Below, piece after piece: positions 1 through 64,000 of a stretch of 64,000 nt of DNA; the stretch's first letter is position 1, and each line of letters starts with the position of its first letter. This DNA comes from a virus. The position numbers and the translations under genes were made by a program. Below the pieces are notes generated by a model. It ran no database searches and was not told the origin of the DNA. It saw nothing but the letters and a program-made list of their open reading frames with translations. The DNA is taken from positions 1-64,000 of IMG/VR virus record IMGVR_UViG_3300032213_001381. One strand, 5' to 3'.

Positions 1-3000
1 GCTGAAGCAGCAGCAGCATTACCAGTATCCACCGTATAAGTCATTACCGAATTGTCATTTGATATACTATTAGTATACAACACATCATCTGTAATTGTTA
101 TTGCAGTAGCACTAGAACCTGAAATATGCAACCTTGATGATGGATTTGTAGTTCCAATACCAATATTACCTGCTCTGGTTATATACATCGCATTATAACC
201 AAATGTAGTATACGACGAACCAGTCATTATAATGTTTGATGCACTAACATTAAATGCGATATCTTGAGGTGCTATAATTTGTAATGTTCCTGTTTGACCT
301 CCTGGAACACTTGTAGCTCCTGTAGAACCTAAAATTATTTGAGCTTCATGTTTGTTGGCAGATGGTTGACTGCTAACATTTGAATATGCAACAAAAGATA
401 TACCTGCTTGTAAAGCAGCTGCTCCTGCACTTGTTGAAGTATTATCTACACGAATCAAAGAACGACCATCGGTATCTCCTCTAAAATTACCAATAATATT
501 TGGTTGATTTGCCAAACCTACCGCAGAAGTTAATACTTCAAATTTAGCACCAGGAATTGTAGTACCTATACCAACATTACCATCACCAGCAATTCTAACT
601 TTTTCAGTGGTACTAGTAATGAATTTAATAGGATATGAACCAATACCACCTAGTGTCATGCTGCCATCACTGTCATCGTATCTTATTTCTTGTATCTTTG
701 TACCACTACTATTTTTCCATTGAAATGAACTGGTTGTATTGGCACCAAGTTTTATAGCCATTTCCCCACCAACCATTTCTAACTTAGCAGCAGGAGCAGT
801 TGTGCCTATGCCTACACTGCCATTATATTGAACCGTAACTGTTTCATTAATTTTTATATTATTTCCAGATGCACCATATTCAGTTCCAACCAATCCTACC
901 ATTTTTATTCCGCTGGCACTTTCGTGATTTATTGCTAATCCTAATGGGTTAGATGCATCATTACTTCCAAAAAATACTATATTTGTTGCAGTCGCAGTTT
1001 TAGATGCATTACTTCTTACATCCAAAAATCCAGTAACTAAAGATGTAGTTCCAATACCAACTTTACCTTCTACAATTAATCCATTTGTAGGTGCTGCGGT
1101 TGAACCATATGTACTGCCTATACTTGTATTACCAAATACACTCAATTTACTACCTGTAGCACTTAGATTTCCTATAGATACAAAGTTTGTAGTTAAATGT
1201 GTAGCATTATCATATATCACTCTAAATCTAGCTACTCCTGAAGCATTCTTTAAATCAAAATAATCACCGTCACTTGAATTTCTAATAAATACACCACTAC
1301 CATCTATACCAAATGAACCAGAACGACCGTTTGTAGTATTAAGTATGGATACAACTCCAGTTCCAGCAGTTCCAGCAACTTCTAATTTACTATTTGGACT
1401 AGTAGTACCTATACCAACATTACCATCACTAGTAATTCTAGCTTTTTCAGTATTGTTTGTGTAAAGAAGCAACGCATGGTTTGATAAAGTACCAACTAAC
1501 CCTTCTGTTGTATAACTCAAAACGGTTTTAATGGTTCCGTTTCCGTTTGCAATAGCACCACCACGAACATCCAATTTTTCCGCAGGAGCAGTTGTGCCTA
1601 TACCAACTATACCAAAACTGCCCGTCAAACTTGCACTAATATTGCTTGCGGTAAGATTGGTAATTGTGTAACTATTTGCAGCAACCAAACTACTTGCTGT
1701 TAATGCGTTGTTTGCCCAACTTGCAGTAGCATTTAATGAACCACTTATATTTACACTTCCAGTGAAATAGTGATTATCAGCCGTTCTATATCCATGTCTA
1801 CTACTACCACTTACATCCAGTAAATAAGCAGGAGCTGTTGTGCCTATACCGACATTTCCACCGTTTGGATTTAATGCTAAACTATAATAAGTGGCGGTTC
1901 CTGTTTTTCTTGGTTGAATCCATGCATACGCAGTTGCACTCGCATCTACACCAAATGTATTTACAACATCAGCCGTTGTATTTCCTAATATAAAAATGCC
2001 ATTTGCAGTTGCGGAACTTGTGGCAGGTCCATAATACGGAGCAGATGTGGAATTAACTTGTAATTTTCCTATTATAGTAGAAGTACCAACACCAAGATTT
2101 CCAGAACCGTCAATTCTAACTCTTTCAATTGGAAGAAGAGCTGCGTCATTAGCACTTCCACTACCAACATTAAATGATAGAAATTCAGTACCCCATACAC
2201 CACTATCAAATCCTGTAACAATAGTTGATGTTCTTCTAGCACCTACATCAGATGGATAATTAAAAAATGTAGTATAAAAATCAATATAAGCTTTACGACT
2301 TGTCCCACCATCATTTGCTCTTATTGTTAAAACTGGAGTGTTATCGTTTATTTGTAATTTAGATCCGGGACTACTTGTACCTATACCAAGATTGCCAGCA
2401 CTAGTAAGACGCATTTTTTCTCCACTTGTTCCAGCATACCAATAAAAACCCTGCAGAGCATTAAACCATAATATTTCACTACCTAACCCACCACCATCTA
2501 AACCAATACCAGGATCATTGGTAACACCACCGTTATCATAAAACTTTAATCTATATCCATCTTCAGATGTAGGTCCACTGAATTTAGTACCAATACCACT
2601 TACAAATACAGAACCACTTACATCCAATTTATAAGCAGGATTATTTGTACCTATACCTACATTTCCAACATTCGTAATACGCATTTGTTCAACCGTTGCA
2701 ATTGAAAATGCGATTGCTGGTGATACTGCACCTACATAATCTGTATTTAATCCTACGCTATTACCACTTTCATTTGCATATATTCCTAATGCAGGATTGA
2801 TTGTAGCACCAATTCTTCTAAAATATCCAATAGTACCATCAGATGTTCTTTGTACATCCAATTTATAACTTGGACCTGTAGTACCTATACCAACATTACC
2901 AAAGATACTTGTACCACTAGCACTAATATTGCTTGCGGTAAGATTTGTGATAGTGTAACTATTTGCAGTAGTCAAATAACTTGCTGTTAATGCATTGGTT

Positions 3001-3422
3001 ATACTACCACTTAATGAACCTGTAAATGATGTAGCAAGTACCGAACCAACAATTTGTAAAGTTGCAGTAGGATTTATTGTACCTATGCCAACATTACCAA
3101 GAGGAGTAATACGCATTCTTTCTCCTACATTTATTCCTCCTTCATGTGTAGCAAAAGATATATATTGTGAATTGAATGATGGATTGCTAGATGCAGTATT
3201 AACTACTGTCATTGCAGTCAAAGCACCATCATACAATCCGAACGCTAATGATGCATTTCTATTTCCAGCCGCATGGTTCGTTGCAAATGTTCTAAAAACA
3301 CTATTTGATGAGGTAGAATTATAATTTACAATTATATCTCCCTGGGAAGTTGTTAAGCTACCTGTTACGGTAACATTTCCCTGACTAATTAATCCGTTTT
3401 TTACTAAAAATTCGTTTGGCAT
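1..3422 (-). CDS. Tail-fibre-like repeat protein, 3' end beyond window
   Basis: The frame is open from an ATG at 3422 to the left edge without a stop, so at least 1,140 codons are present and the C-terminus lies outside. The N-terminus reads MPNEFLVKNGLISQG. The rest consists of repeated fibre modules: VGIGT-x-x-P-x-YKLDV units alternating with LTASNISAS segments and Ser/Gly/Thr-rich beta-type sequence. Such repeats are typical of phage fibre and surface proteins that end in an autocleaving S74 chaperone, but the end is not visible here. AAGGA about 12-16 nt before the start is a weak ribosome binding site. It is the last of three consecutive fibre genes read on the minus strand and shares long stretches with the next one upstream. 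The role in host recognition is inferred. Confidence 0.8.
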   Translation of the reverse strand, partial: MPNEFLVKNGLISQGNVTVTGSLTTSQGDIIVNYNSTSSNSVFRTFATNHAAGNRNASLAFGLYDGALTAMTVVNTASSNPSFNSQYISFATHEGGINVGERMRITPLGNVGIGTINPTATLQIVGSVLATSFTGSLSGSITNALTASYLTTANSYTITNLTASNISASGTSIFGNVGIGTTGPSYKLDVQRTSDGTIGYFRRIGATINPALGIYANESGNSVGLNTDYVGAVSPAIAFSIATVEQMRITNVGNVGIGTNNPAYKLDVSGSVFVSGIGTKFSGPTSEDGYRLKFYDNGGVTNDPGIGLDGGGLGSEILWFNALQGFYWYAGTSGEKMRLTSAGNLGIGTSSPGSKLQINDNTPVLTIRANDGGTSRKAYIDFYTTFFNYPSDVGARRTSTIVTGFDSGVWGTEFLSFNVGSGSANDAALLPIERVRIDGSGNLGVGTSTIIGKLQVNSTSAPYYGPATSSATANGIFILGNTTADVVNTFGVDASATAYAWIQPRKTGTATYYSLALNPNGGNVGIGTTAPAYLLDVSGSSRHGYRTADNHYFTGSVNISGSLNATASWANNALTASSLVAANSYTITNLTASNISASLTGSFGIVGIGTTAPAEKLDVRGGAIANGNGTIKTVLSYTTEGLVGTLSNHALLLYTNNTEKARITSDGNVGIGTTSPNSKLEVAGTAGTGVVSILNTTNGRSGSFGIDGSGVFIRNSSDGDYFDLKNASGVARFRVIYDNATHLTTNFVSIGNLSATGSKLSVFGNTSIGSTYGSTAAPTNGLIVEGKVGIGTTSLVTGFLDVRSNASKTATATNIVFFGSNDASNPLGLAINHESASGIKMVGLVGTEYGASGNNIKINETVTVQYNGSVGIGTTAPAAKLEMVGGEMAIKLGANTTSSFQWKNSSGTKIQEIRYDDSDGSMTLGGIGSYPIKFITSTTEKVRIAGDGNVGIGTTIPGAKFEVLTSAVGLANQPNIIGNFRGDTDGRSLIRVDNTSTSAGAAALQAGISFVAYSNVSSQPSANKHEAQIILGSTGATSVPGGQTGTLQIIAPQDIAFNVSASNIIMTGSSYTTFGYNAMYITRAGNIGIGTTNPSSRLHISGSSATAITITDDVLYTNSISNDNSVMTYTVDTGNAAAAS

Positions 3423-3474
3423 AATTTATTGTATCCTTCACTATCCGGACAACAACAATATGTTATTGTTATTA

Positions 3475-6400
3475 TTATATATATCTCCCAGCCGCTTTAA
3501 TGTTCCAATTAGTTACACCCGAACCACTTACAACTAACCGAACATAACCTGAACTTAAACCTACACTCATTGTTATTGCATTAGTATTTCCTATATCAGT
3601 AGTACACGTTTCGTTATATACAATTGACCCACCATTCCATGTACTAACTATTGTGCCTGCTCTAGAATTACTACTACTAAAAACTGCATAATCAAAAAAT
3701 GCAGCATTATAACTTCCTGTCAAATTTTGTAATATTATACTAATCGTAGAAGGTGTAATAGATGACGTATAATCCAATAATACACCGTTTTTATAAATTA
3801 TTGTTCCACTAGATGTTATATTGTTTGCAATAAGAGTACTTGCACTAACTACACTCGCAGAAAGAGTATTTACACTTACTCCATCATTTGTTACTAAACT
3901 ACCAGATAATGTATAAGCTCCCACCAAAGTCTTGCTATTTACCCACTGCGTTCCATTTCCATATGTCAATAAATCACCCTGACTTGGACCAGTTATAGCA
4001 ACATCACTCAAACTGTCAAGACTAGTTACTACAGGAGTTGTTCCACCACTACCAACACCACCAACACTTCTAAACAAACCAGCTTGAACTATTGTACACT
4101 TATTTGCTGTCGTCAAATTTGTACTATCACCTTCAATTACAATTGTTGCCAATTGAATCGCATTCAACGCAGTATTAGGTGCTTCCGTAAATGCTTCTGT
4201 ACCAACCGCATTAATAGCGTCAAGTAAAGTGTTATATACAGCATTACCATAATATACGATAAATGCATTGGTTGGACTGTTAGGTATCCAAAATACTCTT
4301 TGTAATGTAAATTGATTATTATAACTACCAGCCAAATTAGTCAATACACCATTGTTATTGTACTTGGTTATATCCAATGTAGTATAACCAGCATTACCAA
4401 CACCAGTATCAATTATAGGAGTACTGCCACTCAGATAATATCTGTAAATCTTGCTTGCAGTTATTGCATTTTCTACTACAGTGGATGGATGATTTGGATT
4501 GATGTAATAATTTGCACCTTCACGAAATGATACACCACCAGTTTTTTGTATTGATAATCCACTTCCACTTGCTTGCAATGTATGTCCACTAATTTTTAAT
4601 GGACCAAATGCTCTAGTAAAATCATCCGTCTTTTGTGGATATCCATAACTAATCTGCGGACTATTAAATACACCAGTACTTACACTGCCACTCAATGTCA
4701 ATACAACACCCAAATTAATTTGCGTGTCCCATTGATTTATATCGGTACTACCCCAAGCATTTGTTTGTTGTACTATTTGACCTGTATTATCTAAACCAAC
4801 ATATGTTATCTTAGCACTACCACTATTTGTTATTGGTTGATTGTTATAATCAGGCCAATCAATTAATTTAATTGTTGGATATGGGTCGCTACCAGTTGTA
4901 GCATTCATTGATACAATCAAACCACTACCACTTTTAACATTGAATGTAGTTGAACCGGGAGTACTACTAATTTGTCCACCATATAATATACCTGTATACA
5001 TGTTGGATTCTAACCAACGAAGACGAGTTGTATTTGTATATGGTCCTTGATATTGTGTGAAATATAAATCGTTTGTACTACCGCTAACATAAATGTAACT
5101 TGCGCTTAAATTGCTTGGAATTGATATCGCACCTACTGGTAACAATTGAATATAAGCATTGCTTCCACTTACAACAACTGGTCCACTACTTGATATGTTG
5201 GTAAATGTTCCTGTTACACCCCAAAATCTACTTGCACTAACATAACCACTTGCACTGATATTGCTTGCGGTAAGATTTGTTATTGTGTAACTATTTGCGG
5301 GAGTCAAATAAGAAGCAGTTAATGCATTGGATACACTGCCACTCAATGAACCTGTAAATGATATTGCAGTAACTGAACCGCTAATGTTTACACTACCAGT
5401 AAAATAATGATTGTCTGACAATCTATAACCGTGTCTGCTGCTTCCACTTACATCCAATAAATAAGCAGGACTACTTGTACCTATACCTACATTTCCTGTA
5501 CTCAATGCCCAAGTCATAATAGGCGTAGTTGGTGCCGCAGTAAGAGTAGCAGCTGCACCCATCGCAATAGAATTAAATGATGCACCCAAATCATAAAAGT
5601 GTGCATAATTTGCACCATTTGAATTCAATGTTAATTGATTTGTTGCAGAAGCGCCAATATTATTTATATAGGTTTGACCAACAACATGTAATTTTGTATT
5701 TGGTCCTGTTGTACTAATACCGACATTCCCACTACTATCAATTCTTAATTGTTCTGAATATGATGTGCTGCCAGAAACTTTTCCTATTGCAAAATATTGA
5801 GTTGAAGATATGCCTTGTGCCCATATTAAATTTGCTTCGCTTATACCGTTACTATAATTTCTTCCAATTGATACGCCCGTAGTAAACCCTGTTGGTAAAT
5901 TGGCTCCAACATTACCATTAAACCATGACCAATTATTTCCGTTTGTAGCAGCATGAACTTGCAATAATGAACCAGGAACAGTTGTTCCTATACCAACTTT
6001 TCCGTCATATGTAAATGAAACCAAGTCATTTGTTGGATTTGCCAATGTATTTCCACCTACGATTGTAAAAGTATTGGAATCTGTAAATTTAAATCCAAAA
6101 TCATATGATGTAGCAGTATTGTTTTGAAATATTATTGGACGAGTACCATTTGCACCAACAAAATAAGAAGTACTTGATGCATCTGTATTTGTATAAAATC
6201 CGTTTGTAAAATTTGCATTTCCATTTACATCCAATTTATAAGCAGGAAGTGTAGTACCAATACCAACTATACCAAAACTACCAGTTGCACTTGCACTAAT
6301 GTTGCTTGCGGTAATATTTGTTAAAAATAACCCATCTGTAAAACTTACACTGCCTGTAAATTGATGGGTATTTGTTGAAGTGAATCCAAATCTGCTACTT

Positions 6401-7047
6401 CCACTTACATCCAATTTATAAACGGGTGAACTTGTTCCAATACCAACGCTACCACTAAAATAACCGTCACCATTCGAAGATACATAAAATGAATTTAAAC
6501 CAGTAGAACCACTATAATATGCAGCAAATGCATAAGATGTAGCTACTGATCCAGTTGGATTATCGGTGATTGATTTGAATGTGGCTCCACTGACACTATC
6601 TGAATAACCTGCACCTGCTTTACGACCTGTATACATTGTACCGCCAGTAGCAGTAGAAACTGTAATTTGTGTACCTGTACTGGCTCCTCTTCCAGTGACT
6701 GTTCCTAATGTTTCACTTGTTGCAACGCTAGACGTTAACGCATAACTAGAACTTATTGAATTACTAGCCCAACTACTTGTTCCAAATAAACTAGCAGTAA
6801 CTGTACTTGCACTAATATTGCTTGCGGTAAGATTTGTAATTATACTTCTACTTCCACTTACATAACTTGATGTACCAACTGTAATACTATTTAGTGATGC
6901 GCTATTAATTGTACCGTTACTATCAAAATAAACTATAGAACTGGTAGCAGCAGCAATTTTTGTTTCTAAAAATGCTGTACCTGATCCACTTACTTGACTA
7001 AGAATTAAATCACCAGCATTATAAACTATTCCAGTTCCTATAGGCAT
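3475..7047 (-). CDS. Tail-fibre-like repeat protein (VGIGT/ASNISAS)
   Basis: A 1,190-residue virion protein starting MPIGTGIVYNAGD. It holds at least five VGI[GS]T-type units (for example VGIGTSSPVYKLDVSGSSR) and three NLTASNISAS-type units, separated by variable segments, which is the pattern of long fibrous receptor-binding proteins. The C-terminal third differs: it has a segment with Asn/Thr-rich beta sequence and ends in a small compact domain (final residues NWNIKAAGRYI). A TATTTATA box sits 4 nt before the ATG, so the gene probably has its own promoter; a terminator of the upstream gene precedes it. A region near its middle is a diverged copy of part of the downstream fibre gene. Fibre assignment is by repeat type; which fibre it is cannot be told. 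Confidence 0.8.
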   Translation of the reverse strand: MPIGTGIVYNAGDLILSQVSGSGTAFLETKIAAATSSIVYFDSNGTINSASLNSITVGTSSYVSGSRSIITNLTASNISASTVTASLFGTSSWASNSISSSYALTSSVATSETLGTVTGRGASTGTQITVSTATGGTMYTGRKAGAGYSDSVSGATFKSITDNPTGSVATSYAFAAYYSGSTGLNSFYVSSNGDGYFSGSVGIGTSSPVYKLDVSGSSRFGFTSTNTHQFTGSVSFTDGLFLTNITASNISASATGSFGIVGIGTTLPAYKLDVNGNANFTNGFYTNTDASSTSYFVGANGTRPIIFQNNTATSYDFGFKFTDSNTFTIVGGNTLANPTNDLVSFTYDGKVGIGTTVPGSLLQVHAATNGNNWSWFNGNVGANLPTGFTTGVSIGRNYSNGISEANLIWAQGISSTQYFAIGKVSGSTSYSEQLRIDSSGNVGISTTGPNTKLHVVGQTYINNIGASATNQLTLNSNGANYAHFYDLGASFNSIAMGAAATLTAAPTTPIMTWALSTGNVGIGTSSPAYLLDVSGSSRHGYRLSDNHYFTGSVNISGSVTAISFTGSLSGSVSNALTASYLTPANSYTITNLTASNISASGYVSASRFWGVTGTFTNISSSGPVVVSGSNAYIQLLPVGAISIPSNLSASYIYVSGSTNDLYFTQYQGPYTNTTRLRWLESNMYTGILYGGQISSTPGSTTFNVKSGSGLIVSMNATTGSDPYPTIKLIDWPDYNNQPITNSGSAKITYVGLDNTGQIVQQTNAWGSTDINQWDTQINLGVVLTLSGSVSTGVFNSPQISYGYPQKTDDFTRAFGPLKISGHTLQASGSGLSIQKTGGVSFREGANYYINPNHPSTVVENAITASKIYRYYLSGSTPIIDTGVGNAGYTTLDITKYNNNGVLTNLAGSYNNQFTLQRVFWIPNSPTNAFIVYYGNAVYNTLLDAINAVGTEAFTEAPNTALNAIQLATIVIEGDSTNLTTANKCTIVQAGLFRSVGGVGSGGTTPVVTSLDSLSDVAITGPSQGDLLTYGNGTQWVNSKTLVGAYTLSGSLVTNDGVSVNTLSASVVSASTLIANNITSSGTIIYKNGVLLDYTSSITPSTISIILQNLTGSYNAAFFDYAVFSSSNSRAGTIVSTWNGGSIVYNETCTTDIGNTNAITMSVGLSSGYVRLVVSGSGVTNWNIKAAGRYI

Positions 7048-7051
7048 ATTG

Positions 7052-7059
7052 TATAAATA
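7052..7059 (-). promoter_or_regulatory. TATTTATA box before fibre gene
   Basis: Coding-strand TATTTATA ends 4 nt before the ATG of the 1,190-residue fibre gene and lies just after a terminator. It is one of a recurrent set marking transcription-unit starts; promoter function is inferred. Confidence 0.45.
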
Positions 7060-7087
7060 TTACTTTATTTATGTTTATATAAATATA

Positions 7088-7117
7088 ATAACCCAAGAGG
7101 TTTATTTCTTGGGTTAT
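7088..7117 (-). terminator. Rho-independent terminator after fibre gene
   Basis: Perfect 11-bp inverted repeat (ATAACCCAAGA and its complement) with an 8-nt loop, followed on the minus strand by a T-rich run. It lies 28 bases after the stop of the 708-residue fibre gene and would separate it from the next fibre gene. Confidence 0.75.
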
Positions 7118-7145
7118 CACTTTATTTACACTTTTATTGATTGTT

Positions 7146-9272
7146 TTATGGTGCCCAATTTGAAATTGGAACTCTCTTCCAAATATTACCTGTATAAACA
7201 TAGATAAAATTATTATCTACTGTTATTTGTCCTACAAAACCATTTGCGGTTGGTGTACCTGGCACTTGACCAGTACCAGGACTACTTCCTGTAGATACTT
7301 GAAGAATATTAAATGAACCAGTAACATAAGTTACCAATGCACCAGTAATATAAGTTACTGTACCATAACTTGATGTAATTGATGATGCACTAATTACATT
7401 TCCTGTATATCTTAATGTAGTTCCGTCATCACTTACTAAAGAATCGGTAATACCATTACCTTCGTATGCTTTTGTTAATCTGTTAACAGTTAAATTTGGA
7501 ATTGCACTACCAAATGAAGCAGTTGGACCTATAATAATATTACTTGCACTATTATTTTGATCTACTGTAGTCCAATTATCATTCAAACCGTCCCATAATA
7601 ATGATGCACTTCTTTGATTACTACCACTATCAAATACTTCAAAACCAGCATATCGTTCATATGGGAAAAATGCATTTAATTGAATGATATTATCATTAAT
7701 GATTACTGTACTTGAACTGATATATACTACACTAGAACTGCCAAATACAGTAAAATCACCGTTAACCAACATAGATCCACTGACAAATAAATTTTTTCCA
7801 ATTCCAACACCACCATCTACTACCAATGCACCATTTGTATATGTTAGTTGATCATTATTTGTTGTATTTAATACTCTCAAACTTCCGCTAGAAGTATTTA
7901 CATCACTTAAAGAATCACCTAAAATACTATTACCGTTTACTCTTAAATCACCATTAATTGTCGCATTGCTAACAACATAAAGAGTACTTGAACTAATATT
8001 ACCACTTGCACTAATATTTGAAGCGGTAATATTATTAATAATTATATTTCCAAATGTAGCAGGTCCAGTAACTACTAATGTACTTGAACTGATATTGCCA
8101 CTTGCACTAATATTGCTTGATGTAAGATTTGTAGCAACTAAACTAGTAAAGTTAGCAGATGAACCAGTATATGCACTTGCACTAACATTACCTGCAACTT
8201 GTAATCTATTAAAACCATCGGTTGTATTTCTGCCTAACAAAACATATCCATCAGAACCGGAAATGAACATAATTGAACTAGTATCATAATTCATTATGTT
8301 CAATATGTTTCTATTATATTGTTTAGATGCAGCAGTACCAAAACTAGCACTATCCATTGGTAATATTGTCAACATTGCATCAGGACCTGTAATACCAGCA
8401 TATCCTGGTAAACTAGATACATATGTCGTACTAGCTCCACCAACAGATCCATAACTGATAAAATTACCCACACCAAAATAACCACTTTGCTTAAATATAG
8501 CTCTAGTACCAGCAACTATATTTGATCCAGTTGATTGTGCAATCGTATCTGGATCGGTGGCAGAATAATAAGCATAAACTCTCAAATCTGTAGAACCAGA
8601 TTCAGTTCCCAATTGCATTCTTGGTTCCAAAACAGTTTCTAGACCAGAACCAGGATTTCTATCTGCTAATCTGGAAAATAAAATTGAAGATTGTGCTCCT
8701 GGAGCACTAGCACTAGTTGCTAGATTTAATGTAGCATATTTTGATGTTATACTTACACTACCACTTACATACAATCTTGCTAAATTTTCAGGTGCAAATG
8801 CTTCACCATATGTTCTAAAAGCTGTACCAGTACCCACAAACAATTCACTACTTGCAGTAATTTCTGAAGCAACAATTCTACTTGCACTAACTAAACCATT
8901 AAATGTTGATGTACCTACTACCGAAAAACTTCCACTCAATGATGTTGAGCCTGTAATTTGTGTAGTATCACTCACTGTATCACCCAATACGGTGTTTCCC
9001 AAAACTGTTAAAGTACCGCCATCAACAATACTATTTTCAACTCTTAAATTGCTCGCACTAATAAATCCGCTCGCACTAATGTTGCTTGCGGTAATATTAT
9101 TTACATTTAAATCCGAACTACCAATTAGTGTTCCTGTAGTATCTGTTTGTAATACAAGTCTAGAACCGCTAATAATTCTTTCAACAAATGGTGCTTGTGT
9201 ACTTAGACCGTCAATTGATGCAGATGTTTGAGGAATTACTATATTTAATACATTTGAATTGGGGTATGGCAT
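7146..9272 (-). CDS. Tail-fibre-like repeat protein with C-terminal W-module
   Basis: A 708-residue protein starting MPYPNSNVLNIVIPQ. Three [NT]N[IL]T[AS]SNISASG units occur (around residues 57-75 and in the middle), with Ser-rich segments of the type LSGSFSVVGTSTF between them. The last 30 residues form a short module, pattern G-x4-D-x2-[YF]IYVYTG-x-[IR]W-x-R-x2-I-x2-W, that is common at the ends of phage virion proteins and also closes the gp15-like protein immediately upstream. A TATTTATA box lies 21 nt before the start and a strong terminator follows the stop, so it looks like a single-gene transcription unit. Structural role is well supported by the repeats; the exact position in the virion is unknown. 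Confidence 0.8.
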   Translation of the reverse strand: MPYPNSNVLNIVIPQTSASIDGLSTQAPFVERIISGSRLVLQTDTTGTLIGSSDLNVNNITASNISASGFISASNLRVENSIVDGGTLTVLGNTVLGDTVSDTTQITGSTSLSGSFSVVGTSTFNGLVSASRIVASEITASSELFVGTGTAFRTYGEAFAPENLARLYVSGSVSITSKYATLNLATSASAPGAQSSILFSRLADRNPGSGLETVLEPRMQLGTESGSTDLRVYAYYSATDPDTIAQSTGSNIVAGTRAIFKQSGYFGVGNFISYGSVGGASTTYVSSLPGYAGITGPDAMLTILPMDSASFGTAASKQYNRNILNIMNYDTSSIMFISGSDGYVLLGRNTTDGFNRLQVAGNVSASAYTGSSANFTSLVATNLTSSNISASGNISSSTLVVTGPATFGNIIINNITASNISASGNISSSTLYVVSNATINGDLRVNGNSILGDSLSDVNTSSGSLRVLNTTNNDQLTYTNGALVVDGGVGIGKNLFVSGSMLVNGDFTVFGSSSVVYISSSTVIINDNIIQLNAFFPYERYAGFEVFDSGSNQRSASLLWDGLNDNWTTVDQNNSASNIIIGPTASFGSAIPNLTVNRLTKAYEGNGITDSLVSDDGTTLRYTGNVISASSITSSYGTVTYITGALVTYVTGSFNILQVSTGSSPGTGQVPGTPTANGFVGQITVDNNFIYVYTGNIWKRVPISNWAP

Positions 9273-9293
9273 ATGATTGTCTGTTTATCTAGT

Positions 9294-9301
9294 TATAAAT
9301 A
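9294..9301 (-). promoter_or_regulatory. TATTTATA box before 708-aa fibre gene
   Basis: Coding-strand TATTTATA 21 nt before the ATG, followed upstream by a second overlapping ATTTATA. Member of the recurrent unit-start motif. Confidence 0.4.
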
Positions 9302-9337
9302 TAAATATAAAATTAATTATATGTATATTTCGTATTA

Positions 9338-10513
9338 TTAAGCAATCCAATCTGCAATGGATTGTCTCAACCATCTTCCACCGGCATAAATGTAATGATA
9401 ATCACCATCATATGCCATCCAACCAGGTTCACCATAATCATTTGGTGTGTTTGGAACATCGTGCCAAATAGTTACTTCTTGTGAACCTGTAACCGTTAAA
9501 TTTATCGTTTGTTGAATTAAAGCAGCATAACTTTGTCTGATCGTAGTAACTGCTTCACCTGCAGCAGTAGTAGATTTTTCCGTTGCAATTGTAGCTTTAG
9601 GAAATCTCCATTCACTATCATTTTCAACTAGAGGATTGATACTATAATATGGATTTCCTTTGTTACTATAAGTATTTTCCTTAACCTTCTTATTAACCGC
9701 ATCCATTTGAGCACTGCTAACAATTTCTGCTGTTAATTTTACTTGTTTTGGCGTCAATAATCTTTGAACAGTTTGTTTTCTATCTTCAAAAGATTCTGGC
9801 AACAAATAAGCATTGGTAGTTAAAGTAAATGTACTTCTCACCATTCTATCTTTTTCACCACTTGATTCAATCGTATTGGTGTAATTATCAATTTTAACTC
9901 TAAAGTTAAATCTTTGTTTATCGCCCCAATAATCTCCTTCTGCAAAGTTAATTTTTTCTAATATTGCATTATTTTGTTCAACATATTCAGTCCATACAAT
10001 AAACTCATATTCTGCCTTGATATGATCAGGCATTGTTACTGCAAATATTTGATTGGTAGGTGCAACAGTCTTATTTAATAAATTGAACTTATCGTATTTG
10101 TTCTTTTCATTGAACTTAGTCATTACTGGATAACTCAAATAACGATTAAATGTTTGATAACCTTCATCTTTCGCAAATGATGTTCTTTTAACCATTATCA
10201 ATGGTATTTGTAATTTACCTTGTTGATCTCTTAATGCACCTTGTGCTTTTGCTGCATACCATTTTTCAGGATTACCATATATAATTGGTACTTTTATATT
10301 TTCACCTGCGTCAATTACAGTAGGATTAATAACATTTTGTATATAACTAATCAATGCAGTATCAACATCCAATAAACTAACAGTAAAGTTTTTCTTTGGA
10401 TCTTCATCTCTTCTGGTATCCAACGCAATATTTCTTACATTAGATACAATAGGATTGTTCTTTTCAACATTGTTATTTGTTGGTACTGGATTGTTTTTAT
10501 TACCTTCCCACAT
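9338..10513 (-). CDS. 15: Tail completion / sheath terminator protein, gp15-like
   Basis: A 391-residue protein matching the architecture of T4 gp15, which caps the tail and joins it to the head. Corresponding segments in order: IKVPIIYGNPEKWYAAK (residues 74-90; gp15 has RVPITYASKEHF), QIPLIMVKRTSF, then HIKAEYEFIVWTEYVEQNN with the ILEKI-N helix, and VRSTFTLTTNAYLLP near residue 240. T4 gp15 is 272 residues; this one carries an extra C-terminal part with a coiled-type linker and a final W-module (DGDYHYIYAGGRW) shared with the downstream fibre gene. It starts 2 nt after the stop of the gp14-like gene, in the order gp13-gp14-gp15 as in T4. Homology is judged by eye from motif order, so a profile search would settle it. 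Confidence 0.7.
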   Translation of the reverse strand: MWEGNKNNPVPTNNNVEKNNPIVSNVRNIALDTRRDEDPKKNFTVSLLDVDTALISYIQNVINPTVIDAGENIKVPIIYGNPEKWYAAKAQGALRDQQGKLQIPLIMVKRTSFAKDEGYQTFNRYLSYPVMTKFNEKNKYDKFNLLNKTVAPTNQIFAVTMPDHIKAEYEFIVWTEYVEQNNAILEKINFAEGDYWGDKQRFNFRVKIDNYTNTIESSGEKDRMVRSTFTLTTNAYLLPESFEDRKQTVQRLLTPKQVKLTAEIVSSAQMDAVNKKVKENTYSNKGNPYYSINPLVENDSEWRFPKATIATEKSTTAAGEAVTTIRQSYAALIQQTINLTVTGSQEVTIWHDVPNTPNDYGEPGWMAYDGDYHYIYAGGRWLRQSIADWIA

Positions 10514-10515
10514 AA

Positions 10516-10989
10516 TTAATATTGACGGTTAACTAAATTAATCTTGCTCAACTTAGTATAATGACTGTTACAGATTATACTATGCGATTTATTTGACTGA
10601 CCACCTAAAAATTGTTCTTGTACAACATTATCAACTTCATGATAACGATCATTGAATAATATCAAATCGCCAACTTCAGGATAAAAACTTGCATCTTTTA
10701 ATGCTAATTCTCTGAATTTAAATACAACAGTTTGATCTCTATCAGGTCCAAATCCTTCATCATCTGTAGTAATATCACCACGATCAATCAAACTACTCAA
10801 TTCTACACCAGAGTAAAAACTTTTTCCTTCAGCTGCAACTGCTTCACCATAAATGTTTGTATTGGTTTCATTTGGTGCAATCTTAAATAAAACAACAAGT
10901 GTTTCAATAATATCACGCATTAATTCGGCATTAAATTGATTTACCAAATTAATGTCTCGTTGACTAAAATATCTTCCAAATAATGCCAT
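10516..10989 (-). CDS. 14: Neck protein, gp14-like
   Basis: A 157-residue protein starting MALFGRYFSQRDINL. In the T4 family gp14 joins gp13 to close the head-tail connector. Visible similarities are the segment LVVLFKIAPNETNTNIYGEAV (T4: VECYYVPRE region) and PEVGDLILFNDRYHEVDNV near residues 103-121 (T4: PKEGDLIYFPMDNSLFEI). It is shorter than T4 gp14 (256 residues), as is common outside the close T4 relatives. It lies 12 nt after the gp13-like gene and 2 nt before the gp15-like gene, so the three neck genes form one operon. The call rests on this short motif plus gene order. Confidence 0.65.
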   Translation of the reverse strand: MALFGRYFSQRDINLVNQFNAELMRDIIETLVVLFKIAPNETNTNIYGEAVAAEGKSFYSGVELSSLIDRGDITTDDEGFGPDRDQTVVFKFRELALKDASFYPEVGDLILFNDRYHEVDNVVQEQFLGGQSNKSHSIICNSHYTKLSKINLVNRQY

Positions 10990-11001
10990 ACTATTTTATT
11001 A

Positions 11002-12273
11002 TTAAATGAAATGTTGCAAATAAGACATGGGTTTATCATGAAATATTAATATAAAACCAAATACTAAAACACCAATGTAAATTAATAATGGAACTGTTTT
11101 CATGATTGATGTCATCTTTTCAGTTTCATCTGCTTTGGCTTCCATTTGTGCTTTACGACTAGTTGCTTCAAGATTTTCTCTCAATTGAGTTATCAATGTT
11201 TCTTTTTCTGCAGAAGCTTCACTTCTCAATTCAGAACCATCTAATGTTACTTCTCCACCAGGAATTGGAATCGTACTATATTTTTGTCTTATTAAACCAA
11301 GATTTTCTTTACACAATGCCAAGAAATATTTCTTAACCCATTGTTTTCCAACCGCATTTAATTTGTAGTAAACTACATTTTGATACGGAACATTACTGTA
11401 ATCACTAACTACATCATAATTACTTCCACTACTAAATGTATTCGCATTACTAAATTTATCTTTCTCAACAACATATTCAACATAAATTTTGTGGTTATGT
11501 GTTGGAATAGGAAATATCTTTAATTTATTATTGACAATTTCAAAACTATATGCACTTTTACGCACCATGTCATTAAATTCAATTGCTTGACCTCTCAATA
11601 AATCTTCAAAGATTGGTGTCATTAAAAATTGTGTAGCAGGACTATATCCAGCAAATCCCATTTCATTCAACACATTGCTATAACTCATACCAGTCATACT
11701 GAATGGATCATAAATACGAGCAAATGCAGGCGTAGGACCGTGAAACACTCTTCTAATTTCAACTCTGCTACCACTTTCAATATCGTTTCCAATTAAATCT
11801 TGCAAATCATATGTTTGTTGACTTGCACTCAAATGTATAGGAACTTTTTTGATATCAACATATCCGCCAATACCAACTTCACTACCATACCCTTTTGTTA
11901 ATTGAATAATATATGGTAATCCTGTTCCAGTAACATTTTTAGCTGTGATATTAGGATTATCTGCGGTACTTAATCCTTGTAAATTTAATAAATTATTTCT
12001 AATATTAAATTGATTTACTTGAGCACCATATTCATTGACGGCTTCTTCAAACGCAGCATAAAAATTTACATCAATCAATTCAATATCAATGATTGGATAT
12101 CCCATTCTTTTCGCAGCCCATTCTGCACTCTTTTCACAGTCATATTCAAAATAACCAACACTGCCACTTAAATATGATTCGTTTAAGTAAAATCCAAATG
12201 GTATACTGCCTGTTGTTACAGCACTACCACTTCCTGGCCATCTTACTCTATCTTGATCTAAATTAGCACTCAT
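11002..12273 (-). CDS. 13: Neck protein, gp13-like, with C-terminal membrane segment
   Basis: A 423-residue protein, first gene of the neck operon. The segment NFYAAFEEAVNEYGAQVNQ (residues 71-89) is the type seen in gp13-like neck proteins of marine T4-like phages. After about residue 330 come a charged, probably coiled-coil stretch (EKETLITQLRENLEATSRK) and then a hydrophobic segment at about 394-411 (VPLLIYIGVLVFGFILIF), which looks like a transmembrane helix. T4 gp13 is 309 residues and has no such end. A TATTTATA box lies 4 nt upstream of the ATG with no Shine-Dalgarno sequence. The head-tail connector role follows from position and the motif; the C-terminal helix is unexplained. Confidence 0.6.
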   Translation of the reverse strand: MSANLDQDRVRWPGSGSAVTTGSIPFGFYLNESYLSGSVGYFEYDCEKSAEWAAKRMGYPIIDIELIDVNFYAAFEEAVNEYGAQVNQFNIRNNLLNLQGLSTADNPNITAKNVTGTGLPYIIQLTKGYGSEVGIGGYVDIKKVPIHLSASQQTYDLQDLIGNDIESGSRVEIRRVFHGPTPAFARIYDPFSMTGMSYSNVLNEMGFAGYSPATQFLMTPIFEDLLRGQAIEFNDMVRKSAYSFEIVNNKLKIFPIPTHNHKIYVEYVVEKDKFSNANTFSSGSNYDVVSDYSNVPYQNVVYYKLNAVGKQWVKKYFLALCKENLGLIRQKYSTIPIPGGEVTLDGSELRSEASAEKETLITQLRENLEATSRKAQMEAKADETEKMTSIMKTVPLLIYIGVLVFGFILIFHDKPMSYLQHFI

Positions 12274-12277
12274 TGTT

Positions 12278-12285
12278 TATAAATA
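12278..12285 (-). promoter_or_regulatory. TATTTATA box before neck operon
   Basis: Coding-strand TATTTATA ends 4 nt before the ATG of the gp13-like gene, the first of a three-gene operon. No Shine-Dalgarno sequence fits between. Confidence 0.5.
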
Positions 12286-12287
12286 TA

Positions 12288-12551
12288 TTATAATTTAGTT
12301 ATTCTAACTTTTAAATCACCATTTCCTCTAATAATTCTATGCCAAACTTCTTTTGGTATAAAAAGTTTATCAGACATAGTTTTTGGCAATTCATTATCCA
12401 TTTGTAATTGCCAATCCGTTGTACCAATTATTTCTACAATTCTATCTTCTCTATCTCTGTGCCATTCCAAATCATCTATATCTACATTTTCTTCAAATTC
12501 TCTTAGATATAAATTGTCTTGTAAATGTGTTTCTTTAAATGGAAATTCCAT
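12288..12551 (-). CDS. Small conserved phage protein, cupin-like
   Basis: An 87-residue protein with the pattern ELEWHRDREDR-type (here DLEWHRDREDR, residues 28-38), WQLQMDNELP and FIPKEVWHRIIRG-x-GDLKVRI. I recognise this as a small family frequent in aquatic T4-like phages; the spacing of His residues and the short beta strands suggest a cupin-like barrel, without a known function. It begins 3 nt after the stop of the upstream 203-residue gene, so the two are co-transcribed. Its function is unknown; the cupin assignment is tentative. Confidence 0.65.
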   Translation of the reverse strand: MEFPFKETHLQDNLYLREFEENVDIDDLEWHRDREDRIVEIIGTTDWQLQMDNELPKTMSDKLFIPKEVWHRIIRGNGDLKVRITKL

Positions 12552-12554
12552 AGA

Positions 12555-13166
12555 TTACCAATATTTACCCTTACTCTTGGTACCTAAAGATTTGATTCTA
12601 TGACTTCTGCAACTCCAATATCCGGCTGTAGTTCTATCTTTCTTTTGACTACATCTGTGTCTAGCTCTGAAACTTTTTCTACGAGCTTTACTACTAGCTC
12701 TTATTCTCATTTTAGGATCACCAAATGTAACTTTCTTGATATTACCATTCTTACCTCTTACATATACTGCAAATTTCTTTGGTCCTCCTGGCGTTCTAAA
12801 TGGTCTATTAAGATGTACAGTTCTGCCTCTGTGTTTGACTTCATTAATGTATTCATCTTCATCCAATTCAATTGGCGCATCTAAATAAACTTCTATACCT
12901 TCATATATTGCTTTAATTCCTAAATCACTTTCTACAATATCTACATCATCATCATTTAATTCAATTGCATCATCGTTGTATAAACTACGAACTTCATTTA
13001 CTAGTTTAAAATATCCTTCACTATAAATTCTAAATATATTTTCTTCTAATGTAAGTTTTCTATCCAAATGATATTTTAATTGTTCGCTTATTTGAACATC
13101 TTTAACCAACTTCATTGGTTCACTTTTTTCTAAAATTTCATCCACTATATCAGTTAAATTTATCAT
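12555..13166 (-). CDS. Conserved phage protein, possible internal head protein
   Basis: A 203-residue protein in two parts. The N-terminus is MINLTDIVDEILEKSE, which resembles the short gp21-cleaved targeting peptides of T4 internal head proteins (a cut after ILE would fit). An acidic middle leads to a basic C-terminal domain from about residue 125: KKFAVYVRGKNGN, FGDPKMRIR, then RRKSFRARHRC and KDRTTAGYWSC with paired cysteines. That C-terminal domain recurs in several virion-associated proteins of aquatic phages. A TATTTATA box lies 4 nt before the ATG. Location in the head is inferred; no enzyme motif is visible. Confidence 0.6.
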   Translation of the reverse strand: MINLTDIVDEILEKSEPMKLVKDVQISEQLKYHLDRKLTLEENIFRIYSEGYFKLVNEVRSLYNDDAIELNDDDVDIVESDLGIKAIYEGIEVYLDAPIELDEDEYINEVKHRGRTVHLNRPFRTPGGPKKFAVYVRGKNGNIKKVTFGDPKMRIRASSKARRKSFRARHRCSQKKDRTTAGYWSCRSHRIKSLGTKSKGKYW

Positions 13167-13170
13167 ATAA

Positions 13171-13178
13171 TATAAATA
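13171..13178 (-). promoter_or_regulatory. TATTTATA box before 203-aa gene
   Basis: Coding-strand TATTTATA ends 4 nt before the ATG of the 203-residue gene and lies in the 14-nt gap after the homing endonuclease. Confidence 0.45.
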
Positions 13179-13180
13179 TG

Positions 13181-13933
13181 CTATAATTTTATCTTTCGTT
13201 TGTGATATTTTATAGTAGTTCCACTCAAATTATATTTAATTGAAAGTTCTTTAATTGTATATTGATTGGATAATATGTCTTGATATAATTCATGTTTTAT
13301 TTTTTTAATATTATTTTTTGAAACGGATATGTTTGTTTTTCTGTTTTCATTCATTGGACCTTGTTTTTTACCTGTTTTATTATTATCATAAGAGTAATTT
13401 ATTTTTCTTGAAGATAAGTTATTTCTCCTCTCTTCATATTTTATAGTTCCAATTTCAATTCCATATTTTTCAACAAACCAATTTAAAGTAAATCTACCTA
13501 ATGCTTTTTGTTTTTGAATTATAATACTATCATTATTATGTTTTTTTCCAAACATAGGATTATTTTCTCCCGAATACATTTCAGATAATTGTTGTCTTAT
13601 AGTTTCTTTATTTGGATTATGTGTAAAATTATCCCCTCCTGAAGAACTTAATGCAATATTATAACCAATATTGTTTCTATAAGGTTGAAATGTATCTAAA
13701 TAATACTGTTCTCTTTCCAATAATATTTGTTCATCATTTAATTCTTCAATTACTTCAAATTTAAAATTATCTTTGCCGTAAAAATTCCATGAATTTTGTA
13801 ATTTTTTATTTATGTGAATATTTTTATTTAATTCATTTATATGTTCCCACCATCTTCTGTCTATATCTTTTGATGAACCGATGTAAAATTTTCCGTTTTT
13901 TAAATTTGTAATTTTGTAAATACCTATTTTCAT
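13181..13933 (-). CDS. GIY-YIG homing endonuclease, free-standing
   Basis: A 250-residue nuclease. The catalytic domain shows GIYKITN (residues 4-10), KFYIGSS (15-21), Arg26/Arg27 with His31, and the glutamate in LLEREQYYLD (71-80). Then comes a GENNPMFGKKHN segment (NUMOD3 type, a DNA-binding motif common in these enzymes), and near the C-terminus IKELSIKYNLSGTTIKYHKRK, a helix-turn-helix-like element. It sits alone behind the capsid-gene terminator, between capsid and small head genes. No flanking gene is split, so it is not intron-borne here but resembles the free-standing Seg-type genes of T4. A TATTTATG variant box occurs 7 nt before the ATG. It probably promotes its own spread by cutting phages that lack it. 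Confidence 0.9.
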   Translation of the reverse strand: MKIGIYKITNLKNGKFYIGSSKDIDRRWWEHINELNKNIHINKKLQNSWNFYGKDNFKFEVIEELNDEQILLEREQYYLDTFQPYRNNIGYNIALSSSGGDNFTHNPNKETIRQQLSEMYSGENNPMFGKKHNNDSIIIQKQKALGRFTLNWFVEKYGIEIGTIKYEERRNNLSSRKINYSYDNNKTGKKQGPMNENRKTNISVSKNNIKKIKHELYQDILSNQYTIKELSIKYNLSGTTIKYHKRKIKL

Positions 13934-13971
13934 ACCTTACCATAAATATCTTGAATTTTAATAAAAACGCA

Positions 13972-14003
13972 ATAAAAAACCCTCACATTTTACTGTGAGG
14001 GTT
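13972..14003 (-). terminator. Rho-independent terminator after major capsid gene
   Basis: Inverted repeat AACCCTCACA / TGTGAGGGTT with a 6-nt loop, followed on the minus strand by TTTTTTATT. It lies 25 nt after the stop of the capsid gene, the usual place for a strong late terminator. Confidence 0.85.
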
Positions 14004-14028
14004 ATTGATTAAACTATGTTAATATGAA

Positions 14029-15714
14029 TTAGATTTGATCTAAGTCGGAAACATATATCTTGCCGTAGAATTCTGGGCGAACAACTTTCTTAGCATAACG
14101 AGTCAATACACCTCTACGTGGAGTAAAGTTGACTGGATCGTATACCAATGGAGTTTGTACTAGTGGGATGTATGGAGCATATACTGCACCGGTTTCTAGG
14201 AAGTTATTTCCACGGAAGCCCATCAAGATGGTGTTTTCTTGCATATATGGGTTCTTGTAGACTTGGAAGCGACTTGCGAAGCTACCAACACGACTTACAC
14301 CCATTGCGAACTTAGCACTATCACCGTCAGTGTTAACAACATATCCTGGGATTGATTCCAAGATGGTTGCTACGTCTGGTCCAACTACTAGGAAGTTTGC
14401 ACCACCACGTAGAGTCAATTGATGAATCTTGTTAGAGACCTTTTGGATCTTGTTACCAAGAGTTTGGAACCAAGTGCTCTTTACGTAAGCAGTCTTGTTT
14501 GCTGCGGCGGTATCTACAGTGAAGGTTGGAAGACCGTTTGAGTCATTTGCACCCTTGATGATATCCTTACCGATTACGGCAGACCATGCTTCAGTTGTCA
14601 AAGATGGAGCAGCATTGATCAACATGTCCATGATTTCAAGATCAATTTCCATTGATACGTATTCACTCAAGAGAGCAGTCAATTCTGCTTCTGCATCAAT
14701 GCTGTGGTAAGCATTCAAGTCTTGAGCCAATTCTGGGGTCCAGACTGCCTTTAACTTACGAGTCTTAGCAACGATAGGTTCGCTCTTAAGTTCCAAGTTA
14801 ACTTCTGGGATATTGATATCAGTACCGTCATCAATACCTGTACCAGATCCAGAACCCTTGAATGGATCTTTATCTTCAAAGTCACCACGGGTACTATCAG
14901 TAGGTTGTACTGTATAGGTCAAGGTAGCGGTACCTGGAGTTGGTGCTTGTGAACTTGTGTTGATGAATTGGATTCTGTAGTATGGGGATGCCAAAGAACC
15001 AGTGTTATATACCTTGGTCAATTCATTTACAATGTTTGATGGATTGATACCTGAACCACTAAAAGCAAAGCTTCTTACTGCGTTCAAATCAATTCTACCA
15101 CCACTGTTGTCACCGATATCAACGGTAATTTTCTTACCTACGAAAGCGGTTGTGCTTGAACTGTATTGAGAATCAAAGTCAAGATCAGATAGAGTTACTG
15201 ATCCAGTAGTGAAACTTAGTACAGATGATGTATAGTTTTCGGTATAAGCATAACGACCAACACCGTATAGACCGTTTACAGCTGCATCGGTAGAACCAAG
15301 CTTTAGTCCGTTACCACCGAATAGTGATTGACCGTTATATGCGTTTTGGCCTGGAAGACCACCACGGGTTGTACCATACTTGAAGTCTAGATAGAAGATT
15401 AGACCGGATGGTAGATTCATTGGTTGAACTGAAACGAATTCCTTAGCGGAAATTTCAGCGAATACACGGCGAACCAATGGAAGAGCAACGCCAGCCCATT
15501 GTTCACTGTTAGCAGAAGTACCAGTAGCGGTAGCTTCGTTCAACAATTGTTGTGCTTGGTTTTCAAGCAAGATGGACATGTGTGCTTTATCAACACCTTC
15601 TAGTCCTTCAAGAAGACCAGTCTTGTCCCATTTGCTTTGCAATCCACGAGTTTCAGTCATCAACTTAGCCTGTGGATTCATATTGTTTGTCAATAATGAT
15701 TTAATATCACTCAT
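14029..15714 (-). CDS. 23: Major capsid protein, gp23-like
   Basis: A 561-residue HK97-fold capsid protein of the T4 gp23 family. Diagnostic segments are LLENQAQQLLNE (residues 49-60), WAGVALPLVRRVFAE and SVQPMNLPSGLIFYLDFKYG. The gp21 protease consensus (hydrophobic-x-Glu) suggests cleavage after Glu60 (LLNE|ATAT), close to the 65-residue propeptide removed in T4. The gene uses visibly more C/G-ending codons than its neighbours, as expected for the most abundant protein. It follows the gp22 gene by 48 nt and has a strong terminator behind it. The coding strand has a TATAAAATA-like sequence about 20 nt before the start and no close Shine-Dalgarno sequence. Confidence 0.96.
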   Translation of the reverse strand: MSDIKSLLTNNMNPQAKLMTETRGLQSKWDKTGLLEGLEGVDKAHMSILLENQAQQLLNEATATGTSANSEQWAGVALPLVRRVFAEISAKEFVSVQPMNLPSGLIFYLDFKYGTTRGGLPGQNAYNGQSLFGGNGLKLGSTDAAVNGLYGVGRYAYTENYTSSVLSFTTGSVTLSDLDFDSQYSSSTTAFVGKKITVDIGDNSGGRIDLNAVRSFAFSGSGINPSNIVNELTKVYNTGSLASPYYRIQFINTSSQAPTPGTATLTYTVQPTDSTRGDFEDKDPFKGSGSGTGIDDGTDINIPEVNLELKSEPIVAKTRKLKAVWTPELAQDLNAYHSIDAEAELTALLSEYVSMEIDLEIMDMLINAAPSLTTEAWSAVIGKDIIKGANDSNGLPTFTVDTAAANKTAYVKSTWFQTLGNKIQKVSNKIHQLTLRGGANFLVVGPDVATILESIPGYVVNTDGDSAKFAMGVSRVGSFASRFQVYKNPYMQENTILMGFRGNNFLETGAVYAPYIPLVQTPLVYDPVNFTPRRGVLTRYAKKVVRPEFYGKIYVSDLDQI

Positions 15715-15762
15715 AATTTGAATTTATTTTATAGTTAGTTTTTACTCACCTTAATTTAACTT

Positions 15763-16836
15763 TTACTTCTTAATTCCGGCGAGCTTTTGGAATCTTGAAG
15801 CCATCACGTTGCTGTTTTCTACAATCAATTCCTTTGCAGGAGCTGTTGATGCAACTGGTTTACTTGCCAAACCTTCGGTGATTGTTTTTACAGTTGTATT
15901 GGTTTTCTTGACAACTGATCCACCTAAACTATATGATTCGGACAAAATAGTATAACTCAACTTGACTTCACGGATGGACTTAGCCAAGTCGAATGTTTCC
16001 ACGACCTTAAGTTTTTGCTTTTGGTCTAGGTTAAAGCTGTTAAATAGTTTATTTGTATATAGCAACTTTGCATTCAACAAATTAACTTCGTTTAGTTGAT
16101 CACGTAGATATTGAACAGTAGCCATAGCTTCGTTCAATTCAGCTTGAAGAGATTCGTCAACCTTTTCATCTTCAATCTTTTCATCTACTTTTTCTTCTTT
16201 TTCGTCTTCTTCTTTTTCTTCCTTTTCTTCATTGACGATAGATTCTTCCATTTCTTCTTCTTCTTCTTCGGTTTCTTCTTCGTTCAAAGAATCAAGAAGT
16301 TCTTGTAGATCAACTACTTCATCTCCTTCAGTTTCTTCGGCTACTGGAGCAGGAGCTGGTGCTGCAGCCATTGGATCAACTGGAGCAGGTGCAACTGGAG
16401 CGGCCATTGGATCAACTGGTGCTACTGGAGCAGGTGCTACTGCGGTTGGTTCAACTGGAGCAGGAGCTGGTGCAGCTGGAACATTTGGATCAACTTGACC
16501 TGCTTCATCCAATTCACCTTCTAGTTCTGCAAGAATTTCATTCAATTCTTCATCAGTGATTTCAACGGATTCTTCTTCTAAAGATACCATATCGTTATCT
16601 GATCCTTGAGGATCTTTTGTAGAAGATTGAGTTTTAAATGAATCAACGCCCTTTCCTTTTCCGATTTCGGAACTGTGAACGTTTTCATCGGTTGCAATTT
16701 CGTTTTTTAATTTTTCGGCTAACATAGCTTCTAACTTTGGTTGGAATGCTTCTTCCAACGCTGCTTTTGCATTTGCAAGTGCTGTAGCACGTACAGCCTT
16801 AGCGTCAGCAATAGCTTCTTTTAATAGATTTGACAT
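15763..16836 (-). CDS. 22: Prohead core scaffold protein, gp22-like
   Basis: A 357-residue internal scaffold protein directly upstream of the capsid gene, the T4 gp22 position. The N-terminal half is helical and charged (LLKEAIADAKAVRATALANAK), the middle is a Pro/Ala-rich tract (PAAPAPAPVEP repeats, about residues 123-167) followed by a Glu/Lys-rich tract, and the C-terminal third has a helix bundle ending RFQKLAGIKK. Multiple LxE sites would allow digestion by the gp21 protease during maturation, as for T4 gp22. AAGGAAA lies 6-12 nt before the ATG, one of the few good Shine-Dalgarno sites here. The acidic and proline tracts make long open frames on the other strand, which are not genes. Confidence 0.85.
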   Translation of the reverse strand: MSNLLKEAIADAKAVRATALANAKAALEEAFQPKLEAMLAEKLKNEIATDENVHSSEIGKGKGVDSFKTQSSTKDPQGSDNDMVSLEEESVEITDEELNEILAELEGELDEAGQVDPNVPAAPAPAPVEPTAVAPAPVAPVDPMAAPVAPAPVDPMAAAPAPAPVAEETEGDEVVDLQELLDSLNEEETEEEEEEMEESIVNEEKEEKEEDEKEEKVDEKIEDEKVDESLQAELNEAMATVQYLRDQLNEVNLLNAKLLYTNKLFNSFNLDQKQKLKVVETFDLAKSIREVKLSYTILSESYSLGGSVVKKTNTTVKTITEGLASKPVASTAPAKELIVENSNVMASRFQKLAGIKK

Positions 16837-16990
16837 ATTTATTTTCCTTATTTGTGTGAAGTTATTGAGGATTTGAACTTCAATGAAGATTAATTAATTA
16901 TATGTTGCGACAAAGGAAATGTCGTATTACTGTTGAATAAATATAAATAAAAAATTGAAAGTAATAAAAAATCTTGATATTTATTGTATT
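16837..16990. promoter_or_regulatory. Divergent promoter region
   Basis: A 154-nt gap between the minus-strand scaffold gene and the plus-strand operon. It holds TATAAATA at 16942-16949 (TATTTATA for the minus strand, about 105 nt before gp22) and TATTTATT at 16978-16985 (5 nt before the plus-strand ATG), plus a small CGACA/TGTCG stem at about 16903-16920. Divergent transcription from here is inferred. Confidence 0.5.
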
Positions 16991-17581
16991 ATGCCATATA
17001 AAATAAAAGGTAAATGTATTTACAACAAAGAAACTGGTAAAAAACTTGGATGTACTGACGGTGATGTTCAAAGATATTTACGTGCATTATATGCAAATGT
17101 ACCAGATGCAAAAAAGAACGAAATACGAACAAAATTGAAAGAAATATTTCGTAGATCATTCGCAAATGTAATCAATGAAACCGCTGAACTAAACAAAAAG
17201 AATGTTAAGTTTAGAGATGAATTAAATAAAAATCAGGGACTTGATTTTAAACCATATGAAGTTGCAAAAATTGCAGAAGTAACAGGTCCAGTCAACAACA
17301 AAAATGCTGGATCTGGTATGGAATTGAGTTTTGATAAAGAATTCAATGAAAATACAATTAAGTTTGTAATTAAGAAATTAACAAACGAAGAAGATGACAC
17401 CAAGAATTCTTTCAAATATGGTGTATGGTATACTGAATATCAAAATGAAGAAGACTTTGATAAACCTTCAGCAGAAATTCGTTATAAGTTATCCGATCCA
17501 ATTACTAATGATACTGGTGAAGGAGAAATAAAAAATAAATTATATAGTTTCATAAAAGACGCAATTAAAATTAATAATTAA
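16991..17581 (+). CDS. Plus-strand protein with GKCIY...GCT motif
   Basis: A 196-residue protein; the ATG at 16991 (MPYKIKGKCIYNK) is preferred to an upstream in-frame TTG at 16955. The N-terminus KGKCIYNKETGKKLGCTDG followed by VQRYLRALYAN is a short Cys-containing module that I recognise from other aquatic phage proteins; its two cysteines could bind metal. The rest (FELxF-like strands, FVIKKLTNEEDD, WYTEYQNE) is unrecognised. It is one of only two genes on the plus strand, facing away from the head genes. A coding-strand TATTTATT lies 5 nt upstream and no Shine-Dalgarno sequence is present. Function unknown; an opposite orientation suggests an accessory or differently timed gene. Confidence 0.75.
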   Translation: MPYKIKGKCIYNKETGKKLGCTDGDVQRYLRALYANVPDAKKNEIRTKLKEIFRRSFANVINETAELNKKNVKFRDELNKNQGLDFKPYEVAKIAEVTGPVNNKNAGSGMELSFDKEFNENTIKFVIKKLTNEEDDTKNSFKYGVWYTEYQNEEDFDKPSAEIRYKLSDPITNDTGEGEIKNKLYSFIKDAIKINN

Positions 17582-17583
17582 TT

Positions 17584-17892
17584 ATGACACATTTAAAATC
17601 ATTCTTAAAAAAAGAAAGTGGAGAAAAAGAATATAAATTGGATGATATAGATCATCCAAATGGATGGGAATGGAAAGAAATTGATATGTTAATTGGAATG
17701 GGTTTTGAACCCGAAGGCGATGCCAGAATGGTACTAAAAGTAAGAAATCAAAATCACATGGATGATTTTACTTATAAAGTATATAAGACAGATGATGCTT
17801 ATGTTTTAATAATAAATGATACCAAACACTTATTCAAAACATTCAGTGATATGTTAAATAAAATAGATGAACTTGGTTCAACAGAAATTTAA
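17584..17892 (+). CDS. Hypothetical protein, second gene of plus-strand operon
   Basis: A 102-residue acidic protein beginning MTHLKSFLKKESGEKEY. It starts 2 nt after the stop of the preceding plus-strand gene, so it is translationally linked to it. Strands such as ARMVLKVRNQNHMDDFTYKV and DDAYVLIINDTKHLF suggest a small alpha-beta fold. No known motif is visible. A bidirectional terminator follows the stop immediately. The gene is real by its coding character (clean Asp/Lys-rich frame, tight spacing), but I cannot assign a function. Confidence 0.7.
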   Translation: MTHLKSFLKKESGEKEYKLDDIDHPNGWEWKEIDMLIGMGFEPEGDARMVLKVRNQNHMDDFTYKVYKTDDAYVLIINDTKHLFKTFSDMLNKIDELGSTEI

Positions 17893-17897
17893 AAAAT

Positions 17898-17923
17898 AAA
17901 CCCCACTTTTTACAGTGGGGTTT
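17898..17923. terminator. Bidirectional terminator between convergent genes
   Basis: Perfect 10-bp inverted repeat AAACCCCACT / AGTGGGGTTT with a 6-nt loop. T-runs follow on both strands (TTTTT on plus, TTTATTTTTT on minus), so it can end both the plus-strand operon and the minus-strand 144-residue gene. Confidence 0.85.
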
Positions 17924-17944
17924 TTCATTTCTATTTATAATGTT

Positions 17945-18379
17945 TTAATGACTCTTAATTTCAAAATATTTTTCTAAAATGTTACCCATATCTTCATATA
18001 GGCTAACCATTTCGTTATTTTGTTGTTGACATTTAGAAGCATTTTTCTTAAACGCTTCAGACATTTTCTTTAATTCTTTGAAGTGACGAATCGCAGTATT
18101 TTCCTGCATCCAATCACCACATTCATTTAATGCATATGTTTCAGCATATTGTGATATCTTATCAATATTTTCTGCAATTTTCATCAATTGATGATATTCA
18201 TAAAGAACTTTTCCATATTCATTATAATTATGCACCAATTCGTAAAGAGCTTTCTTTTCTTCCTTAGTAAGAGTCTTTACTGCTGCAGGAGATTCACCAA
18301 CAACTTGTGGTGATACTGGAGGTGATTGTGGTTGTTGTGTAATACCTAAAGCTTCTGCTATTTCAGTTAATTTAATCAT
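17945..18379 (-). CDS. Small helical protein with capsid-targeting-like N-terminus
   Basis: A 144-residue protein starting MIKLTEIAEALG, matching the recurrent MIKLT tag of this genome (a gp21-type cut after IAE would fit). A Pro/Gln-rich linker (residues 14-33) is followed by a long helical part with heptad character (EEKKALYELVHNYNEYGKVL, then EKYFEIKSH at the end). It sits in the head-assembly block, has a TATTTATA box 4 nt before the ATG, and ends at the bidirectional terminator, so it is its own transcription unit. It could be an internal head protein or core component; that is inferred from tag and position. Confidence 0.65.
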   Translation of the reverse strand: MIKLTEIAEALGITQQPQSPPVSPQVVGESPAAVKTLTKEEKKALYELVHNYNEYGKVLYEYHQLMKIAENIDKISQYAETYALNECGDWMQENTAIRHFKELKKMSEAFKKNASKCQQQNNEMVSLYEDMGNILEKYFEIKSH

Positions 18380-18383
18380 ATGA

Positions 18384-18391
18384 TATAAATA
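18384..18391 (-). promoter_or_regulatory. TATTTATA box before 144-aa gene
   Basis: Coding-strand TATTTATA ends 4 nt before the ATG; it directly abuts the stop codon of the upstream gene. Confidence 0.45.
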
Positions 18392-20050
18392 TTATCTTAA
18401 TTTGAAAATGTTCTTGTTTTTACTATTAATAGATTCAAATAGTTTATTTTCTGGTATAATCTTATCTTTTATAAATTTTATTTGGTTTTTATTTATACCA
18501 ATAAAGATTACATCATTAATTCTATTATTGACTTGTATTATATTTTTAAGTGTTAAAAATATGCTCTTGATCATTTTACCAATCGCATCGTCAATTTTTG
18601 GAGATAAATAATTTGAAATTAATTGATTTAATTCGGTTACATTTTTACCACCGGATAATGTAGAATTTTTAGAAAACTCTATTGCTAAAGTATTGATTAG
18701 TTTACGTTTAAATAACATTCCCAATTTATTTACTTCAATCAATTTAATCTCAGTAAACAATTTAGGTTCTTCCGATTTTAATGCATTAGAATTTAAAGAA
18801 AATTCAAATCTAATTCTATTTTTCATATTACATTTGATTTTATATGATGTAATATTATCATTATCAATTTTAAATGCCATTAATGTTTTTGAATCATTTG
18901 GTAATCTAGTATTAGAATTATCATTTAACTTTGAATTTAATATTTTTTCAGGATAAATTATAGTTAAACCTCTTAAAAATTCGTCCGTAATATATTCATC
19001 CAATTTGGCTTTTAATTCGTTTGTTAAACCATCTGCAGCGGAACCAGATACAGGTTCTGCGGTTGGAGTAGTTGTACCTACAACTTTTTGATCTATATAA
19101 TCAACAATATATTTAAATCTTTCTCCTTGTCTTTTCATCCAGTTAAGAACATTTTCTGGATTATAATTTGACATGTCTGGATTTGGTTGTATCTTAAAAT
19201 ACCAACTCAAATCTTTGAGAAAATCCAAGTATAATTCAGATTGTTCAGAATTTAATGCTTCCTTAATTATTCTTTCAGGAATTACAGATCTTCTTGCAGG
19301 ATTAATTATTAAAGTTGCACTATAAGAAGTACCCGCATCTTTATTTGCCACAGTAGAAATTGAATCAGAATATAATGTTTTATAACTTACTGAATTATTT
19401 ATTGATGCAGATATAGTTGAATAAGCATTCAAAAATTCAGGTTTAATCCAATATTCTAAAAATTGACCTCTTGATTCAGTTCCAATATATTTTTTATCTA
19501 TTACATTATTATTTACTAAACCTGAAACATCAAGATTACCTTTAAAAGTAGAACTAGTAACAAATAAAATAGGAGATATTTTATATGCAGCTGTATAACC
19601 ACTATTAATTGTTATATTATCCGATTTTGGTTGTTGAAAAATTTTTACTAAATCTGTATTTAAATTTTTAGGAGTAGTAATATATTCTCTAGATTCGGCA
19701 GATCCAACAACAGACGATGTTGTTGCAGATGAACCACTAGGTGATGTGGAACCAGTAACTGATGTTGTTGCTGATGAACTAGTAGGCGTTGTTGTTGGTG
19801 TAACTGAGGATGTTGTAGAACTAGGTGTTACAACTGAACCTGATGGTGTAGTTAATGTTGGTGATGTAACTGCTGATGGTGTGATTTTTTCAAATTTGTC
19901 TTTGAATCTTAAAAATAATGTTTCTACTCCTTTATCTTTACTATCAGTTGTTACATTTCCGGCGCCCAATACATTTTTAATTCCTTGACCAAATCTTGAT
20001 AGATTTGCTCTAAACATATCTGATGTTGCTTCATTAACTTTATGATTCAT
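18392..20050 (-). CDS. Unrecognised head-block protein with Ser/Thr linker
   Basis: A 552-residue protein from the ATG at 20050 (MNHKVNEATSDMF), which leaves a 1-nt gap after the protease gene; an upstream GTG at 20065 would overlap it. After a short helical start comes a low-complexity Ser/Thr/Pro linker at about residues 60-120, then a larger domain with beta strands (GYTAAYKISPILFVTSSTF), a conserved-looking NPARRSVIPERIIKEAL segment and a helical C-terminus (ISNYLSPKIDDAIGKMIKSIF). I do not recognise the family. The context is protease, scaffold and capsid genes, so a virion or assembly role is likely. The N-terminal KVNE|AT could be a protease site. Confidence 0.65.
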   Translation of the reverse strand: MNHKVNEATSDMFRANLSRFGQGIKNVLGAGNVTTDSKDKGVETLFLRFKDKFEKITPSAVTSPTLTTPSGSVVTPSSTTSSVTPTTTPTSSSATTSVTGSTSPSGSSATTSSVVGSAESREYITTPKNLNTDLVKIFQQPKSDNITINSGYTAAYKISPILFVTSSTFKGNLDVSGLVNNNVIDKKYIGTESRGQFLEYWIKPEFLNAYSTISASINNSVSYKTLYSDSISTVANKDAGTSYSATLIINPARRSVIPERIIKEALNSEQSELYLDFLKDLSWYFKIQPNPDMSNYNPENVLNWMKRQGERFKYIVDYIDQKVVGTTTPTAEPVSGSAADGLTNELKAKLDEYITDEFLRGLTIIYPEKILNSKLNDNSNTRLPNDSKTLMAFKIDNDNITSYKIKCNMKNRIRFEFSLNSNALKSEEPKLFTEIKLIEVNKLGMLFKRKLINTLAIEFSKNSTLSGGKNVTELNQLISNYLSPKIDDAIGKMIKSIFLTLKNIIQVNNRINDVIFIGINKNQIKFIKDKIIPENKLFESINSKNKNIFKLR

Positions 20051-20051
20051 A

Positions 20052-20669
20052 TCATTTAATTTCACCTAATATATCACGAATTAAATCTTCTACTTTTTCC
20101 CATTTGTTTGTTAACGGATTTTTTACAACTCCTTCTTGTAAAGATTGTTCTCCAGATGGAAACATAAATGCACCTTTAGTAGATGGATTGCTAACAAAGT
20201 CAAATGCAATTAATTCAAAATCGTCTTGAACTTCATCAGTACCTTCATGTACATTCTTTTTAACACTACCCATTCCTCTGGAACTAATACCCAACTTAAT
20301 ACCACAATTGAGCAATTCTTTTAAAATATTACCGCTTGGTGTAGTTAAAATTTCCACTTCACCCATCAAATCATTACCATTCCAATACATTCTTTTTACA
20401 TTATGACTAACATTCTTTAAATTAACAACGCTACTATCTGGATGATCTAATTCACCAAGTGCTCTTCTTTCTCTGATGAAATTTTCATCATATTTTTGAG
20501 CTTCTCTTTCTAAAATTTCTTTACCGTAAACTCTACCATTTTGATTTTTAGCTTCGGCTCTTTGTAGAACACCTTGTACAACCAATGGCCCACCTTTGGA
20601 CATTGCTTCTTTAAGTACAGATTTATCTACATCAAATGTTATACAATCTACTAATAGTTTTTTATTCAT
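20052..20669 (-). CDS. 21: Prohead maturation serine protease, gp21-like
   Basis: A 205-residue protease of the T4 gp21 (S77) type that digests the scaffold and trims capsid proteins during maturation. Visible active-site segments are GELDHP with His76 and GISSRGMGS with Ser130; the N-terminal part has GVLQRAEAKNQNGRVYGKE, typical of these phage proteases. The C-terminal FDFVSNPSTKGAFMF closes the fold. An AAAGGAG Shine-Dalgarno sequence lies about 10 nt before the ATG. It is the third gene of a unit that starts with the 288-residue conserved gene. Its likely substrates in this window are gp22, gp23 and the proteins with MIKLT-type N-termini. Confidence 0.93.
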   Translation of the reverse strand: MNKKLLVDCITFDVDKSVLKEAMSKGGPLVVQGVLQRAEAKNQNGRVYGKEILEREAQKYDENFIRERRALGELDHPDSSVVNLKNVSHNVKRMYWNGNDLMGEVEILTTPSGNILKELLNCGIKLGISSRGMGSVKKNVHEGTDEVQDDFELIAFDFVSNPSTKGAFMFPSGEQSLQEGVVKNPLTNKWEKVEDLIRDILGEIK

Positions 20670-20674
20670 ATATG

Positions 20675-21343
20675 TTATACTCCTTTTGTTGCAGTGTTTG
20701 TTGGTACAACAGGAGCAACTGGTGTTGCTGGAGCTTGTTGTTGTTTCTTCTTTGCAGAAGGCGTAACAACTGCATTACCTAAAATTTTGATTTGATATGG
20801 TGGTTTGACAAAGTATTCACTTTCCTTTTGTTTACCTTGTTCTCTACCTTTGATTATTATTACATATTTTTCATAATAAAAATCAATACTTACACCAGAA
20901 ACATTTACTATATAATCTTTTTCTGGTTGACCATATCCTTTTGATGCTCTTAATTGAACTTGTTTATTTCCAATTTTGCTCAATATTTTGTTTTGAAAAT
21001 TTCCCTTATTTTGTAGAGTGGATTGTGATACTCTACTTTCAAAATCTGTCAAATCAAACTTAGCATCATATACATTTGGATCTTGTTGTCCTTGTCCTTG
21101 ATTACCTTGTTGTGAAGGTTGTTCAGTAGGATCAGCGGCTTCATTAACTGGTTTTGCTAGAGTATATCCTAGAACAGTACCTAAATCTGCTCTACCTTTC
21201 TTACTTTTAGAAACCCAATTTGGAACAGAAATAGCACCAACTGCACCAGTTGTAGTGATTTCATCCATTACTTGTTTAATTAATTCTTTGATTTTTTGTT
21301 TCAAAGATTCATCTGACTTAATAATTTCTTTTGTTTCGTTCAT
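20675..21343 (-). CDS. Conserved head-block protein, unknown function
   Basis: A 222-residue protein with a helical, charged N-terminus (IKELIKQVMDEITTTGAVG), the TTGAVGA segment being common near the ends of aquatic phage head proteins. A Gln-rich linker (residues 74-90) leads to a beta-rich domain with VNVSGVSIDFYYEKYVIIIKGRE and a low-complexity Gln/Pro/Thr tail. It starts 1 nt after the upstream stop and ends 5 nt before the protease gene, so the three are one operon. A role in the prohead core is plausible from position, but no family is recognised. Confidence 0.65.
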   Translation of the reverse strand: MNETKEIIKSDESLKQKIKELIKQVMDEITTTGAVGAISVPNWVSKSKKGRADLGTVLGYTLAKPVNEAADPTEQPSQQGNQGQGQQDPNVYDAKFDLTDFESRVSQSTLQNKGNFQNKILSKIGNKQVQLRASKGYGQPEKDYIVNVSGVSIDFYYEKYVIIIKGREQGKQKESEYFVKPPYQIKILGNAVVTPSAKKKQQQAPATPVAPVVPTNTATKGV

Positions 21344-21344
21344 A

Positions 21345-22211
21345 TTAAAGTTGATTCTTGATTTCTTTTATCAATTCATATGATAACAATAGAACCATTA
21401 CTTGATTGTCTTTAACGAGATTAAATTTTTTAACATTATCAAGTTGTTTTACAGTTTCATTAATCTTGATCTTAATGACATCATCTGAAATTTTATTGGT
21501 TAATTCAGTCAATTGTTTCTTAACATTAGAAACTTCATTGTCAATTAATGTTTTCAATGAATTTGTATTGCTTATACTATTGATATATTCTTTCAATAAA
21601 TTCTTTTGATTTGAATCTAAATCTTTATACTTTTCATTTAAAGATTCTACCAATATCTTATAACTCAAAAGACGAACTTCTTCATTTTGTTGTTTATAAA
21701 CATTAATCATTTCGTCTTCAGTTTCTTTAGTAACTTTTTTAATGCCACATAAATTTTCAACAATACAAGTTCTGGATGTAACAATTTCTTTTACATCAAA
21801 CTTTGAGTTTTTATCACTATGATTTTCAAAAATTTTATATATTGAAGCTAAGACTTTATAATTTTTAATACTAGACTTAAATAAGTCATTAATTGGATAA
21901 ACATCTTTGATTTCTTTGATTAAATTATATTTTTCAGATGTTAATGACTTTTGATTTAATTTGTCTCTTTGTTTTAATACTATTTCAATATACTTTTCAG
22001 CTTGCGTTTCGTCTTTTGCAACTTCGTTGACTAAAAAGTTATACAATTGTAACTCTTTGCCTAATTCTTTATTTTCAGAAAAGTATTTGAATAGAATATT
22101 CTTGGCAAAAGATTCGTCTTTTCCAGACAAAATATCTGATGTCACTTGTCGAGTGAGCAATTCAAACAATATTCCTGTGTTTCTAAACTTTGAATGCTTA
22201 GCTTTGTGCAT
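21345..22211 (-). CDS. Conserved helical protein of T4-like head cluster
   Basis: A 288-residue, almost wholly helical protein. The start, KHSKFRNTGILFELLTRQVTSD (residues 5-26), is a strongly conserved signature that I recognise from proteins encoded next to the portal in aquatic T4-like phages, where the function is unknown. Long Lys/Glu-rich helices follow, including a probable coiled coil near LTELTNKISDDVIKIKINE. It is the first gene of the unit that also has the 222-residue gene, the protease and the 552-residue gene. A TATTTATA box lies 21 nt upstream. A scaffold or portal-assembly role is a guess based on location. Confidence 0.7.
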   Translation of the reverse strand: MHKAKHSKFRNTGILFELLTRQVTSDILSGKDESFAKNILFKYFSENKELGKELQLYNFLVNEVAKDETQAEKYIEIVLKQRDKLNQKSLTSEKYNLIKEIKDVYPINDLFKSSIKNYKVLASIYKIFENHSDKNSKFDVKEIVTSRTCIVENLCGIKKVTKETEDEMINVYKQQNEEVRLLSYKILVESLNEKYKDLDSNQKNLLKEYINSISNTNSLKTLIDNEVSNVKKQLTELTNKISDDVIKIKINETVKQLDNVKKFNLVKDNQVMVLLLSYELIKEIKNQL

Positions 22212-22232
22212 ATAATTTAATCTTCGTTATTT

Positions 22233-22240
22233 TATAAATA
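22233..22240 (-). promoter_or_regulatory. TATTTATA box before protease operon
   Basis: Coding-strand TATTTATA 21 nt before the ATG of the 288-residue gene, the first gene of the protease operon. Confidence 0.4.
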
Positions 22241-22287
22241 TAGTAAATTTATAGTAAAAATCATTTTTAATATACTATTTACATGGA

Positions 22288-24213
22288 TTATTCAATAATA
22301 TTTTTTTCGTCTAACATTGATAGACTTTTTGTTTCATTTAAAAGTTCACTTTTGATTTGAGAAGTAGTTTTTAAGAAGTCATTTAAACCCTCTAAACTCA
22401 ATGGAGATTTGGTTTTTGAACCTTGTCTAATTGGATCTGTTTGTGACTGTGATACATTTTCTTTGCTTCCTAATGGATCATATCCAAAGGTAATATCTTT
22501 TCTCTTTTTATGTGATCCTTTTTGTGAAGGTCTTTTGTATGTTCTAAGAGATTTTTCAGTTAATGCAGGAGTTTCACTGCCACCGGCCTCTGCTCCACCT
22601 GGTTCACTTCCACCTTCTGGTGCAGCACCACCTTCACCTCCACCAGTTTCTGCTCCTGGTTCGCCTCCACCTGATTCAGGTTCGCCTCCACCACTAGATC
22701 CACCTTCTTCTGGTTTGATTTTATTGAATGGTTTGGCTGGATCAATACCTTCATCTTCAATTTGTTTAAATCTATAAGATTGTTTTGCATCTTCTACCAA
22801 GTCATTCTTTTGAATATCAACATCTTCTTCAGAAATCTTAAATACATTTTCATATATCCACTTCTTACTAAATAATTTGGTTTCCATCATGTCTTTGGAA
22901 AGATTGACTTTATCTTGCCAAATAGCAATCTTTTCTTTTTCAAAAATTACTGAAGGATTTGTTAATTCTAATGTAAAATCAACTAATGATGCATCTTTAT
23001 ATCCTTGCGCATACAAATGTACCATTGCAATTTTGTTCAATTCACTAATCAAAATTCTTTGTACTCTGTTTACTGTTTTAGCAAATCTTACATCTTCACT
23101 TGCAAGTGTTGCTTTACCACTCAAATCTTCTTCATAACCCAAAAATGCCTTTGGAATCTTTAATGCAGCTAACATCTTGTTACGAAGATATTCAATATCA
23201 TCAATACCATTGAATTCCATACCACTCAATGGTTCAATACTAGTACCACTATCACTACCACGAACTGGCAAATAAAAGTCTTCTACCATGTTCTGTAGAT
23301 TAAAACGAAGATTATAATCACCAGTTTTTTCATCAATATATGGGACTTTTTTCATCTTGTCCATCAATCTTTGCATATATTGATCCACTTCAGAAGGCGG
23401 AATATTACCAACGTCAACTTTAAAAATTCTCTTTTCGGGAGCACGCATTACACGATGAATTAACATTGCATCTTCCATCAATGATAATTGTTTCCAAACT
23501 CTTCTACCACCTTCAATGATGCTCTTACCATAAGGAATAAAATTACTATCACTCAACATTCTAAAATGTGCAACTTGATAGTTTTCCAATTCTTCTAATC
23601 TGCCACCTTCTGGTAAATTGATTTGGAATTTAACATAGTTTTTGTTTGTTAAATCACTATTTTCTACACGGGTAACATTGTATGCACTAATAGGTTCTAC
23701 CATGTATACACCATATTCTGGACTAATATACATTTTCAAATAGAAATCGCCGTACTTTACAAGATTTCTAGTCCAACTCCACATATTAAATTCAATATTA
23801 AGAATATCATAGAACAAATTATAAAGAATTTGTTTAATGTTATCATTACTTGAATGAATTATAAGAATTTCACCCAATTCATTTTTAGTTACACTTTCAT
23901 CAGCGTAAATATCCAATGCAGATGAAATGATTGGGTCCATATCCATCGTATCATAATCACGAAATAGTTCAATACGAGCAGCTTGATAACTTAAAGTAAA
24001 ATCTCTGCTATATTGATTATATGAAGATGTTCTAATTCTATTAAAACGATCTCTAAGTGTATTGCGGTCTGTAGCATACATTACTTCATCTGTATCTACT
24101 ACCTTTAACTTTTTACCACCAATATTACGGATTACCGCATCAGTAGAGAAAAGTCTCTTTAATTTTGAATATAAAGATCTTTGTTTTAATATTTGAAATT
24201 CTTCGTTTGCCAT
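22288..24213 (-). CDS. 20: Portal protein, gp20-like
   Basis: A 641-residue portal protein that forms the head vertex channel for DNA packaging. T4-family segments include DYDTMDMDPIISSALDIYADES (residues 85-106), WSWTRNLVKYGDFYLKMY, the RVMRAPEKRIFKVDVGNIPP region and IPKAFLGYEEDLSGKATLASED. T4 gp20 is 524 residues; the excess is mostly C-terminal: a Gly/Glu-rich low-complexity stretch (about 495-545) followed by a basic and then helical tail ending LSMLDEKNIIE. A TATTTATA box lies 11 nt before the ATG. It directly follows the large terminase gene by 21 nt, keeping the gp17-gp20 neighbourhood although sheath and tube genes do not lie between as in T4. Confidence 0.95.
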   Translation of the reverse strand: MANEEFQILKQRSLYSKLKRLFSTDAVIRNIGGKKLKVVDTDEVMYATDRNTLRDRFNRIRTSSYNQYSRDFTLSYQAARIELFRDYDTMDMDPIISSALDIYADESVTKNELGEILIIHSSNDNIKQILYNLFYDILNIEFNMWSWTRNLVKYGDFYLKMYISPEYGVYMVEPISAYNVTRVENSDLTNKNYVKFQINLPEGGRLEELENYQVAHFRMLSDSNFIPYGKSIIEGGRRVWKQLSLMEDAMLIHRVMRAPEKRIFKVDVGNIPPSEVDQYMQRLMDKMKKVPYIDEKTGDYNLRFNLQNMVEDFYLPVRGSDSGTSIEPLSGMEFNGIDDIEYLRNKMLAALKIPKAFLGYEEDLSGKATLASEDVRFAKTVNRVQRILISELNKIAMVHLYAQGYKDASLVDFTLELTNPSVIFEKEKIAIWQDKVNLSKDMMETKLFSKKWIYENVFKISEEDVDIQKNDLVEDAKQSYRFKQIEDEGIDPAKPFNKIKPEEGGSSGGGEPESGGGEPGAETGGGEGGAAPEGGSEPGGAEAGGSETPALTEKSLRTYKRPSQKGSHKKRKDITFGYDPLGSKENVSQSQTDPIRQGSKTKSPLSLEGLNDFLKTTSQIKSELLNETKSLSMLDEKNIIE

Positions 24214-24224
24214 AGTTTTATATA

Positions 24225-24232
24225 TATAAATA
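24225..24232 (-). promoter_or_regulatory. TATTTATA box before portal gene
   Basis: Coding-strand TATTTATA ends 11 nt before the portal ATG, in the 21-nt gap after the terminase stop. Confidence 0.45.
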
Positions 24233-24234
24233 TG

Positions 24235-25830
24235 TTACAATAACCAAGTTAGGTTTTCTTTTTTATCTGTAGTTTTTCCAACTGACATTTGCCATGCTTC
24301 TTTACTATTAATTGATTGTGCTTTATAAATGTTTTGAGAACCACCAATTCTTGTAATACCACCCAACATTGATCTATTTAAATCCATACTTTGTTGTCTT
24401 AACTTTAATGCTGTATCTCTTACCCATAATCCGATGCTCATTGCCATTACCAAGTCATCATTATAACCTTTCATTGCAGCTACTTTATTACCGTCCCAAA
24501 TAAACACGGACAATTCATCCAAAAATCTAAGCGATCTTACTTCTACTGATCTTTCTCTAAAATAAGTTTCTAACTTTGAAATTAATAATGGTCTAGTTTT
24601 TTGACTATTAGTAAAGCCAGGAATCATCTTCTTTTCATCTCTATTAACTTTATTCGTCAATTGTCTTTCTACGTCTACATATTGTAGATCTGCACTACTA
24701 TAGAACGTATTTGGATATTGTCTATCTATTATTTGTTGTAAAACTGCCCAACCAATATTCGCATTTTCTACAATTAATAAAGCATTATTATAATCTGTTG
24801 CAACACTTACCAACATGTTACCATAATCTTTAGTACCAATTTGTCCTTTATATTCGGCAACTTGTGTCAATGACTCTACATCAATAACTTGAAATGCACT
24901 ATAATCCGCACCATCACCTCTAGCAACGTCAGCACTAACTATATAATTTCTACTATAATCTGGATATTCCCATATCCAATAACCATGATCCAATCCTCTC
25001 ATTTCAATTGGATCTTTTACCTTGCTTTGTTTATAAAAATCAATTGTGGCAACATCAACAATTCCATTACCAGTAGTTGCAAAGTCACAATCACATTCTT
25101 GTGCTGCACCTTTTACACCTGATAGTTCGGTTTGTTTATCTCTCCAAGCTTGATCTCTTTCAGGATGTAAATGCCATGGAAGTCTAATTGTATTAAATTT
25201 ATTTTCCTTGGCTTCTGCCTTTACCCAAGTTTGATGAAAGAAATTACCAACACCATTTGGTGTACTTAACATGATTGCTCTACCACCAGTACTTAATGTA
25301 TATTGAGCCGATAACCAAATTTCTTCAATGTTATCAATGAATGCAGCTTCGTCAATAATCAACAATGACAATGCAGAAGAACGACCTGATGTACCGGCAG
25401 ATGAAACAGCTTTAATTTGTGAACCATTTGTCAATCTTAAACTTAATCTGTTGTCTTCTTGTTCTTTTACTTTTAACCAAGAAGGAAGATTGTCATTCGC
25501 AAATCTTACACGGGTTACAATTTCTTTAGATGTTTCTTGATTAATACTAATACAAAGAACATTTTTATCTTTGTGAAATACCATTAACCACAAACTATAT
25601 GCTGCGGTTAATGTACTAATACCCATTTGTCTAGACTTTAATATGATATTAAAATCATGTTCAACCAAGTCTGTTAAAGCTTCTTCTTGAAATGGATATA
25701 AATCAAAGTTTACAGTTCCACGAATAGGATGTTGAATCTTAACATACTTTTTCATGAAGTAAATTGGATCTACAAGACATTTCTTATATTCCTCTTTAAT
25801 TACTTCTTTAAGTGTTTTTGGTGTACTCAT
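24235..25830 (-). CDS. 17: Terminase large subunit, gp17-like
   Basis: A 531-residue DNA-packaging motor. The N-terminal ATPase has the Walker-A-like LKSRQMGIST (residues 64-73), Walker B LLIIDEAAF with Asp160-Glu161, and the LSTPNG coupling motif at 188-193. The C-terminal RNase H-type nuclease shows IVSADVARGDGADYSAF (Asp301), IVENANIG (Glu355) and GYNDDLVMA (Asp459), the catalytic acidic triad. Length is slightly below T4 gp17 (610). It overlaps the upstream zinc-finger gene by 4 nt (ATGA), implying coupled translation. Packaging by headful mechanism is expected from the family. Confidence 0.96.
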   Translation of the reverse strand: MSTPKTLKEVIKEEYKKCLVDPIYFMKKYVKIQHPIRGTVNFDLYPFQEEALTDLVEHDFNIILKSRQMGISTLTAAYSLWLMVFHKDKNVLCISINQETSKEIVTRVRFANDNLPSWLKVKEQEDNRLSLRLTNGSQIKAVSSAGTSGRSSALSLLIIDEAAFIDNIEEIWLSAQYTLSTGGRAIMLSTPNGVGNFFHQTWVKAEAKENKFNTIRLPWHLHPERDQAWRDKQTELSGVKGAAQECDCDFATTGNGIVDVATIDFYKQSKVKDPIEMRGLDHGYWIWEYPDYSRNYIVSADVARGDGADYSAFQVIDVESLTQVAEYKGQIGTKDYGNMLVSVATDYNNALLIVENANIGWAVLQQIIDRQYPNTFYSSADLQYVDVERQLTNKVNRDEKKMIPGFTNSQKTRPLLISKLETYFRERSVEVRSLRFLDELSVFIWDGNKVAAMKGYNDDLVMAMSIGLWVRDTALKLRQQSMDLNRSMLGGITRIGGSQNIYKAQSINSKEAWQMSVGKTTDKKENLTWLL

Positions 25831-26486
25831 TGATTTAATTTATCCAAAACCATTTGTCTGGCTTTAGTTTCAATTTCAGAATTATAATTTAATTTGGCCA
25901 ATTCTTCATTTGCCTTTGAAATATTTTCGTCAACATTTTTCAAATCTTCTTTTAGATCAGACAATACTTTTTGTATTTGATTTGTATTATCAGTCCAGAA
26001 TTCTTGACTTCCATCTTCATTAAAAAATTGTAACTTTTCTTCTGGATTTTTTTCTAAATATTCAATACTATCAGTAATATTTTTCTTAAAATCTTTCATT
26101 TCAGAAAGCATACTATTATAGATTTTATATCGTTCATAATCTGCATATACACCCAATGATTTCAATTTGCTATCAAATGAAATGCTACAATCATAACACT
26201 TGCCTGTTTTGGGATAAAATCTATCATCTAAATAATTGCCAAATTTCATATCTGCATTACAGATACTACATCTTTGATCAATTTTTATTTGTCCTAGTTT
26301 GGATACTTTTCTTTTGGTACCATTTTTCCAAACCCATTTATTTCCTTGACCGTCTTCCCATTCTTCACCTTCTTTTCTTTTACTGTTATTCAAGTTAGGA
26401 TCATAACCAACTTGAATAAATGGACGGTTTCCGTCAACATAATCTTTAACTATGTCAAGATTGCTTTTTCCTGTTGCTCTTTTCAT
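25827..26486 (-). CDS. Zinc-finger, coiled-coil protein upstream of terminase
   Basis: A 219-residue protein with a four-cysteine zinc finger, CSIC (Cys73, Cys76) and CYDC (Cys97, Cys100), after a Trp/Lys-rich basic segment (KWVWKNGTKRKVSK). The C-terminal half is helical, with likely coiled coils (SDLKEDLKNVDENISKANEEL). It overlaps both neighbours by 4 nt: the giant ligase-like gene upstream and the large terminase downstream. No small terminase (gp16) is recognisable elsewhere in the window, so this could be a DNA-binding packaging partner, but it does not look like T4 gp16 and the idea rests on position and the coiled coil only. Confidence 0.65.
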   Translation of the reverse strand: MKRATGKSNLDIVKDYVDGNRPFIQVGYDPNLNNSKRKEGEEWEDGQGNKWVWKNGTKRKVSKLGQIKIDQRCSICNADMKFGNYLDDRFYPKTGKCYDCSISFDSKLKSLGVYADYERYKIYNSMLSEMKDFKKNITDSIEYLEKNPEEKLQFFNEDGSQEFWTDNTNQIQKVLSDLKEDLKNVDENISKANEELAKLNYNSEIETKARQMVLDKLNQ

Positions 26487-29455
26487 AACTTTACTTTTAA
26501 TCTATCCAATTCCTTTTTGAAATCATCTAAGATTTCAGTTCTTTTGTTTTTATAACGAAAAGTATTACCTTTCACTAATTTAATTAGTTTTTCTAAAGTG
26601 TTAATGTCATTAAATGTTACACTTTTGCCAAATAAAAATTCAGCAATATCATCCATGTCAGAATAAACAGTTTTTATATTTTGTTTTTCTTGTTTACCCT
26701 TTACATTTGTTATAACATCCGCACTTTGAAGACCTTTTTTCCAATTAAATTGATATCTCTTCATCTTATTTGGATCTTCGGTAGGTTCATAACTATGTGA
26801 CATAATATTCATTAATAGAATATTTCTTAATGCGGCTTTATATTTTGATTCTGGTGCTCCAGATAAAGCCTTAATCATGAAATTTAAATCACCAATCATC
26901 AAATCAATTTGTACATATCCATCTTCATTTGGTATTGTTGTTGATTTTACTGAATTACCATTTTCATCTATGATAGGTACATTCAAGTGTAATTGATCTA
27001 ATCCTGTATTTATTTTATAAGCTGGTGTTGGAACATTTGATGGAACATTTGCTTCTATATGTTGTTTTAATTTTTCATAAAACATCTTTTTATCATAATC
27101 ATAATTGACACCAAGCAATTGATTTAATTGTTCTGTAGATACTGCAACATCAATATCCCCCAACACTGGTTTTGATTTATTTCCGATAATTTCATATTTC
27201 AATGAATCAAGATTCCATATTTTTAATCCATTTTTTACAGTAGAATCTAAATATTGTTTTGGTAAATCACTGTTTGCAGCTACTGCATTGCCACCTTCAG
27301 TAATTAGAAATTCTTTCAATATATCATTGACGATTTTATTTCCCAAATCAGCATGTTTTTTGATTTTATCAATAGATGCTTGAGTTTCTGGAGTAGTTGC
27401 TTTCTTTTCTTTCTTTGAATATTGTTCAATCATTTTTTCAGCATATTTGTCTTTTATAGCTTTGATAAATGATGCATAATCAAATCCTAAATCAGAAAGA
27501 ATACCATTTGCATCAAGAGTTTTTGCAAATCCTAAAACACCTGTAGTTAAATCTTTTAATTTAACATCCTGTGGATTTACACCACTATGTGCAGATAAAT
27601 TTGGATCAACAACAGTAATCTTTTTATTAAATAATTCAGCCAAAAAGTCTGCCAAATCTCTTAAAAATGTACGAGGACTATTGGATATCAATTTATCTAT
27701 AACATCTTTTCTTAACATTGGAGATACAATCTTACCATCTTTAAATTTAGCTCTTACACCTGTATCACCAATTCTAATATTAAGAACTTCTGCCAATGCA
27801 GAATACATTCCACCCATTGTAAATCCTTTTATACCTCTTTCTGGAGTAAATCTAGTAGCAAACCAATCTTTATATATTTTTGTAGTATACAATAAATCTA
27901 ATTGAACCCAAGTATCTTCTTCAATTTTAATTATAATTTGTTTACCATCAGATCTCTTTGCACTTTCAATATCAATGTAATTTTGACCACTAGTTTCAAT
28001 AAATTTAATTACATTCTTGATATATTCTTTCTTTATATCAGCCCCATCATCTTTTGAATCAATTGGTATAACAACCATTACATCAATATCACCATAAGTT
28101 ATTTGTTTTTTGTCATGTTGATCTTGTTTATAATAACCAGCTGAACCCAATATTTGATAATCCTTAATTGGAGCCAACGGTATATTACTTAAAAACATAT
28201 TCAAATCAGCTAAAAAATCTTTAAACTTTTCAGTTGATTTTTCAATTGTGTCAGGTGATAAAACTGTCTTGGATGTAAGTTCTGGTTTTAACCAACCACC
28301 TTCATCGATAGGTTGTTTATGTGCAGCTCTATTTGCAGCGCTGAATTTGGAACGAGAAACATACTTAATATCACCTTCTGGATGGGAGAATACATAACCC
28401 TCACCTCCAGGTTCATTTCCTATATACGATTTAATTTCACTATCTTGATTGTCTATTTGATTGATGATTTCATCTTTTACAGACATTATTTCTACAACAA
28501 CTTTCCATAAAGATTCAAATCCGTCACGATTACTACTAACATAATCAGTAATCTTCTTTTTCATTGCTCCTGTAAGACTACTTTGATCAATCCATTGTAG
28601 AAAATCATCACCGATATTCATTAATCCAGTATCAACTTTACTGTTCAAATATTTGTATAAAATATCGGAGAAATTAGTCATTTTCATGCTAGCTAATTTA
28701 GAAGGATTGATAAAATCATCTATATTTCTAGCATGTTTATTTATATAAAGTATAATATCTTTTAATCTTTTATCATTTACATCTGGTGGATTATTTACAG
28801 ATATTGGAGGTATTACTAATAATTGTTTACCTTGAAATACATTATAATTTGTAATTGCAGTTTCACTTCCAAAACTATCCACTTCTCTGTGAACTACAAC
28901 TGCAGCTTTACTTTGCGCAATCTTTATTCCTAATTCAGAATTGATATCAACTGAATAAGTTACAATATTTGGCTTGAAAACATATCGTCCATTTTCAATT
29001 AATGGAGTATTAAAATATAACAAATCTCCCTTAAAATAACCTCTAAATGTAGATGGAACTGCGGATTCAAATATTGAAAATGCATTTTTCATATTTTGAA
29101 CGAAAAATCTATATTCGTCAGTTTTAACACTTTTACCTCTATTCAAAAACATTTGTTCCAATTCGTCCGGAGAAGTTGGTCTACCATTATAACCTTTGGC
29201 AACAAATCCACTTTTATCTGTCAATACGAATTTACCTTCGTCATTTCTACCAAATACAACTGCAGGAGAACCATCCCATTTCAATGTGACATTTTTATAC
29301 CCCCCTTGTTCTAGTTCAATAAAACTTTTAATGGAACGAATTGCTCCTTTTGATCCTTCCCAAAAAATTAAATCTTCGGCATGATCTATACGGGTTGATT
29401 CGTTTATCAATATATTAGATACCAAAAATTGTTCTAAATTATTCAGCTTTATCAT
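26483..29455 (-). CDS. Ligase-like plus twin nucleotidyltransferase fusion
   Basis: A 990-residue protein with three apparent nucleotidyl-transfer domains. Residues 22-375 resemble a covalent nucleotidyltransferase (DNA/RNA ligase superfamily): LKWDGSPAVVFG with candidate Lys59 (KxDG), GDLLYF at 143-148, EGYVFS at 352-357 and the KYVSRSK lysines at 364-370. Residues 430-530 form a Pol-beta-type domain: LGSAG (436-440), GDIDVMV (455-461) and VQLDLL with Asp520. Residues 750-860 form a second: IIGNK, GDIDVAV (766-772) and VQIDLM with Asp851. The first domain resembles an uncharacterised phage family with a KYDGSP motif. The N-terminus MIKLNNLEQFLVSNILINE resembles the capsid-targeting tags here. 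It overlaps the flavoprotein gene by 17 nt and the zinc-finger gene by 4 nt. Role in RNA or DNA end repair or tagging is inferred. Confidence 0.75.
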   Translation of the reverse strand: MIKLNNLEQFLVSNILINESTRIDHAEDLIFWEGSKGAIRSIKSFIELEQGGYKNVTLKWDGSPAVVFGRNDEGKFVLTDKSGFVAKGYNGRPTSPDELEQMFLNRGKSVKTDEYRFFVQNMKNAFSIFESAVPSTFRGYFKGDLLYFNTPLIENGRYVFKPNIVTYSVDINSELGIKIAQSKAAVVVHREVDSFGSETAITNYNVFQGKQLLVIPPISVNNPPDVNDKRLKDIILYINKHARNIDDFINPSKLASMKMTNFSDILYKYLNSKVDTGLMNIGDDFLQWIDQSSLTGAMKKKITDYVSSNRDGFESLWKVVVEIMSVKDEIINQIDNQDSEIKSYIGNEPGGEGYVFSHPEGDIKYVSRSKFSAANRAAHKQPIDEGGWLKPELTSKTVLSPDTIEKSTEKFKDFLADLNMFLSNIPLAPIKDYQILGSAGYYKQDQHDKKQITYGDIDVMVVIPIDSKDDGADIKKEYIKNVIKFIETSGQNYIDIESAKRSDGKQIIIKIEEDTWVQLDLLYTTKIYKDWFATRFTPERGIKGFTMGGMYSALAEVLNIRIGDTGVRAKFKDGKIVSPMLRKDVIDKLISNSPRTFLRDLADFLAELFNKKITVVDPNLSAHSGVNPQDVKLKDLTTGVLGFAKTLDANGILSDLGFDYASFIKAIKDKYAEKMIEQYSKKEKKATTPETQASIDKIKKHADLGNKIVNDILKEFLITEGGNAVAANSDLPKQYLDSTVKNGLKIWNLDSLKYEIIGNKSKPVLGDIDVAVSTEQLNQLLGVNYDYDKKMFYEKLKQHIEANVPSNVPTPAYKINTGLDQLHLNVPIIDENGNSVKSTTIPNEDGYVQIDLMIGDLNFMIKALSGAPESKYKAALRNILLMNIMSHSYEPTEDPNKMKRYQFNWKKGLQSADVITNVKGKQEKQNIKTVYSDMDDIAEFLFGKSVTFNDINTLEKLIKLVKGNTFRYKNKRTEILDDFKKELDRLKVKL

Positions 29456-30221
29456 ATGGTTTTAAAAATGTTTTATCAAATACAGTTATAGCTTTATTAT
29501 ATGAACGAGTTGTTTCATCCAACATATTATCAGTAAATTGCCAGTTCCAAAATAATTCATTTGGTGTTTTGAATCCGAAAAATTGAAGTACTTCCTTTTG
29601 TGTTTCAGTTACATCTTTACCGTTCCAATTTTGTCCAGTTGCAATGAAACCCGCATCAATATCTTTTACTATATTTTTTTCTCCCAAATTACTGTGTCTA
29701 TTTTCAATCCAAGTTAATCTTTCAATTAATTTTTGATAATAACCATTTGCTTGTCCCCATCTTATACTAGCAAAAAATAAAACCGTATCACTTTCAAATA
29801 GTTCTTTACTTATTTTCCACAATTCATCATTCTTTTCATTAATACTAGCCCAACAACGATGATATCCACTTGGATTTTTTTCCTTGTCTTTTAATAAAGC
29901 TTTTGCAGTTCCACAGTGATTGCCACCAAATTCTCTATTGCTACTTACATTACCTTCACACGGAAATATATTTAGTTTGGTAGTGTCTATAAGAGTTACC
30001 TTTTCTTTACCCAATAAATCTTGAATTTTAGTAGCTAGTTGAGTACTCTTAGGCACATCTTCTTTATGTTGTGACCATCTATTACTGGTAGTCAATAATA
30101 GTACTTTATTCTTATTTCTTAAATAATCAATAGTTTTCTTATACTTTTTAGCATAAAAATCCATATCTTGTTCACTAGAAGGCAATTGTGCTTCTAATAA
30201 TAAGTCAGTTAGCTTAATCAT
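29439..30221 (-). CDS. Flavodoxin-fold NAD(P)H-dependent oxidoreductase-like protein
   Basis: A 260-residue protein with a flavodoxin-like core: KVLLLTTSNRW (residues 39-49, the phosphate-binding loop position of FMN reductases), KSTQLATKIQDLL, VTLIDTTKLNIFPCEG (75-90), SDTVLFFASIRWGQANGYYQKLIERL (144-169) and the late strand DAGFIATGQNW. Cys88, Cys103 and Cys123 recall iron-sulfur flavoproteins, but the full cysteine cluster is not present. The N-terminus is MIKLTDLLLE|AQ, the clearest of the capsid-targeting-like tags. It is the first gene of the unit leading to the ligase-like protein and terminase, with a TATTTATA box 7 nt before the ATG. Redox function follows from the fold; substrate unknown. 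Confidence 0.75.
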   Translation of the reverse strand: MIKLTDLLLEAQLPSSEQDMDFYAKKYKKTIDYLRNKNKVLLLTTSNRWSQHKEDVPKSTQLATKIQDLLGKEKVTLIDTTKLNIFPCEGNVSSNREFGGNHCGTAKALLKDKEKNPSGYHRCWASINEKNDELWKISKELFESDTVLFFASIRWGQANGYYQKLIERLTWIENRHSNLGEKNIVKDIDAGFIATGQNWNGKDVTETQKEVLQFFGFKTPNELFWNWQFTDNMLDETTRSYNKAITVFDKTFLKPYDKAE

Positions 30222-30228
30222 CGTATAA

Positions 30229-30236
30229 TATAAATA
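30229..30236 (-). promoter_or_regulatory. TATTTATA box before flavoprotein-terminase unit
   Basis: Coding-strand TATTTATA ends 7 nt before the ATG of the flavoprotein gene, directly after the sheath terminator. Confidence 0.5.
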
Positions 30237-30252
30237 GATTTAACAAAGAAAA

Positions 30253-30278
30253 AACCCCACTTATTTCTAAGTGGGGTT
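30253..30278 (-). terminator. Rho-independent terminator after tail sheath gene
   Basis: Perfect 11-bp inverted repeat AACCCCACTTA / TAAGTGGGGTT with a 4-nt loop, followed on the minus strand by TTTTTTCTTTG. It lies 17 nt after the sheath stop codon. Confidence 0.85.
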
Positions 30279-30294
30279 CGTTGTTTAGCGTTGT

Positions 30295-33200
30295 TTAACC
30301 ATTAGGGAAGGTTGCGCCTGTTGGTAGAATGTTGAAGTCAAGTACGATGAATTCAGCAGTCTTAGTTGGTTGTAGATAGATTTGTCCGTATAGGATGTTT
30401 CTATCAACCAAGTCAGGAGTATTATTTGTATCATCCATTACAACTTGGAAAGCGTACAATCCGCTACGTTGTTGTACTGATTCCAAATATGGATTTACGA
30501 TACTCAAGAAACGGTTTCTTGTAGCAGCTACATTTTGTTCAAATACCAAGAACTTACTGCTACTTGCAATAAACTTCTTGAGTGCGATTAACAATCTACG
30601 AACATTTACTCTGTCAAGAGCACTTGGTTGAATTTGAAGTGTCTTTTGACCCCATACACAGATACCTTGACCAGGGAATGCTGCGATTGGATTTACACGA
30701 CCTTCATACAGTGTATCTCTTTCACTGTGAGTTGTTCTATCTAGAACTTGAACTGCTTGTGCGATTCCACCACGATTTAAACCGGCTGGTGCGAACCATT
30801 CAGCAGCAGCATTGTCATTAGCAGCATAAACTGCTGGCATTACTACTGATGGAGGTACACTTACAATCTTGTTCAAGTTTGTATCTAGAATCTTAACCCA
30901 AGGATAATATGTAGAAACATAACTACTATCTACTGTTGATACATCGTTTACTGCTGCATCAATCAATCCTACTGTTTGATTGCTTGATGGGAACACGATG
31001 TTATCCATGATGTAGAAAGTATCACCACGGGCTTCACACATATCTGTTACCAAGTCAGTAACATAACTATGTTGTTCGTGGAAAATACCAGGTGTTACGA
31101 TCAAATTGATGTCAAATTCATCAGCATTTCCAAGAGCGCCTACACATTGTTTGTAAGCGATTGAACCTGCACTATTGATATTTGTACAATTCAAACCTTG
31201 AGTATTACCTGCGATAATATCAGATCCAACATTAATTGGAATTGCTGGAGATTGTCCATCAAATCCACCTTGGAAACCTACTACGAACTTACGCATCTTA
31301 ACATATGTAGCTTCGTTAGTTGCATCATATGTTGATGGGATACTACCACTCAATGAAGCAGCAAGTAATGAACCAGTTCCCATGTAAGTTGAACTTGTTG
31401 ATTCCAAATCAAATGCGATATTGTATCCTACAGTAGCACCAAATGGTAGAGGAGCAAAATATTGTTCAGTATCAATCTTTACACCAGCATTTACTGAACT
31501 TGTTGGATATAGAGCAGTCAATTCTGCATCAGCACCAAGTGGAATATCACTCATTACTGTACCGGATGGATATTTACCAGGAGCCAATCCATAAATACTT
31601 GCTTTACTGTATTGTACTACTGAAACATAATTTCCGATTGTACCTCCAAGTGGAGTAACATAAGCTTCGTTACCATATGGAACTGAAGATACTGGATATG
31701 GAACAGTATTCATTTCAATTCTGATATACTTACTCAAGTTTGTATAAGTACCGAATTCAATGATCTTACCAGCATAAGTAATGAAATTGTATCTATCACC
31801 AATTCTACGAGCAACAAAGTTTGAAGAATTTGGATCTAGATTCAAGTTTTGGAAGATTTCCAAATACTTAGGCTTCTTATCAGTATCACTATAAGCTCTT
31901 ACTGCGAGTGTGAATGAACCCCAGTCACTTCCGGCGACTGTACCAGCCAATTTAACATTGCTGATTTCAATCTTATATTGTTTATTTGTATTTGTACCAT
32001 CACTTAAAGTGTGTGCTTTAAACAATTGATATTTTGTTACTGAACCTGGATTTGCATTACCACTCCAAGGAGCAATTCCTTGTGAAAGAATCCAAGGTGT
32101 TGATGCGTTTGTTAATCCATATTGAGAATCACCTGCATTCAAGTTTGTTGAATATTGATCGGTAAACTTCAATACTTCTCCAGTTGCGAATGAACTAGAT
32201 GGTAGATATGCACCATATATTTTCCAACCAGGATTTCCAGTATTCAATTCATCATTTATTTTTTGAATTGAATCTTCAAATGTTTTGTACAAATATGCTG
32301 CTTCAATCTTGGCACCAGCGACTTGATCGTCTTGATTACCTACTGTTGCATTATTTCCAAATACATTTGTAATGTAATTTGAATCTGCTGGATTCAATGA
32401 GAAATCATAGTATCCAATCAAAGATGCATTTTGAGTTAATACCAATTGGAAATCACTCAATGATGTTGGATTTGTAGAACCACTATAAGGAGAAGCAGTT
32501 GTTGGTTTTTGAATCAATGATGAACCACTAAAGCCTGGAGCATTGAAACTACTATCCAATGTACCATATTGAGTATTTGCTAATACTGCTAATACTCTTG
32601 GTTTATTAGTTACTGCGGTTGGATTACATGGATCTGCTGGTGTAGTCCAGTTGGCATTAAATTCTCCTGAAATCTTACCAAATGAACCACTAATTACACC
32701 CTTAAGATAAATTTGTGCTCCACATCCAGTTGAAGATCTTAAAGCATAAATACTACCACTTACTAGTGTAATATTTGTTCCTGACAAATTTCCATCGGAA
32801 TTTACGATTGTTACACTATTTCCAAGTGATCCTGAGAAATTTGAAGTGGTTGATGTAGATTCTGCTATTGATTGTAACAATTTATCATTGTTTGTATAAT
32901 AACTACTTCCTTGGTAGGATGATGTTATATATACACTAGCAAAAGTAAGATCCGATACTGTAAAACTATAAGTTTGACCGCTGTTATATAAACTTCCATT
33001 AGGTGAAATAACACTTAATGCGGTATTATCTGCAGCAGTAGAATTAAATTTTGCAGTAAATGTAGCACCAGATACAAATGTTAATGTTCCACCAGTACCA
33101 CTTCCTGAAATATATGTAAATGTACTATTAATATTAGCAGTGTCATATGATACATATGATGATCCGCTGTTTAATGCACCAGCAGAACCGCTTCTTGGCC

Positions 33201-33543
33201 ATGTACCTGGTTGTGCCCAGATCACAAATGGATTAATTTGTCTATATCCAGTCAATGCACCCACACGACAAACAGTTACGAATCCTTTTTCATTCAAGTA
33301 TTCTTTTGCGGTGTATGGACCATAGTAAACACCATCAGCAACACCGAACTTTTCTTCAAGATCGGCAGTGTTAGTGATTAATGTTGGTGCGAATCCAGGA
33401 CCCTTTGGGAATGGAGCAAGTACTACTGCTCCAATTTCAGCAACACCTTGTGCTACTCCGCTTAGGTCATTTTCTCTTGTAAATACTCCTGGACTGACCA
33501 GACGGTCAACAGGACTAAATTTTCCTCCTTCAGTTATTGGCAT
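30295..33543 (-). CDS. 18: Tail sheath protein, gp18-like, enlarged
   Basis: A 1,082-residue contractile sheath protein; T4 gp18 has 659. The N-terminal handshake part (VDRLVSPGVFTRENDLSG, residues 12-29; LVAPFPKGPG-like turn) and the C-terminal core (LDRTTHSERDTLYEGRVNPIAAFPGQGICVWGQKTL, split here as LYEGRVNPIAAFPGQGICVW; RVNVRRLLIALKK; FLSIVNPYLESVQQRSGLYAF; VLDFNILPTGATF) are characteristic. About 400 extra residues, Ser/Gly/Thr-rich with beta patterns, fall between roughly residues 110 and 600, consistent with additional surface domains. A GAAAGGAA Shine-Dalgarno lies near the ATG and the codons are more C-rich than in neighbours, fitting high expression. The tail tube gene, adjacent in T4, is not here. 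Confidence 0.94.
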   Translation of the reverse strand: MPITEGGKFSPVDRLVSPGVFTRENDLSGVAQGVAEIGAVVLAPFPKGPGFAPTLITNTADLEEKFGVADGVYYGPYTAKEYLNEKGFVTVCRVGALTGYRQINPFVIWAQPGTWPRSGSAGALNSGSSYVSYDTANINSTFTYISGSGTGGTLTFVSGATFTAKFNSTAADNTALSVISPNGSLYNSGQTYSFTVSDLTFASVYITSSYQGSSYYTNNDKLLQSIAESTSTTSNFSGSLGNSVTIVNSDGNLSGTNITLVSGSIYALRSSTGCGAQIYLKGVISGSFGKISGEFNANWTTPADPCNPTAVTNKPRVLAVLANTQYGTLDSSFNAPGFSGSSLIQKPTTASPYSGSTNPTSLSDFQLVLTQNASLIGYYDFSLNPADSNYITNVFGNNATVGNQDDQVAGAKIEAAYLYKTFEDSIQKINDELNTGNPGWKIYGAYLPSSSFATGEVLKFTDQYSTNLNAGDSQYGLTNASTPWILSQGIAPWSGNANPGSVTKYQLFKAHTLSDGTNTNKQYKIEISNVKLAGTVAGSDWGSFTLAVRAYSDTDKKPKYLEIFQNLNLDPNSSNFVARRIGDRYNFITYAGKIIEFGTYTNLSKYIRIEMNTVPYPVSSVPYGNEAYVTPLGGTIGNYVSVVQYSKASIYGLAPGKYPSGTVMSDIPLGADAELTALYPTSSVNAGVKIDTEQYFAPLPFGATVGYNIAFDLESTSSTYMGTGSLLAASLSGSIPSTYDATNEATYVKMRKFVVGFQGGFDGQSPAIPINVGSDIIAGNTQGLNCTNINSAGSIAYKQCVGALGNADEFDINLIVTPGIFHEQHSYVTDLVTDMCEARGDTFYIMDNIVFPSSNQTVGLIDAAVNDVSTVDSSYVSTYYPWVKILDTNLNKIVSVPPSVVMPAVYAANDNAAAEWFAPAGLNRGGIAQAVQVLDRTTHSERDTLYEGRVNPIAAFPGQGICVWGQKTLQIQPSALDRVNVRRLLIALKKFIASSSKFLVFEQNVAATRNRFLSIVNPYLESVQQRSGLYAFQVVMDDTNNTPDLVDRNILYGQIYLQPTKTAEFIVLDFNILPTGATFPNG

Positions 33544-33590
33544 ATGTTAAATTCCTTTCAAATGTAGAAATTTTGATAAAAAAATCTAAA

Positions 33591-33630
33591 TATAAATATT
33601 CTCAAAAAATTCAAGATGTTAATATTTATA
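33591..33630 (-). promoter_or_regulatory. Promoter region of tail sheath gene
   Basis: Contains coding-strand TATTTATA at 33591-33598 (47 nt before the sheath ATG) and, uniquely, coding-strand TATAAATA at 33623-33630, the canonical T4 late-promoter octamer. Either could drive the sheath gene, which has a Shine-Dalgarno site. Confidence 0.5.
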
Positions 33631-33643
33631 AACAATTTTAAAA

Positions 33644-36600
33644 TTATTGATATAGAGGAAAAAATCGTCTGCCACTTCCTTCAACATATACAGGTGCCCA
33701 TCCCCAAAATGTTTTACTTCCAATTCCACTTAAGTCTTGACTTGTACCACCACCATTAATTGTAAATATATAAGCATTTGGATCTGTTAATCCACCTCCT
33801 CCAATACCATAATCACCCTCACCTATTAAATAAAGATTTGGTATTATCGTTTTATTTTCTAACCCTGGTGTTTTTAAATCCGATACGAATGCACTATATT
33901 TCTTTTCTGGATATAATGAGGATGTATTATTATAATAAATGAATGATAAAATCATTTCTTGTGCAGGAACCAATGTAATAGATCCAGATTCTTCTATTGA
34001 TCCGCTACCAGGTCCATCAAATCCAGCCACTCCTGCCCATTGAATCAATTCATATGGATAAAAATTAATTGTAGTATTATTACTTCCAGATGATACTAAT
34101 CTAATACTAAAAGATCCAGAATCAGTTGATGAACTGATATGTACATTCAAATTATTAAGTGTATGTAAATGCCAAAAAGAATAATCTGAAGAACATGTAA
34201 TTGATGATGTTGATCCGCTAAAATATGAAGAAGTAAATGAAAATTCACCTTGACCTGCTGGACCAGATGGTGATGGTACCCAAACTGTGTCAAAATCTGT
34301 AGGACTATTTTTTGCTAGTATATAAGATGATGCTCCACCAGTTGGTATTCCATTATTAGCATAACTAGCACTTAATGCGTAACTAGCACTCAGTGCATAA
34401 CTGGAACTCACCGTATAACTAGCAGTAATTGCTCTTGATGCAGTTACTGCCCAAGAAGCGGTTCCGTATAAACTAGATGTAACATTATATGCATATAAAG
34501 ATCCCGTAATTATTATAGAACCTGTAACATATCCACTTCCAGTAAATGGAAATCCATTTCCAGAACCACCAGCACTCGCACTAATAGTTACTATCGGACC
34601 AGATCCACTTACTATAGTTATTCCTGGTCCACCAATTATAGAAGTAATATTACCACCACCACTTCCAGATATAATACTGCCTGATGCAACCGCACTAGAA
34701 GTCATTACACACACCTGTTTAGAATTATCATCCCAAGTTAAGAAATATTTAAATGGTGCAGGTGTATCACTCTTACAAGGATTTTTCCAAAAAATACTAC
34801 TAGTAACATTTAAAATATCTACACTTACTACAGCACTACTTCCAATATCTGGAGGCGCACTACTACCAGATGGGTCAAAAACTTGAACAGTTCTTAAATT
34901 TGTATAGGAAAGATTTGAATTGACATCATATAATTCAGATTTTATTTCAAATACTTCATTCGCTACATTTACTGGGAACGGAACTTTTACATAATACGAA
35001 TTTCCAGTATAACCATACAATTCGGATACCTTTATTGACAAATCCGAAACAATTATTTGTTTGACATTTTCAGGATAAACAACTAAAGTTCCATAAAGGT
35101 CTTCAGGAAATTTAAATTCAAAATTTTGTTTTTGATCAAAATATTTACCAGTTGTACTTCCACTATAAGCAAATTCTGCAATTAATACACCACGATTTAC
35201 ATCATATCCTATATTTTTATTTACACTTGGTAATGAACTTGTAATATAAAATTTTAATTTAGCCGTCGCAGATGAATCTTTTTCTATTACAGATGTTCTG
35301 AATGAAAACACATAATCTGTATCTTTATAAAAAGTCAAAAAGTTACTATCAAAATTGGATCCTGATTGTGCAGATTGTTCAGTTGCATTATAAGGTAAAT
35401 AAGAAACATTTCTGTTTGTAAATGATGTGTTTGCTTTTACAATTGCATATGTACCATTTAGATTACTACCGGATATTTTTAAACCGTTTACAAAAGTTTG
35501 ATTATCATATTTAAGACTTAAATCATTTGAACTCGTAAACCAGAAGTTATTAATATGAAATTGAGTAAAAAATACACCTAACCGTTCAAATGCTTTGTTT
35601 GGAGTAACAGGATCTCTTAATATTTCAGTATCGCCAAATGTTTCATCAATTACTGATTCAAAATCACCAAGAGTTCTTAAACTTTTTCTATAAACTTTAT
35701 GTTTAGCAGGCTTTCCAGTAAATGTATTAATGTTTTTATAAATTATATTCGCATAAGAAAATTTCTTATATTGTTTTGCACCACTTAATCCTAATGATTC
35801 TTGTAAATAACTTGATGATAAAAATAAATTAGAATTATATGTAATATCATTATAAATAACTTTATAATTTCCACTTGTAATTGTAGCAACTTTATTGTTA
35901 TACGTAAATGGAGTATCTAAAATTAATGTAGTGGCATTTAATACATCTTTGATTAAAAAAGAAGATGTGGTGTTGACACTAATTTCATTAAAACTAGCAT
36001 AATCTCTAATTTTACTGACATATAATTGTACTTGGAAATTTTTTAAACTTGAACTGAAGTTGGCAGAACTATCTATTATTCTATAATCAACTAAATTTTT
36101 TCTATATCCAAACTTTTGAATATCAAAATCCGCTTTAGGTTGTACTGCAGTTGATAAAAAATTACCTGTAATTGTTTTTGGATTGTTTTCTACAGAAGAA
36201 GATACTGCATAAGATAATATCGGTTCAACTTCAATTAATGGTTGATTATAAAATCTTATTTTTGAATCCGTAATTTTATTGACATTTATATTTATATTTG
36301 CAGACCATCTTACTGTTTTGTTATCTACGGTTGTAGAAACTAAGATTATCTTTCCAGAACCAATTGAATTTTGTTCATAAACATAAATTGATAGTACTAT
36401 AATTCTTTTCTTGGTTAATTGATCGGTACTAATAGCTTTTTCTATAAAAAGAGGTACACCATTACCATCAAATGCTTCTGTAAGTATTTCAGCACCAATT
36501 TTAAGTCTGTCACTTCCATTGATTACTAATGCATTTTTCCCCACAGAGAATTCTGGTGAAAACTCTGTGAGGTTAAAATATTCAGATAAGTATGTCTTAT

Positions 36601-36661
36601 CTTCTATATTAACGGTTTGACTTGATAAACCTAAAATTTGACCTGTCTTTATGCTGGGCAT
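33644..36661 (-). CDS. Large virion protein with fibre-like C-terminus
   Basis: A 1,005-residue protein starting MPSIKTGQILGLSSQTVN. The first two thirds are beta-rich and unrecognised (VSIYVYEQNSIGSGKIILVSTT-type strands). From about residue 680 it has Ser/Gly-rich fibre sequence, including YTVSSSYALSASYALSASYA, the Ala-Ser-Tyr repeat also found in the fibre gene near the right edge, followed by a compact C-terminal domain with YPEKKYSAFVSDLKTPG. It stands alone between the DNA-metabolism block and the sheath. A TATTTATA box lies 6 nt before the ATG. It is probably a tail or baseplate appendage; the specific T4 counterpart cannot be named. Confidence 0.7.
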   Translation of the reverse strand: MPSIKTGQILGLSSQTVNIEDKTYLSEYFNLTEFSPEFSVGKNALVINGSDRLKIGAEILTEAFDGNGVPLFIEKAISTDQLTKKRIIVLSIYVYEQNSIGSGKIILVSTTVDNKTVRWSANININVNKITDSKIRFYNQPLIEVEPILSYAVSSSVENNPKTITGNFLSTAVQPKADFDIQKFGYRKNLVDYRIIDSSANFSSSLKNFQVQLYVSKIRDYASFNEISVNTTSSFLIKDVLNATTLILDTPFTYNNKVATITSGNYKVIYNDITYNSNLFLSSSYLQESLGLSGAKQYKKFSYANIIYKNINTFTGKPAKHKVYRKSLRTLGDFESVIDETFGDTEILRDPVTPNKAFERLGVFFTQFHINNFWFTSSNDLSLKYDNQTFVNGLKISGSNLNGTYAIVKANTSFTNRNVSYLPYNATEQSAQSGSNFDSNFLTFYKDTDYVFSFRTSVIEKDSSATAKLKFYITSSLPSVNKNIGYDVNRGVLIAEFAYSGSTTGKYFDQKQNFEFKFPEDLYGTLVVYPENVKQIIVSDLSIKVSELYGYTGNSYYVKVPFPVNVANEVFEIKSELYDVNSNLSYTNLRTVQVFDPSGSSAPPDIGSSAVVSVDILNVTSSIFWKNPCKSDTPAPFKYFLTWDDNSKQVCVMTSSAVASGSIISGSGGGNITSIIGGPGITIVSGSGPIVTISASAGGSGNGFPFTGSGYVTGSIIITGSLYAYNVTSSLYGTASWAVTASRAITASYTVSSSYALSASYALSASYANNGIPTGGASSYILAKNSPTDFDTVWVPSPSGPAGQGEFSFTSSYFSGSTSSITCSSDYSFWHLHTLNNLNVHISSSTDSGSFSIRLVSSGSNNTTINFYPYELIQWAGVAGFDGPGSGSIEESGSITLVPAQEMILSFIYYNNTSSLYPEKKYSAFVSDLKTPGLENKTIIPNLYLIGEGDYGIGGGGLTDPNAYIFTINGGGTSQDLSGIGSKTFWGWAPVYVEGSGRRFFPLYQ

Positions 36662-36667
36662 ATATAC

Positions 36668-36675
36668 TATAAATA
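36668..36675 (-). promoter_or_regulatory. TATTTATA box before 1005-aa virion gene
   Basis: Coding-strand TATTTATA ends 6 nt before the ATG, in the 28-nt gap after the SbcCD fusion gene. Confidence 0.45.
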
Positions 36676-36689
36676 TATATACCCATCAA

Positions 36690-39600
36690 TTATACATAAT
36701 TAACTTTAGAGAACCCGTTTTCTTTCTTAATTTCAAGTCTATTGTCAACCATATCTCTCATACTGTCCAAATGACTAATAATCCACACGAAATCAAAATT
36801 AGTCTTTAAGAAAGCAAATAAAGCACCCATAGATGACAAGTTATCGGCATCTGCACATCCAAATCCTTCATCTATAGCTATAAAATTGGGTCTTGGTAGA
36901 TTGCTGATGTTAATTAACGCTACTCTCATAGCCAATGAACTAACAAATCGTTCCATACCACTAGCCAATTCTAGTGGCCAGCGTTTATCTTCATAATTAA
37001 TATGTGTAGTTACATTTTTACCATCAGTCTGTAAGATTACCGTAAATTCAACTATCTGGTTTAATATGTTATTAACTTCCTTTTCAATTGTTGGAAGAGC
37101 CTGACTAATCAATTCATATGGAATACCATCTCTAGAGATAGCATTTGTATATAATTGATATGCTTCATATTCAACTTCAAGTACCTTTACATCTTCAATT
37201 GACTTTTGAATTGTTTTTCTTTGTTCTTCTAATCCAGAAATCTTGGTATTATAACTAATAATGTTATTGTTCACATTCTTAATTTCAAAATCAATTGTTT
37301 TGATATTAGACTTAATTACATCAATTGTTTCTTTAATTGTCTTATTGAATTCAATCGCATCCTTGTTATTATAATATTCTTCAATCTGATTTTCAATATT
37401 AATAAGACTGTTCTGATCAGAACTAATCTTATTTGATATTTTTAGAATTTCATTATTTAATTTATTAATCTTGGATTGTGTTTCAACATGCAATTTATGC
37501 GTGTCATTATACTTTTTCCAATCATCTTTTATATAAGACAATTCATTTACTTTATTTTTAAGGTTTGTATATTCCCCAACAAGATTTTGAGCTTCAACTT
37601 TGTCCGATTCAAGTTCTTCTCTTGTTTTAATTGCATCTTTAACGAATACATTGGTTGTACAAAAAGTACAATTTGGATCATACTTATGTTCTTCCAATTT
37701 CTTTAATTTCTGTAATTTGGATGTAACAACAATCTTTTTCTTTTCAATACCTTGTTCTTTTTGACTCAATGAACTTTCTAATTCCTTAAGTGAATCATAC
37801 TTAGTTGTAATATCTTCAATATCATAATTCTTTATGATTTCATCGTATTCCTTAAATGTAGATTCAATAGATGATAATTGATTTTTATAAGAATCTAAAC
37901 TAGATGACTGTGTTGATATAGAATTACTCAATAAAACTTTCTTTGATTCAAGAGATACAATATCAACAATGTTACCATTAACATTGATAATTTTCTTTGT
38001 TTCTTCCAAAAGTCTTTCATTTTCAGATTCTCTTTTATCTGTTAATTTTTCTAAATTAACATTTTCATTTTTTAGCGAACCAGAAAAGTTCTCAATGTCA
38101 GAATTTAAATTCAATAACTTTTGAGTGTAATCAGTATTTTTAAAGTTCTTCAATAATGAATTGATTTCTTTGGTTTTATCAGACGCATCATTATATAAAC
38201 TATCAAATACGGTAAGTCCCATAAATTGAGCCAACAAATCTTTTCTTTCTGTTTGACCCATATCTACAAATGAACCTACTTTGTTATTCTGAATACTCAA
38301 TACAGTTAAAATAAAGTCATCATAAGTACCAACATAATCACGAATGATGTCATTAGTACTTCTACGAGCTTCTCCATTAAGTTCAACTACTTTACCACTC
38401 TCTTCTTTCCAGAACTTAACATCTACTTTAACATTACCTTTCTTATCTGCATTACCTTTTCTTTCAATAAAGAAATCTACACCATTAACTTCAAAATTAA
38501 ACTTACAACGGAATGACATCTTTTGTGTATTAAGAATATGAGATGCCTTAAATGCTCTATCACATTTATCAAAAATACAAAAAGATAAAGCAGACAATAT
38601 ACTTGATTTACCAGATGCGTTATTAGCAAATAGTCCAACTACATTATGCATTTTGGTAAAGTCAATAACATTTTCTTCACCATAACTAAACATATTATCA
38701 AATTCAAACTTCTTTGGTTTCCATCTGATATTTCTTACAACAGATTCTTTTTCCAAAGTTGCATTTAAATCCTTATTGATTTTATAAATCTTATCAAGTG
38801 TATCTTTTGAAGGATTAAAATTCTTATTGTTAAGATATTCTGTAATTAATTTATTTTGATAATCAACATCTGATACATCACTCAAATTAAAATTAGTATT
38901 ATCAATGATATTGCTAGATGATGAATTTGGTGAATCTACACGGACATAAGTCACTTCTGTAACATCAGATTTTTCTCTAATTGTTGACAATACAGATTTA
39001 ACTTCAGTCGCAACACTTTCAAAGCATTTCAATCTCAATCTTGCCTTTTTAGGCATATCAGAAATGTCAGTAAGCAATTTTCCTTTGCTTATTTCAGCTG
39101 TATAAAAACCATAATCATTTGGAATTTCAAAGTGTTTGAATACTTTGGTTTTTAAATCCCAGAATACAAATCCATGTCCTTTTAGTTCTTCTCCATGATT
39201 CTGTTGAATCAATGAACCTACATAGACAATGATTGGATCAGATTGGCTTAAAACTTGATGTCTGTGAATATCACCCAACAATACAATATCATGACCGTCA
39301 AAAATTTCATTTGTAATGGTTCTACTCGCAACTTTATATCCTACATCAGTAATTGCATTATTTACTGGTCCATGAAATAGAGCAATCTTGTAACGGGTTT
39401 CATTTAGATAAATCTTTGGAATATCCTTGAACTTGATATACTTATCTGGTTCATCAAATACGCTATAATGATTAAATAGAATATCTCCAAGAATATAAAG
39501 ACCTGAATCTTTTAGATAAAATAGATTTGTATGATTAATCGCATCAACAATAGGACTTAGACTATCCAATCTATTTTTATTAGCCAAAGTAGCATCATGA

Positions 39601-39875
39601 TTACCAGCGATTAATACGGTTGGTCTTCTGTCAGCAAGATTTTGTAGAAACTCTGTGGTGATCTTTACACATTCTGGTGAAAGATCACTCTTGGAATGTA
39701 AAACATCTCCTAAAACAGCAACTACAGTTTCTGCGGGTGTCCTTTCTACTGCTTTATACAATCTTTCAAATACTTGATTGTATTCATCGTGTCTTTTTGT
39801 AAGACGCAAATGAATATCAGCAATATGAAACACATTCTTGAACTCTTTTATATCCGATTTAAGATATTTTACCAT
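36690..39875 (-). CDS. SbcD-SbcC (gp47-gp46) single-chain recombination nuclease
   Basis: A 1,061-residue fusion of the two subunits of the Mre11-Rad50 / T4 gp47-gp46 complex, which resects DNA ends for recombination-dependent replication. Residues 14-310 are the phosphoesterase: ADIH (19-22), GDVLH (56-60), GNHD (91-94), HGP (168) and GDIHRH (201-206). After a short linker, the ATPase begins near 382: Walker A GLFANNASGKSS (414-425), two long coiled-coil arms with a zinc hook CTFC (Cys736, Cys739), the signature ASGMERF (971-977), Walker B FIAIDEGFG (998-1006) and the H-loop IISHLD (1032-1037). No stop or frameshift separates the parts. It follows the primase gene by 1 nt. Confidence 0.93.
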   Translation of the reverse strand: MVKYLKSDIKEFKNVFHIADIHLRLTKRHDEYNQVFERLYKAVERTPAETVVAVLGDVLHSKSDLSPECVKITTEFLQNLADRRPTVLIAGNHDATLANKNRLDSLSPIVDAINHTNLFYLKDSGLYILGDILFNHYSVFDEPDKYIKFKDIPKIYLNETRYKIALFHGPVNNAITDVGYKVASRTITNEIFDGHDIVLLGDIHRHQVLSQSDPIIVYVGSLIQQNHGEELKGHGFVFWDLKTKVFKHFEIPNDYGFYTAEISKGKLLTDISDMPKKARLRLKCFESVATEVKSVLSTIREKSDVTEVTYVRVDSPNSSSSNIIDNTNFNLSDVSDVDYQNKLITEYLNNKNFNPSKDTLDKIYKINKDLNATLEKESVVRNIRWKPKKFEFDNMFSYGEENVIDFTKMHNVVGLFANNASGKSSILSALSFCIFDKCDRAFKASHILNTQKMSFRCKFNFEVNGVDFFIERKGNADKKGNVKVDVKFWKEESGKVVELNGEARRSTNDIIRDYVGTYDDFILTVLSIQNNKVGSFVDMGQTERKDLLAQFMGLTVFDSLYNDASDKTKEINSLLKNFKNTDYTQKLLNLNSDIENFSGSLKNENVNLEKLTDKRESENERLLEETKKIINVNGNIVDIVSLESKKVLLSNSISTQSSSLDSYKNQLSSIESTFKEYDEIIKNYDIEDITTKYDSLKELESSLSQKEQGIEKKKIVVTSKLQKLKKLEEHKYDPNCTFCTTNVFVKDAIKTREELESDKVEAQNLVGEYTNLKNKVNELSYIKDDWKKYNDTHKLHVETQSKINKLNNEILKISNKISSDQNSLINIENQIEEYYNNKDAIEFNKTIKETIDVIKSNIKTIDFEIKNVNNNIISYNTKISGLEEQRKTIQKSIEDVKVLEVEYEAYQLYTNAISRDGIPYELISQALPTIEKEVNNILNQIVEFTVILQTDGKNVTTHINYEDKRWPLELASGMERFVSSLAMRVALINISNLPRPNFIAIDEGFGCADADNLSSMGALFAFLKTNFDFVWIISHLDSMRDMVDNRLEIKKENGFSKVNYV

Positions 39876-39876
39876 A

Positions 39877-40827
39877 TTATATTCTTAGTTTTAACTTAAA
39901 CAACTTTTCGAAATCCATAGTATCACAACTATCTATCATTTGCCAAGTTTTTTCAAAACCTATTACACTTGGATCTTTACCATCTAACATTACTAGTTTT
40001 GTTGGAATACTATTTTTAATTAGAAATTCACATATTTTGATGGAATCTTTTATCGCATCATTGTCTAATAAAATATGTACCATCGGAACATCATTTTCTA
40101 ATAATTTTAATTTTAACTGTTTGCTCATTGTCTTTCCAAACAATGGTATGCAGTTATTTTTAACTGCAATTGCATCAAATGGACCTTCAACCAAAGTAAT
40201 CGGTTGTTCAAAGTTAATAAACAATTCAAACCCAATTATATTCTTTGATGCTGAACAACTAACATATTTTAATCCTTTGGTTTCAAAAAAACTTCTAGCG
40301 GTGTAGAAATTTAATGTACCGTTACAATCATATGATGGTATAACTACTCTGTTTTTAAGATCGCCTTCTGTACAATATCCAATATTATATCTTACAATAT
40401 CATTTTTAGTAATATTTCTAGATTTAAGATATTTTACTGCATGTTTATATTCCAATTCGTTTATTGGTTCACTTATAGGTTTAAATTCTTTGGGTAATCT
40501 TACCAATTTTTGTTCTTCTGGTTCATCTTCAAATGAAATAACAAAATCGGCAATCGGCTTTTTAGAAAACGATTTCTGACTTAATCCGATACATGTGTAA
40601 TATTCACTGGGCGCATTTAGTTTCTTAAATAAAGTCTTGAAACTTGTTCCACTGAATCCACATACCCAACAATTATATTTTCCTGTATGTAAATTGATTT
40701 CTAGTTTTCTTTTATAATGTTTACAAGAAGGACAATGATAAACTGCATCAGTTCCCTTACGAATCTTGGGAGTCTGATTCAACAGTTTATTTAAAACGGA
40801 TACTATTGTCTCTTGATATAACAACAT
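39877..40827 (-). CDS. DnaG-type primase
   Basis: A 316-residue primase counted from the ATG at 40827 (a TTG just upstream is less likely). The N-terminal zinc-binding domain has HCPSC (Cys32, Cys35) and NCWVCG (Cys53, Cys56), as in CHC2-type fingers. The Toprim catalytic domain shows LVEGPFDA (Glu214, Asp218) and LLDNDA (Asp255, Asp257). The central part holds AVKYLKSRNIT and GYCTEGDLKNRVVIP, typical of the RNA polymerase domain entry. It would make primers for lagging-strand synthesis, the role of T4 gp61, though the layout is nearer bacterial DnaG. It lies between the DUF2786-like gene and the SbcCD fusion in a replication-recombination unit. Confidence 0.9.
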   Translation of the reverse strand: MLLYQETIVSVLNKLLNQTPKIRKGTDAVYHCPSCKHYKRKLEINLHTGKYNCWVCGFSGTSFKTLFKKLNAPSEYYTCIGLSQKSFSKKPIADFVISFEDEPEEQKLVRLPKEFKPISEPINELEYKHAVKYLKSRNITKNDIVRYNIGYCTEGDLKNRVVIPSYDCNGTLNFYTARSFFETKGLKYVSCSASKNIIGFELFINFEQPITLVEGPFDAIAVKNNCIPLFGKTMSKQLKLKLLENDVPMVHILLDNDAIKDSIKICEFLIKNSIPTKLVMLDGKDPSVIGFEKTWQMIDSCDTMDFEKLFKLKLRI

Positions 40828-40851
40828 CAATTATACTTTACAGTAAAACTT

Positions 40852-41514
40852 TTATTCTATCAACTTTTTATTTGGATCATTTTTAATCCACGGATTTTTA
40901 TCTAATGCAACTGCAATCTTCATCAATTTGATCGGATCAATTGGTTTTTCATCAACAACATCTTCGGATTTATCTTCGGAATTTTTGTTTTCATCTGATG
41001 TTTTATCATCATTTCCTTCGGTTTTTTGTTCCTTTTCTTCCTTTTTAACATCTTCGGGTGGAGTTGGTTGAATATCTTGTTGAATATTTTCTTGAGTATA
41101 TGTTTGATGTTTTGGGATATAACCAATCGCATGTCTAGAAATTATTCCTTGCATCAAATATCTTTTATAATCATTGTACATGTCTCTATAATATTCAAAT
41201 GCGTTATTAATATTTTCATATTCTGATTGAGTAATATGAATACAAATACAATTATTTTTTTCTTTCCATTTGAATCCAGGAACATCCAATATCATACATG
41301 ATACATTGATTAGCAAATCTCTTTCATTTTTATCATTTATAACGATGTAATAATTTTTAGTTTCTTCTGATATAGATAATTCACTATCGGATATATTATA
41401 TTTTTGACATATCCGTTCTAACTTTTCTTTAGCCGCATTTCTTTCACCACCATTACCTTTTTCGGCTAATGCTTTTATCTTTTTTGCTAATTCTAATATT
41501 TTGTTGCGGTTCAT
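40852..41514 (-). CDS. DUF2786-like N-terminal domain protein
   Basis: A 220-residue protein from the ATG at 41514 (MNRNKILELAKKI); a GTG at 41529 is the alternative. Residues 5-48, with ILELAKKIKALAEKGNGGERNAAKEKLERICQKYNI read in two parts (KKIKALAEKGNGGERNA and KLERICQKYNISDSEL), fit the DUF2786 helical domain found in phage and bacterial DNA-associated proteins. A middle part (YYIVINDKNERDLLINVSC) and a very acidic, Lys/Glu-rich disordered tail follow. It overlaps the RuvC-like gene by 62 nt. Function is unknown; context suggests DNA metabolism. Confidence 0.7.
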   Translation of the reverse strand: MNRNKILELAKKIKALAEKGNGGERNAAKEKLERICQKYNISDSELSISEETKNYYIVINDKNERDLLINVSCMILDVPGFKWKEKNNCICIHITQSEYENINNAFEYYRDMYNDYKRYLMQGIISRHAIGYIPKHQTYTQENIQQDIQPTPPEDVKKEEKEQKTEGNDDKTSDENKNSEDKSEDVVDEKPIDPIKLMKIAVALDKNPWIKNDPNKKLIE

Positions 41515-42019
41515 CTTTGTATAATGCACATACTATACCATCATACATATCACCGTTTCTTTCATCCCAATTACCCTTTTTATTAAGAACCGTAAATTTA
41601 ACTACATCTGGACATAGTGATTCTAATTCAGATTTAACAAAGTCTTTGGATTTGATGCCTTTAATTCTACATTTACCAAACAATTGTTTACGCATAGTGT
41701 TTACTGATAACAAATTTACCTTGACTTTAAAGTGTTCTTCAATAATATAAGCAAATACTGCATTATGCCGGGCTAATGTAATAATAACTTGTTGTGAAGT
41801 AAATCCACCAGCAAAACCGCTTAGAGCAGCTTCTAAATTAATAACAGTAATATCTTTGATTAGTGGATTTTTCTCTAACTCTGATATAACAAAAAAAGTT
41901 TTTTCTTTTGTTGTCTCAAACTTTTTGGTATCAATATAACCGGCATCTAAGACTTTTCCGTCTTTACTAAATGCCCAACCTGTAACTGATGTAGATGAAT
42001 CTAAACCTAATATAAACAT
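41453..42019 (-). CDS. RuvC-like Holliday junction resolvase
   Basis: A 188-residue RNase H-fold nuclease. Hallmarks are ILGLDSSTSVTGWA with Asp7, VINLEAALSGF with Glu63, and the C-terminal GDMYDGIVCALY with Asp157/Asp160. This is the RuvC arrangement, replacing the unrelated T4 resolvase gp49. It would cut branched DNA from recombination before packaging. The start codon lies inside a 9-bp inverted repeat (42017-42039) directly after the upstream stop, so initiation may be controlled by folding or by coupling. It is followed by the overlapping DUF2786-like gene, primase and SbcCD fusion, a coherent recombination cluster. Confidence 0.88.
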   Translation of the reverse strand: MFILGLDSSTSVTGWAFSKDGKVLDAGYIDTKKFETTKEKTFFVISELEKNPLIKDITVINLEAALSGFAGGFTSQQVIITLARHNAVFAYIIEEHFKVKVNLLSVNTMRKQLFGKCRIKGIKSKDFVKSELESLCPDVVKFTVLNKKGNWDERNGDMYDGIVCALYKDEPQQNIRISKKDKSISRKR

Positions 42020-42039
42020 ATACTAATATATAGTATATG
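42017..42039 (-). repeat. Inverted repeat enclosing resolvase start codon
   Basis: CATATACTA and TAGTATATG form a perfect 9-bp stem with a 5-nt loop. The ATG of the RuvC-like gene is the last three bases of the stem on the minus strand, and no T-run follows, so it looks like a translation-control hairpin rather than a terminator. Confidence 0.5.
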
Positions 42040-42040
42040 T

Positions 42041-42337
42041 TTAACCTTTATATTTTTTATTATTAAATCCTTTTACCAATGAAGATAATTCTTTAGAAGT
42101 AGAATTTCTTCTATCAGGTACATCTGCCAAATCAGACAATCCAAGTGGTTGTTTTACTCTAAATCCACCTTTATCAATAGTAAATTGTTGGCCTTTTGCA
42201 GACGGATTTGGGCCAGTTGTTATAGAATCTGGTTTGGTATTAATGTCTTTAGCATTAAATGCACCTCCTGAACTTTGAGATTGATATCTTTGTTCTAGAC
42301 TCTTGTTTAAAGATTCTCTATTTACTGGTGTTGGCAT
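42041..42337 (-). CDS. Small Gly/Ser/Pro-rich protein, unknown
   Basis: A 98-residue protein starting MPTPVNRESLNKSLEQRY. It is polar and low in hydrophobics, with FTIDKGGFRVKQPLGLSDLADVPDRR in the second half read as GGFRVKQPLGLSDLADV, and ends in a Lys-rich tail (VKGFNNKKYKG). No known motif is seen. It follows the 771-residue adhesin-like gene and precedes the resolvase, with a TATTTATA box 17 nt upstream. It may be a small virion component or a linker gene. The frame is clean and fits the local gene spacing. Confidence 0.55.
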   Translation of the reverse strand: MPTPVNRESLNKSLEQRYQSQSSGGAFNAKDINTKPDSITTGPNPSAKGQQFTIDKGGFRVKQPLGLSDLADVPDRRNSTSKELSSLVKGFNNKKYKG

Positions 42338-42354
42338 ATATTATACTTTCTTTT

Positions 42355-42362
42355 TATAAATA
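42355..42362 (-). promoter_or_regulatory. TATTTATA box before resolvase-primase unit
   Basis: Coding-strand TATTTATA ends 17 nt before the ATG of the 98-residue gene, ahead of the resolvase, primase and SbcCD genes. GAAAG lies between box and ATG. Confidence 0.4.
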
Positions 42363-42365
42363 TGT

Positions 42366-44681
42366 TTAAATATCCCATTTTACTAAAATATTTAATGGTA
42401 ATTCACCAGTATTTTTAATTGGCATACCCAATTTAGCAACCGCAACCAAATCTGCACCACTATAAAGTCCAACTGTTGTAATATATGGAGCTAAATAAGA
42501 ACCAGTTGAATCAATTGATGAACTATAATTAAATCCAAAAAATTGTTCTTTTATTGATTTACCACCAAACTTCCCAGTCTTTTCTTCAATATAACTTACA
42601 ATTTGTTGTAAAGTTTTTCTGATAGACTTTGGTTCTACATACTTAAATAATTCAGTTTGATTCAAATTATCATTGAAATATTTCCAAAGTATGTACATAT
42701 CATTCAAATTAACTTTGTTATTACCATCAATATCAAAATCATAATAATTTGAAGACAATGTTGAAATATAATTGGATGTGTAACTTGAAGAAATGTTATA
42801 GTTTACAGAATAAAGATTAAATAATGATTGTTCTTCATTTGTAAATGTCATATAATCCCACCAATTATACGAGTTATTGATTTGATAGTTGATATACTTT
42901 AAAATTAAATCTAGGTCAGTAAAGTCAAAATATTTATTACCGTCAATATCAAAATCAAATGTATTTGGAATCAACGATGTAGGATTTGTACTATAATTAA
43001 ATTCTCCCGATTCAATTCTACAAAATACTTGTTTTTCATATAGTTTAACGTTGCTCTTATATTCAATATCATATTTAGATTCCAAAGGATTGGAACGATT
43101 TTTTAATAAATTATCAAAAATAGAACCACTATTTGATAAAATAATTTTGCCATCTCTATAAAATATATTTCCGATATGATAATTCGTTACAAGATCGTTC
43201 AGATTATAGATATATGAGTATCCATTAATAGTATCATATATAGAAGAGGTCATTTCATTTGGATCTACCAAGAATAATGGAGAACCAATAGATATAATAT
43301 TATTTGTAATTGCAGAACTATAACCAAATGTAGAGTATGGATATCCATATTGTTTTTTCTTGGTTACTACAGACTTAATTTCCCATAATGATGAAGATAC
43401 GGATGAAGTATAGTAAACAAATTGACCCAAAGTATCAATTATACTATCATTTGGATTACAATCAAATCTTTTATTAATTGTATTTTTGATGTAACTAGAA
43501 CTAAATTGAATTATATCTTTTGTGCTTGTAGCAATTGCATTACCTTCGTAAATGTCAACTGAATATCCAAAATTGTTTGATTCCAATAAATTTTCATTCC
43601 CATATGATTTTTCCAACAAAAACCAATCAGTTTCTTCTGAACATTTTTTCCAAAAATAAACAGCTCCTCTGTTTCTTAAAACAGTAGAACCACTCCATTC
43701 ATAATAATACATGTCATTTGGAGAACCTATTATGATTGTGTCTCCATAGATTGATACTGAATTTCCATAATTACTACCACTTGGTTGACTGCCTGGAAAG
43801 TATGGTTGGGTATCAATAAAATTCAATGATCCAGTAATAGTTCTATCTTGATCCAATATATCATTTTGTTCCCATTGATTTGTGGATGTATTTAATTCAT
43901 ATACATAAACTGCACTACCAGTGGATTTATTACCAACTACTATTCTATTTGATCCACTTGGATCAATTTTAACTACACTACCATAATAATAATCCGCAGG
44001 TAATCCGACAGGAGATAATGTTTGATAATGGGTCCATACACCAAGAGATTGAGTGTATATATAAGCCGAATTATTTTTACTTGATCCAACTACTAATTTG
44101 TTTTTATATATTGATACTGATTCACCAAATGTAGAATATTCTTTATTATCAAATGAATTTGTAATACTATATTTTGGATAATAAACCGTTCCAGAAATAT
44201 AACTACTAGAATAATCAGATAAATCGTATATATCAACACAAGAGCCAGTATAAACTATAGAACCTGTAATCAATGAAAATCTATAATATGGACTTCCTAT
44301 TACTACTACAGATCCAGATACGTCTACTGATACACCATATGAATCATCATAAATAATAGGATTCCACCCTCCCAAATCAATTTCAATATTTAATCCTAAA
44401 ACAGGAACGGATGATGTGTCAGCATTAATATATGTAGTATCAACACTACTAGTATCGGCAGATAAATAACCAGGAAAATCATCCGGATTTATATACTTAT
44501 AAAATATAAAATTTGGGTTATATAAATCGGTACTTTTAGAATATTTAAAAATTTCAACCGATCCTTTATTGTTAAACACGAATGATCCAGATAAAAAAGA
44601 TGTAGGATTACCAACTGCTATATAATCACCGTCAGCAGCAATTGAATATCCTGTTTTTAATTTATAAATTGGATCGGTCAT
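42366..44681 (-). CDS. Virion adhesin-like protein with FG-GAP and dockerin-like parts
   Basis: A 771-residue protein. The first 470 residues contain repeated blade-like units of the FG-GAP/beta-propeller type: GYSIAADGDYIAVGNP, YGVSVDVSGSVVVIGSP, FGESVSIYKNKLVVGSS, YGNSVSIYGDTIIIGSP and FGYSSAITNNIISIGSP. Residues about 575-665 hold two EF-hand-like motifs, FDIDGNKYFDFTDLDLILKY and FDIDGNNKVNLNDMYILWKY, which resemble the two halves of a dockerin and should bind calcium. The C-terminal 45 residues (ITTVGLYSGADLVAVAKL) match the end of the 368-residue gene nearby. Four nt overlap with the upstream gene. Surface attachment role is inferred. Confidence 0.75.
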   Translation of the reverse strand: MTDPIYKLKTGYSIAADGDYIAVGNPTSFLSGSFVFNNKGSVEIFKYSKSTDLYNPNFIFYKYINPDDFPGYLSADTSSVDTTYINADTSSVPVLGLNIEIDLGGWNPIIYDDSYGVSVDVSGSVVVIGSPYYRFSLITGSIVYTGSCVDIYDLSDYSSSYISGTVYYPKYSITNSFDNKEYSTFGESVSIYKNKLVVGSSKNNSAYIYTQSLGVWTHYQTLSPVGLPADYYYGSVVKIDPSGSNRIVVGNKSTGSAVYVYELNTSTNQWEQNDILDQDRTITGSLNFIDTQPYFPGSQPSGSNYGNSVSIYGDTIIIGSPNDMYYYEWSGSTVLRNRGAVYFWKKCSEETDWFLLEKSYGNENLLESNNFGYSVDIYEGNAIATSTKDIIQFSSSYIKNTINKRFDCNPNDSIIDTLGQFVYYTSSVSSSLWEIKSVVTKKKQYGYPYSTFGYSSAITNNIISIGSPLFLVDPNEMTSSIYDTINGYSYIYNLNDLVTNYHIGNIFYRDGKIILSNSGSIFDNLLKNRSNPLESKYDIEYKSNVKLYEKQVFCRIESGEFNYSTNPTSLIPNTFDFDIDGNKYFDFTDLDLILKYINYQINNSYNWWDYMTFTNEEQSLFNLYSVNYNISSSYTSNYISTLSSNYYDFDIDGNNKVNLNDMYILWKYFNDNLNQTELFKYVEPKSIRKTLQQIVSYIEEKTGKFGGKSIKEQFFGFNYSSSIDSTGSYLAPYITTVGLYSGADLVAVAKLGMPIKNTGELPLNILVKWDI

Positions 44682-45301
44682 ATATCAGTGAATTCTATTT
44701 CTTGATAAGTAGAAAAATAACTTCCACTAAGTATTAAATTTTCATTTCCATCATCTACTATTACATAATTAGAATCATCCTGATCGTCAATTATTGTTAC
44801 ACTATAAGGTGAAATCTTTTCACCAAATTTAATTGTAGGAATAGTAAATACATCCATTACATCCGTCAAAATTCTGTACGTAGTATCTAAATTGAAATTT
44901 TCTACACCCCACAATTGAACTGGATTGTTATAAGTATTATAAAATAATTGTTTATTGGTATTATATACTAATCGCATATAAGTGCCATCAGTATTGATTG
45001 GATTAGATGCTGAATTATAATATTGATTTCCTACTGGAAAAAATGTACCTGTAATGTTTAAACCACGATGATATTGAACAAAGTCATCGCTTTGTTGTTG
45101 TAATGCTAAATTACAATAACTATTTGTTATAGGTAAACTTATACCGTCACCATAATCAATATAAATATGAGATATTGACCCACTTAATGATCCGGACATC
45201 CATAATATCAAATCCGTAGCTTCAATATTTGTAGGATTCCAGAGTTTTTTAGCAACAAATGGGGTAACTTGGACATCATCTCTATTTAGACTTTTTATCA
45301 T
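44678..45301 (-). CDS. Hypothetical virion protein
   Basis: A 207-residue beta-rich protein starting MIKSLNRDDVQVTPFVAKKLWNP. Segments such as ISHIYIDYGDGISLPITNSYCN and PVQLWGVENFNLDTTYRILTDVMD look like a small structural domain with aromatic residues, but no family is recognised. It lies 12 nt after the 368-residue gene and overlaps the 771-residue gene by 4 nt (ATGA), so it is in the same operon and probably belongs to the same particle. The N-terminal MIK is not followed by a protease-type LxE, so it is not counted among the tagged proteins. Confidence 0.6.
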   Translation of the reverse strand: MIKSLNRDDVQVTPFVAKKLWNPTNIEATDLILWMSGSLSGSISHIYIDYGDGISLPITNSYCNLALQQQSDDFVQYHRGLNITGTFFPVGNQYYNSASNPINTDGTYMRLVYNTNKQLFYNTYNNPVQLWGVENFNLDTTYRILTDVMDVFTIPTIKFGEKISPYSVTIIDDQDDSNYVIVDDGNENLILSGSYFSTYQEIEFTDI

Positions 45302-45313
45302 TTATCCATTAGT

Positions 45314-46420
45314 TTAAAAATCAAGTCTAACTCTAATCAACAATTCACTATCAAAAGTTTTTTGTGTTGGTTGACTCAATTTAGCAACAGCTACAAGTTC
45401 ATTATCACTATCATACAAACCAACCGTAGTAATATATGTCGTAGGATTATTTACAAAATCACTAATCTTAATAGAACCTCTTGCTAATACTACACCGTTT
45501 AAACTATCAGTAGTACCATTTGCAATGAACGTTGGATTATTAGTATAATTGTAATCTTGATTCTTTACTCTTACGAAATATTGAGCAGATGGTAAATATT
45601 CAGATTTTCTTACTTTAAATGTCTTGGTAGTACATTTAGTAATTGCTTGGAACATGGTTCTTTGATTCAATGCGTATGTATTAGTTTGATCAGAAACACT
45701 TGCAAATGAACCTGTAAGAGATACACCAACAGATGAACTAATTGCACCTGCATTTAATAGGACTGTTCCAGTCTTTGGATAAAATAATCCAATAGAATTA
45801 TATGTAATTACTCCTGAATTTGAATATGCAGATGGTACACCATCATTTACACTACCGCTAATGATATTATAAACATCCAATTGTTTTTTGACTACTGAAG
45901 AATCATCAATAAATGTAAATATTCCATTAGCACCACTAATACTAAATTCAATTTGTCCTTCATCTACACGATCTTTGTATTTATCTGCGGAAAAATTCAA
46001 TACTACAATACCAGATCCAGTAACAGATGTGGTTGTATCAGTGGCTGTAGATACTGTATAATTGCCTGATTTAAAATTGAAATATTTATCATCTGGTGTC
46101 AACAATATATTCTTATATTGATTATAAATTGCTTGTGTTGGACGAATATATAATGATGTTGAATCTGTTATAGAAGAACCAGAACCATAATAATCACCAT
46201 ATGTTATTGAAAAGTGTGGTTGATTTTGATAATATACATTGTAATAATACAACCCATTTTGAACATCATATTGGTTTGAACCAGTCAACACTACTTGAGT
46301 AGATGATGTTGTAAAAGATGATTGTGTTACGGCATAATTACCGTCAACCCAAAATCCAGAAGAAACTGTATTTATTCTTCCTGCTACTATATCTGTAGAT
46401 TCAAAGTTTTTAAAAATCAT
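45314..46420 (-). CDS. Virion protein with shared C-terminal module
   Basis: A 368-residue protein starting MIFKNFESTDIVAGR. It is beta-rich with Tyr/Ser/Thr-rich strands (YYNVYYQNQPHFSITYGDYYG). The end, ITTVGLYDSDNELVAVAKLSQP followed by a short strand, is the same module as the C-terminus of the 771-residue protein, which suggests assembly on a common partner. It is second in the unit that starts with the 209-residue conserved gene. N-terminal parts of this type (FESTDIVAGR) occur in appendage proteins of aquatic phages. Virion location is likely; role unknown. Confidence 0.65.
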   Translation of the reverse strand: MIFKNFESTDIVAGRINTVSSGFWVDGNYAVTQSSFTTSSTQVVLTGSNQYDVQNGLYYYNVYYQNQPHFSITYGDYYGSGSSITDSTSLYIRPTQAIYNQYKNILLTPDDKYFNFKSGNYTVSTATDTTTSVTGSGIVVLNFSADKYKDRVDEGQIEFSISGANGIFTFIDDSSVVKKQLDVYNIISGSVNDGVPSAYSNSGVITYNSIGLFYPKTGTVLLNAGAISSSVGVSLTGSFASVSDQTNTYALNQRTMFQAITKCTTKTFKVRKSEYLPSAQYFVRVKNQDYNYTNNPTFIANGTTDSLNGVVLARGSIKISDFVNNPTTYITTVGLYDSDNELVAVAKLSQPTQKTFDSELLIRVRLDF

Positions 46421-46434
46421 ATTTTATTAATCGG

Positions 46435-47064
46435 TTAAACTGTTATGGTAACTGGAATTGTTAAACTACCACCACTTTCATTTCCAATGATAGTTAATGT
46501 TGTAGTTATAGTAGATGTCAAAGCGTTATTTGGTAAGAATTTAAACTTATTACCAACTACTACTTGAGAAGCAGCAGTTACGGCATCACCAGCAAAACTT
46601 GGAACAGTAGCACTTGTAGAATTAATACTATTTGTTTCTGTTACCAACAATGTTCCTGCATTCTTATTTCCCAATATAGCAGTATATCCTAGTGTTGTAT
46701 TATATGTTGGATTGGTACTTGGTGAAATTATAAATTCACTTGTGTTCAATCTATTGGTTATAATACTTGTTTGTGCGATAGAAATTACTGGAATTGCAGT
46801 TACTCCTGATGGCAACGTCACCAACTTGTACTTCATTACTTGTGTTTCATCACTAAATGGTTCCAATACTGGTGTGTTTCTTATAGCAATATCATAAAAT
46901 GCACTACCAAGTGGATGTGTTGAATTGTATAAGTTATAATCAATTTCATCATCCGCAAGAGCAAATGATGTAATGTTCAAAGAACCGTTCTTTGCTAACA
47001 ATTGTCTACCTTTTTGGGTTAAAATCGCATCAACTGTTATAGTTTTGTTATCTAGATATGCCAT
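46435..47064 (-). CDS. Conserved virion protein of aquatic T4-like phages
   Basis: A 209-residue protein whose first half is highly characteristic: MAYLDNKTITVDAILTQKGRQLLA, then LNITSFALADDEIDYNLYN and HPLGSAFYDIAIRNTPVLE. I recognise this as a conserved structural protein in many aquatic myoviruses, without an assigned function. The second half is a Thr/Ser-rich immunoglobulin-like stretch ending LTIPVTITV. It opens a four-gene unit. The upstream 46 nt hold TATTTATT (coding sense, 47085-47092) facing an ATAAATA half site, a variant of the unit-start box. Confidence 0.75.
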   Translation of the reverse strand: MAYLDNKTITVDAILTQKGRQLLAKNGSLNITSFALADDEIDYNLYNSTHPLGSAFYDIAIRNTPVLEPFSDETQVMKYKLVTLPSGVTAIPVISIAQTSIITNRLNTSEFIISPSTNPTYNTTLGYTAILGNKNAGTLLVTETNSINSTSATVPSFAGDAVTAASQVVVGNKFKFLPNNALTSTITTTLTIIGNESGGSLTIPVTITV

Positions 47065-47110
47065 ATAATATAAGTATATTTATCAATAAATATTATTCAT
47101 TAAATCTTTT

Positions 47111-50100
47111 TTATGAACTAATCAATGAATTTTCAGAAACTTGTAGATTTATTTGAGTTCTTTCAATTGGTGACGAATTATCACTATTGCCTTTATCATC
47201 TACAGTTGTATATATAGTTTGACTAGATTTTTTATAAAGTGATCCAGTTGAAGAATTAACGAAATATTGATTGGTTGAAAATCTTGAGATTCTTCTTTTC
47301 AATGAATAATGTCCTATAGGGTATGATTCAGTATCAAAAATAGAAGAATTATTGTCATATGTATTAAATAAAGATGCTGAATTAACATTTACATAAGAAT
47401 AAGTATTTACAAATTTACTGCTAGAATTTTCTAAACTGGTATTTGGATTTGTACCAAACAAATACACTTTTTTGTTGTTTCTATAAATATAATTACTTTC
47501 AAATTTATTAGAAAATGAACCACTAATAGAAAATACACTCAATCTCGTATCATAATTCAAACTAGAGAACTGGAATGTTGTATAGTTATTAGATGTATAT
47601 GATGCGGGATGCATTGATGATGTCAATGGACCATATGTAGAAGAAGTAAATGGAAAATTTGATCCATTTTTACTTAAATTAACTTGACTTGTGCTTCTAT
47701 AATTTCTTTCAAACGAAGCAGAAAAATTTCTAAGTGGTTGATAATAACTGTTTAAATCATATGCAATAGCGCTATCAATTGGATGACTTTGATATTTGTT
47801 TCTTTCTAAAAGACTTGGTTCAATTAATACACCATCTATAACTTTACTTCTTGCAGGAAGCAATTGTGTTACTGTTTCAAAGAAAGATCCATCAAAATAA
47901 TTCTTATATAGAGTCATAAACTCCTGATATAAGACTTGTTCAGATAAATTATACTTGTTATAATTGTCTCTTAATGTTTGTAAATTTTCATAATTGTCAG
48001 TAAAAATGTTTGAAGGATTACCGATTAAATCCATTATATCATATTCACCTAAGAAATTCAAAATATCATCATCTCTTACTTTAAATGGTGAAATATAAAC
48101 TGCCAATAAATTTGAATCTGTAGTTACTAAGTTGTTTACAACACTAGTTTCATTAGGCATTAATCTTGCTTCAACCGTTTGTGTTGCTTTATTAATCTTT
48201 ACATTCTTAAATTTATTAGGACCATATTGTCCCAATTTAATGTTTTGATTAATTTCAATTTCATCAAATTGATATGGATAGAGTGATGCAGATACAGTTA
48301 AACAATTTGATTGTGTAGTAGTATTTTGTGCAAAGTTATAAGCCGATCCTGTATATTGTGAATATAATTTATTTGCATTTCTTACAGGAAAGAATGCAGG
48401 TGCAGAGCCAGTGTACATATTAACTGGATAATCATAACTGTATCTAAAATACAAGTTATCATACGTTGTACTATCATTGTTTGTTTTATAAGAATCAAAA
48501 TTCTTACAATGTTCTATAAATGATTCGTCATCCAATTCATGTTTCCATAGATTTATTTTGTCAATATTTCCTTGGAATAAATTGCCACCGCCTGTATAAT
48601 TTCCTACATAAAGTAAACCAAAACTATTAAATGATTCATTGATTCCTTCGGTTCCACTAATGATTGATTTATTATCATCAAATACAATTTCATCATTATC
48701 AACTGATGTTACTCTCAATGAATATTGATATGGTAATTGTCCGCCCGAACCAGTATCATAACTTGCAGATAAGTTAATTTGTTTTATTAAAACATTGAAT
48801 ACATTTCCATTAAATAATGGTAAAGAATCACTTTCAATATAATCAGTTGGTGCTCCCGCCGGCGATAAATCAAATTTTAATTTTCCAAAAGTATCTTTAA
48901 TTTCCTTTTTGATTGATACATCCCAATTAGTAGTCTTTAAAAGAGTGACTTTAGTATTTTGTGGGTAAATATAATCACTATCAATTCTAAATTTGAATTC
49001 TATTGAATTGACATAACTTGATGTACCAAATACTGGTATTATTATCGCATCACCATTTCTAGTATATTTTGTAAAGTAATACTTACTTTGATATGTGTAA
49101 GAGGAATTATCTTCATCAGATATCTTATTACCACCATATTCTTTAACATTTAATAAACTACGAGGAATTCCATATATGTTGGATATTGTTCTAATACATT
49201 CTTCTGTTCCCTTAGTTTTATAAATCAGTGGAAGAGTTTTTAGAATTCTATTCCAAATTATCTTTAACTTGTCATAATCAGAATATGTATTTGAACCCGT
49301 CAAATAATTAGCTTCAATAGATGAATTGTCAAATGAACTAATTGGATTCCATCCAAATTGTTGTAATAAAGTATTAGCAACTGTACTTACATAACTTGAT
49401 GATAGATTATTTTCAACATATTGTTGTGTTGGAAAGTTCTTAATATACAAGTAAATGTTATCAAAGTGATGTCCAATCATTGATAAGAATATCAAATAAT
49501 CAGTATTGTTATCATCCAATAAAATATACTCAGGTGTATTGTTTACAAGACTATCTCTGTTATTCTTATCAAATTCAATTGCATTTTCAATATAATCTGG
49601 ATAATTGTAGTTTTGTACATATGCACCACTAACAAATGATGTTGTACTACCACTAACCAAAGTAATATTTTGATACAAATATGAATCATATCCATCAAAT
49701 GAATTAAATATAGTATTTAATTGTGATTGATATTGATTTACTTCTTCTGCATATGATGCACTAATAAATGGATATGAAGTTAATAGTGTATAAGATGACG
49801 CACTATTCGCTGCAGATGCGGATAGAGTAGTCAATATAGAATTAATTGACTTATTGAGTTGATTAATAGAGGTTACTTTGTTTAAAAATAACTTGGTTCT
49901 TAATTCAGCTGAACTAAATACTATAAAGTTAGAAAAATTTGAATAATCAACATTGATATTATTTAATTTCTTATAAAATTCAACATCATTCTTCGTTGTA
50001 TTATCTAATTTTAGATCATTCGAATTTTGATAATTTACGGGAGAACTCTTATATGAATCAGTTGGTATTTTGAAATTTGGACCAGATATTTTAAAAGTTC

Positions 50101-51346
50101 TTTTAACAATTGGAACATTGATTACAAACTTTTGAATTACTGGTATAAGTGATATATTTGAAATCCAACATTTGTCTCTTAAAGAAACATTTAATGGTAG
50201 TTCATCAAATAATTTTACAATAATATTTGTATTACCATCTTCTTCTACGAATGTATAATTTAATACAGTATAAAATGTATCATTGCCAAAATTTAATGCA
50301 TTCTTCAAATATGCATACAACTTATTATTATGATAAACTTGAACAGTATCAACTACATTTAAAATAAAATTTGTAAAGAATAAATCAGTGATGAAATTCT
50401 CAACTTGTGTTGTCAATTCGATATTATTTGTATAATATGAATTGAGTTGATTCAATCTAATTGATATTGACTTTTGAACTATATACTTAAATTGTGTCTT
50501 AATCTGTTCAAATGAATAAATTGATTTATAATAAGTATATAACCAATCCTTAATATAATTTTTTGTACCTTCAAAACTATTTTCTATTAATTGTCCATTT
50601 TGAGAATTTACGTAAGGACGATTAAATCCGTTATAAGTATCATCTAAAAATGCAAGTATATCTGCATCAGATTTAAATCCAAAATTAGTTCTTAATAGTG
50701 TAAAAATTGGTTTGTTGTTATTAATTAAAGAATCACTATTTTTATAGATTTGGTATGAATCTAAAAAGTAATTAAATAAAGGAATTGTATCTCTAATTAA
50801 TACTGCTTTTCTGGCAAATGCTTGATATTGAAGATTTACAAGTATATTTTCTTCTTTTGTTAAATCTAATTTAAATGATGGTGTTAATTTAATTTCTTTT
50901 CTACTTGGAGAAATTTCTTTAATGTAAAGTTGATAATCAGGATTACCACCAACATTTCTAATAAAATTATAACTTGCAACATGATTTCCAGAATTAATAT
51001 TTGACCCGGAAAAATCTTGGAGTGTACTTAATAATATATTTTTATTAAATGCAATCGTATAACTGCTATTGTATTGTTTGTAACTATAAGTTAGTGTATT
51101 ATTATCAACATCTCTATATGTTTTATTTAATACTGTATATGTTGTTGACACCGGCAAGTATTTCCATACATTGATATTGCCTTCAATGTCATATACACTG
51201 AATTCAATAATATCTTGTTCCGAATTTCCAAAATAATATTCTTGAAATGGTACATCAACAAATGTATCCAAATCGTTTTGTAAAAAGTAAGAACCACTAT
51301 TTAGTGATCCACTATTTGATGATATTGTTGGAAATGGAAATGCCAT
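47111..51346 (-). CDS. Very large virion protein with LamG-like domain
   Basis: A 1,411-residue protein, the largest in the window, starting MAFPFPTISSNSGSLNSGS. The first 700 residues are mixed alpha-beta with many Tyr/Asn (FLQNDLDTFVDVPFQEYYFG; FGWNPISSFDNSSIEANY). Around residues 760-980 it has concanavalin/LamG-like strands: IEFKFRIDSDYIYPQNTKVTLL, VTSVDNDEIVFDD, LLYVGNYTGGGNLFQGNIDKINLWKHEL (read in pieces under 20), a fold that binds sugars or polymers. The C-terminal part carries ILEPSLLERNKYQSHP-like and Ser/Tyr-rich segments. It begins 3 nt after the coiled-coil gene. Position after baseplate genes points to a baseplate or fibre component. Confidence 0.7.
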   Translation of the reverse strand: MAFPFPTISSNSGSLNSGSYFLQNDLDTFVDVPFQEYYFGNSEQDIIEFSVYDIEGNINVWKYLPVSTTYTVLNKTYRDVDNNTLTYSYKQYNSSYTIAFNKNILLSTLQDFSGSNINSGNHVASYNFIRNVGGNPDYQLYIKEISPSRKEIKLTPSFKLDLTKEENILVNLQYQAFARKAVLIRDTIPLFNYFLDSYQIYKNSDSLINNNKPIFTLLRTNFGFKSDADILAFLDDTYNGFNRPYVNSQNGQLIENSFEGTKNYIKDWLYTYYKSIYSFEQIKTQFKYIVQKSISIRLNQLNSYYTNNIELTTQVENFITDLFFTNFILNVVDTVQVYHNNKLYAYLKNALNFGNDTFYTVLNYTFVEEDGNTNIIVKLFDELPLNVSLRDKCWISNISLIPVIQKFVINVPIVKRTFKISGPNFKIPTDSYKSSPVNYQNSNDLKLDNTTKNDVEFYKKLNNINVDYSNFSNFIVFSSAELRTKLFLNKVTSINQLNKSINSILTTLSASAANSASSYTLLTSYPFISASYAEEVNQYQSQLNTIFNSFDGYDSYLYQNITLVSGSTTSFVSGAYVQNYNYPDYIENAIEFDKNNRDSLVNNTPEYILLDDNNTDYLIFLSMIGHHFDNIYLYIKNFPTQQYVENNLSSSYVSTVANTLLQQFGWNPISSFDNSSIEANYLTGSNTYSDYDKLKIIWNRILKTLPLIYKTKGTEECIRTISNIYGIPRSLLNVKEYGGNKISDEDNSSYTYQSKYYFTKYTRNGDAIIIPVFGTSSYVNSIEFKFRIDSDYIYPQNTKVTLLKTTNWDVSIKKEIKDTFGKLKFDLSPAGAPTDYIESDSLPLFNGNVFNVLIKQINLSASYDTGSGGQLPYQYSLRVTSVDNDEIVFDDNKSIISGTEGINESFNSFGLLYVGNYTGGGNLFQGNIDKINLWKHELDDESFIEHCKNFDSYKTNNDSTTYDNLYFRYSYDYPVNMYTGSAPAFFPVRNANKLYSQYTGSAYNFAQNTTTQSNCLTVSASLYPYQFDEIEINQNIKLGQYGPNKFKNVKINKATQTVEARLMPNETSVVNNLVTTDSNLLAVYISPFKVRDDDILNFLGEYDIMDLIGNPSNIFTDNYENLQTLRDNYNKYNLSEQVLYQEFMTLYKNYFDGSFFETVTQLLPARSKVIDGVLIEPSLLERNKYQSHPIDSAIAYDLNSYYQPLRNFSASFERNYRSTSQVNLSKNGSNFPFTSSTYGPLTSSMHPASYTSNNYTTFQFSSLNYDTRLSVFSISGSFSNKFESNYIYRNNKKVYLFGTNPNTSLENSSSKFVNTYSYVNVNSASLFNTYDNNSSIFDTESYPIGHYSLKRRISRFSTNQYFVNSSTGSLYKKSSQTIYTTVDDKGNSDNSSPIERTQINLQVSENSLISS

Positions 51347-51349
51347 AAA

Positions 51350-51802
51350 TTATTCATTTTCAGATTTTAAATTAAATGGAAATTCATTAGAAAAATCCTC
51401 TGGTTTATTTCCTTGTTTTAATTTAATTCTTAATTCTACTATTAAATCTCTTGCCGCACTTAATTGTGATTTAGATGGATCTGATTGTACTTCATCAACC
51501 AATTGATTTAATTTTTCTTTCAAATCTTGGTTTTCATACAATACTTTATTATATTCTGTTAAGAAAGATTGATCAAATACTTGTTTTTGAACTATAGGTT
51601 CTGTTTGTATTTCTGTAATACCTACATCGTATAAATTTTCAATTTCCTCTTTTTTATAATTAAAATTTATCAATTCAAATGCAATATATTGTTCATTTGC
51701 GTTACTTGAACTAATATACAAATTTACATTGCCAAATTCATCAATATTATTAGTGAATTGGCCTGTTAATAAAAAGTCATTGATTTGTGATTTTATACTC
51801 AT
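51350..51802 (-). CDS. Coiled-coil protein between two virion genes
   Basis: A 150-residue protein: an N-terminal beta part (INDFLLTGQFTNNIDEFGN, VNLYISSSNANEQYIAFEL) and a helical C-terminus with heptads (LTEYNKVLYENQDLKEKLNQ, then SAARDLIVELRIKLKQG). It overlaps the upstream DNRLRE-like gene by 4 nt and is 3 nt from the 1,411-residue gene, so all three are translated together. It may trimerise or bridge its two large neighbours. No known family is recognised. Confidence 0.65.
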   Translation of the reverse strand: MSIKSQINDFLLTGQFTNNIDEFGNVNLYISSSNANEQYIAFELINFNYKKEEIENLYDVGITEIQTEPIVQKQVFDQSFLTEYNKVLYENQDLKEKLNQLVDEVQSDPSKSQLSAARDLIVELRIKLKQGNKPEDFSNEFPFNLKSENE

Positions 51803-53424
51803 CTTGATACTTTAAATATATTTCCGTTATCAAATATTACGATTTCACCGTTAATTTCTGTTTTTATTAAAATTCTGTAATATCTTTCAACAGGCAAACC
51901 AGTTGTATCTAATCTGAAATAATGAATCACACCATCACAACTTAATTTTGTGTAATCATCAAAATCAATTACGAAATTTTCACTCTCATTATCTTTAATC
52001 GCATAATAAGAATCAGAAGGTAATAAACTTGAACTTAAATATTGACTTTGTTGATATCCTTTAACAAAGTTCTTTAGTGGTGCCTTTTCTCTCGCAAATA
52101 TGTTTATACGAGGTATACTTCCAAATTTATACTCTCTACCCACATTCTTAACAACTACTGTATATGGATTAAATCCTGTTAATGCTATTAAACTACCTGA
52201 TGAGTATATACTGTCATCCCATTTTACATCCAAATATGGTTGATAAATTGTATTTGTTTCTTTACTAAAGAATCTAATACTAGAATTTATGTCATTAGAT
52301 TGAATCAATTCAAGAGAACTAATCAAAATAAATCCGTTATTTGGCACACATCCACATATCCAACCTTTAACAATTGGTGTAACATCCATATAAATATCGG
52401 AAGTACTATAAGAATATGATTGTGAACATATTAATGAACTGCCACTTAATGACGACGAACAAAACGAAGATATATAAACAGACGAACTTAAAGTATTATA
52501 AAATGATGATGATGTATTTGATGTTGGTTGTGAATATGTTGATGGTACATTATAAAACCAAGTAGCTCCACCATTTTGAAATGATGATGATCCAAAACTT
52601 GAAGTTAATAAATAATCACTAAAATTATATGTTACTGAAGATGCTGTAGGTGAATACCATAAACTAGCTGTATTTTGTGTAGTATTATAATACCAACTAG
52701 CCCCGAAACTACCAATTCCGTCCGTATCATATCTTCCTATACCCATATCCCAACTCTTACTAACTGGATATGCATAAATTTTATAGTCCAATGGCACTTC
52801 ACTTGTAGAAGACGCTTTTAATTTTAAGAAAAATTTAGATCCATTATTTATATCACCTGACAAAAGAGAACTTGAAATTGAAGCTAAATCAAATTGAATC
52901 AAAATTCTACTAAATTCAGGATCATTTGTAAAATTTGTTGTTGGGTTATAAACACTTTGAGTTCCTTGTAACAATCCATTTATACATCCATCAAAATTAA
53001 CCAATGATCCACTAGCAGATAAAAATGATCCAGTGAATGATCCTATTATACTTCCACTGATACTGCCAGTAATAGAACCATTATAATTGGTTAAACTTGA
53101 TGTTATTGGAATACCTGCACCATATGTTCCAGATACATATCCATTATAATTAGTTGATTTAAATTGGGATGATCCACTGACAAATATGTTTGATGATTCT
53201 GCAGCTCCTGATATATAACTTCCAGAAACTGTTCCGTTATAATTTATAACATCAAATGTAGAATAACTTCCAGAAAGACTAGAAGAACTATAAAAAACAA
53301 CGTTTTCTACTAATTGATTTTGTGCTTTTAATTCTAAAATTTCGTCAATTCCAAAATTTTTATCGGCATAACCAGTTTCGTTAGTTATGAATGTGTCTTG
53401 TTTTGGAAATATAAATGTGTGCAT
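51799..53424 (-). CDS. Virion protein with DNRLRE-like domain
   Basis: A 541-residue protein. It starts like DNRLRE surface domains, HTFIFPKQDTFITNETGYADKN (residues 2-23) with FGIDEILELK, is interrupted by a Ser/Gly/Tyr repeat stretch (NYNGTVSGSYISG, NYNGYVSGTYGAG, NYNGSITGSISGS), and resumes with SRILIQFDLASISSSLLSG, AYPVSKSWDMGIGRY and DVTPIVKGWICG, the usual later motifs of that domain. So the repeat seems inserted in the domain. Such domains occur in carbohydrate-interacting and cell-surface proteins. A TATTTATA box lies 9 nt before the ATG and it opens a three-gene unit downstream of gp6. Confidence 0.7.
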   Translation of the reverse strand: MHTFIFPKQDTFITNETGYADKNFGIDEILELKAQNQLVENVVFYSSSSLSGSYSTFDVINYNGTVSGSYISGAAESSNIFVSGSSQFKSTNYNGYVSGTYGAGIPITSSLTNYNGSITGSISGSIIGSFTGSFLSASGSLVNFDGCINGLLQGTQSVYNPTTNFTNDPEFSRILIQFDLASISSSLLSGDINNGSKFFLKLKASSTSEVPLDYKIYAYPVSKSWDMGIGRYDTDGIGSFGASWYYNTTQNTASLWYSPTASSVTYNFSDYLLTSSFGSSSFQNGGATWFYNVPSTYSQPTSNTSSSFYNTLSSSVYISSFCSSSLSGSSLICSQSYSYSTSDIYMDVTPIVKGWICGCVPNNGFILISSLELIQSNDINSSIRFFSKETNTIYQPYLDVKWDDSIYSSGSLIALTGFNPYTVVVKNVGREYKFGSIPRINIFAREKAPLKNFVKGYQQSQYLSSSLLPSDSYYAIKDNESENFVIDFDDYTKLSCDGVIHYFRLDTTGLPVERYYRILIKTEINGEIVIFDNGNIFKVSR

Positions 53425-53433
53425 ACTCTATTA

Positions 53434-53441
53434 TATAAATA
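53434..53441 (-). promoter_or_regulatory. TATTTATA box before DNRLRE-like gene unit
   Basis: Coding-strand TATTTATA ends 9 nt before the ATG of the 541-residue gene, in the 55-nt gap after gp6. Confidence 0.45.
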
Positions 53442-53479
53442 TAAGTATGAAATTTATAAGACTTTTAATGATAAATTTA

Positions 53480-55462
53480 TTAAATTACTGCACCTCTGAT
53501 ATCATTATCTGGATATTTGACTTCAAATACTGACGGATCTAATGATGGATATATAATCTTATTGTGTGTTGCTTCAAATAAATTGTATTCATGTGGTGAA
53601 TATTCACCATCATTTTGAGTAAGATTTTTAAATGTTACTTCCGCAACAGATTGTACTCCTTCAATTTTAGCTAATTCCAATTCAAATTGATTAATGTTGA
53701 TTGGTTGATTAAAATACCACTTATCAATATTAAAGAAATCTTTGGCCTTTTGAAGACATTGATCCAAAACTTCTTTTTTATTGAAATTATTATAAACTAA
53801 AATCTTAAAATCAACACCGATGTTAATAATATAACCGTCAATTATATTAACACTATCTGATATAATCTTATATTTTTGTAAATATTGTCTAATGTTGTAT
53901 ACCAACGCTTCGTTGGTTTGTGTCAAATTTTTGTTTGAATTGTAACTCAAAACATATAAATTCAAACTAAATGGATTTGATACATCGAAATTTACTTTTC
54001 TATAATTATTTTCCAAACTATTATTGATTAAAGTTGTTTGATTTTCGTTGTTTACAAATCCACTTAATAATGTTTGATTTGTTGAAATTGATAAATCAGA
54101 ATTTGGAATTACCATTACTTTTGCAATAGAACCAAATCTTGGTGGTATTGAATATACTCTAGAAACATAATCATCTACTGTTACTGTTCTATTTTGTGAA
54201 CCAAAATTAGCCAAAGCATTTTGTCTTATTTCTTCTACACTTTCTTCATTTTGTCCACCAACTGCAGGATTTGGATTAGATATTCTCAATGAATTTTTAA
54301 CTGTAGTTAATAAAGAATTTTGAGACGGAGTTAAACCTGTAGTATCATTAAGATATGTTACTGAAGATATATTTTTGATGGTATCAGATGGAGAATTTGA
54401 TAATATTCCGCCACCAACCAAATATTGTACAGTCAATACCGTATTAGAAGGTGCTTGTCCAAATGTTTCTGAATTTAACAATTTACTGGTATCATAATTT
54501 AAATTCAAATTATTGATATTTTGCAATCCTACACCAACCAATTCGGAATTTGGATAAATTACTTCGTCAGAAGTCGCATCTGTACCAGCACCAAATTCAA
54601 GATATGTTACATTATTTGCAGTAACATTTGTCACAAACTTTCTAGATGTTTTAAAACTTTTAATTAACTTTGGAACTTCGGCTGAATATTGAACATAAGT
54701 ATTATTAGTAAAATCCGTATTTTCAGTTTCGGTAAAGATTAAATCTTGAGCCAAATAATCAACTTCATACCACTTATTATTATCACTGTCTCTTACATCA
54801 ATTATATCAATAACATTAAGTTCAGAAAATGATATTTTATAAAATGGTACTGCAGTTCCTACTGTAAATGATTTAGTTGTAATTTTACCTGCAATTACTT
54901 TTACTGATTTCTTTAATAAGAAAAATTGTGGTACACCATAATTATCTCTTGAATATACAGTTACTTCTCTAGGAGAAAATTTACTATCAAGAGAAAAATC
55001 AACAGGATCAGTTGTAATGAAACTTACACCACTTTCATTTGACACTTCCATATACTCTCTTATTTTAAGAGCATAGTTGTTATCCGGAATGTAATTATTA
55101 TTAGAATCTTTAGTAGATGGAATTAATTGATATAAATCAATGTTTGTAGTAGCAGATTTAGTTGGTTTTGTTTTATATCCAAGATAGTTTGCTAATGCAA
55201 GAACATTCTTTCTTTCTTCTGCATATGGCATTAAACTTTCTTTAAATTGATAATCAGTATAATATGATAGAACATCTCCTATGTAAGATGCCATTTCAAT
55301 AAACATCATACCAGGAGATGCTTCACTAAAATCTTTATATGTTCTTGGAAAGTATGTTTTTGAATACTCAATTAAAGATGATTTAAAAGAAGAAAAGTCT
55401 CTATTAAGATACTTAATTTCTCTACGGGAACTATTAAAAGACTTTTGTATAATGTCTGCCAT
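53480..55462 (-). CDS. 6: Baseplate wedge protein, gp6-like
   Basis: A 660-residue baseplate J-family protein; T4 gp6 (660) is the same length. The opening IKYLNRDFSSFKSSLIEYSKTYFP (residues 17-40) and then FSEASPGMMFIEMASYIGDVLSYYTDYQFKES (in pieces: SPGMMFIEMASYIGDVLSYY) with EERKNVLALANYLGYK are diagnostic. The VEEIRQNALANFGSQNRTVTVDDY segment near residue 405 and the C-terminal KDFFNIDKWYFNQPININQFEL are the usual later landmarks. gp6 dimers form the inner baseplate ring that expands on contraction. The gp25 gene ends 2 nt before it, as in related phages where the two are adjacent. Confidence 0.94.
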   Translation of the reverse strand: MADIIQKSFNSSRREIKYLNRDFSSFKSSLIEYSKTYFPRTYKDFSEASPGMMFIEMASYIGDVLSYYTDYQFKESLMPYAEERKNVLALANYLGYKTKPTKSATTNIDLYQLIPSTKDSNNNYIPDNNYALKIREYMEVSNESGVSFITTDPVDFSLDSKFSPREVTVYSRDNYGVPQFFLLKKSVKVIAGKITTKSFTVGTAVPFYKISFSELNVIDIIDVRDSDNNKWYEVDYLAQDLIFTETENTDFTNNTYVQYSAEVPKLIKSFKTSRKFVTNVTANNVTYLEFGAGTDATSDEVIYPNSELVGVGLQNINNLNLNYDTSKLLNSETFGQAPSNTVLTVQYLVGGGILSNSPSDTIKNISSVTYLNDTTGLTPSQNSLLTTVKNSLRISNPNPAVGGQNEESVEEIRQNALANFGSQNRTVTVDDYVSRVYSIPPRFGSIAKVMVIPNSDLSISTNQTLLSGFVNNENQTTLINNSLENNYRKVNFDVSNPFSLNLYVLSYNSNKNLTQTNEALVYNIRQYLQKYKIISDSVNIIDGYIINIGVDFKILVYNNFNKKEVLDQCLQKAKDFFNIDKWYFNQPININQFELELAKIEGVQSVAEVTFKNLTQNDGEYSPHEYNLFEATHNKIIYPSLDPSVFEVKYPDNDIRGAVI

Positions 55463-55464
55463 AA

Positions 55465-55860
55465 TTATATATTATTTTGACTAATTCTCAAACTAACAGT
55501 ATCAGTTTGATTATTAATCGTAAATTGTATTTTTATATATAATATATAACTATCTGTAAGTTTATTTTTTTCTTGATTTGCTATATTAATATCCACTTTA
55601 TTTACTGTTACGCCTGGCACATAATTTTTAACTTCATCAGTTATAATCTGTTTTATTATATCAGGAGATTCATCTATATTTTGTTCAAATAGATATTCTT
55701 GTAAACCAGATCCAAAATTAGGATTCATCCGTCTTTCCCCTTTTTTGGTTCTTAACAAATTAGTAATATTGGCTTTTACCTGAGTTAAAGTATCATAACT
55801 CTGTTGAAAATATCCATTTTTACCAATCTGAAATGGTAATGTAAGTCCTATTGGATTCAT
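55465..55860 (-). CDS. 25: Baseplate wedge protein, gp25-like
   Basis: A 131-residue gp25/W-family wedge protein; T4 gp25 has 132. It shows LTLPFQIGKNGYFQQSYDTLTQVK, and the core motif KKGERRMNPNFGSGLQEYLFE (residues 39-59), the E-x-R-x(3)-P-x-FG type segment that nucleates sheath polymerisation. Strands TVNKVDINIAN and YILYIKIQFTINNQ complete the fold. It starts 1 nt after the 160-residue gene and ends 2 nt before gp6, inside the baseplate operon. Function follows from the family. Confidence 0.92.
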   Translation of the reverse strand: MNPIGLTLPFQIGKNGYFQQSYDTLTQVKANITNLLRTKKGERRMNPNFGSGLQEYLFEQNIDESPDIIKQIITDEVKNYVPGVTVNKVDINIANQEKNKLTDSYILYIKIQFTINNQTDTVSLRISQNNI

Positions 55861-55861
55861 A

Positions 55862-56344
55862 TTATCCCATTGATACCATACCAGAACCTAAAGTTCCATG
55901 TTGTTTCTTTTTATCTACAGCTTTCATTAAACTTCTAAAGTCTCTATTAAGAACATTCATTACTTTACCTTGTTCTTCAGTTACAGGAGCAGCTTGTTGT
56001 GGTGTTTCAACCGATTCATTCATCCTCATACCTGCAAATGCTTGTGATTTAAAAGATGAATCAAGTCCAGCCATTGAACCTTCACTTGGTATTTTTACAA
56101 CAGTTTGATTCAAAATTTCATTTAAAACTGGATTACTTGAATATTTCTTAACTTCTTTTGGCTTTTGAACTGATTCTTTAACTACATTTTTAGTTAAATT
56201 TGTTGGTTCAGTAGATTGAATTACACTTGATTGATTTCCTGACAATATCTCAGTCAATACTTTTGGAATTAAAGTAGGTAATGTTTTATTTAACTCTTCT
56301 TTAATTACAGATCTAATTAGTTCTTTTAATTCATTGCTTTTCAT
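55862..56344 (-). CDS. Unrecognised baseplate-operon protein
   Basis: A 160-residue protein starting MKSNELKELIRSVIKEELNK, a charged helix, followed by a Ser/Val/Lys-rich linker and a C-terminal segment VMNVLNRDFRSLMKAVDKKKQ with the end GTLGSGMVSMG. Helical N-termini followed by DFRSLMKA-type ends occur in small phage structural proteins of the baseplate region, but I cannot name it. It lies between the glycine-zipper protein and gp25 with 17 nt and 1 nt gaps, so it belongs to the baseplate operon. It might be a chaperone or a small hub component. Confidence 0.6.
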   Translation of the reverse strand: MKSNELKELIRSVIKEELNKTLPTLIPKVLTEILSGNQSSVIQSTEPTNLTKNVVKESVQKPKEVKKYSSNPVLNEILNQTVVKIPSEGSMAGLDSSFKSQAFAGMRMNESVETPQQAAPVTEEQGKVMNVLNRDFRSLMKAVDKKKQHGTLGSGMVSMG

Positions 56345-56361
56345 ACTCTATATAATTATCA

Positions 56362-57339
56362 TTAAATATTACCTATTGTATTATTTATTTTGTTATTTAT
56401 TGAAGATGGATCAGGTAATTTTGGTATTTTTACAACTTTTACACGTTTACCTATTGTTTGTTTAAGTTTAGATTGGGTCTGAATGCCTACTTTCTTTCCC
56501 GTATATTTACCAACACTTGAACCCACACTTCCTAAATTTGATCCTATAGTATTTGCTATTTTATTTGTAGGTAAATATCCACCAATAGTAGATCCTAATT
56601 TAGAACCAACTGATTCTCCCACTTTTGATCCTACATAACCACCTACTTTTTCACCTACACTACTGTCTAAGACGGTGTTTATAACATTTCCTACTTTTTC
56701 ATTTACTACAATTGATTTATCCTCTACTTTTCCAATTACGTCTAATGGTTTAGATCCAACATTTCCAATAACTGAAGCGGTTTTATCTGTAACTTTATCT
56801 GTTACTTTTCCTGTAAAACGATCTACATTTTTATTTGTTATATTATTTGCATCAAAATTATAAGGACTATAATCTGGTACGTTTACTAAACCATCTGTTT
56901 TTTCTGAAATTGTATCAGAAACCATACCAACTTTTGACGTAATTCCACTTGTTACATTTTCTGTTTTATTTAAAATGTTACCTGCAATATCGGTTGTTTT
57001 ACTTATAACACCACCTGTTACACTATCAACTTTTGATGTAACATTACCTACAACACCATAAACTTTAGATGCGGCATTTCCTAAAATACCAGTATCAACA
57101 CCACTTAAAACATCTTTTGAAAAATTGCCAACTCCTTGTATTGTTCCGCCAACAAAATTACCAGCCGTATCACCAATTGAAAGTTGTGTTTTTGATGCAA
57201 ATTTATCTATTGAACCACCCACTTTACTTGAAACATCAGATTTTAACGCAGTAACAAATTTCAAACCATTAGATCCTTCAGTTGGAGGACCAGGTAAAGC
57301 AGGATCAATATCAACAAATGATTTTAATTTATTAATCAT
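56362..57339 (-). CDS. Glycine-zipper / Val-Gly repeat protein
   Basis: A 325-residue low-complexity protein. Most of it is built from degenerate 11-15 residue units rich in Val, Gly, Ser, Lys and Thr: KVYGVVGNVTSKVDSVTGGV, VTDKTASVIGNVGSKP and later GGYVGSKVGESVGSKLGSTI (about residues 230-250), a glycine-zipper pattern seen in membrane-inserting helices. The N-terminus contains DPALPGPPTEGSNGL and the C-terminus is a basic KQTIGKRVKVVKIPKLPDP. It sits between the spike-like protein and the small baseplate genes, where other phages have hub or tape-measure components. It is too short for a usual tape measure. Function unknown; membrane activity is inferred. Confidence 0.65.
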   Translation of the reverse strand: MINKLKSFVDIDPALPGPPTEGSNGLKFVTALKSDVSSKVGGSIDKFASKTQLSIGDTAGNFVGGTIQGVGNFSKDVLSGVDTGILGNAASKVYGVVGNVTSKVDSVTGGVISKTTDIAGNILNKTENVTSGITSKVGMVSDTISEKTDGLVNVPDYSPYNFDANNITNKNVDRFTGKVTDKVTDKTASVIGNVGSKPLDVIGKVEDKSIVVNEKVGNVINTVLDSSVGEKVGGYVGSKVGESVGSKLGSTIGGYLPTNKIANTIGSNLGSVGSSVGKYTGKKVGIQTQSKLKQTIGKRVKVVKIPKLPDPSSINNKINNTIGNI

Positions 57340-57341
57340 AA

Positions 57342-59006
57342 TTAACTTTCTTCATATTGTACTTCTACTGGACCTTCCCGTCTTACTTTTCCTTTAAATA
57401 TACCCGGTAATCCTTGACCTGATACTATATTCACTGATATTGGAGCAGTTGCATTTTTGATTCCTTCAGGAGTTACACCATCTACGCCTGGAGCATATCC
57501 GCCACCTGTAACAAATACCCGTCTACTCATTAATTTATCAAGATTGTCTCTTAAAAACTTCAATTGTTGATCTTGAACTGATTCTTGAGTTTTATTTGGA
57601 TTTGCATTGCCAGTCTTTGGATGTGTGTGATTATACCAATGAACGTGATTTAATAACCAATTACATAAATCGTATAACCAATCCACAGTAGTTTGACCCA
57701 ATAATACTGGTTCATTGGTTTGACCATATTGTCCCAAATAAATGGCAGGACTATTAAATACAGTTTTATTGTTTGTAGTCATAACAATTTGATCATGTGC
57801 ATCAACTGTATATTCACTGTCAGTTACAATTCCATATCTTTCTTTTGAAAAATGTAGTGTTTCTCCGAATCTACTGCTTAAAATCAATCTATCTGTATTA
57901 ATTACAATTTGATCTCCCTTTAAATTTTCTATATCAAAATTAAAAGCAGTAGAACCAATTGGAGAAAATAATGGTTGTTCTTCTTTTCCCTGTTGAAATA
58001 TGGATTTATAACATGTTGTTCTCCATTTAGATTTAGTCAATCCAGAAGTGATATGAATAGAACTGCCATCGTGATTTATATCTTCATCAATTAATCCCCC
58101 AGCATTTTTTTGCGAATCTATAATTGCTGGAATAGGTGGAAGTTTTGAATTATCTGAAATAGGTTTATCCAATGATAATTTTCTTTGTCTATTTCTAATC
58201 AACACCATCGGGTTTCCACAACCTTCATTTGATTTATTTACAGTAGGATCACCTTTATAATCAGAATAAAAACCTTTATCATTTTCTCTTATATTATCAT
58301 AAGCACTAAAACGAATTGATTGTCCATGACGACTTTCAAGTACTGTATCCCCTTCATATCTTCTCAATTTTCTAATTTTAGAATTTGCTAAGAAATAAGC
58401 ACCAAGTACTCCTTTTACTTGATTATTTGAAATTTTTTTAAATGAATTTAATGATACTGGACCTTCAACCGATTCTGTTTTCAATCCATCTTCCGATACT
58501 AAATCTTTATTTCCATCATTATTACCATAAAATTTTTCAAGACGAAAATTAGATTCTTGATTAATAAATCCATTTAAATTTAATTTTCTTGTATAGAACA
58601 ATTTATCTAAATACTTTACAACAATTACAACTTCATTTAATAGTGGATATTCTACTATACCAGTTGATTCCATCGGAAATGCCCATGATAACTTTTCTTT
58701 TTCCAATCCTTGTTGTGAAAAACACAATCTTACTCTACACGCACCTATATAACTATAATCTATATCTTTTTGGTTAGGCAATTCATTTTTATAGTTTGCT
58801 GGAATATTTCTAATATCCACCAAATGTCTTTTATTTACTATTTCAGAATGAGTTTCATCCAAGATTACATCCAATACGATTGCAGGCTCTAATTCATAAA
58901 ATTCATTCGTGGAATTAGTATTACTTGTTTGATTTCCAACAGATAATCCAATATTGTTTAATTGTCCAAAACTAATTGGAGAGGATTTAATATTAAAATA
59001 TGGCAT
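57342..59006 (-). CDS. Baseplate spike-like protein (gp5-like, no lysozyme)
   Basis: A 554-residue protein starting MPYFNIKSSPISFGQL. Residues about 75-160 look like the OB fold of T4 gp5 (CRVRLCFSQQGLEKEKLSWA, then EYPLLNEVVIVVKYLDKLFY). A GNPMVLIRNRQRKL segment and parallel beta repeats DIENLKGDQIVINTDRLILSS / TVDAHDQIVMTTNNKTVFNS follow, as in spike needles. Near residue 450 is LNHVHWYNHTHPKTG, a His cluster that could bind metal. No lysozyme domain (catalytic E-x(8)-D-x(5)-T) is seen. It is 1 nt from the 120-residue gene and 2 nt from the glycine-zipper gene. Piercing the outer membrane is the expected role. Confidence 0.65.
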   Translation of the reverse strand: MPYFNIKSSPISFGQLNNIGLSVGNQTSNTNSTNEFYELEPAIVLDVILDETHSEIVNKRHLVDIRNIPANYKNELPNQKDIDYSYIGACRVRLCFSQQGLEKEKLSWAFPMESTGIVEYPLLNEVVIVVKYLDKLFYTRKLNLNGFINQESNFRLEKFYGNNDGNKDLVSEDGLKTESVEGPVSLNSFKKISNNQVKGVLGAYFLANSKIRKLRRYEGDTVLESRHGQSIRFSAYDNIRENDKGFYSDYKGDPTVNKSNEGCGNPMVLIRNRQRKLSLDKPISDNSKLPPIPAIIDSQKNAGGLIDEDINHDGSSIHITSGLTKSKWRTTCYKSIFQQGKEEQPLFSPIGSTAFNFDIENLKGDQIVINTDRLILSSRFGETLHFSKERYGIVTDSEYTVDAHDQIVMTTNNKTVFNSPAIYLGQYGQTNEPVLLGQTTVDWLYDLCNWLLNHVHWYNHTHPKTGNANPNKTQESVQDQQLKFLRDNLDKLMSRRVFVTGGGYAPGVDGVTPEGIKNATAPISVNIVSGQGLPGIFKGKVRREGPVEVQYEES

Positions 59007-59007
59007 A

Positions 59008-59370
59008 TTATTTCTTAATTTCTATTGGAGTATTCATTGTTTCGGTGATTTTCCCAACTTCAGCCATTAACTGTTGTCTTTCTTCTTCTGATAATCCACC
59101 TACTTCTTCAGCACCTTTATTATCATTGCTCACTAATCTTTGTACTATTGCTGCTAATTTCACTAATTGTTCATCGTTCCTTACACTTACATCCAAGTAA
59201 TCTTTAATGAGAGGAACGATGACAATAGCATCATTTGGTGTTTTAATCATACTTCTTAAATCAGATACTAAGATATCAATTTGATCTTTTTTCTGTTCAG
59301 AATTGATTACAACATCTTTAAGTAAGTTTGAATATTTCTTACCTTTATATAATTCAAAATCTAAATCCAT
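59008..59370 (-). CDS. Conserved small protein of baseplate operon
   Basis: A 120-residue helical protein, first in the baseplate unit. The sequence MDLDFELYKGKKYSNLLKD, the stretch KKDQIDILVSDLRSMIKTPNDA and IVPLIKDYLDVSVRNDEQLVKLAA are a conserved set in aquatic T4-like phages, where the function is unknown. The C-terminus (GLSEEERQQLMAEVGKI) is acidic. A TATTTATA box lies only 3 nt before the ATG and no Shine-Dalgarno can fit, which makes it the tightest example of the motif. Its place at the head of the baseplate operon suggests an assembly factor. Confidence 0.7.
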   Translation of the reverse strand: MDLDFELYKGKKYSNLLKDVVINSEQKKDQIDILVSDLRSMIKTPNDAIVIVPLIKDYLDVSVRNDEQLVKLAAIVQRLVSNDNKGAEEVGGLSEEERQQLMAEVGKITETMNTPIEIKK

Positions 59371-59373
59371 ACC

Positions 59374-59381
59374 TATAAATA
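59374..59381 (-). promoter_or_regulatory. TATTTATA box before baseplate operon
   Basis: Coding-strand TATTTATA ends 3 nt before the ATG of the 120-residue gene, first of the six-gene baseplate operon. Confidence 0.5.
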
Positions 59382-59406
59382 GATATGGATTTGAATAATT
59401 ACACTA

Positions 59407-60327
59407 TCAATTTAATTTACCTCTATCTAAATAAGATTGAGCAATTACTCTTTGATAACTTTTCATTTTATTTATCACTTTAGTAATTTGTTGCGTCTTA
59501 CATGATGAAATTTCTCTAATATAGAGATATAATGCTTTTTTATTAAATGCGTCAATTCTATCGCAGTTTCTAAATAATTCTATTACAGCATTAGCAATAT
59601 TTAAATCTCTTTGTTTAGTAAAAATACGACCAACATTTCTTTCCCAATAATCAACCATCAATTTAAGAAATTCATTGGTTTCTACATCTTTATGATGTGG
59701 ATCAACGGTTTGCAAACATACTGAAGATTCACTCGGAGTATCAGCAATGTTTACGTGTTGATTGTATTTTTTATAATTGCCATTGTTATGGAAAATAAGA
59801 TAATTTTTGGCAACAATACTAAAATAACTAAATGCTTTACCTTTACCTTCTTCAAATTTATTCATATTAGAAACCAAATGAGCTACTGTTTCTTTTTGAA
59901 TTTCAATAGGACTATTATCAAAATATGTAAATTTGAATGTGTTAAATACATTTTCTACCAACTTTTCAAATGCATTTTTAATATGAGTTTCGTAAATATC
60001 ATTTCTGATATTTTGATCTTCTTCTTTATTGTATTTAATAATATACATTTCTGTATCCTTAGTGAAATACATCTTTTCTGTAGATTTCTTTTTAGGAGAT
60101 TCAGGTTCTACATAAGGTTCTTCAATGATAATTTTAGGAGTTGGTTTCCTAATATTTTTTTCCTTTTTAATAGGAATAACTTTCTTTTCTTTCTTAACTT
60201 TGTTTATAACCATTTTCTTTTTTTGTTTTGTTGATTTTACCGAGACTTTTTTATTAAGATTTTTTAAAACTTTTTTCTTAACATCTCTTTTTTTTAAAAC
60301 CTTCATTTTTTTCTTGGATTTTTTCAT
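59407..60327 (-). CDS. 55: Late sigma factor, gp55-like, with basic N-terminal extension
   Basis: A 306-residue sigma-like factor; T4 gp55 has 185. The region KETVAHLVSNMNKFEEGKGKAFSYFSIVAKNYLIFHN (residues 145-185; in pieces HLVSNMNKFEEGKGKAFSY and FSIVAKNYLI) matches sigma region 2 of gp55-type late factors. Before it stands a Lys-rich, disordered extension of about 85 residues (KKSKKKMKVLKKRDVKKKV...), which could bind DNA or polymerase. The C-terminal part has a helical domain ending RVIAQSYLDRGKLN. It overlaps the membrane protein gene by 4 nt. It would direct the host polymerase to late promoters. Its own unit lacks the TATTTATA box, consistent with an earlier transcription class. Confidence 0.8.
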   Translation of the reverse strand: MKKSKKKMKVLKKRDVKKKVLKNLNKKVSVKSTKQKKKMVINKVKKEKKVIPIKKEKNIRKPTPKIIIEEPYVEPESPKKKSTEKMYFTKDTEMYIIKYNKEEDQNIRNDIYETHIKNAFEKLVENVFNTFKFTYFDNSPIEIQKETVAHLVSNMNKFEEGKGKAFSYFSIVAKNYLIFHNNGNYKKYNQHVNIADTPSESSVCLQTVDPHHKDVETNEFLKLMVDYWERNVGRIFTKQRDLNIANAVIELFRNCDRIDAFNKKALYLYIREISSCKTQQITKVINKMKSYQRVIAQSYLDRGKLN

Positions 60328-60590
60328 TTAGATTTTTCTTTGATTAATTCAATCAGCCTAACTATCTCTGAAAAAACAAAACCAACATCATCGTCTTTTT
60401 CAAAAATTTGTTTTTCATCAATTTCTTTTAATTTACGATATGTGTTCTCTACCAAATTTTGATATTGATCACTCCATTGTTGCATTGTTTCTATTACATC
60501 CAATAAATCATTCATTTTAATGAAAAAATAAATGTTTGCGCATATTGAAACCGTCAATACTACTGTGAGTATTATTATTAGTGTTAACAT
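60324..60590 (-). CDS. Small single-pass membrane protein
   Basis: An 88-residue protein with an N-terminal transmembrane helix (LTLIIILTVVLTVSICANIYFFI, residues 2-24; no more quoted) and a cytoplasmic or periplasmic helix-rich part with acidic-basic heptads (LDVIETMQQWSDQYQNLVE, IFSEIVRLIELIKEKSK). Small proteins of this pattern next to gp55 are seen in other aquatic T4-like phages. It overlaps the sigma gene by 4 nt and starts 3 nt after the 45-residue ORF, so the three form a unit. Function unknown. Confidence 0.65.
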   Translation of the reverse strand: MLTLIIILTVVLTVSICANIYFFIKMNDLLDVIETMQQWSDQYQNLVENTYRKLKEIDEKQIFEKDDDVGFVFSEIVRLIELIKEKSK

Positions 60591-60593
60591 AAA

Positions 60594-60731
60594 TCAATCA
60601 TATTCTGAACCGTCTTCATTATCAAGATATTCTTCCATAAATGATATTGCTTCATTCACTAAATCCCAATCTTGGTTCTTTTCTGCTTCTTTGAGAATAT
60701 CCAATACTTCTTTTATATCAAATTCATCCAT
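60594..60731 (-). CDS. Small acidic ORF, 45 residues
   Basis: A short frame from ATG at 60731 to TGA at 60594: MDEFDIKEVLDILKEAEKN, then WDLVNEAISFMEEYLDNE. It is too small to stand out in usual ORF lists but has clear coding character: an amphipathic acidic helix pair, no rare start, and spacing of only 3 nt to the next gene. It would be the first gene of the unit with the membrane protein and the late sigma factor. Function unknown; acidic small proteins next to sigma genes could be regulators. Confidence 0.55.
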   Translation of the reverse strand: MDEFDIKEVLDILKEAEKNQDWDLVNEAISFMEEYLDNEDGSEYD

Positions 60732-60815
60732 AATATTTTAATAGTAAACTGATAATTAAATATATCGTAAAAATTTCTAAAATCAAATAATTATTACTAA
60801 TCTAGTAATTTTAAT

Positions 60816-61877
60816 TTAAAAACTAAAATGATTAGGTTTATAACTGTTATCTACCATCACTTCTTTTATTACTTCTTTTTCTATAGGTACTTCTTTTATT
60901 ACTTCTTTTTCTATAGGTACTTCTTTTATAACTTCCTTTTCTATATGAACAGGAACTTCTCTAATAATTTCTTTTATTAATTGTCCGTCTTTAACTTCTT
61001 GTGTGGCTTCTTCTTTTGCCTGTTCAACAATTTCTTCTAAAGTTGGTTCTTTACTCGGATTTTCTTCTACTTTAACTGTAGGTTTCACATAGATTGCATC
61101 ACCCAACGTGGTATTATAAGCTAATAATAAACAAATTGCAAGTGGATCAAATACTGATATAAGACAAATAATAAACCACTTTACTACTTTATTTATATCT
61201 ACACCAAATTCATCTGCTACAAATTTAAATGTCTGTAAATCTTTCTGTCCACCACTTTTTATCTTAATATCTGATATTTGTTTGTCTAATTTTTGTATTT
61301 CATCAACAGTTGACTGAATCTTATTATTTTCAGTATCTATGTCCTTTTCACTTTTATCAATAAACTCTTTTGTTGATTGTTGTATCTGTGCTAGTTGAAT
61401 TGGATTACGACTGATGATTACATTGGTCATACTTTCATTCAATCGTTCTTCTTGACTAACTCTTAATTTACTAATGTTTTCAATTCTTTTCTTTGCATCA
61501 CTTATTTTATCACTATACATCTTCTTTTGATCTTGTATATAAAGAATTTTTTCTTCACTCAATTTGTTTTCAATCGCAGATTGTTGATATGCAGATGTTA
61601 AATAACCAAAAATACCTAAAGATGTAATAAACATCAATGCAACAACTGCTAAAATAAGATAAGTCTTTAATAATAATTGTGATCTTTTCCAGTATCTATA
61701 TAAAAACGTAGTAGCAACCAATTTACCAATTTCAAGTGAACTAGCCATAATCATAGATGCGATTGCCGATCCACTGAATAACATACCAATACCAATAATA
61801 CTAAAAAAAGCAGCACAACTCGCTATAAATAACGATGATAATCCTACTATTCTTTCAAAGGTAAATGGTGTTTTCAT
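60816..61877 (-). CDS. Four-helix membrane protein with coiled coil and KEVPIE repeats
   Basis: A 353-residue protein. Hydrophobic segments lie near residues 9-29 and 30-50 (FSIIGIGMLFSGSAIASMIM), 72-95 (TYLILAVVALMFITSLGIFG) and 233-254 (WFIICLISVFDPLAICLLLA). Between the third and fourth is a long coiled coil (about 100-215). The C-terminus carries three nearly identical 10-residue units EVPIEKEVIK. The SSLEIGKLVATTFLYRYW segment is a conserved mark I recognise from aquatic T4-like phages, function unknown. Upstream is TATATATA rather than TATTTATA. It may act at the host membrane during infection or lysis control; that is inferred. Confidence 0.7.
   Translation of the reverse strand: MKTPFTFERIVGLSSLFIASCAAFFSIIGIGMLFSGSAIASMIMASSLEIGKLVATTFLYRYWKRSQLLLKTYLILAVVALMFITSLGIFGYLTSAYQQSAIENKLSEEKILYIQDQKKMYSDKISDAKKRIENISKLRVSQEERLNESMTNVIISRNPIQLAQIQQSTKEFIDKSEKDIDTENNKIQSTVDEIQKLDKQISDIKIKSGGQKDLQTFKFVADEFGVDINKVVKWFIICLISVFDPLAICLLLAYNTTLGDAIYVKPTVKVEENPSKEPTLEEIVEQAKEEATQEVKDGQLIKEIIREVPVHIEKEVIKEVPIEKEVIKEVPIEKEVIKEVMVDNSYKPNHFSF
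60859..60948. repeat. Three 30-bp tandem repeats in membrane protein gene
   Basis: Units at 60859-60888 and 60889-60918 are identical; 60919-60948 is an imperfect third copy. They encode the EVPIEKEVIK repeats at the C-terminus. Copy number could change by slippage. Confidence 0.85.
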
Positions 61878-61904
61878 ACAGTATATATAGTCAGAAAAGA
61901 AAAA

Positions 61905-61933
61905 ACCCTCTACTGTTTATAACAATAGAGGGT
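61905..61933 (-). terminator. Rho-independent terminator after hsp20
   Basis: Stem of 13 bp with one mismatch (ACCCTCTACTGTT / AACAATAGAGGGT) and a 3-nt loop, followed on the minus strand by TTTTTTCTTTTC. It lies 22 nt after the Hsp20 stop and before the membrane-protein gene. Confidence 0.8.
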
Positions 61934-61954
61934 ATATAATAAATATATAACCTA

Positions 61955-62437
61955 TTATTTAATCGTAACTTTTCTTATTTCAGGTGTCGCAGGCTTTACT
62001 TTATTGAGAGTAATTAATAGAATACCGTTTTCAAACGTGGCTGATACAGTATCTTTTTCTATGTTATCTCCCAAAGTAAATGATCTACGAAAACTAGATC
62101 GTTTTAATTCTCTTCTGATGTATTTTCCACCTTGAGAATCTGTAACATTTTTACTTTTACCACCGCTGACAGTGAGTACATTCTGTTCCACTTCAACATT
62201 TACATCTTGTTTACTTAAACCTGGAACTTCAGCTTCTATAACAACTTTATCACTGTAATCAATAACATCTACTCTTGGATACGATCCTTTTTCAAAAAAG
62301 TCTGCACCAAAGTCTTGACTAAAATTGGGAGCATTTGCTTTGAAGAATTCATCAAAAATTTGATCAAATGGTGTTAAAAACTCATCACGATGAACTGCAC
62401 GAAATAACGGATTTGTTTGATATTTTACTACTGACAT
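61955..62437 (-). CDS. Small heat-shock protein Hsp20
   Basis: A 160-residue alpha-crystallin-type chaperone. The ATG at 62437 (MSVVKYQTNPLF) is chosen because a GAAAGGAAA Shine-Dalgarno precedes it by about 8 nt; an in-frame start at 62500 lies within the leader. The alpha-crystallin domain runs from PRVDVIDYSDKVVIEAEVPG (residues 53-72) to FENGILLITLNK, containing the G-x-L motif; the C-terminal tail has the I-x-V anchor RKVTIK. Hsp20 genes are typical of aquatic T4-like phages and are thought to aid virion protein folding or host stress. A terminator follows, so it is a single-gene unit. Confidence 0.93.
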   Translation of the reverse strand: MSVVKYQTNPLFRAVHRDEFLTPFDQIFDEFFKANAPNFSQDFGADFFEKGSYPRVDVIDYSDKVVIEAEVPGLSKQDVNVEVEQNVLTVSGGKSKNVTDSQGGKYIRRELKRSSFRRSFTLGDNIEKDTVSATFENGILLITLNKVKPATPEIRKVTIK

Positions 62438-62568
62438 ATATATTTTTCCTTTCTTAAATGGTCTATTTAGACCCATTTTCATGTACTCTTTTTGGGACAT
62501 ACACGGATAACTGTTTTAGTCATCTAAATTATATATATCATTTAATTGAGAAAAAATTCAAATTTTTC

Positions 62569-63702
62569 TTATGCCAAACTTGCAGATCGTAATGTACCAT
62601 TTGCACTTCTAGCAAATAAAAACATTATACTATTATCTTCTATTACTGCAAAACTTCCAGATTTAAGAGAACTTGTATATGCAAAATTTGAACTACTAAT
62701 TACATTATATCCAGTAGAATATACTTGTCCACTACTACTTACACAGAATGTAGTATTTAAGGTTGAACCACTTCCGTAAGTTACTTCAATTGCTTTTCTA
62801 ATATGATATGTCTGTGGATTTGACACACTGCTTCCACTATAAACTTGTATTTTTAATCTAGTATCTGTATTTGGATTGCCAGTATCTACACCAATATTAA
62901 ATGTACCATCTCTTGATAACGACTGTGCGCCTGGTTGTGGCCAATAATATAATCCATTAGATCTTGTGGACAATACATAAGTTATTGGTGTTGATTCATC
63001 AGTTACTTGTTTAGATATAAACTGTGAAGATGCACTAACAGTAGTTAAATCTAATCTTCCTCTAATATCATATGGAACTCCCGGAGCAGCATTTGCATCA
63101 TCTGCACTTACTATCATCATCCAACCATCTTGTGATGATGATTGAGCGCTTTGTAACATTAAAGCACTATTATATTCCGCTCTTACTGCTACATATCCCC
63201 CACCAGAACCTGTAACAAATAATGCGGGAGCATTTTTTATAACTTTTAAATCTCTTGTAGATGTAAAATAACCTGTTTCGGAATAAAAATCAGATGTTGA
63301 TCCTAAAGTTTTATTACCTGTCCATATAGGAATATAATTTGTAGTACCTACACCAGATAAATCTGCTGCATTTGAATTTAATGCATAACTTGCAGTCAAT
63401 GCGTTTGAAGAACTTAATGCATAACTACTACTTATTGAAAAAGCTCCACTAATTGAACTATTTGAACTTAAAGAATTAATTGCCCAACTACTTGTTCCTA
63501 CAAATTGAGGAGAGACGCCTGTACCAGTAATTCTACCAGTTAATGATCCAGTAAAACTACCAGTAGAAAATAGATTTTGTAATTGTGATAAACTAGCTCT
63601 ATAAGTCTTTATAGAACTACTTTGATCAATTGGAAAAAAATCACTGCCAGTTAAACTGGTAATAGGATCTAATTGACTGATTTTTATACTTGTTGTTGGC
63701 AT
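62569..63702 (-). CDS. Tail-fibre-like protein with KISQL N-terminus
   Basis: A 377-residue protein. It starts with TSIKISQLDPITSLTGSDFFP (residues 4-24), a well-known N-terminal motif of phage fibre and baseplate proteins (KISQL-x-LTG-x-DxxP). A Ser/Gly/Thr fibre stretch follows, with SYALSSSNALTASYALNSNA, the same Ala-Ser-Tyr repeat as in the 1,005-residue virion gene, then a folded domain (TNYIPIWTGNKTLGST) and a C-terminal SGQVYSTGYNVISSSNFAYT. It follows the gene cut by the right edge by 1 nt, so those two are one operon. Receptor-binding or fibre role is inferred. Confidence 0.75.
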   Translation of the reverse strand: MPTTSIKISQLDPITSLTGSDFFPIDQSSSIKTYRASLSQLQNLFSTGSFTGSLTGRITGTGVSPQFVGTSSWAINSLSSNSSISGAFSISSSYALSSSNALTASYALNSNAADLSGVGTTNYIPIWTGNKTLGSTSDFYSETGYFTSTRDLKVIKNAPALFVTGSGGGYVAVRAEYNSALMLQSAQSSSQDGWMMIVSADDANAAPGVPYDIRGRLDLTTVSASSQFISKQVTDESTPITYVLSTRSNGLYYWPQPGAQSLSRDGTFNIGVDTGNPNTDTRLKIQVYSGSSVSNPQTYHIRKAIEVTYGSGSTLNTTFCVSSSGQVYSTGYNVISSSNFAYTSSLKSGSFAVIEDNSIMFLFARSANGTLRSASLA

Positions 63703-63703
63703 A

Positions 63704-64000
63704 TTAAATGTTAAATTCTAAAATTGTCATTGATGATGTTGCCCAATATAAAGTGGGATAACCAGACGATTGATTAGTATACCATGTGGCAGTAGCTTCA
63801 CTTCCTTTTACTTTTACAACATACGTTCTAGCAGATAAACTGCCCGCAACATCTAAATAAGTTGTAGTTTGTGGAGATGCATCAAATTTTGTCAAATTAA
63901 CACTTGCAAATTGTTCAAGTAACGGTGTAGAATCTTTAAATAAACCTGCAATTGCATTACCAGTTGCATCTCCATTCGCTAAAACAATTGATGTATTTAT
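63704..64000 (-). CDS. C-terminal fragment of a virion protein, cut by window edge
   Basis: An open frame from the right edge to a stop at 63704 gives about 98 residues; the start lies beyond the window. The visible end reads NAIAGLFKDSTPLLEQFASV, then TYLDVAGSLSARTYVVKVKG and ends TSSMTILEFNI. An internal TTG at 63895 is not needed as a start because the frame continues upstream. The composition (Ser/Thr/Ala, beta strands) is that of the fibre proteins nearby. It ends 1 nt before the KISQL fibre gene. No specific function can be given. Confidence 0.65.
   Translation of the reverse strand: MNTSIVLANGDATGNAIAGLFKDSTPLLEQFASVNLTKFDASPQTTTYLDVAGSLSARTYVVKVKGSEATATWYTNQSSGYPTLYWATSSMTILEFNI

Follow-up and report, generated by a model that had tools for sequence, protein, structure and literature searches.

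A phage protein joining a DUF6267 ligase-like domain to two Pol-beta-type nucleotidyltransferases, one form of a recurrent phage module

The 990-residue protein and its locus

The window analysed here is a stretch of 64,000 nucleotides (positions 1 to 64,000) of the 68.9-kb IMG/VR record IMGVR_UViG_3300032213_001381, from a T4-like, aquatic phage. An initial annotation, made from the letters alone, had claimed an uninterrupted frame of 990 residues at 26483-29455, naming no strand, in which a ligase-like domain precedes two Pol-beta-type nucleotidyltransferase (NTase) sites. The frame was confirmed and lies on the minus strand (Table 1). All of the motif positions claimed for it are correct, both in the ligase-like domain (K59 in KWDGSP 59-64, GDLLYF 143-148, EGYVFS 352-357 and KYVSRSK 364-370) and in the NTases (GDIDV 455-459 and 766-770, VQLD520 and VQID851). 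The proposed catalytic residues are also conserved in homologues: an alignment of 18 close relatives (86-97% identity) shows no change at K59/D61/G62, D144, E352/G353, K364, D456/D458/D520 or D767/D769/D851, and this conservation extends to far more distant sequences for the first domain and for NTase B, as described below. The gene is under purifying selection, with dN/dS values of 0.08-0.13 for the whole gene and 0.05-0.18 per domain.

The gene is set among overlapping genes in the sheath-terminase region, amid virion genes. The upstream 260-aa gene is kept in the clade and is also present in a further locus (L102, 58% identity); its product begins with a capsid-targeting-like sequence, MIKLTDLLLEA.

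Table 1 Features of the locus, with the evidence for each
Feature	Position	Strand	Basis
Protein of 990 aa, DUF6267 - NTase A - NTase B	26483..29455	minus	Open frame; full length kept in IMG/VR close clade
Putative capsid-targeting-like N-terminal leader, residues 1-19 (MIKLNNLEQFLVSNILINE, then S20)	29399..29455	minus	Match to widened leader pattern
DUF6267 ligase-like domain, residues 22-378	28322..29392	minus	PF19782 E 2.9e-31; pLDDT 90; Foldseek
Motif I KWDGSP, K59-P64, predicted nucleotidyl-lysine	29264..29281	minus	K59, D61, G62, P64 invariant in 58-60 relatives
GDLLYF 143-148, motif III-like	29012..29029	minus	D144 invariant
EGYV 352-355, motif IV-like	28391..28402	minus	E352, G353, V355 invariant
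KYVSR 364-368, motif V-like	28352..28366	minus	K364, V366, R368 invariant
NTase A, residues 405-612, diverged Pol-beta-type, GDIDV 455-459, D520	27620..28243	minus	hhalign; low-confidence model
Third carboxylate of NTase A, D520 (VQLD)	27896..27898	minus	Invariant in close clade
Flexible linker, about residues 697-726, LITE/GGN 717-723	27278..27367	minus	pLDDT < 50 for most of 697-726 (A+B model)
NTase B, residues 717-985, Pol-beta-type, GDIDV 766-770, D851	26501..27307	minus	HMM match, Foldseek
Third carboxylate of NTase B, D851 (VQID)	26903..26905	minus	Invariant in 46 sequences
Upstream gene, 260 aa, flavodoxin/FMN-reductase-like by eye	29439..30221	minus	17-base overlap with start of 990-aa gene
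Downstream gene, 219 aa, no known function	25827..26486	minus	4-base overlap with 990-aa gene
Large terminase gene	24235-25830		After the 219-aa gene downstream of the 990-aa gene

The DUF6267 domain

Residues 22-378 score 109.6 bits against PF19782 (cut-off 27), and a record-level search concurs, making the domain a clear member of DUF6267/phrog_455. The uncharacterised phage family with KYDGSP to which the initial annotation had compared the domain is this one, KYDGSP itself being found in Vibrio phage 2.275.O. A Pfam search of the 990-aa protein at E ≤ 1 returned DUF6267 and a sub-threshold SAM-like match only; PF09414 (ATP-dependent RNA ligase) matched neither the protein nor the window's record. 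No mention of DUF6267 was found in the literature searched, and its function is not known. At least 482 relatives were confirmed, and these are common in marine cyanophages and in other aquatic T4-like phages. A scan of cellular genome contigs from 84,980 species yielded a single MAG contig, and a cellular origin or a role in defence islands is therefore unlikely.

Among 58-60 DUF6267 relatives, mostly 22-53% identical, K59, D61, G62, D144, E352, G353, V355, K364, V366 and R368 are invariant. The AlphaFold (AF2) model of the domain is confident (pLDDT 90). Its top PDB neighbours in Foldseek are a tRNA-ligase adenylyltransferase domain and DNA/RNA ligases (best E 0.094, TM about 0.15), and in BFVD the first ligase-named proteins to follow the DUF6267 relatives are RNA ligases (best E 7e-3). 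KxDG, EGxV and the motif-V lysine are common to DUF6267, the adenylyltransferase domain of fungal tRNA ligase and phage/viral RNA ligases; however, the E-values are not significant, motif V reads KxV and not KxK (V366 replaces the second lysine), and a helical segment is inserted at about residues 228-335. hhalign found no match between DUF6267 and phage RNA ligases or the ligase-like proteins of Mel-JY01 and large phages; the likeness to these proteins (KxDG, EGxV, HxxED) is seen by eye only.

The proposal of a ligase-like first domain is partly supported by its motif set, its confident fold and the fact that ligases are its best characterised neighbours, but the similarity lies below significance and the RNA-ligase profile comparisons fail. 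In the reading proposed below, DUF6267 would be a divergent covalent lysyl-NMP (ligase-type) nucleotidyltransferase.

The two Pol-beta-type domains

An HMM of the stand-alone NTases encoded upstream of DUF6267 in other phages matches NTase B at 89-94 bits, and it keeps the Pol-beta signature hG[GS]..[DE]h[DE] with a third carboxylate: four positions of the aligned segment (G52, D53, D55 and D137, the three carboxylates included) are invariant in 46 sequences. Foldseek searches with a model of A and B together, of which B is the confident part, returned DNA polymerase beta (7rbo; E 3.1e-5, probability 1.0), and all 47 matches of the NTase model at E ≤ 0.001 are DNA polymerase beta or lambda. 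Family X thus provides the best solved-structure neighbours and has the GS..GDxD..D signature in common with the NTase, but identity is about 12% and no family-X polymerase, helix-hairpin-helix (HhH) or 8-kDa lyase domain was recognised by Pfam at E ≤ 10. The NTase B family is absent from Pfam and PHROGs. PDB sequence searches with the 990-aa protein and three derived profiles gave nothing meaningful, and a Salmonella phage PHA46 match to the NTase part (E 5) was rejected as a chance hit to a lysozyme.

Profile comparison indicates that NTase A is a diverged paralogue of NTase B: hhalign aligns it to the NTase-B family with a probability of 87.6 (E 3.5e-6) and with the catalytic aspartates in register. 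Searched separately in IMG/VR, NTase A was found in the close clade only. Of the two Pol-beta folds that had been predicted, B is strongly supported by Foldseek and by its invariant triad, while A stands as B's diverged paralogue, but with a poor model. One alignment of all domains together placed the NTases on DUF6267 and was left out of folding.

Linkage of DUF6267 and NTase across phages

The main new result is the genomic context that links DUF6267 to this NTase family. The NTase adjoins or joins DUF6267 in 62 of 75 IMG/VR DUF6267 loci, being encoded immediately upstream in an overlapping gene in 39 and fused in 23; reciprocally, DUF6267 is present at 56 of 64 NTase loci. Fusions arose at least three times independently and in several domain orders. 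The three-site protein is the form that the window clade has of a module with two or three partners whose distribution is far wider.

A recurrent third partner is a HIGH-type cytidylyltransferase. In large-phage relatives, the NTase family, KxDG proteins and a HIGH NTase cluster together (loci L175, L189 and L215), while phrog_455 includes DUF6267 fused to a cytidylyltransferase. In cyanophages, DUF6267 lies directly before the cytidylyltransferase and is found with the HIGH enzyme alone: it is stand-alone and leaderless there, in contrast to the window's DUF6267, which is fused in front of two NTases, and no such Pol-beta NTase was found in the complete cyanophage genomes that carry it. Conversely, Flavobacterium phage immuto (isolate 3-5A, proteins 181/182) has the NTases and lacks DUF6267. 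These two cases show that the partners need not occur together. No PF01467 match turned up in the 68.9-kb record of the window, which is possibly incomplete, and no partner could be recognised as a kinase or phosphatase.

N-terminal leaders and predicted packaging

In T4, internal head proteins and Alt carry a capsid-targeting sequence and are trimmed by gp21 (PMC9958956). The proteins themselves differ in the phages studied here, but here too unrelated proteins begin with a short leader whose end reads [LI]xE/[AGS] (the slash marks the predicted cut). Of 48 stand-alone DUF6267 proteins, 35 matched a leader pattern; shuffling gave a mean of 1.4, and among other ORFs 31 of 500 matched. The first pattern missed the LFEQF type and the 990-aa protein and was then widened; the wider pattern, the only one that the 990-aa protein fits, was not chosen blind. 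The clearest capsid-targeting-like leaders belong to relatives in large T4-like phages.

In the 990-aa protein, residues 1-20 have pLDDT < 50, and possible prohead-protease sites are seen at the end of the leader (INE/S) and after E720 in the LITE/GGN linker. The resemblance of these leaders to the T4 sequence suggests packaging in the head. It strengthens the earlier guess that the protein may be delivered with the DNA. The argument is drawn from a sequence pattern, and the leaderless cyanophage DUF6267 proteins count against it.

Discussion

We propose, as a reading that is quite possible if somewhat short of probable, that the three domains form a virion-delivered enzyme which adds nucleotides to a broken end and seals it, with RNA a likelier substrate than DNA. 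NTase B, and perhaps A, would restore the missing nucleotides at the end of the broken nucleic acid; DUF6267 would then activate the 5' end through adenylylated Lys59 and join it. The substrate may be tRNAs cut by host anticodon nucleases, or alternatively nicked or gapped phage DNA. The protein would probably be a late product which its leader directs into the prohead, where the prohead protease trims it; once injected, it would act ahead of phage gene expression. An end-repair or tagging enzyme had been suggested from the start; operon and fusion linkage now supports adding and sealing beyond that first view. Counting against this predicted activity are a ligase similarity below significance, the KxV form of motif V, the optional pairing of DUF6267 with the NTase and the lack of a recognisable kinase or phosphatase partner.

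Phage RNA repair has a recognised principle in which a ligase works with a Pol-beta NTase that restores nucleotides: RlaP (PF10127) and an ATP-dependent RNA ligase form a predicted tRNA-repair pair in phages and bacteria (PMC7824862). In both cases a Pol-beta NTase is linked to a ligase or ligase-like domain and is proposed to restore nucleotides before sealing. Membership of the RlaP family was nonetheless rejected: the NTases have no PF10127 match (hhalign probability 0.2), their family motif is LGSTGxxxTSGDLDxAV and not GSRAWGxxSxDSDYD, and PF09414 does not match DUF6267. The window protein is analogous to the RlaP/RNA-ligase pair, not a member of it.

Two other enzymatic readings have to be weighed. 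Firstly, the protein may be a gap-filling and nick-sealing kit for phage DNA, combining a polymerase beta with a DNA ligase or working in the style of bacterial end joining, which would be carried in the head and mend the genome on entry. The polymerase beta and lambda matches, the DNA ligases among the neighbours of DUF6267 and the nearby terminase gene all favour it. However, the PDB is rich in polymerase-beta entries, so that this ranking says little on DNA versus RNA; among ligases, those for tRNA/RNA come nearest to DUF6267, and the lyase and HhH domains are not recognised by Pfam. We consider a DNA kit rather unlikely.

Secondly, the NTases may, in relatives together with the HIGH enzyme, put an NMP on a small molecule, on host proteins or on tRNA ends, and DUF6267 would cap or transfer instead of ligating. 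KxDG and EGxV are compatible with capping-type enzymes too; HIGH enzymes usually produce nucleotide conjugates, and in cyanophages DUF6267 occurs with HIGH alone. Polyvalent proteins of phages and plasmids likewise combine several disparate catalytic domains in one, likely injected, polypeptide, and Pol-beta NTases are listed among their protein-modifying domains (PMC5512222). Foldseek leans instead to polymerase-like NTases and ligases, and no acceptor-binding domain is recognisable; tagging is, in our judgement, unlikely.

That the domains are catalytically dead parts of head or tail would suit a gene among virion genes but is very improbable, given low dN/dS and the invariance of the DUF6267 and NTase B catalytic positions across very diverged sequences. 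An accident of gene order bringing together unrelated proteins, to which the non-obligatory pairing might point, is the least credible reading of all and is largely refuted by the counts of adjacency and fusion (62/75 and 56/64) and the repeated fusion in several orders.

Extended from this protein to the family, the repair reading becomes a more doubtful claim: a widespread, previously unrecognised phage system, in which a head-packaged and prohead-protease-processed kit of the new Pol-beta family, DUF6267 and a HIGH-type enzyme would be injected alongside the DNA and would rebuild broken nucleic-acid ends and seal them before any phage gene expression. The window clade would make it as one polyprotein, maybe cut at E720/G721.

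Linkage to an NTase family and the recurring HIGH partner give DUF6267 a concrete, testable function. If the proteins are injected, phages would arrive equipped to repair ends that nuclease-based defences have broken, and new ligases and end-tailing enzymes could be drawn from the family.

The P0001 gene and its phage

The window belongs to a linear 68.9-kb IMG/VR virus fragment which, judged by its genes, is from a T4-like myovirus, with recognisable gp23-type capsid protein, T4-type terminase, sheath, fused gp46/47-like protein and prohead protease. Among isolates, the prohead proteases nearest to its own come from Microcystis phage Mel-JY01 (64%) and from Flavobacterium phage immuto (54%). 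The 990-residue frame of the initial annotation, here P0001, was confirmed as one ORF, and every motif named for it was found at its residue. The gene overlaps its neighbours by 17 (preceding) and 4 (following) bases, within a co-oriented run that lies between the genes for tail sheath and terminase. Close relatives in IMG/VR number 42 (best segments 85-99% identical), and the proposed catalytic residues are invariant in the 18 that were aligned. Overall dN/dS is about 0.1 (DUF6267 domain, 0.06-0.09; NTase A, 0.08-0.18; NTase B, 0.10-0.17). Across the window, the octamer TATTTATA is enriched (29 observed vs 18 expected); it could mark translation starts or promoters in the host group of this phage.

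Features of the window and of compared IMG/VR or phage loci (L numbers)
Feature	Location	Strand	Description
P0001 gene	window 26483-29455	minus	single ORF, 990 aa
SbcD/SbcC (gp47/gp46), apparently fused	window 36690-39875	minus	metallophosphoesterase domain and SMC/RAD50-type ATPase, one 1061-aa frame
GIY-YIG (homing) endonuclease-like frame	window 13181-13933	minus	starts MKIGIYKITNLKNGKFYIGSSKD; among head genes, adjoins major capsid gene
Frame reading like a small heat-shock protein (Hsp20)	window 61955-62500	minus
TATTTATA, examples	window 7052, 12278, 13171, 18384, 30229, 36668, 59374		on coding strand, often 4-22 bases upstream of minus-strand genes
KxDG...EGxx family, unannotated	L153:6215-8134, L175:882-2192, L189:3688-4968, L215:824-2110		signature GxYGHLxHPFED...EKxDGQ...EGITF
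TEKxxxSSF-type family	L189:6650-9490, L215:4858-6120, L178:5923-7599		start is a possible motif I; adjoins NTase; HIGH-fused in L189
Flavobacterium phage immuto 3-5A, proteins 181 and 182	L155:6178-9811		NTase-B homologue, then 907-aa protein
MK[HY][VI]KLFEQF[IV]NEA-type starts	L175:3349-4971, L215:6146-8521, L178 (many genes)		common to large T4-like phage proteins; some with internal ESVNEA/ESVNEG repeats

A ligase-like domain followed by two predicted nucleotidyltransferases

Residues 22-378 of P0001 match Pfam DUF6267 (109.6 bits) and phrog_455. An alignment-based scan of IMG/VR found at least 482 relatives. Among 84,980 species of bacteria and archaea, only one had a DUF6267 locus: this is essentially a phage family. 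Residues that do not vary among 58-60 relatives, some of them just 22% identical, include K59, D61, G62, P64, D144, H189, N271, K327, E352, G353, V355, K364, V366 and R368. They stand where a covalent nucleotidyltransferase should have motifs I (KxDG), III, IV (EGxV) and V, with one departure: motif V reads KxV and not KxK. An AlphaFold2 model based on an alignment with 60 relatives was confident (pLDDT 90, pTM 0.87; residues 1-20 and 382-395 disordered). Its first PDB matches, to Candida tRNA ligase (adenylyltransferase domain, E 0.094) and to DNA ligase 1, were not significant, nor were those ranked lower, to Trl1 of fungi, AsfvLIG and a ligase from a Rhizobium phage. In the structure database BFVD, DUF6267 proteins came first (E to 1e-25; several bear a cytidyltransferase-like fusion annotation), followed by RNA ligases (7e-3, 1.2e-2) and DNA ligases. 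We call the domain "ligase-like": its motifs agree with the proposed assignment, its predicted fold is suggestive, and homology is not proven.

The Pol-beta assignment fared better for the second nucleotidyltransferase (NTase B) than for the first (NTase A). A profile built from stand-alone NTases adjoining DUF6267 in other phages matches residues 714-982 (NTase B) at 89-94 bits. The GDxD and third Asp of this family are invariant across 46 sequences, and neither Pfam nor PHROGs recognises it; it is an unlisted Pol-beta family. The model of both domains, whose confident part lies in NTase B, predicts a Pol-beta fold there, with DNA polymerase beta or lambda making up the 47 PDB matches at E <= 0.001 (best 3.1e-5). 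NTase A gave a poor model of its own, and an IMG/VR search found no relatives outside the window clade. In hhalign it pairs with the NTase-B family (probability 87.6, E 3.5e-6), GDIDV and VQLD falling at the corresponding positions, so a diverged duplicate is the simplest account of it.

Recurrent but exchangeable partners

The NTase lies directly upstream of DUF6267 (39 loci, typically with ATGA overlaps) or is fused to it (23) in 62 of 75 DUF6267-frame loci, and DUF6267 is present in 56 of 64 NTase loci, three of the other eight ending at contig ends; many loci are near-copies, so these counts are not independent. On the DUF6267 tree, fusion of NTase to DUF6267 has at least three separate origins, the NTase-DUF6267-HIGH arrangement has two, and the order seen in the window (DUF6267-NTase-NTase) has one. 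Fusion to a HIGH-type cytidylyltransferase is seen in L071, L102 and L106; in L059, and in most cyanophages examined, this enzyme is instead an adjoining gene. Because complete cyanophage records lack the Pol-beta NTase, and immuto has two such NTases and HIGH without DUF6267, the three are recurrent but exchangeable partners.

The immuto 907-aa protein carries the second NTase, the HIGH domain and HEMIHH/HEIEH metalloprotease-like motifs; its sole annotation is NMN adenylyltransferase. DUF6267 proteins without NTase in L090-L096, L098, L099 and L103 retain a long basic leader (MKIxDI...RRFRGPRKPR) that precedes the NTase in L088, L089 and L097, as would be expected if a fusion protein had lost its NTase part. 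The GxYGHLxHPFED family is HIGH-fused in Mel-JY01 (L153) and near an NTase in large phages (L175, L189, L215); profile comparison with DUF6267 was negative.

Leaders and possible delivery

The initial annotation suggested possible delivery with the DNA. T4 internal proteins carry capsid-targeting-type leaders; the phage protease gp21 trims these proteins as well as Alt, and the genome is injected together with IPI (PMC9958956). Leaders such as MRFNEIINE|AEARIQHAED open the stand-alone DUF6267 proteins of this group. A leader pattern designed after the capsid-targeting sequence of T4, and widened because its first version missed P0001, fits 35 of 48 of them (1.4 expected from shuffles), 31 of 500 other ORFs of the same loci (5.5 expected) and only 2 of 39 stand-alone NTases. 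Cyanophage DUF6267 has no such leader. P0001 begins MIKLNNLEQFLVSNILINE|S, and LITE|GGN lies in the low-confidence linker between its NTases. MKHIKLFEQFINEA-type leaders are shared by many neighbouring genes, including those for an NTase, ligase-like proteins and a HIGH enzyme, at three loci of large phages (L178, L189 and L215), and some proteins of L175 and L215 repeat ESVNEA. Proteins with MK[HY][VI]KLFEQF[IV]NEA-type starts are likely prohead-protease-processed, head-packaged (poly)proteins. These leaders lend support to packaging and processing of P0001 as a possibility, limited by the widening of the pattern, by the few matches among stand-alone NTases and by the leaderless cyanophage DUF6267.

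Proposed function

Tests ruled out membership of P0001 in either RlaP or PF09414 (ATP-dependent RNA ligase). The most economical reading is that P0001 would restore ends and seal them; the interpretation in the initial annotation is partly upheld and extended. RNA is the favoured candidate for the substrate, since tRNA/RNA ligases are the best ligase neighbours of the model and anticodon nucleases of the host are known to exert pressure. DNA gap repair is a real rival, since the NTase resembles polymerase beta. Restore-and-seal is a principle already recognised in phage RNA repair, where RlaP NTases accompany RNA ligases (PMC7824862). New here are the unlisted Pol-beta family itself, the close association between it and an orphan ligase-like family that is widespread, and a delivery hypothesis that can be tested.

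Follow-up and report, generated by a model that had tools for sequence, protein, structure and literature searches.

A predicted single-chain Mre11-Rad50 nuclease-ATPase in uncultured contractile-tailed phages

The fusion gene and its domains

In this study we analysed a window of 64,000 nucleotides, positions 1 to 64,000 of the IMG/VR record IMGVR_UViG_3300032213_001381, a 68.9-kb virus fragment of environmental metagenome origin that carries genes for the head, tail sheath and baseplate of a phage. On the minus strand of this window lies a gene which the ORF listing gives as a single stop-free frame with an ATG start, and whose product matches both an Mre11-like (SbcD) nuclease and a Rad50-like (SbcC) ATPase. 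The gene, its parts and two upstream neighbours are as follows.

36690..39875, minus strand: Mre11/Rad50 (SbcD/SbcC) fusion gene, 1061 aa (ORF with Pfam, PHROG and phmmer matches)
39096..39875, minus strand: Mre11-like phosphoesterase, residues 1-260 (Pfam at 15-205, residue conservation, model)
within 39096..39875, minus strand: phosphoesterase motif residues D20/H22, D57/H60, N92/H93, H168, D202/H204
38757..39095, minus strand: Mre11 capping region and helix-loop-helix, residues 261-373 (profile match to 3tho_B, DSSP on the model)
38727..38756, minus strand: join, a loop of about 10 residues, 374-383 (DSSP on the model, low dN in 374-393, no conserved internal start)
38196..38726, minus strand: Rad50-like ATPase N-lobe, residues 384-560 (Pfam, phmmer and profile matches)
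38604..38627, minus strand: Walker A ANNASGKS with Ala at 417 and 420, residues 417-424 (alignment of relatives)
37671..38195, minus strand: ascending coiled coil, residues 561-735 (helices in the model)
37659..37670, minus strand: zinc hook CTFC, residues 736-739 (Cys invariant in 116/116)
37140..37658, minus strand: descending coiled coil, residues 740-912 (helices in the model)
36690..37139, minus strand: Rad50-like ATPase C-lobe, residues 913-1061 plus stop (phmmer, profile match, conservation)
within 36690..37139, minus strand: signature SGME 972-975, Walker B D1002-E1003, D-loop D1009, H-loop H1035
39877..40830, minus strand: DnaG-like primase directly upstream of the fusion, a conserved neighbour (phrog_47, E 7e-40)
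41453..42019, minus strand: RuvC-like Holliday junction resolvase (phrog_827, E 4.9e-6)

Pfam, PHROGs and phmmer assign the first 205-260 residues to a calcineurin-like phosphoesterase and the stretch from about residue 389 to the end to a Rad50/SbcC ATPase. The Pfam Metallophos family covers residues 15-205 (E 3.5e-12), an SbcD-like PHROG profile residues 10-363 (E 6.5e-25) and an SbcC-like one residues 258-1060 (E 1.2e-52), and phmmer recovers solved Rad50 and SbcCD chains. Weaker matches were also seen. When the whole fusion protein was searched, SMC_N and AAA_23 matched the ATPase start below their Pfam cut-offs, whereas AAA_23 scored above its cut-off for the same frame in a search of the window's own record; the NCBIfam SbcC, SbcD and Rad50 models matched below their cut-offs. 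A profile built from 39 relatives matches E. coli SbcC (6s6v_C, E 2e-28) and T. maritima Mre11 (3qg5/3tho), including its helix-loop-helix. Profile positions 193-372 align with residues 204-374 of 3tho_B, and since this match reaches residue 372 the nuclease half retains both the capping region and the Rad50-binding helix-loop-helix. The Mre11/SbcD unit then comprises the nuclease (1 to about 260), the capping region (about 261-313) and the helix-loop-helix (337-373).

An Mre11-like N-terminal and a Rad50-like C-terminal domain thus share one frame, which is the arrangement of R555-type fusions. This gene is the sole Mre11- or Rad50-type locus found in the 68.9-kb partial record, where a search for a second Mre11 or Rad50 gene found none. 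The initial annotation had described the locus as a single-chain Mre11-Rad50 fusion with the complete motifs of both enzymes, and on both points our analysis agrees with it.

Elsewhere in the window we observed a GIY-YIG homing endonuclease gene adjoining the major head protein gene (13181-13933), a long tail sheath protein (1082 aa, 30295-33543) whose known sheath domains are confined to roughly the last third, and a phage gene for an Hsp20-type small heat shock protein (61955-62500).

Conservation of the fused frame

A gene of this kind could result from an assembly error in which two neighbouring genes were merged at the join. In contigs of several other IMG/VR assemblies the encoded protein is 99-99.5% identical and lies in a single unbroken frame, and among the fetched loci the same fusion is present in 116 distinct full-length relatives, with identities as low as about 40%. 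It is also carried by a cultured phage, the Microcystis phage Mel-JY01. As independent contigs keep the frame, we reject an assembly chimera, which we consider extremely improbable. We conclude that the gene is a genuine fusion, which many uncultured phages have kept and which looks functional. A search for relatives on plasmids returned weak two-gene or ATPase matches and nothing else.

The fusion gene as a whole, join included, is under purifying selection. Against close relatives its dN/dS is about 0.06-0.11, and the join region (residues 374-393) has very few amino-acid changes, with a dN of 0-0.08. None of the fetched relatives is split at the join by a stop or a frameshift. Interruptions located elsewhere were seen in four distinct copies: L002 has an insert carrying an endonuclease gene near residue 210, L131 a frameshift near residue 216, L031/L092 (one contig) a deletion near residues 761-778, and L119 a stop at about residue 940.

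The join could also contain an internal start yielding an extra Rad50-like subunit, in which case fused and free ATPase would both occur in the cell. The TTG at codon 374 of the window's gene sits 13 bases after AAGGA, and an ATG at codon 395 is nearly universal among relatives. But the TTG is not conserved, and M395 lies downstream of the first ATPase strand (384-393) and in nearly all relatives follows no Shine-Dalgarno-like word. Such words precede start codons within residues 366-398 in 7 of 107 distinct relatives, no more commonly than elsewhere in the gene, the background being 415 of 5489 (7.6%) of all start-type codons in the fusion genes. No conserved internal start was found in residues 366-398 of these 107 relatives, and lacking a conserved Shine-Dalgarno-like signal this explanation was rejected as very unlikely.

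The uncultured contractile-tailed phages to which the fusion belongs form a large clade. In a tree of 33 trimmed concatenated sequences, in which the two-gene outgroups are few, distant and on long branches and the root was set by choice, all fused forms group together, apart from the two-gene forms of T4, a T5-like phage, Kayvirus, a Stenotrophomonas phage and Ilyobacter (support 99-100). The fused gene of L003, a 735-kb phage, is 25% identical and takes a position between the two-gene forms and the main fused clade. This topology is consistent with a single fusion event in this contractile-tailed phage lineage; for Mre11/Rad50 fusions overall, Yoshida et al. 2011 concluded that they arose more than once (PMC3175470). 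In T4 (47 before 46) and in T5-like phages the gene order equals the domain order of the fusion, which probably originated by read-through from a nuclease gene into the ATPase gene next to it.

Active sites and the state of the nuclease

Both halves carry the motifs expected of their families. The Mre11/SbcD half has phosphoesterase motifs I-V with their metal ligands, including a substitution at D202 (D20xH22, GD57xxH60, GN92H93D, H168 and GD202xH204). In the Rad50/SbcC half are found Walker A (417-424), the Q-loop (Q529), the CxxC hook (C736xxC739), the signature (SGME, 972-975), Walker B (D1002-E1003), the D-loop (D1009) and the H-loop (H1035). Among the 116 distinct relatives D20, D57, N92, H168, D202 and H204 of the nuclease and K423, Q529, C736, C739, S972, D1002, E1003 and H1035 of the ATPase are invariant. 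H93 and the H60 of motif II (GDxxH) are each kept in 115 of the 116.

The Walker A had initially been described as having Ala in place of one Gly. The substitution is there, but two glycines are replaced rather than one (A417 and A420), while G422-K423-S424 is invariant. Position 417 is Ala in 113 and position 420 in 104 of the 116 relatives, so that the Ala-rich Walker A is, by this alignment, a trait of the fused family.

The metal site of the nuclease is also unusual. All fused relatives have Asp (GDIH) at the ligand position that is H206 in P. furiosus Mre11, and in 21 of the 116 (L054-L075, L156, L165, L167) DxQ replaces DxH in motif I, which from the alignment is a natural metal-ligand variant. 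Because of the Asp and, in these 21, the Gln, it is not certain that the predicted nuclease activity extends to all members. These same substitutions raise the question whether the nuclease half is inactive and only serves as the scaffold of an SMC-like DNA tether. Against this, D20, D57, N92, H168 and H204 are invariant and H93 nearly so, dN is low across residues 1-260 (0.022-0.086), and the Mre11 of a Vibrio T5-like phage likewise has GDxH. Asp is moreover able to bind Mn. It is therefore very unlikely that the nuclease half is inactive.

The nuclease domain is also where inserts were observed. In L130 (4001-8149 of IMGVR_UViG_3300037042_006844) an in-frame intein of about 320 residues lies exactly in motif III, with junctions GNHD|C...GN|CMLSN and a Pfam Intein_splicing match just under the cut-off (E 1.5e-7), and the start of L166 resembles an intein end at the same site. 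In L002 (4701-5618 of LR756508.1, a 484-kb phage) a gene of 305 codons, weakly matching a TnsA-like endonuclease, interrupts the domain after motif V. An Rfam search of L002 and the window gave no match and found no intron at this insert, which may represent either a split gene or an unrecognised intron. L002, L120 and L131 share an extra loop of similar pattern after motif V, the last nuclease motif, approximately EDELExYLxSGxxEL in L002 and L131.

Assembly, role and comparison with known systems

Our structure is an AlphaFold2 single-chain model from 39 sequences, with a mean pLDDT of 82.1, a pTM of 0.44 and its weakest part at residues 315-328. In this model DSSP assigns helices at 337-350 and 357-373, then a loop of about 10 residues (374-383), and the first ATPase strand from 384. 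In the T. maritima complex the Mre11 C-terminus lies about 28 A from the Rad50 N-terminus, a distance equal to 9-12 residues (PMC3175470). As the modelled loop is of this length, the fusion appears to link termini which are side by side in the two-chain complex anyway. The initial annotation suggested that M2R2 assembly is limited by a fixed 1:1 chain. We find no support for this, since M2R2 is already 1:1 and the linker length would suit the two-chain geometry.

The gene neighbourhood points to a function. One base separates the fusion gene from the preceding DnaG-like primase, and the RuvC-like resolvase lies further upstream. A primase is found upstream within 400 bases in 101 of the 107 fused loci with enough flank. 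For this tally 113 loci were counted and six two-gene outgroup loci set aside; the Kayvirus outgroup L172, with its primase downstream, was among the 102 close loci, hence 101. The primase is also adjacent in Mel-JY01 and in contigs that had been binned with bacterial and archaeal genomes. We identified no RecA/UvsX, polymerase or helicase in the 68.9-kb partial record. With a primase in front and a RuvC-like resolvase nearby, the role of the fusion is most likely DNA-end resection for recombination-dependent replication, as for T4 gp46/47.

The best explanation, and one that we hold to be highly probable, is that these contractile-tailed phages encode a single-chain Mre11-Rad50 nuclease-ATPase of the R555-like fusion group which resects DNA ends. 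Two chains would pair via their ATPase heads and CxxC hooks into M2R2, with each helix-loop-helix binding the coiled-coil root beside its own head. ATP binding and hydrolysis would make the heads open and close and would gate the nuclease, and the enzyme would process DNA ends for phage replication as gp46/gp47 do in T4. The fused clade might follow rules of its own, in that obligatory own-head pairing, the Ala-for-Gly Walker A and a metal site of Asp and His (in some, Gln) would bring a different ATP gating or metal use than in two-gene Mre11-Rad50. We see this as a speculative possibility, with the odds clearly against it.

E. coli SbcCD and archaeal Rad50-Mre11 match both halves of the fusion at the sequence level, but are encoded by two genes. 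T4 gp47/gp46 share with it the two activities, the 5' to 3' gene order and a viral replication context. In contrast, the T4 proteins come from two genes with two small genes between them, have a shorter coiled coil, and read GHFH and GRNGGGKST where the phage fusion has GDIH and ANNASGKSS. The protein WWT39521.1 of the cultured phage Mel-JY01 is fused as well (1066 aa, about 40% identical over 2-1060). It is annotated only as 'AAA domain containing protein', and one small gene lies between it and the primase just upstream. A one-gene enzyme of about 1060 residues with a fixed partner would be convenient for structure work, and suits asking whether Mre11 and Rad50 must exchange partners.

The phage fusion is not a new kind of protein, as fused proteins of the R555 type have been known since 2011. 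In that year Yoshida, Claverie and Ogata reported Mre11/Rad50 fusions from Mimivirus (R555), from a Bacillus phage and plasmids, and from bacteria and eukaryotes. They also found R555 homologues to be abundant in aquatic viral metagenomes, and noted phage primases on some R555-like metagenome scaffolds (PMC3175470). No further description of phage fusions after 2011 was found in our literature search, most subscription journals being outside its coverage. Like R555, the phage family has the nuclease first and the ATPase second, retains the capping region and the helix-loop-helix, and has a short linker. It also shares the substitutions published for R555, GDxxH for GDxxD and Asp for H206 of P. 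furiosus Mre11 (PMC3175470). Unlike R555, which has 1351 aa, the phage fusion has 1061 aa and comes with the full gene context of a tailed phage. Our results thereby add a clear genome context and more than 100 full-length relatives to a fusion for which scattered cases and short metagenome reads had been the main sources.
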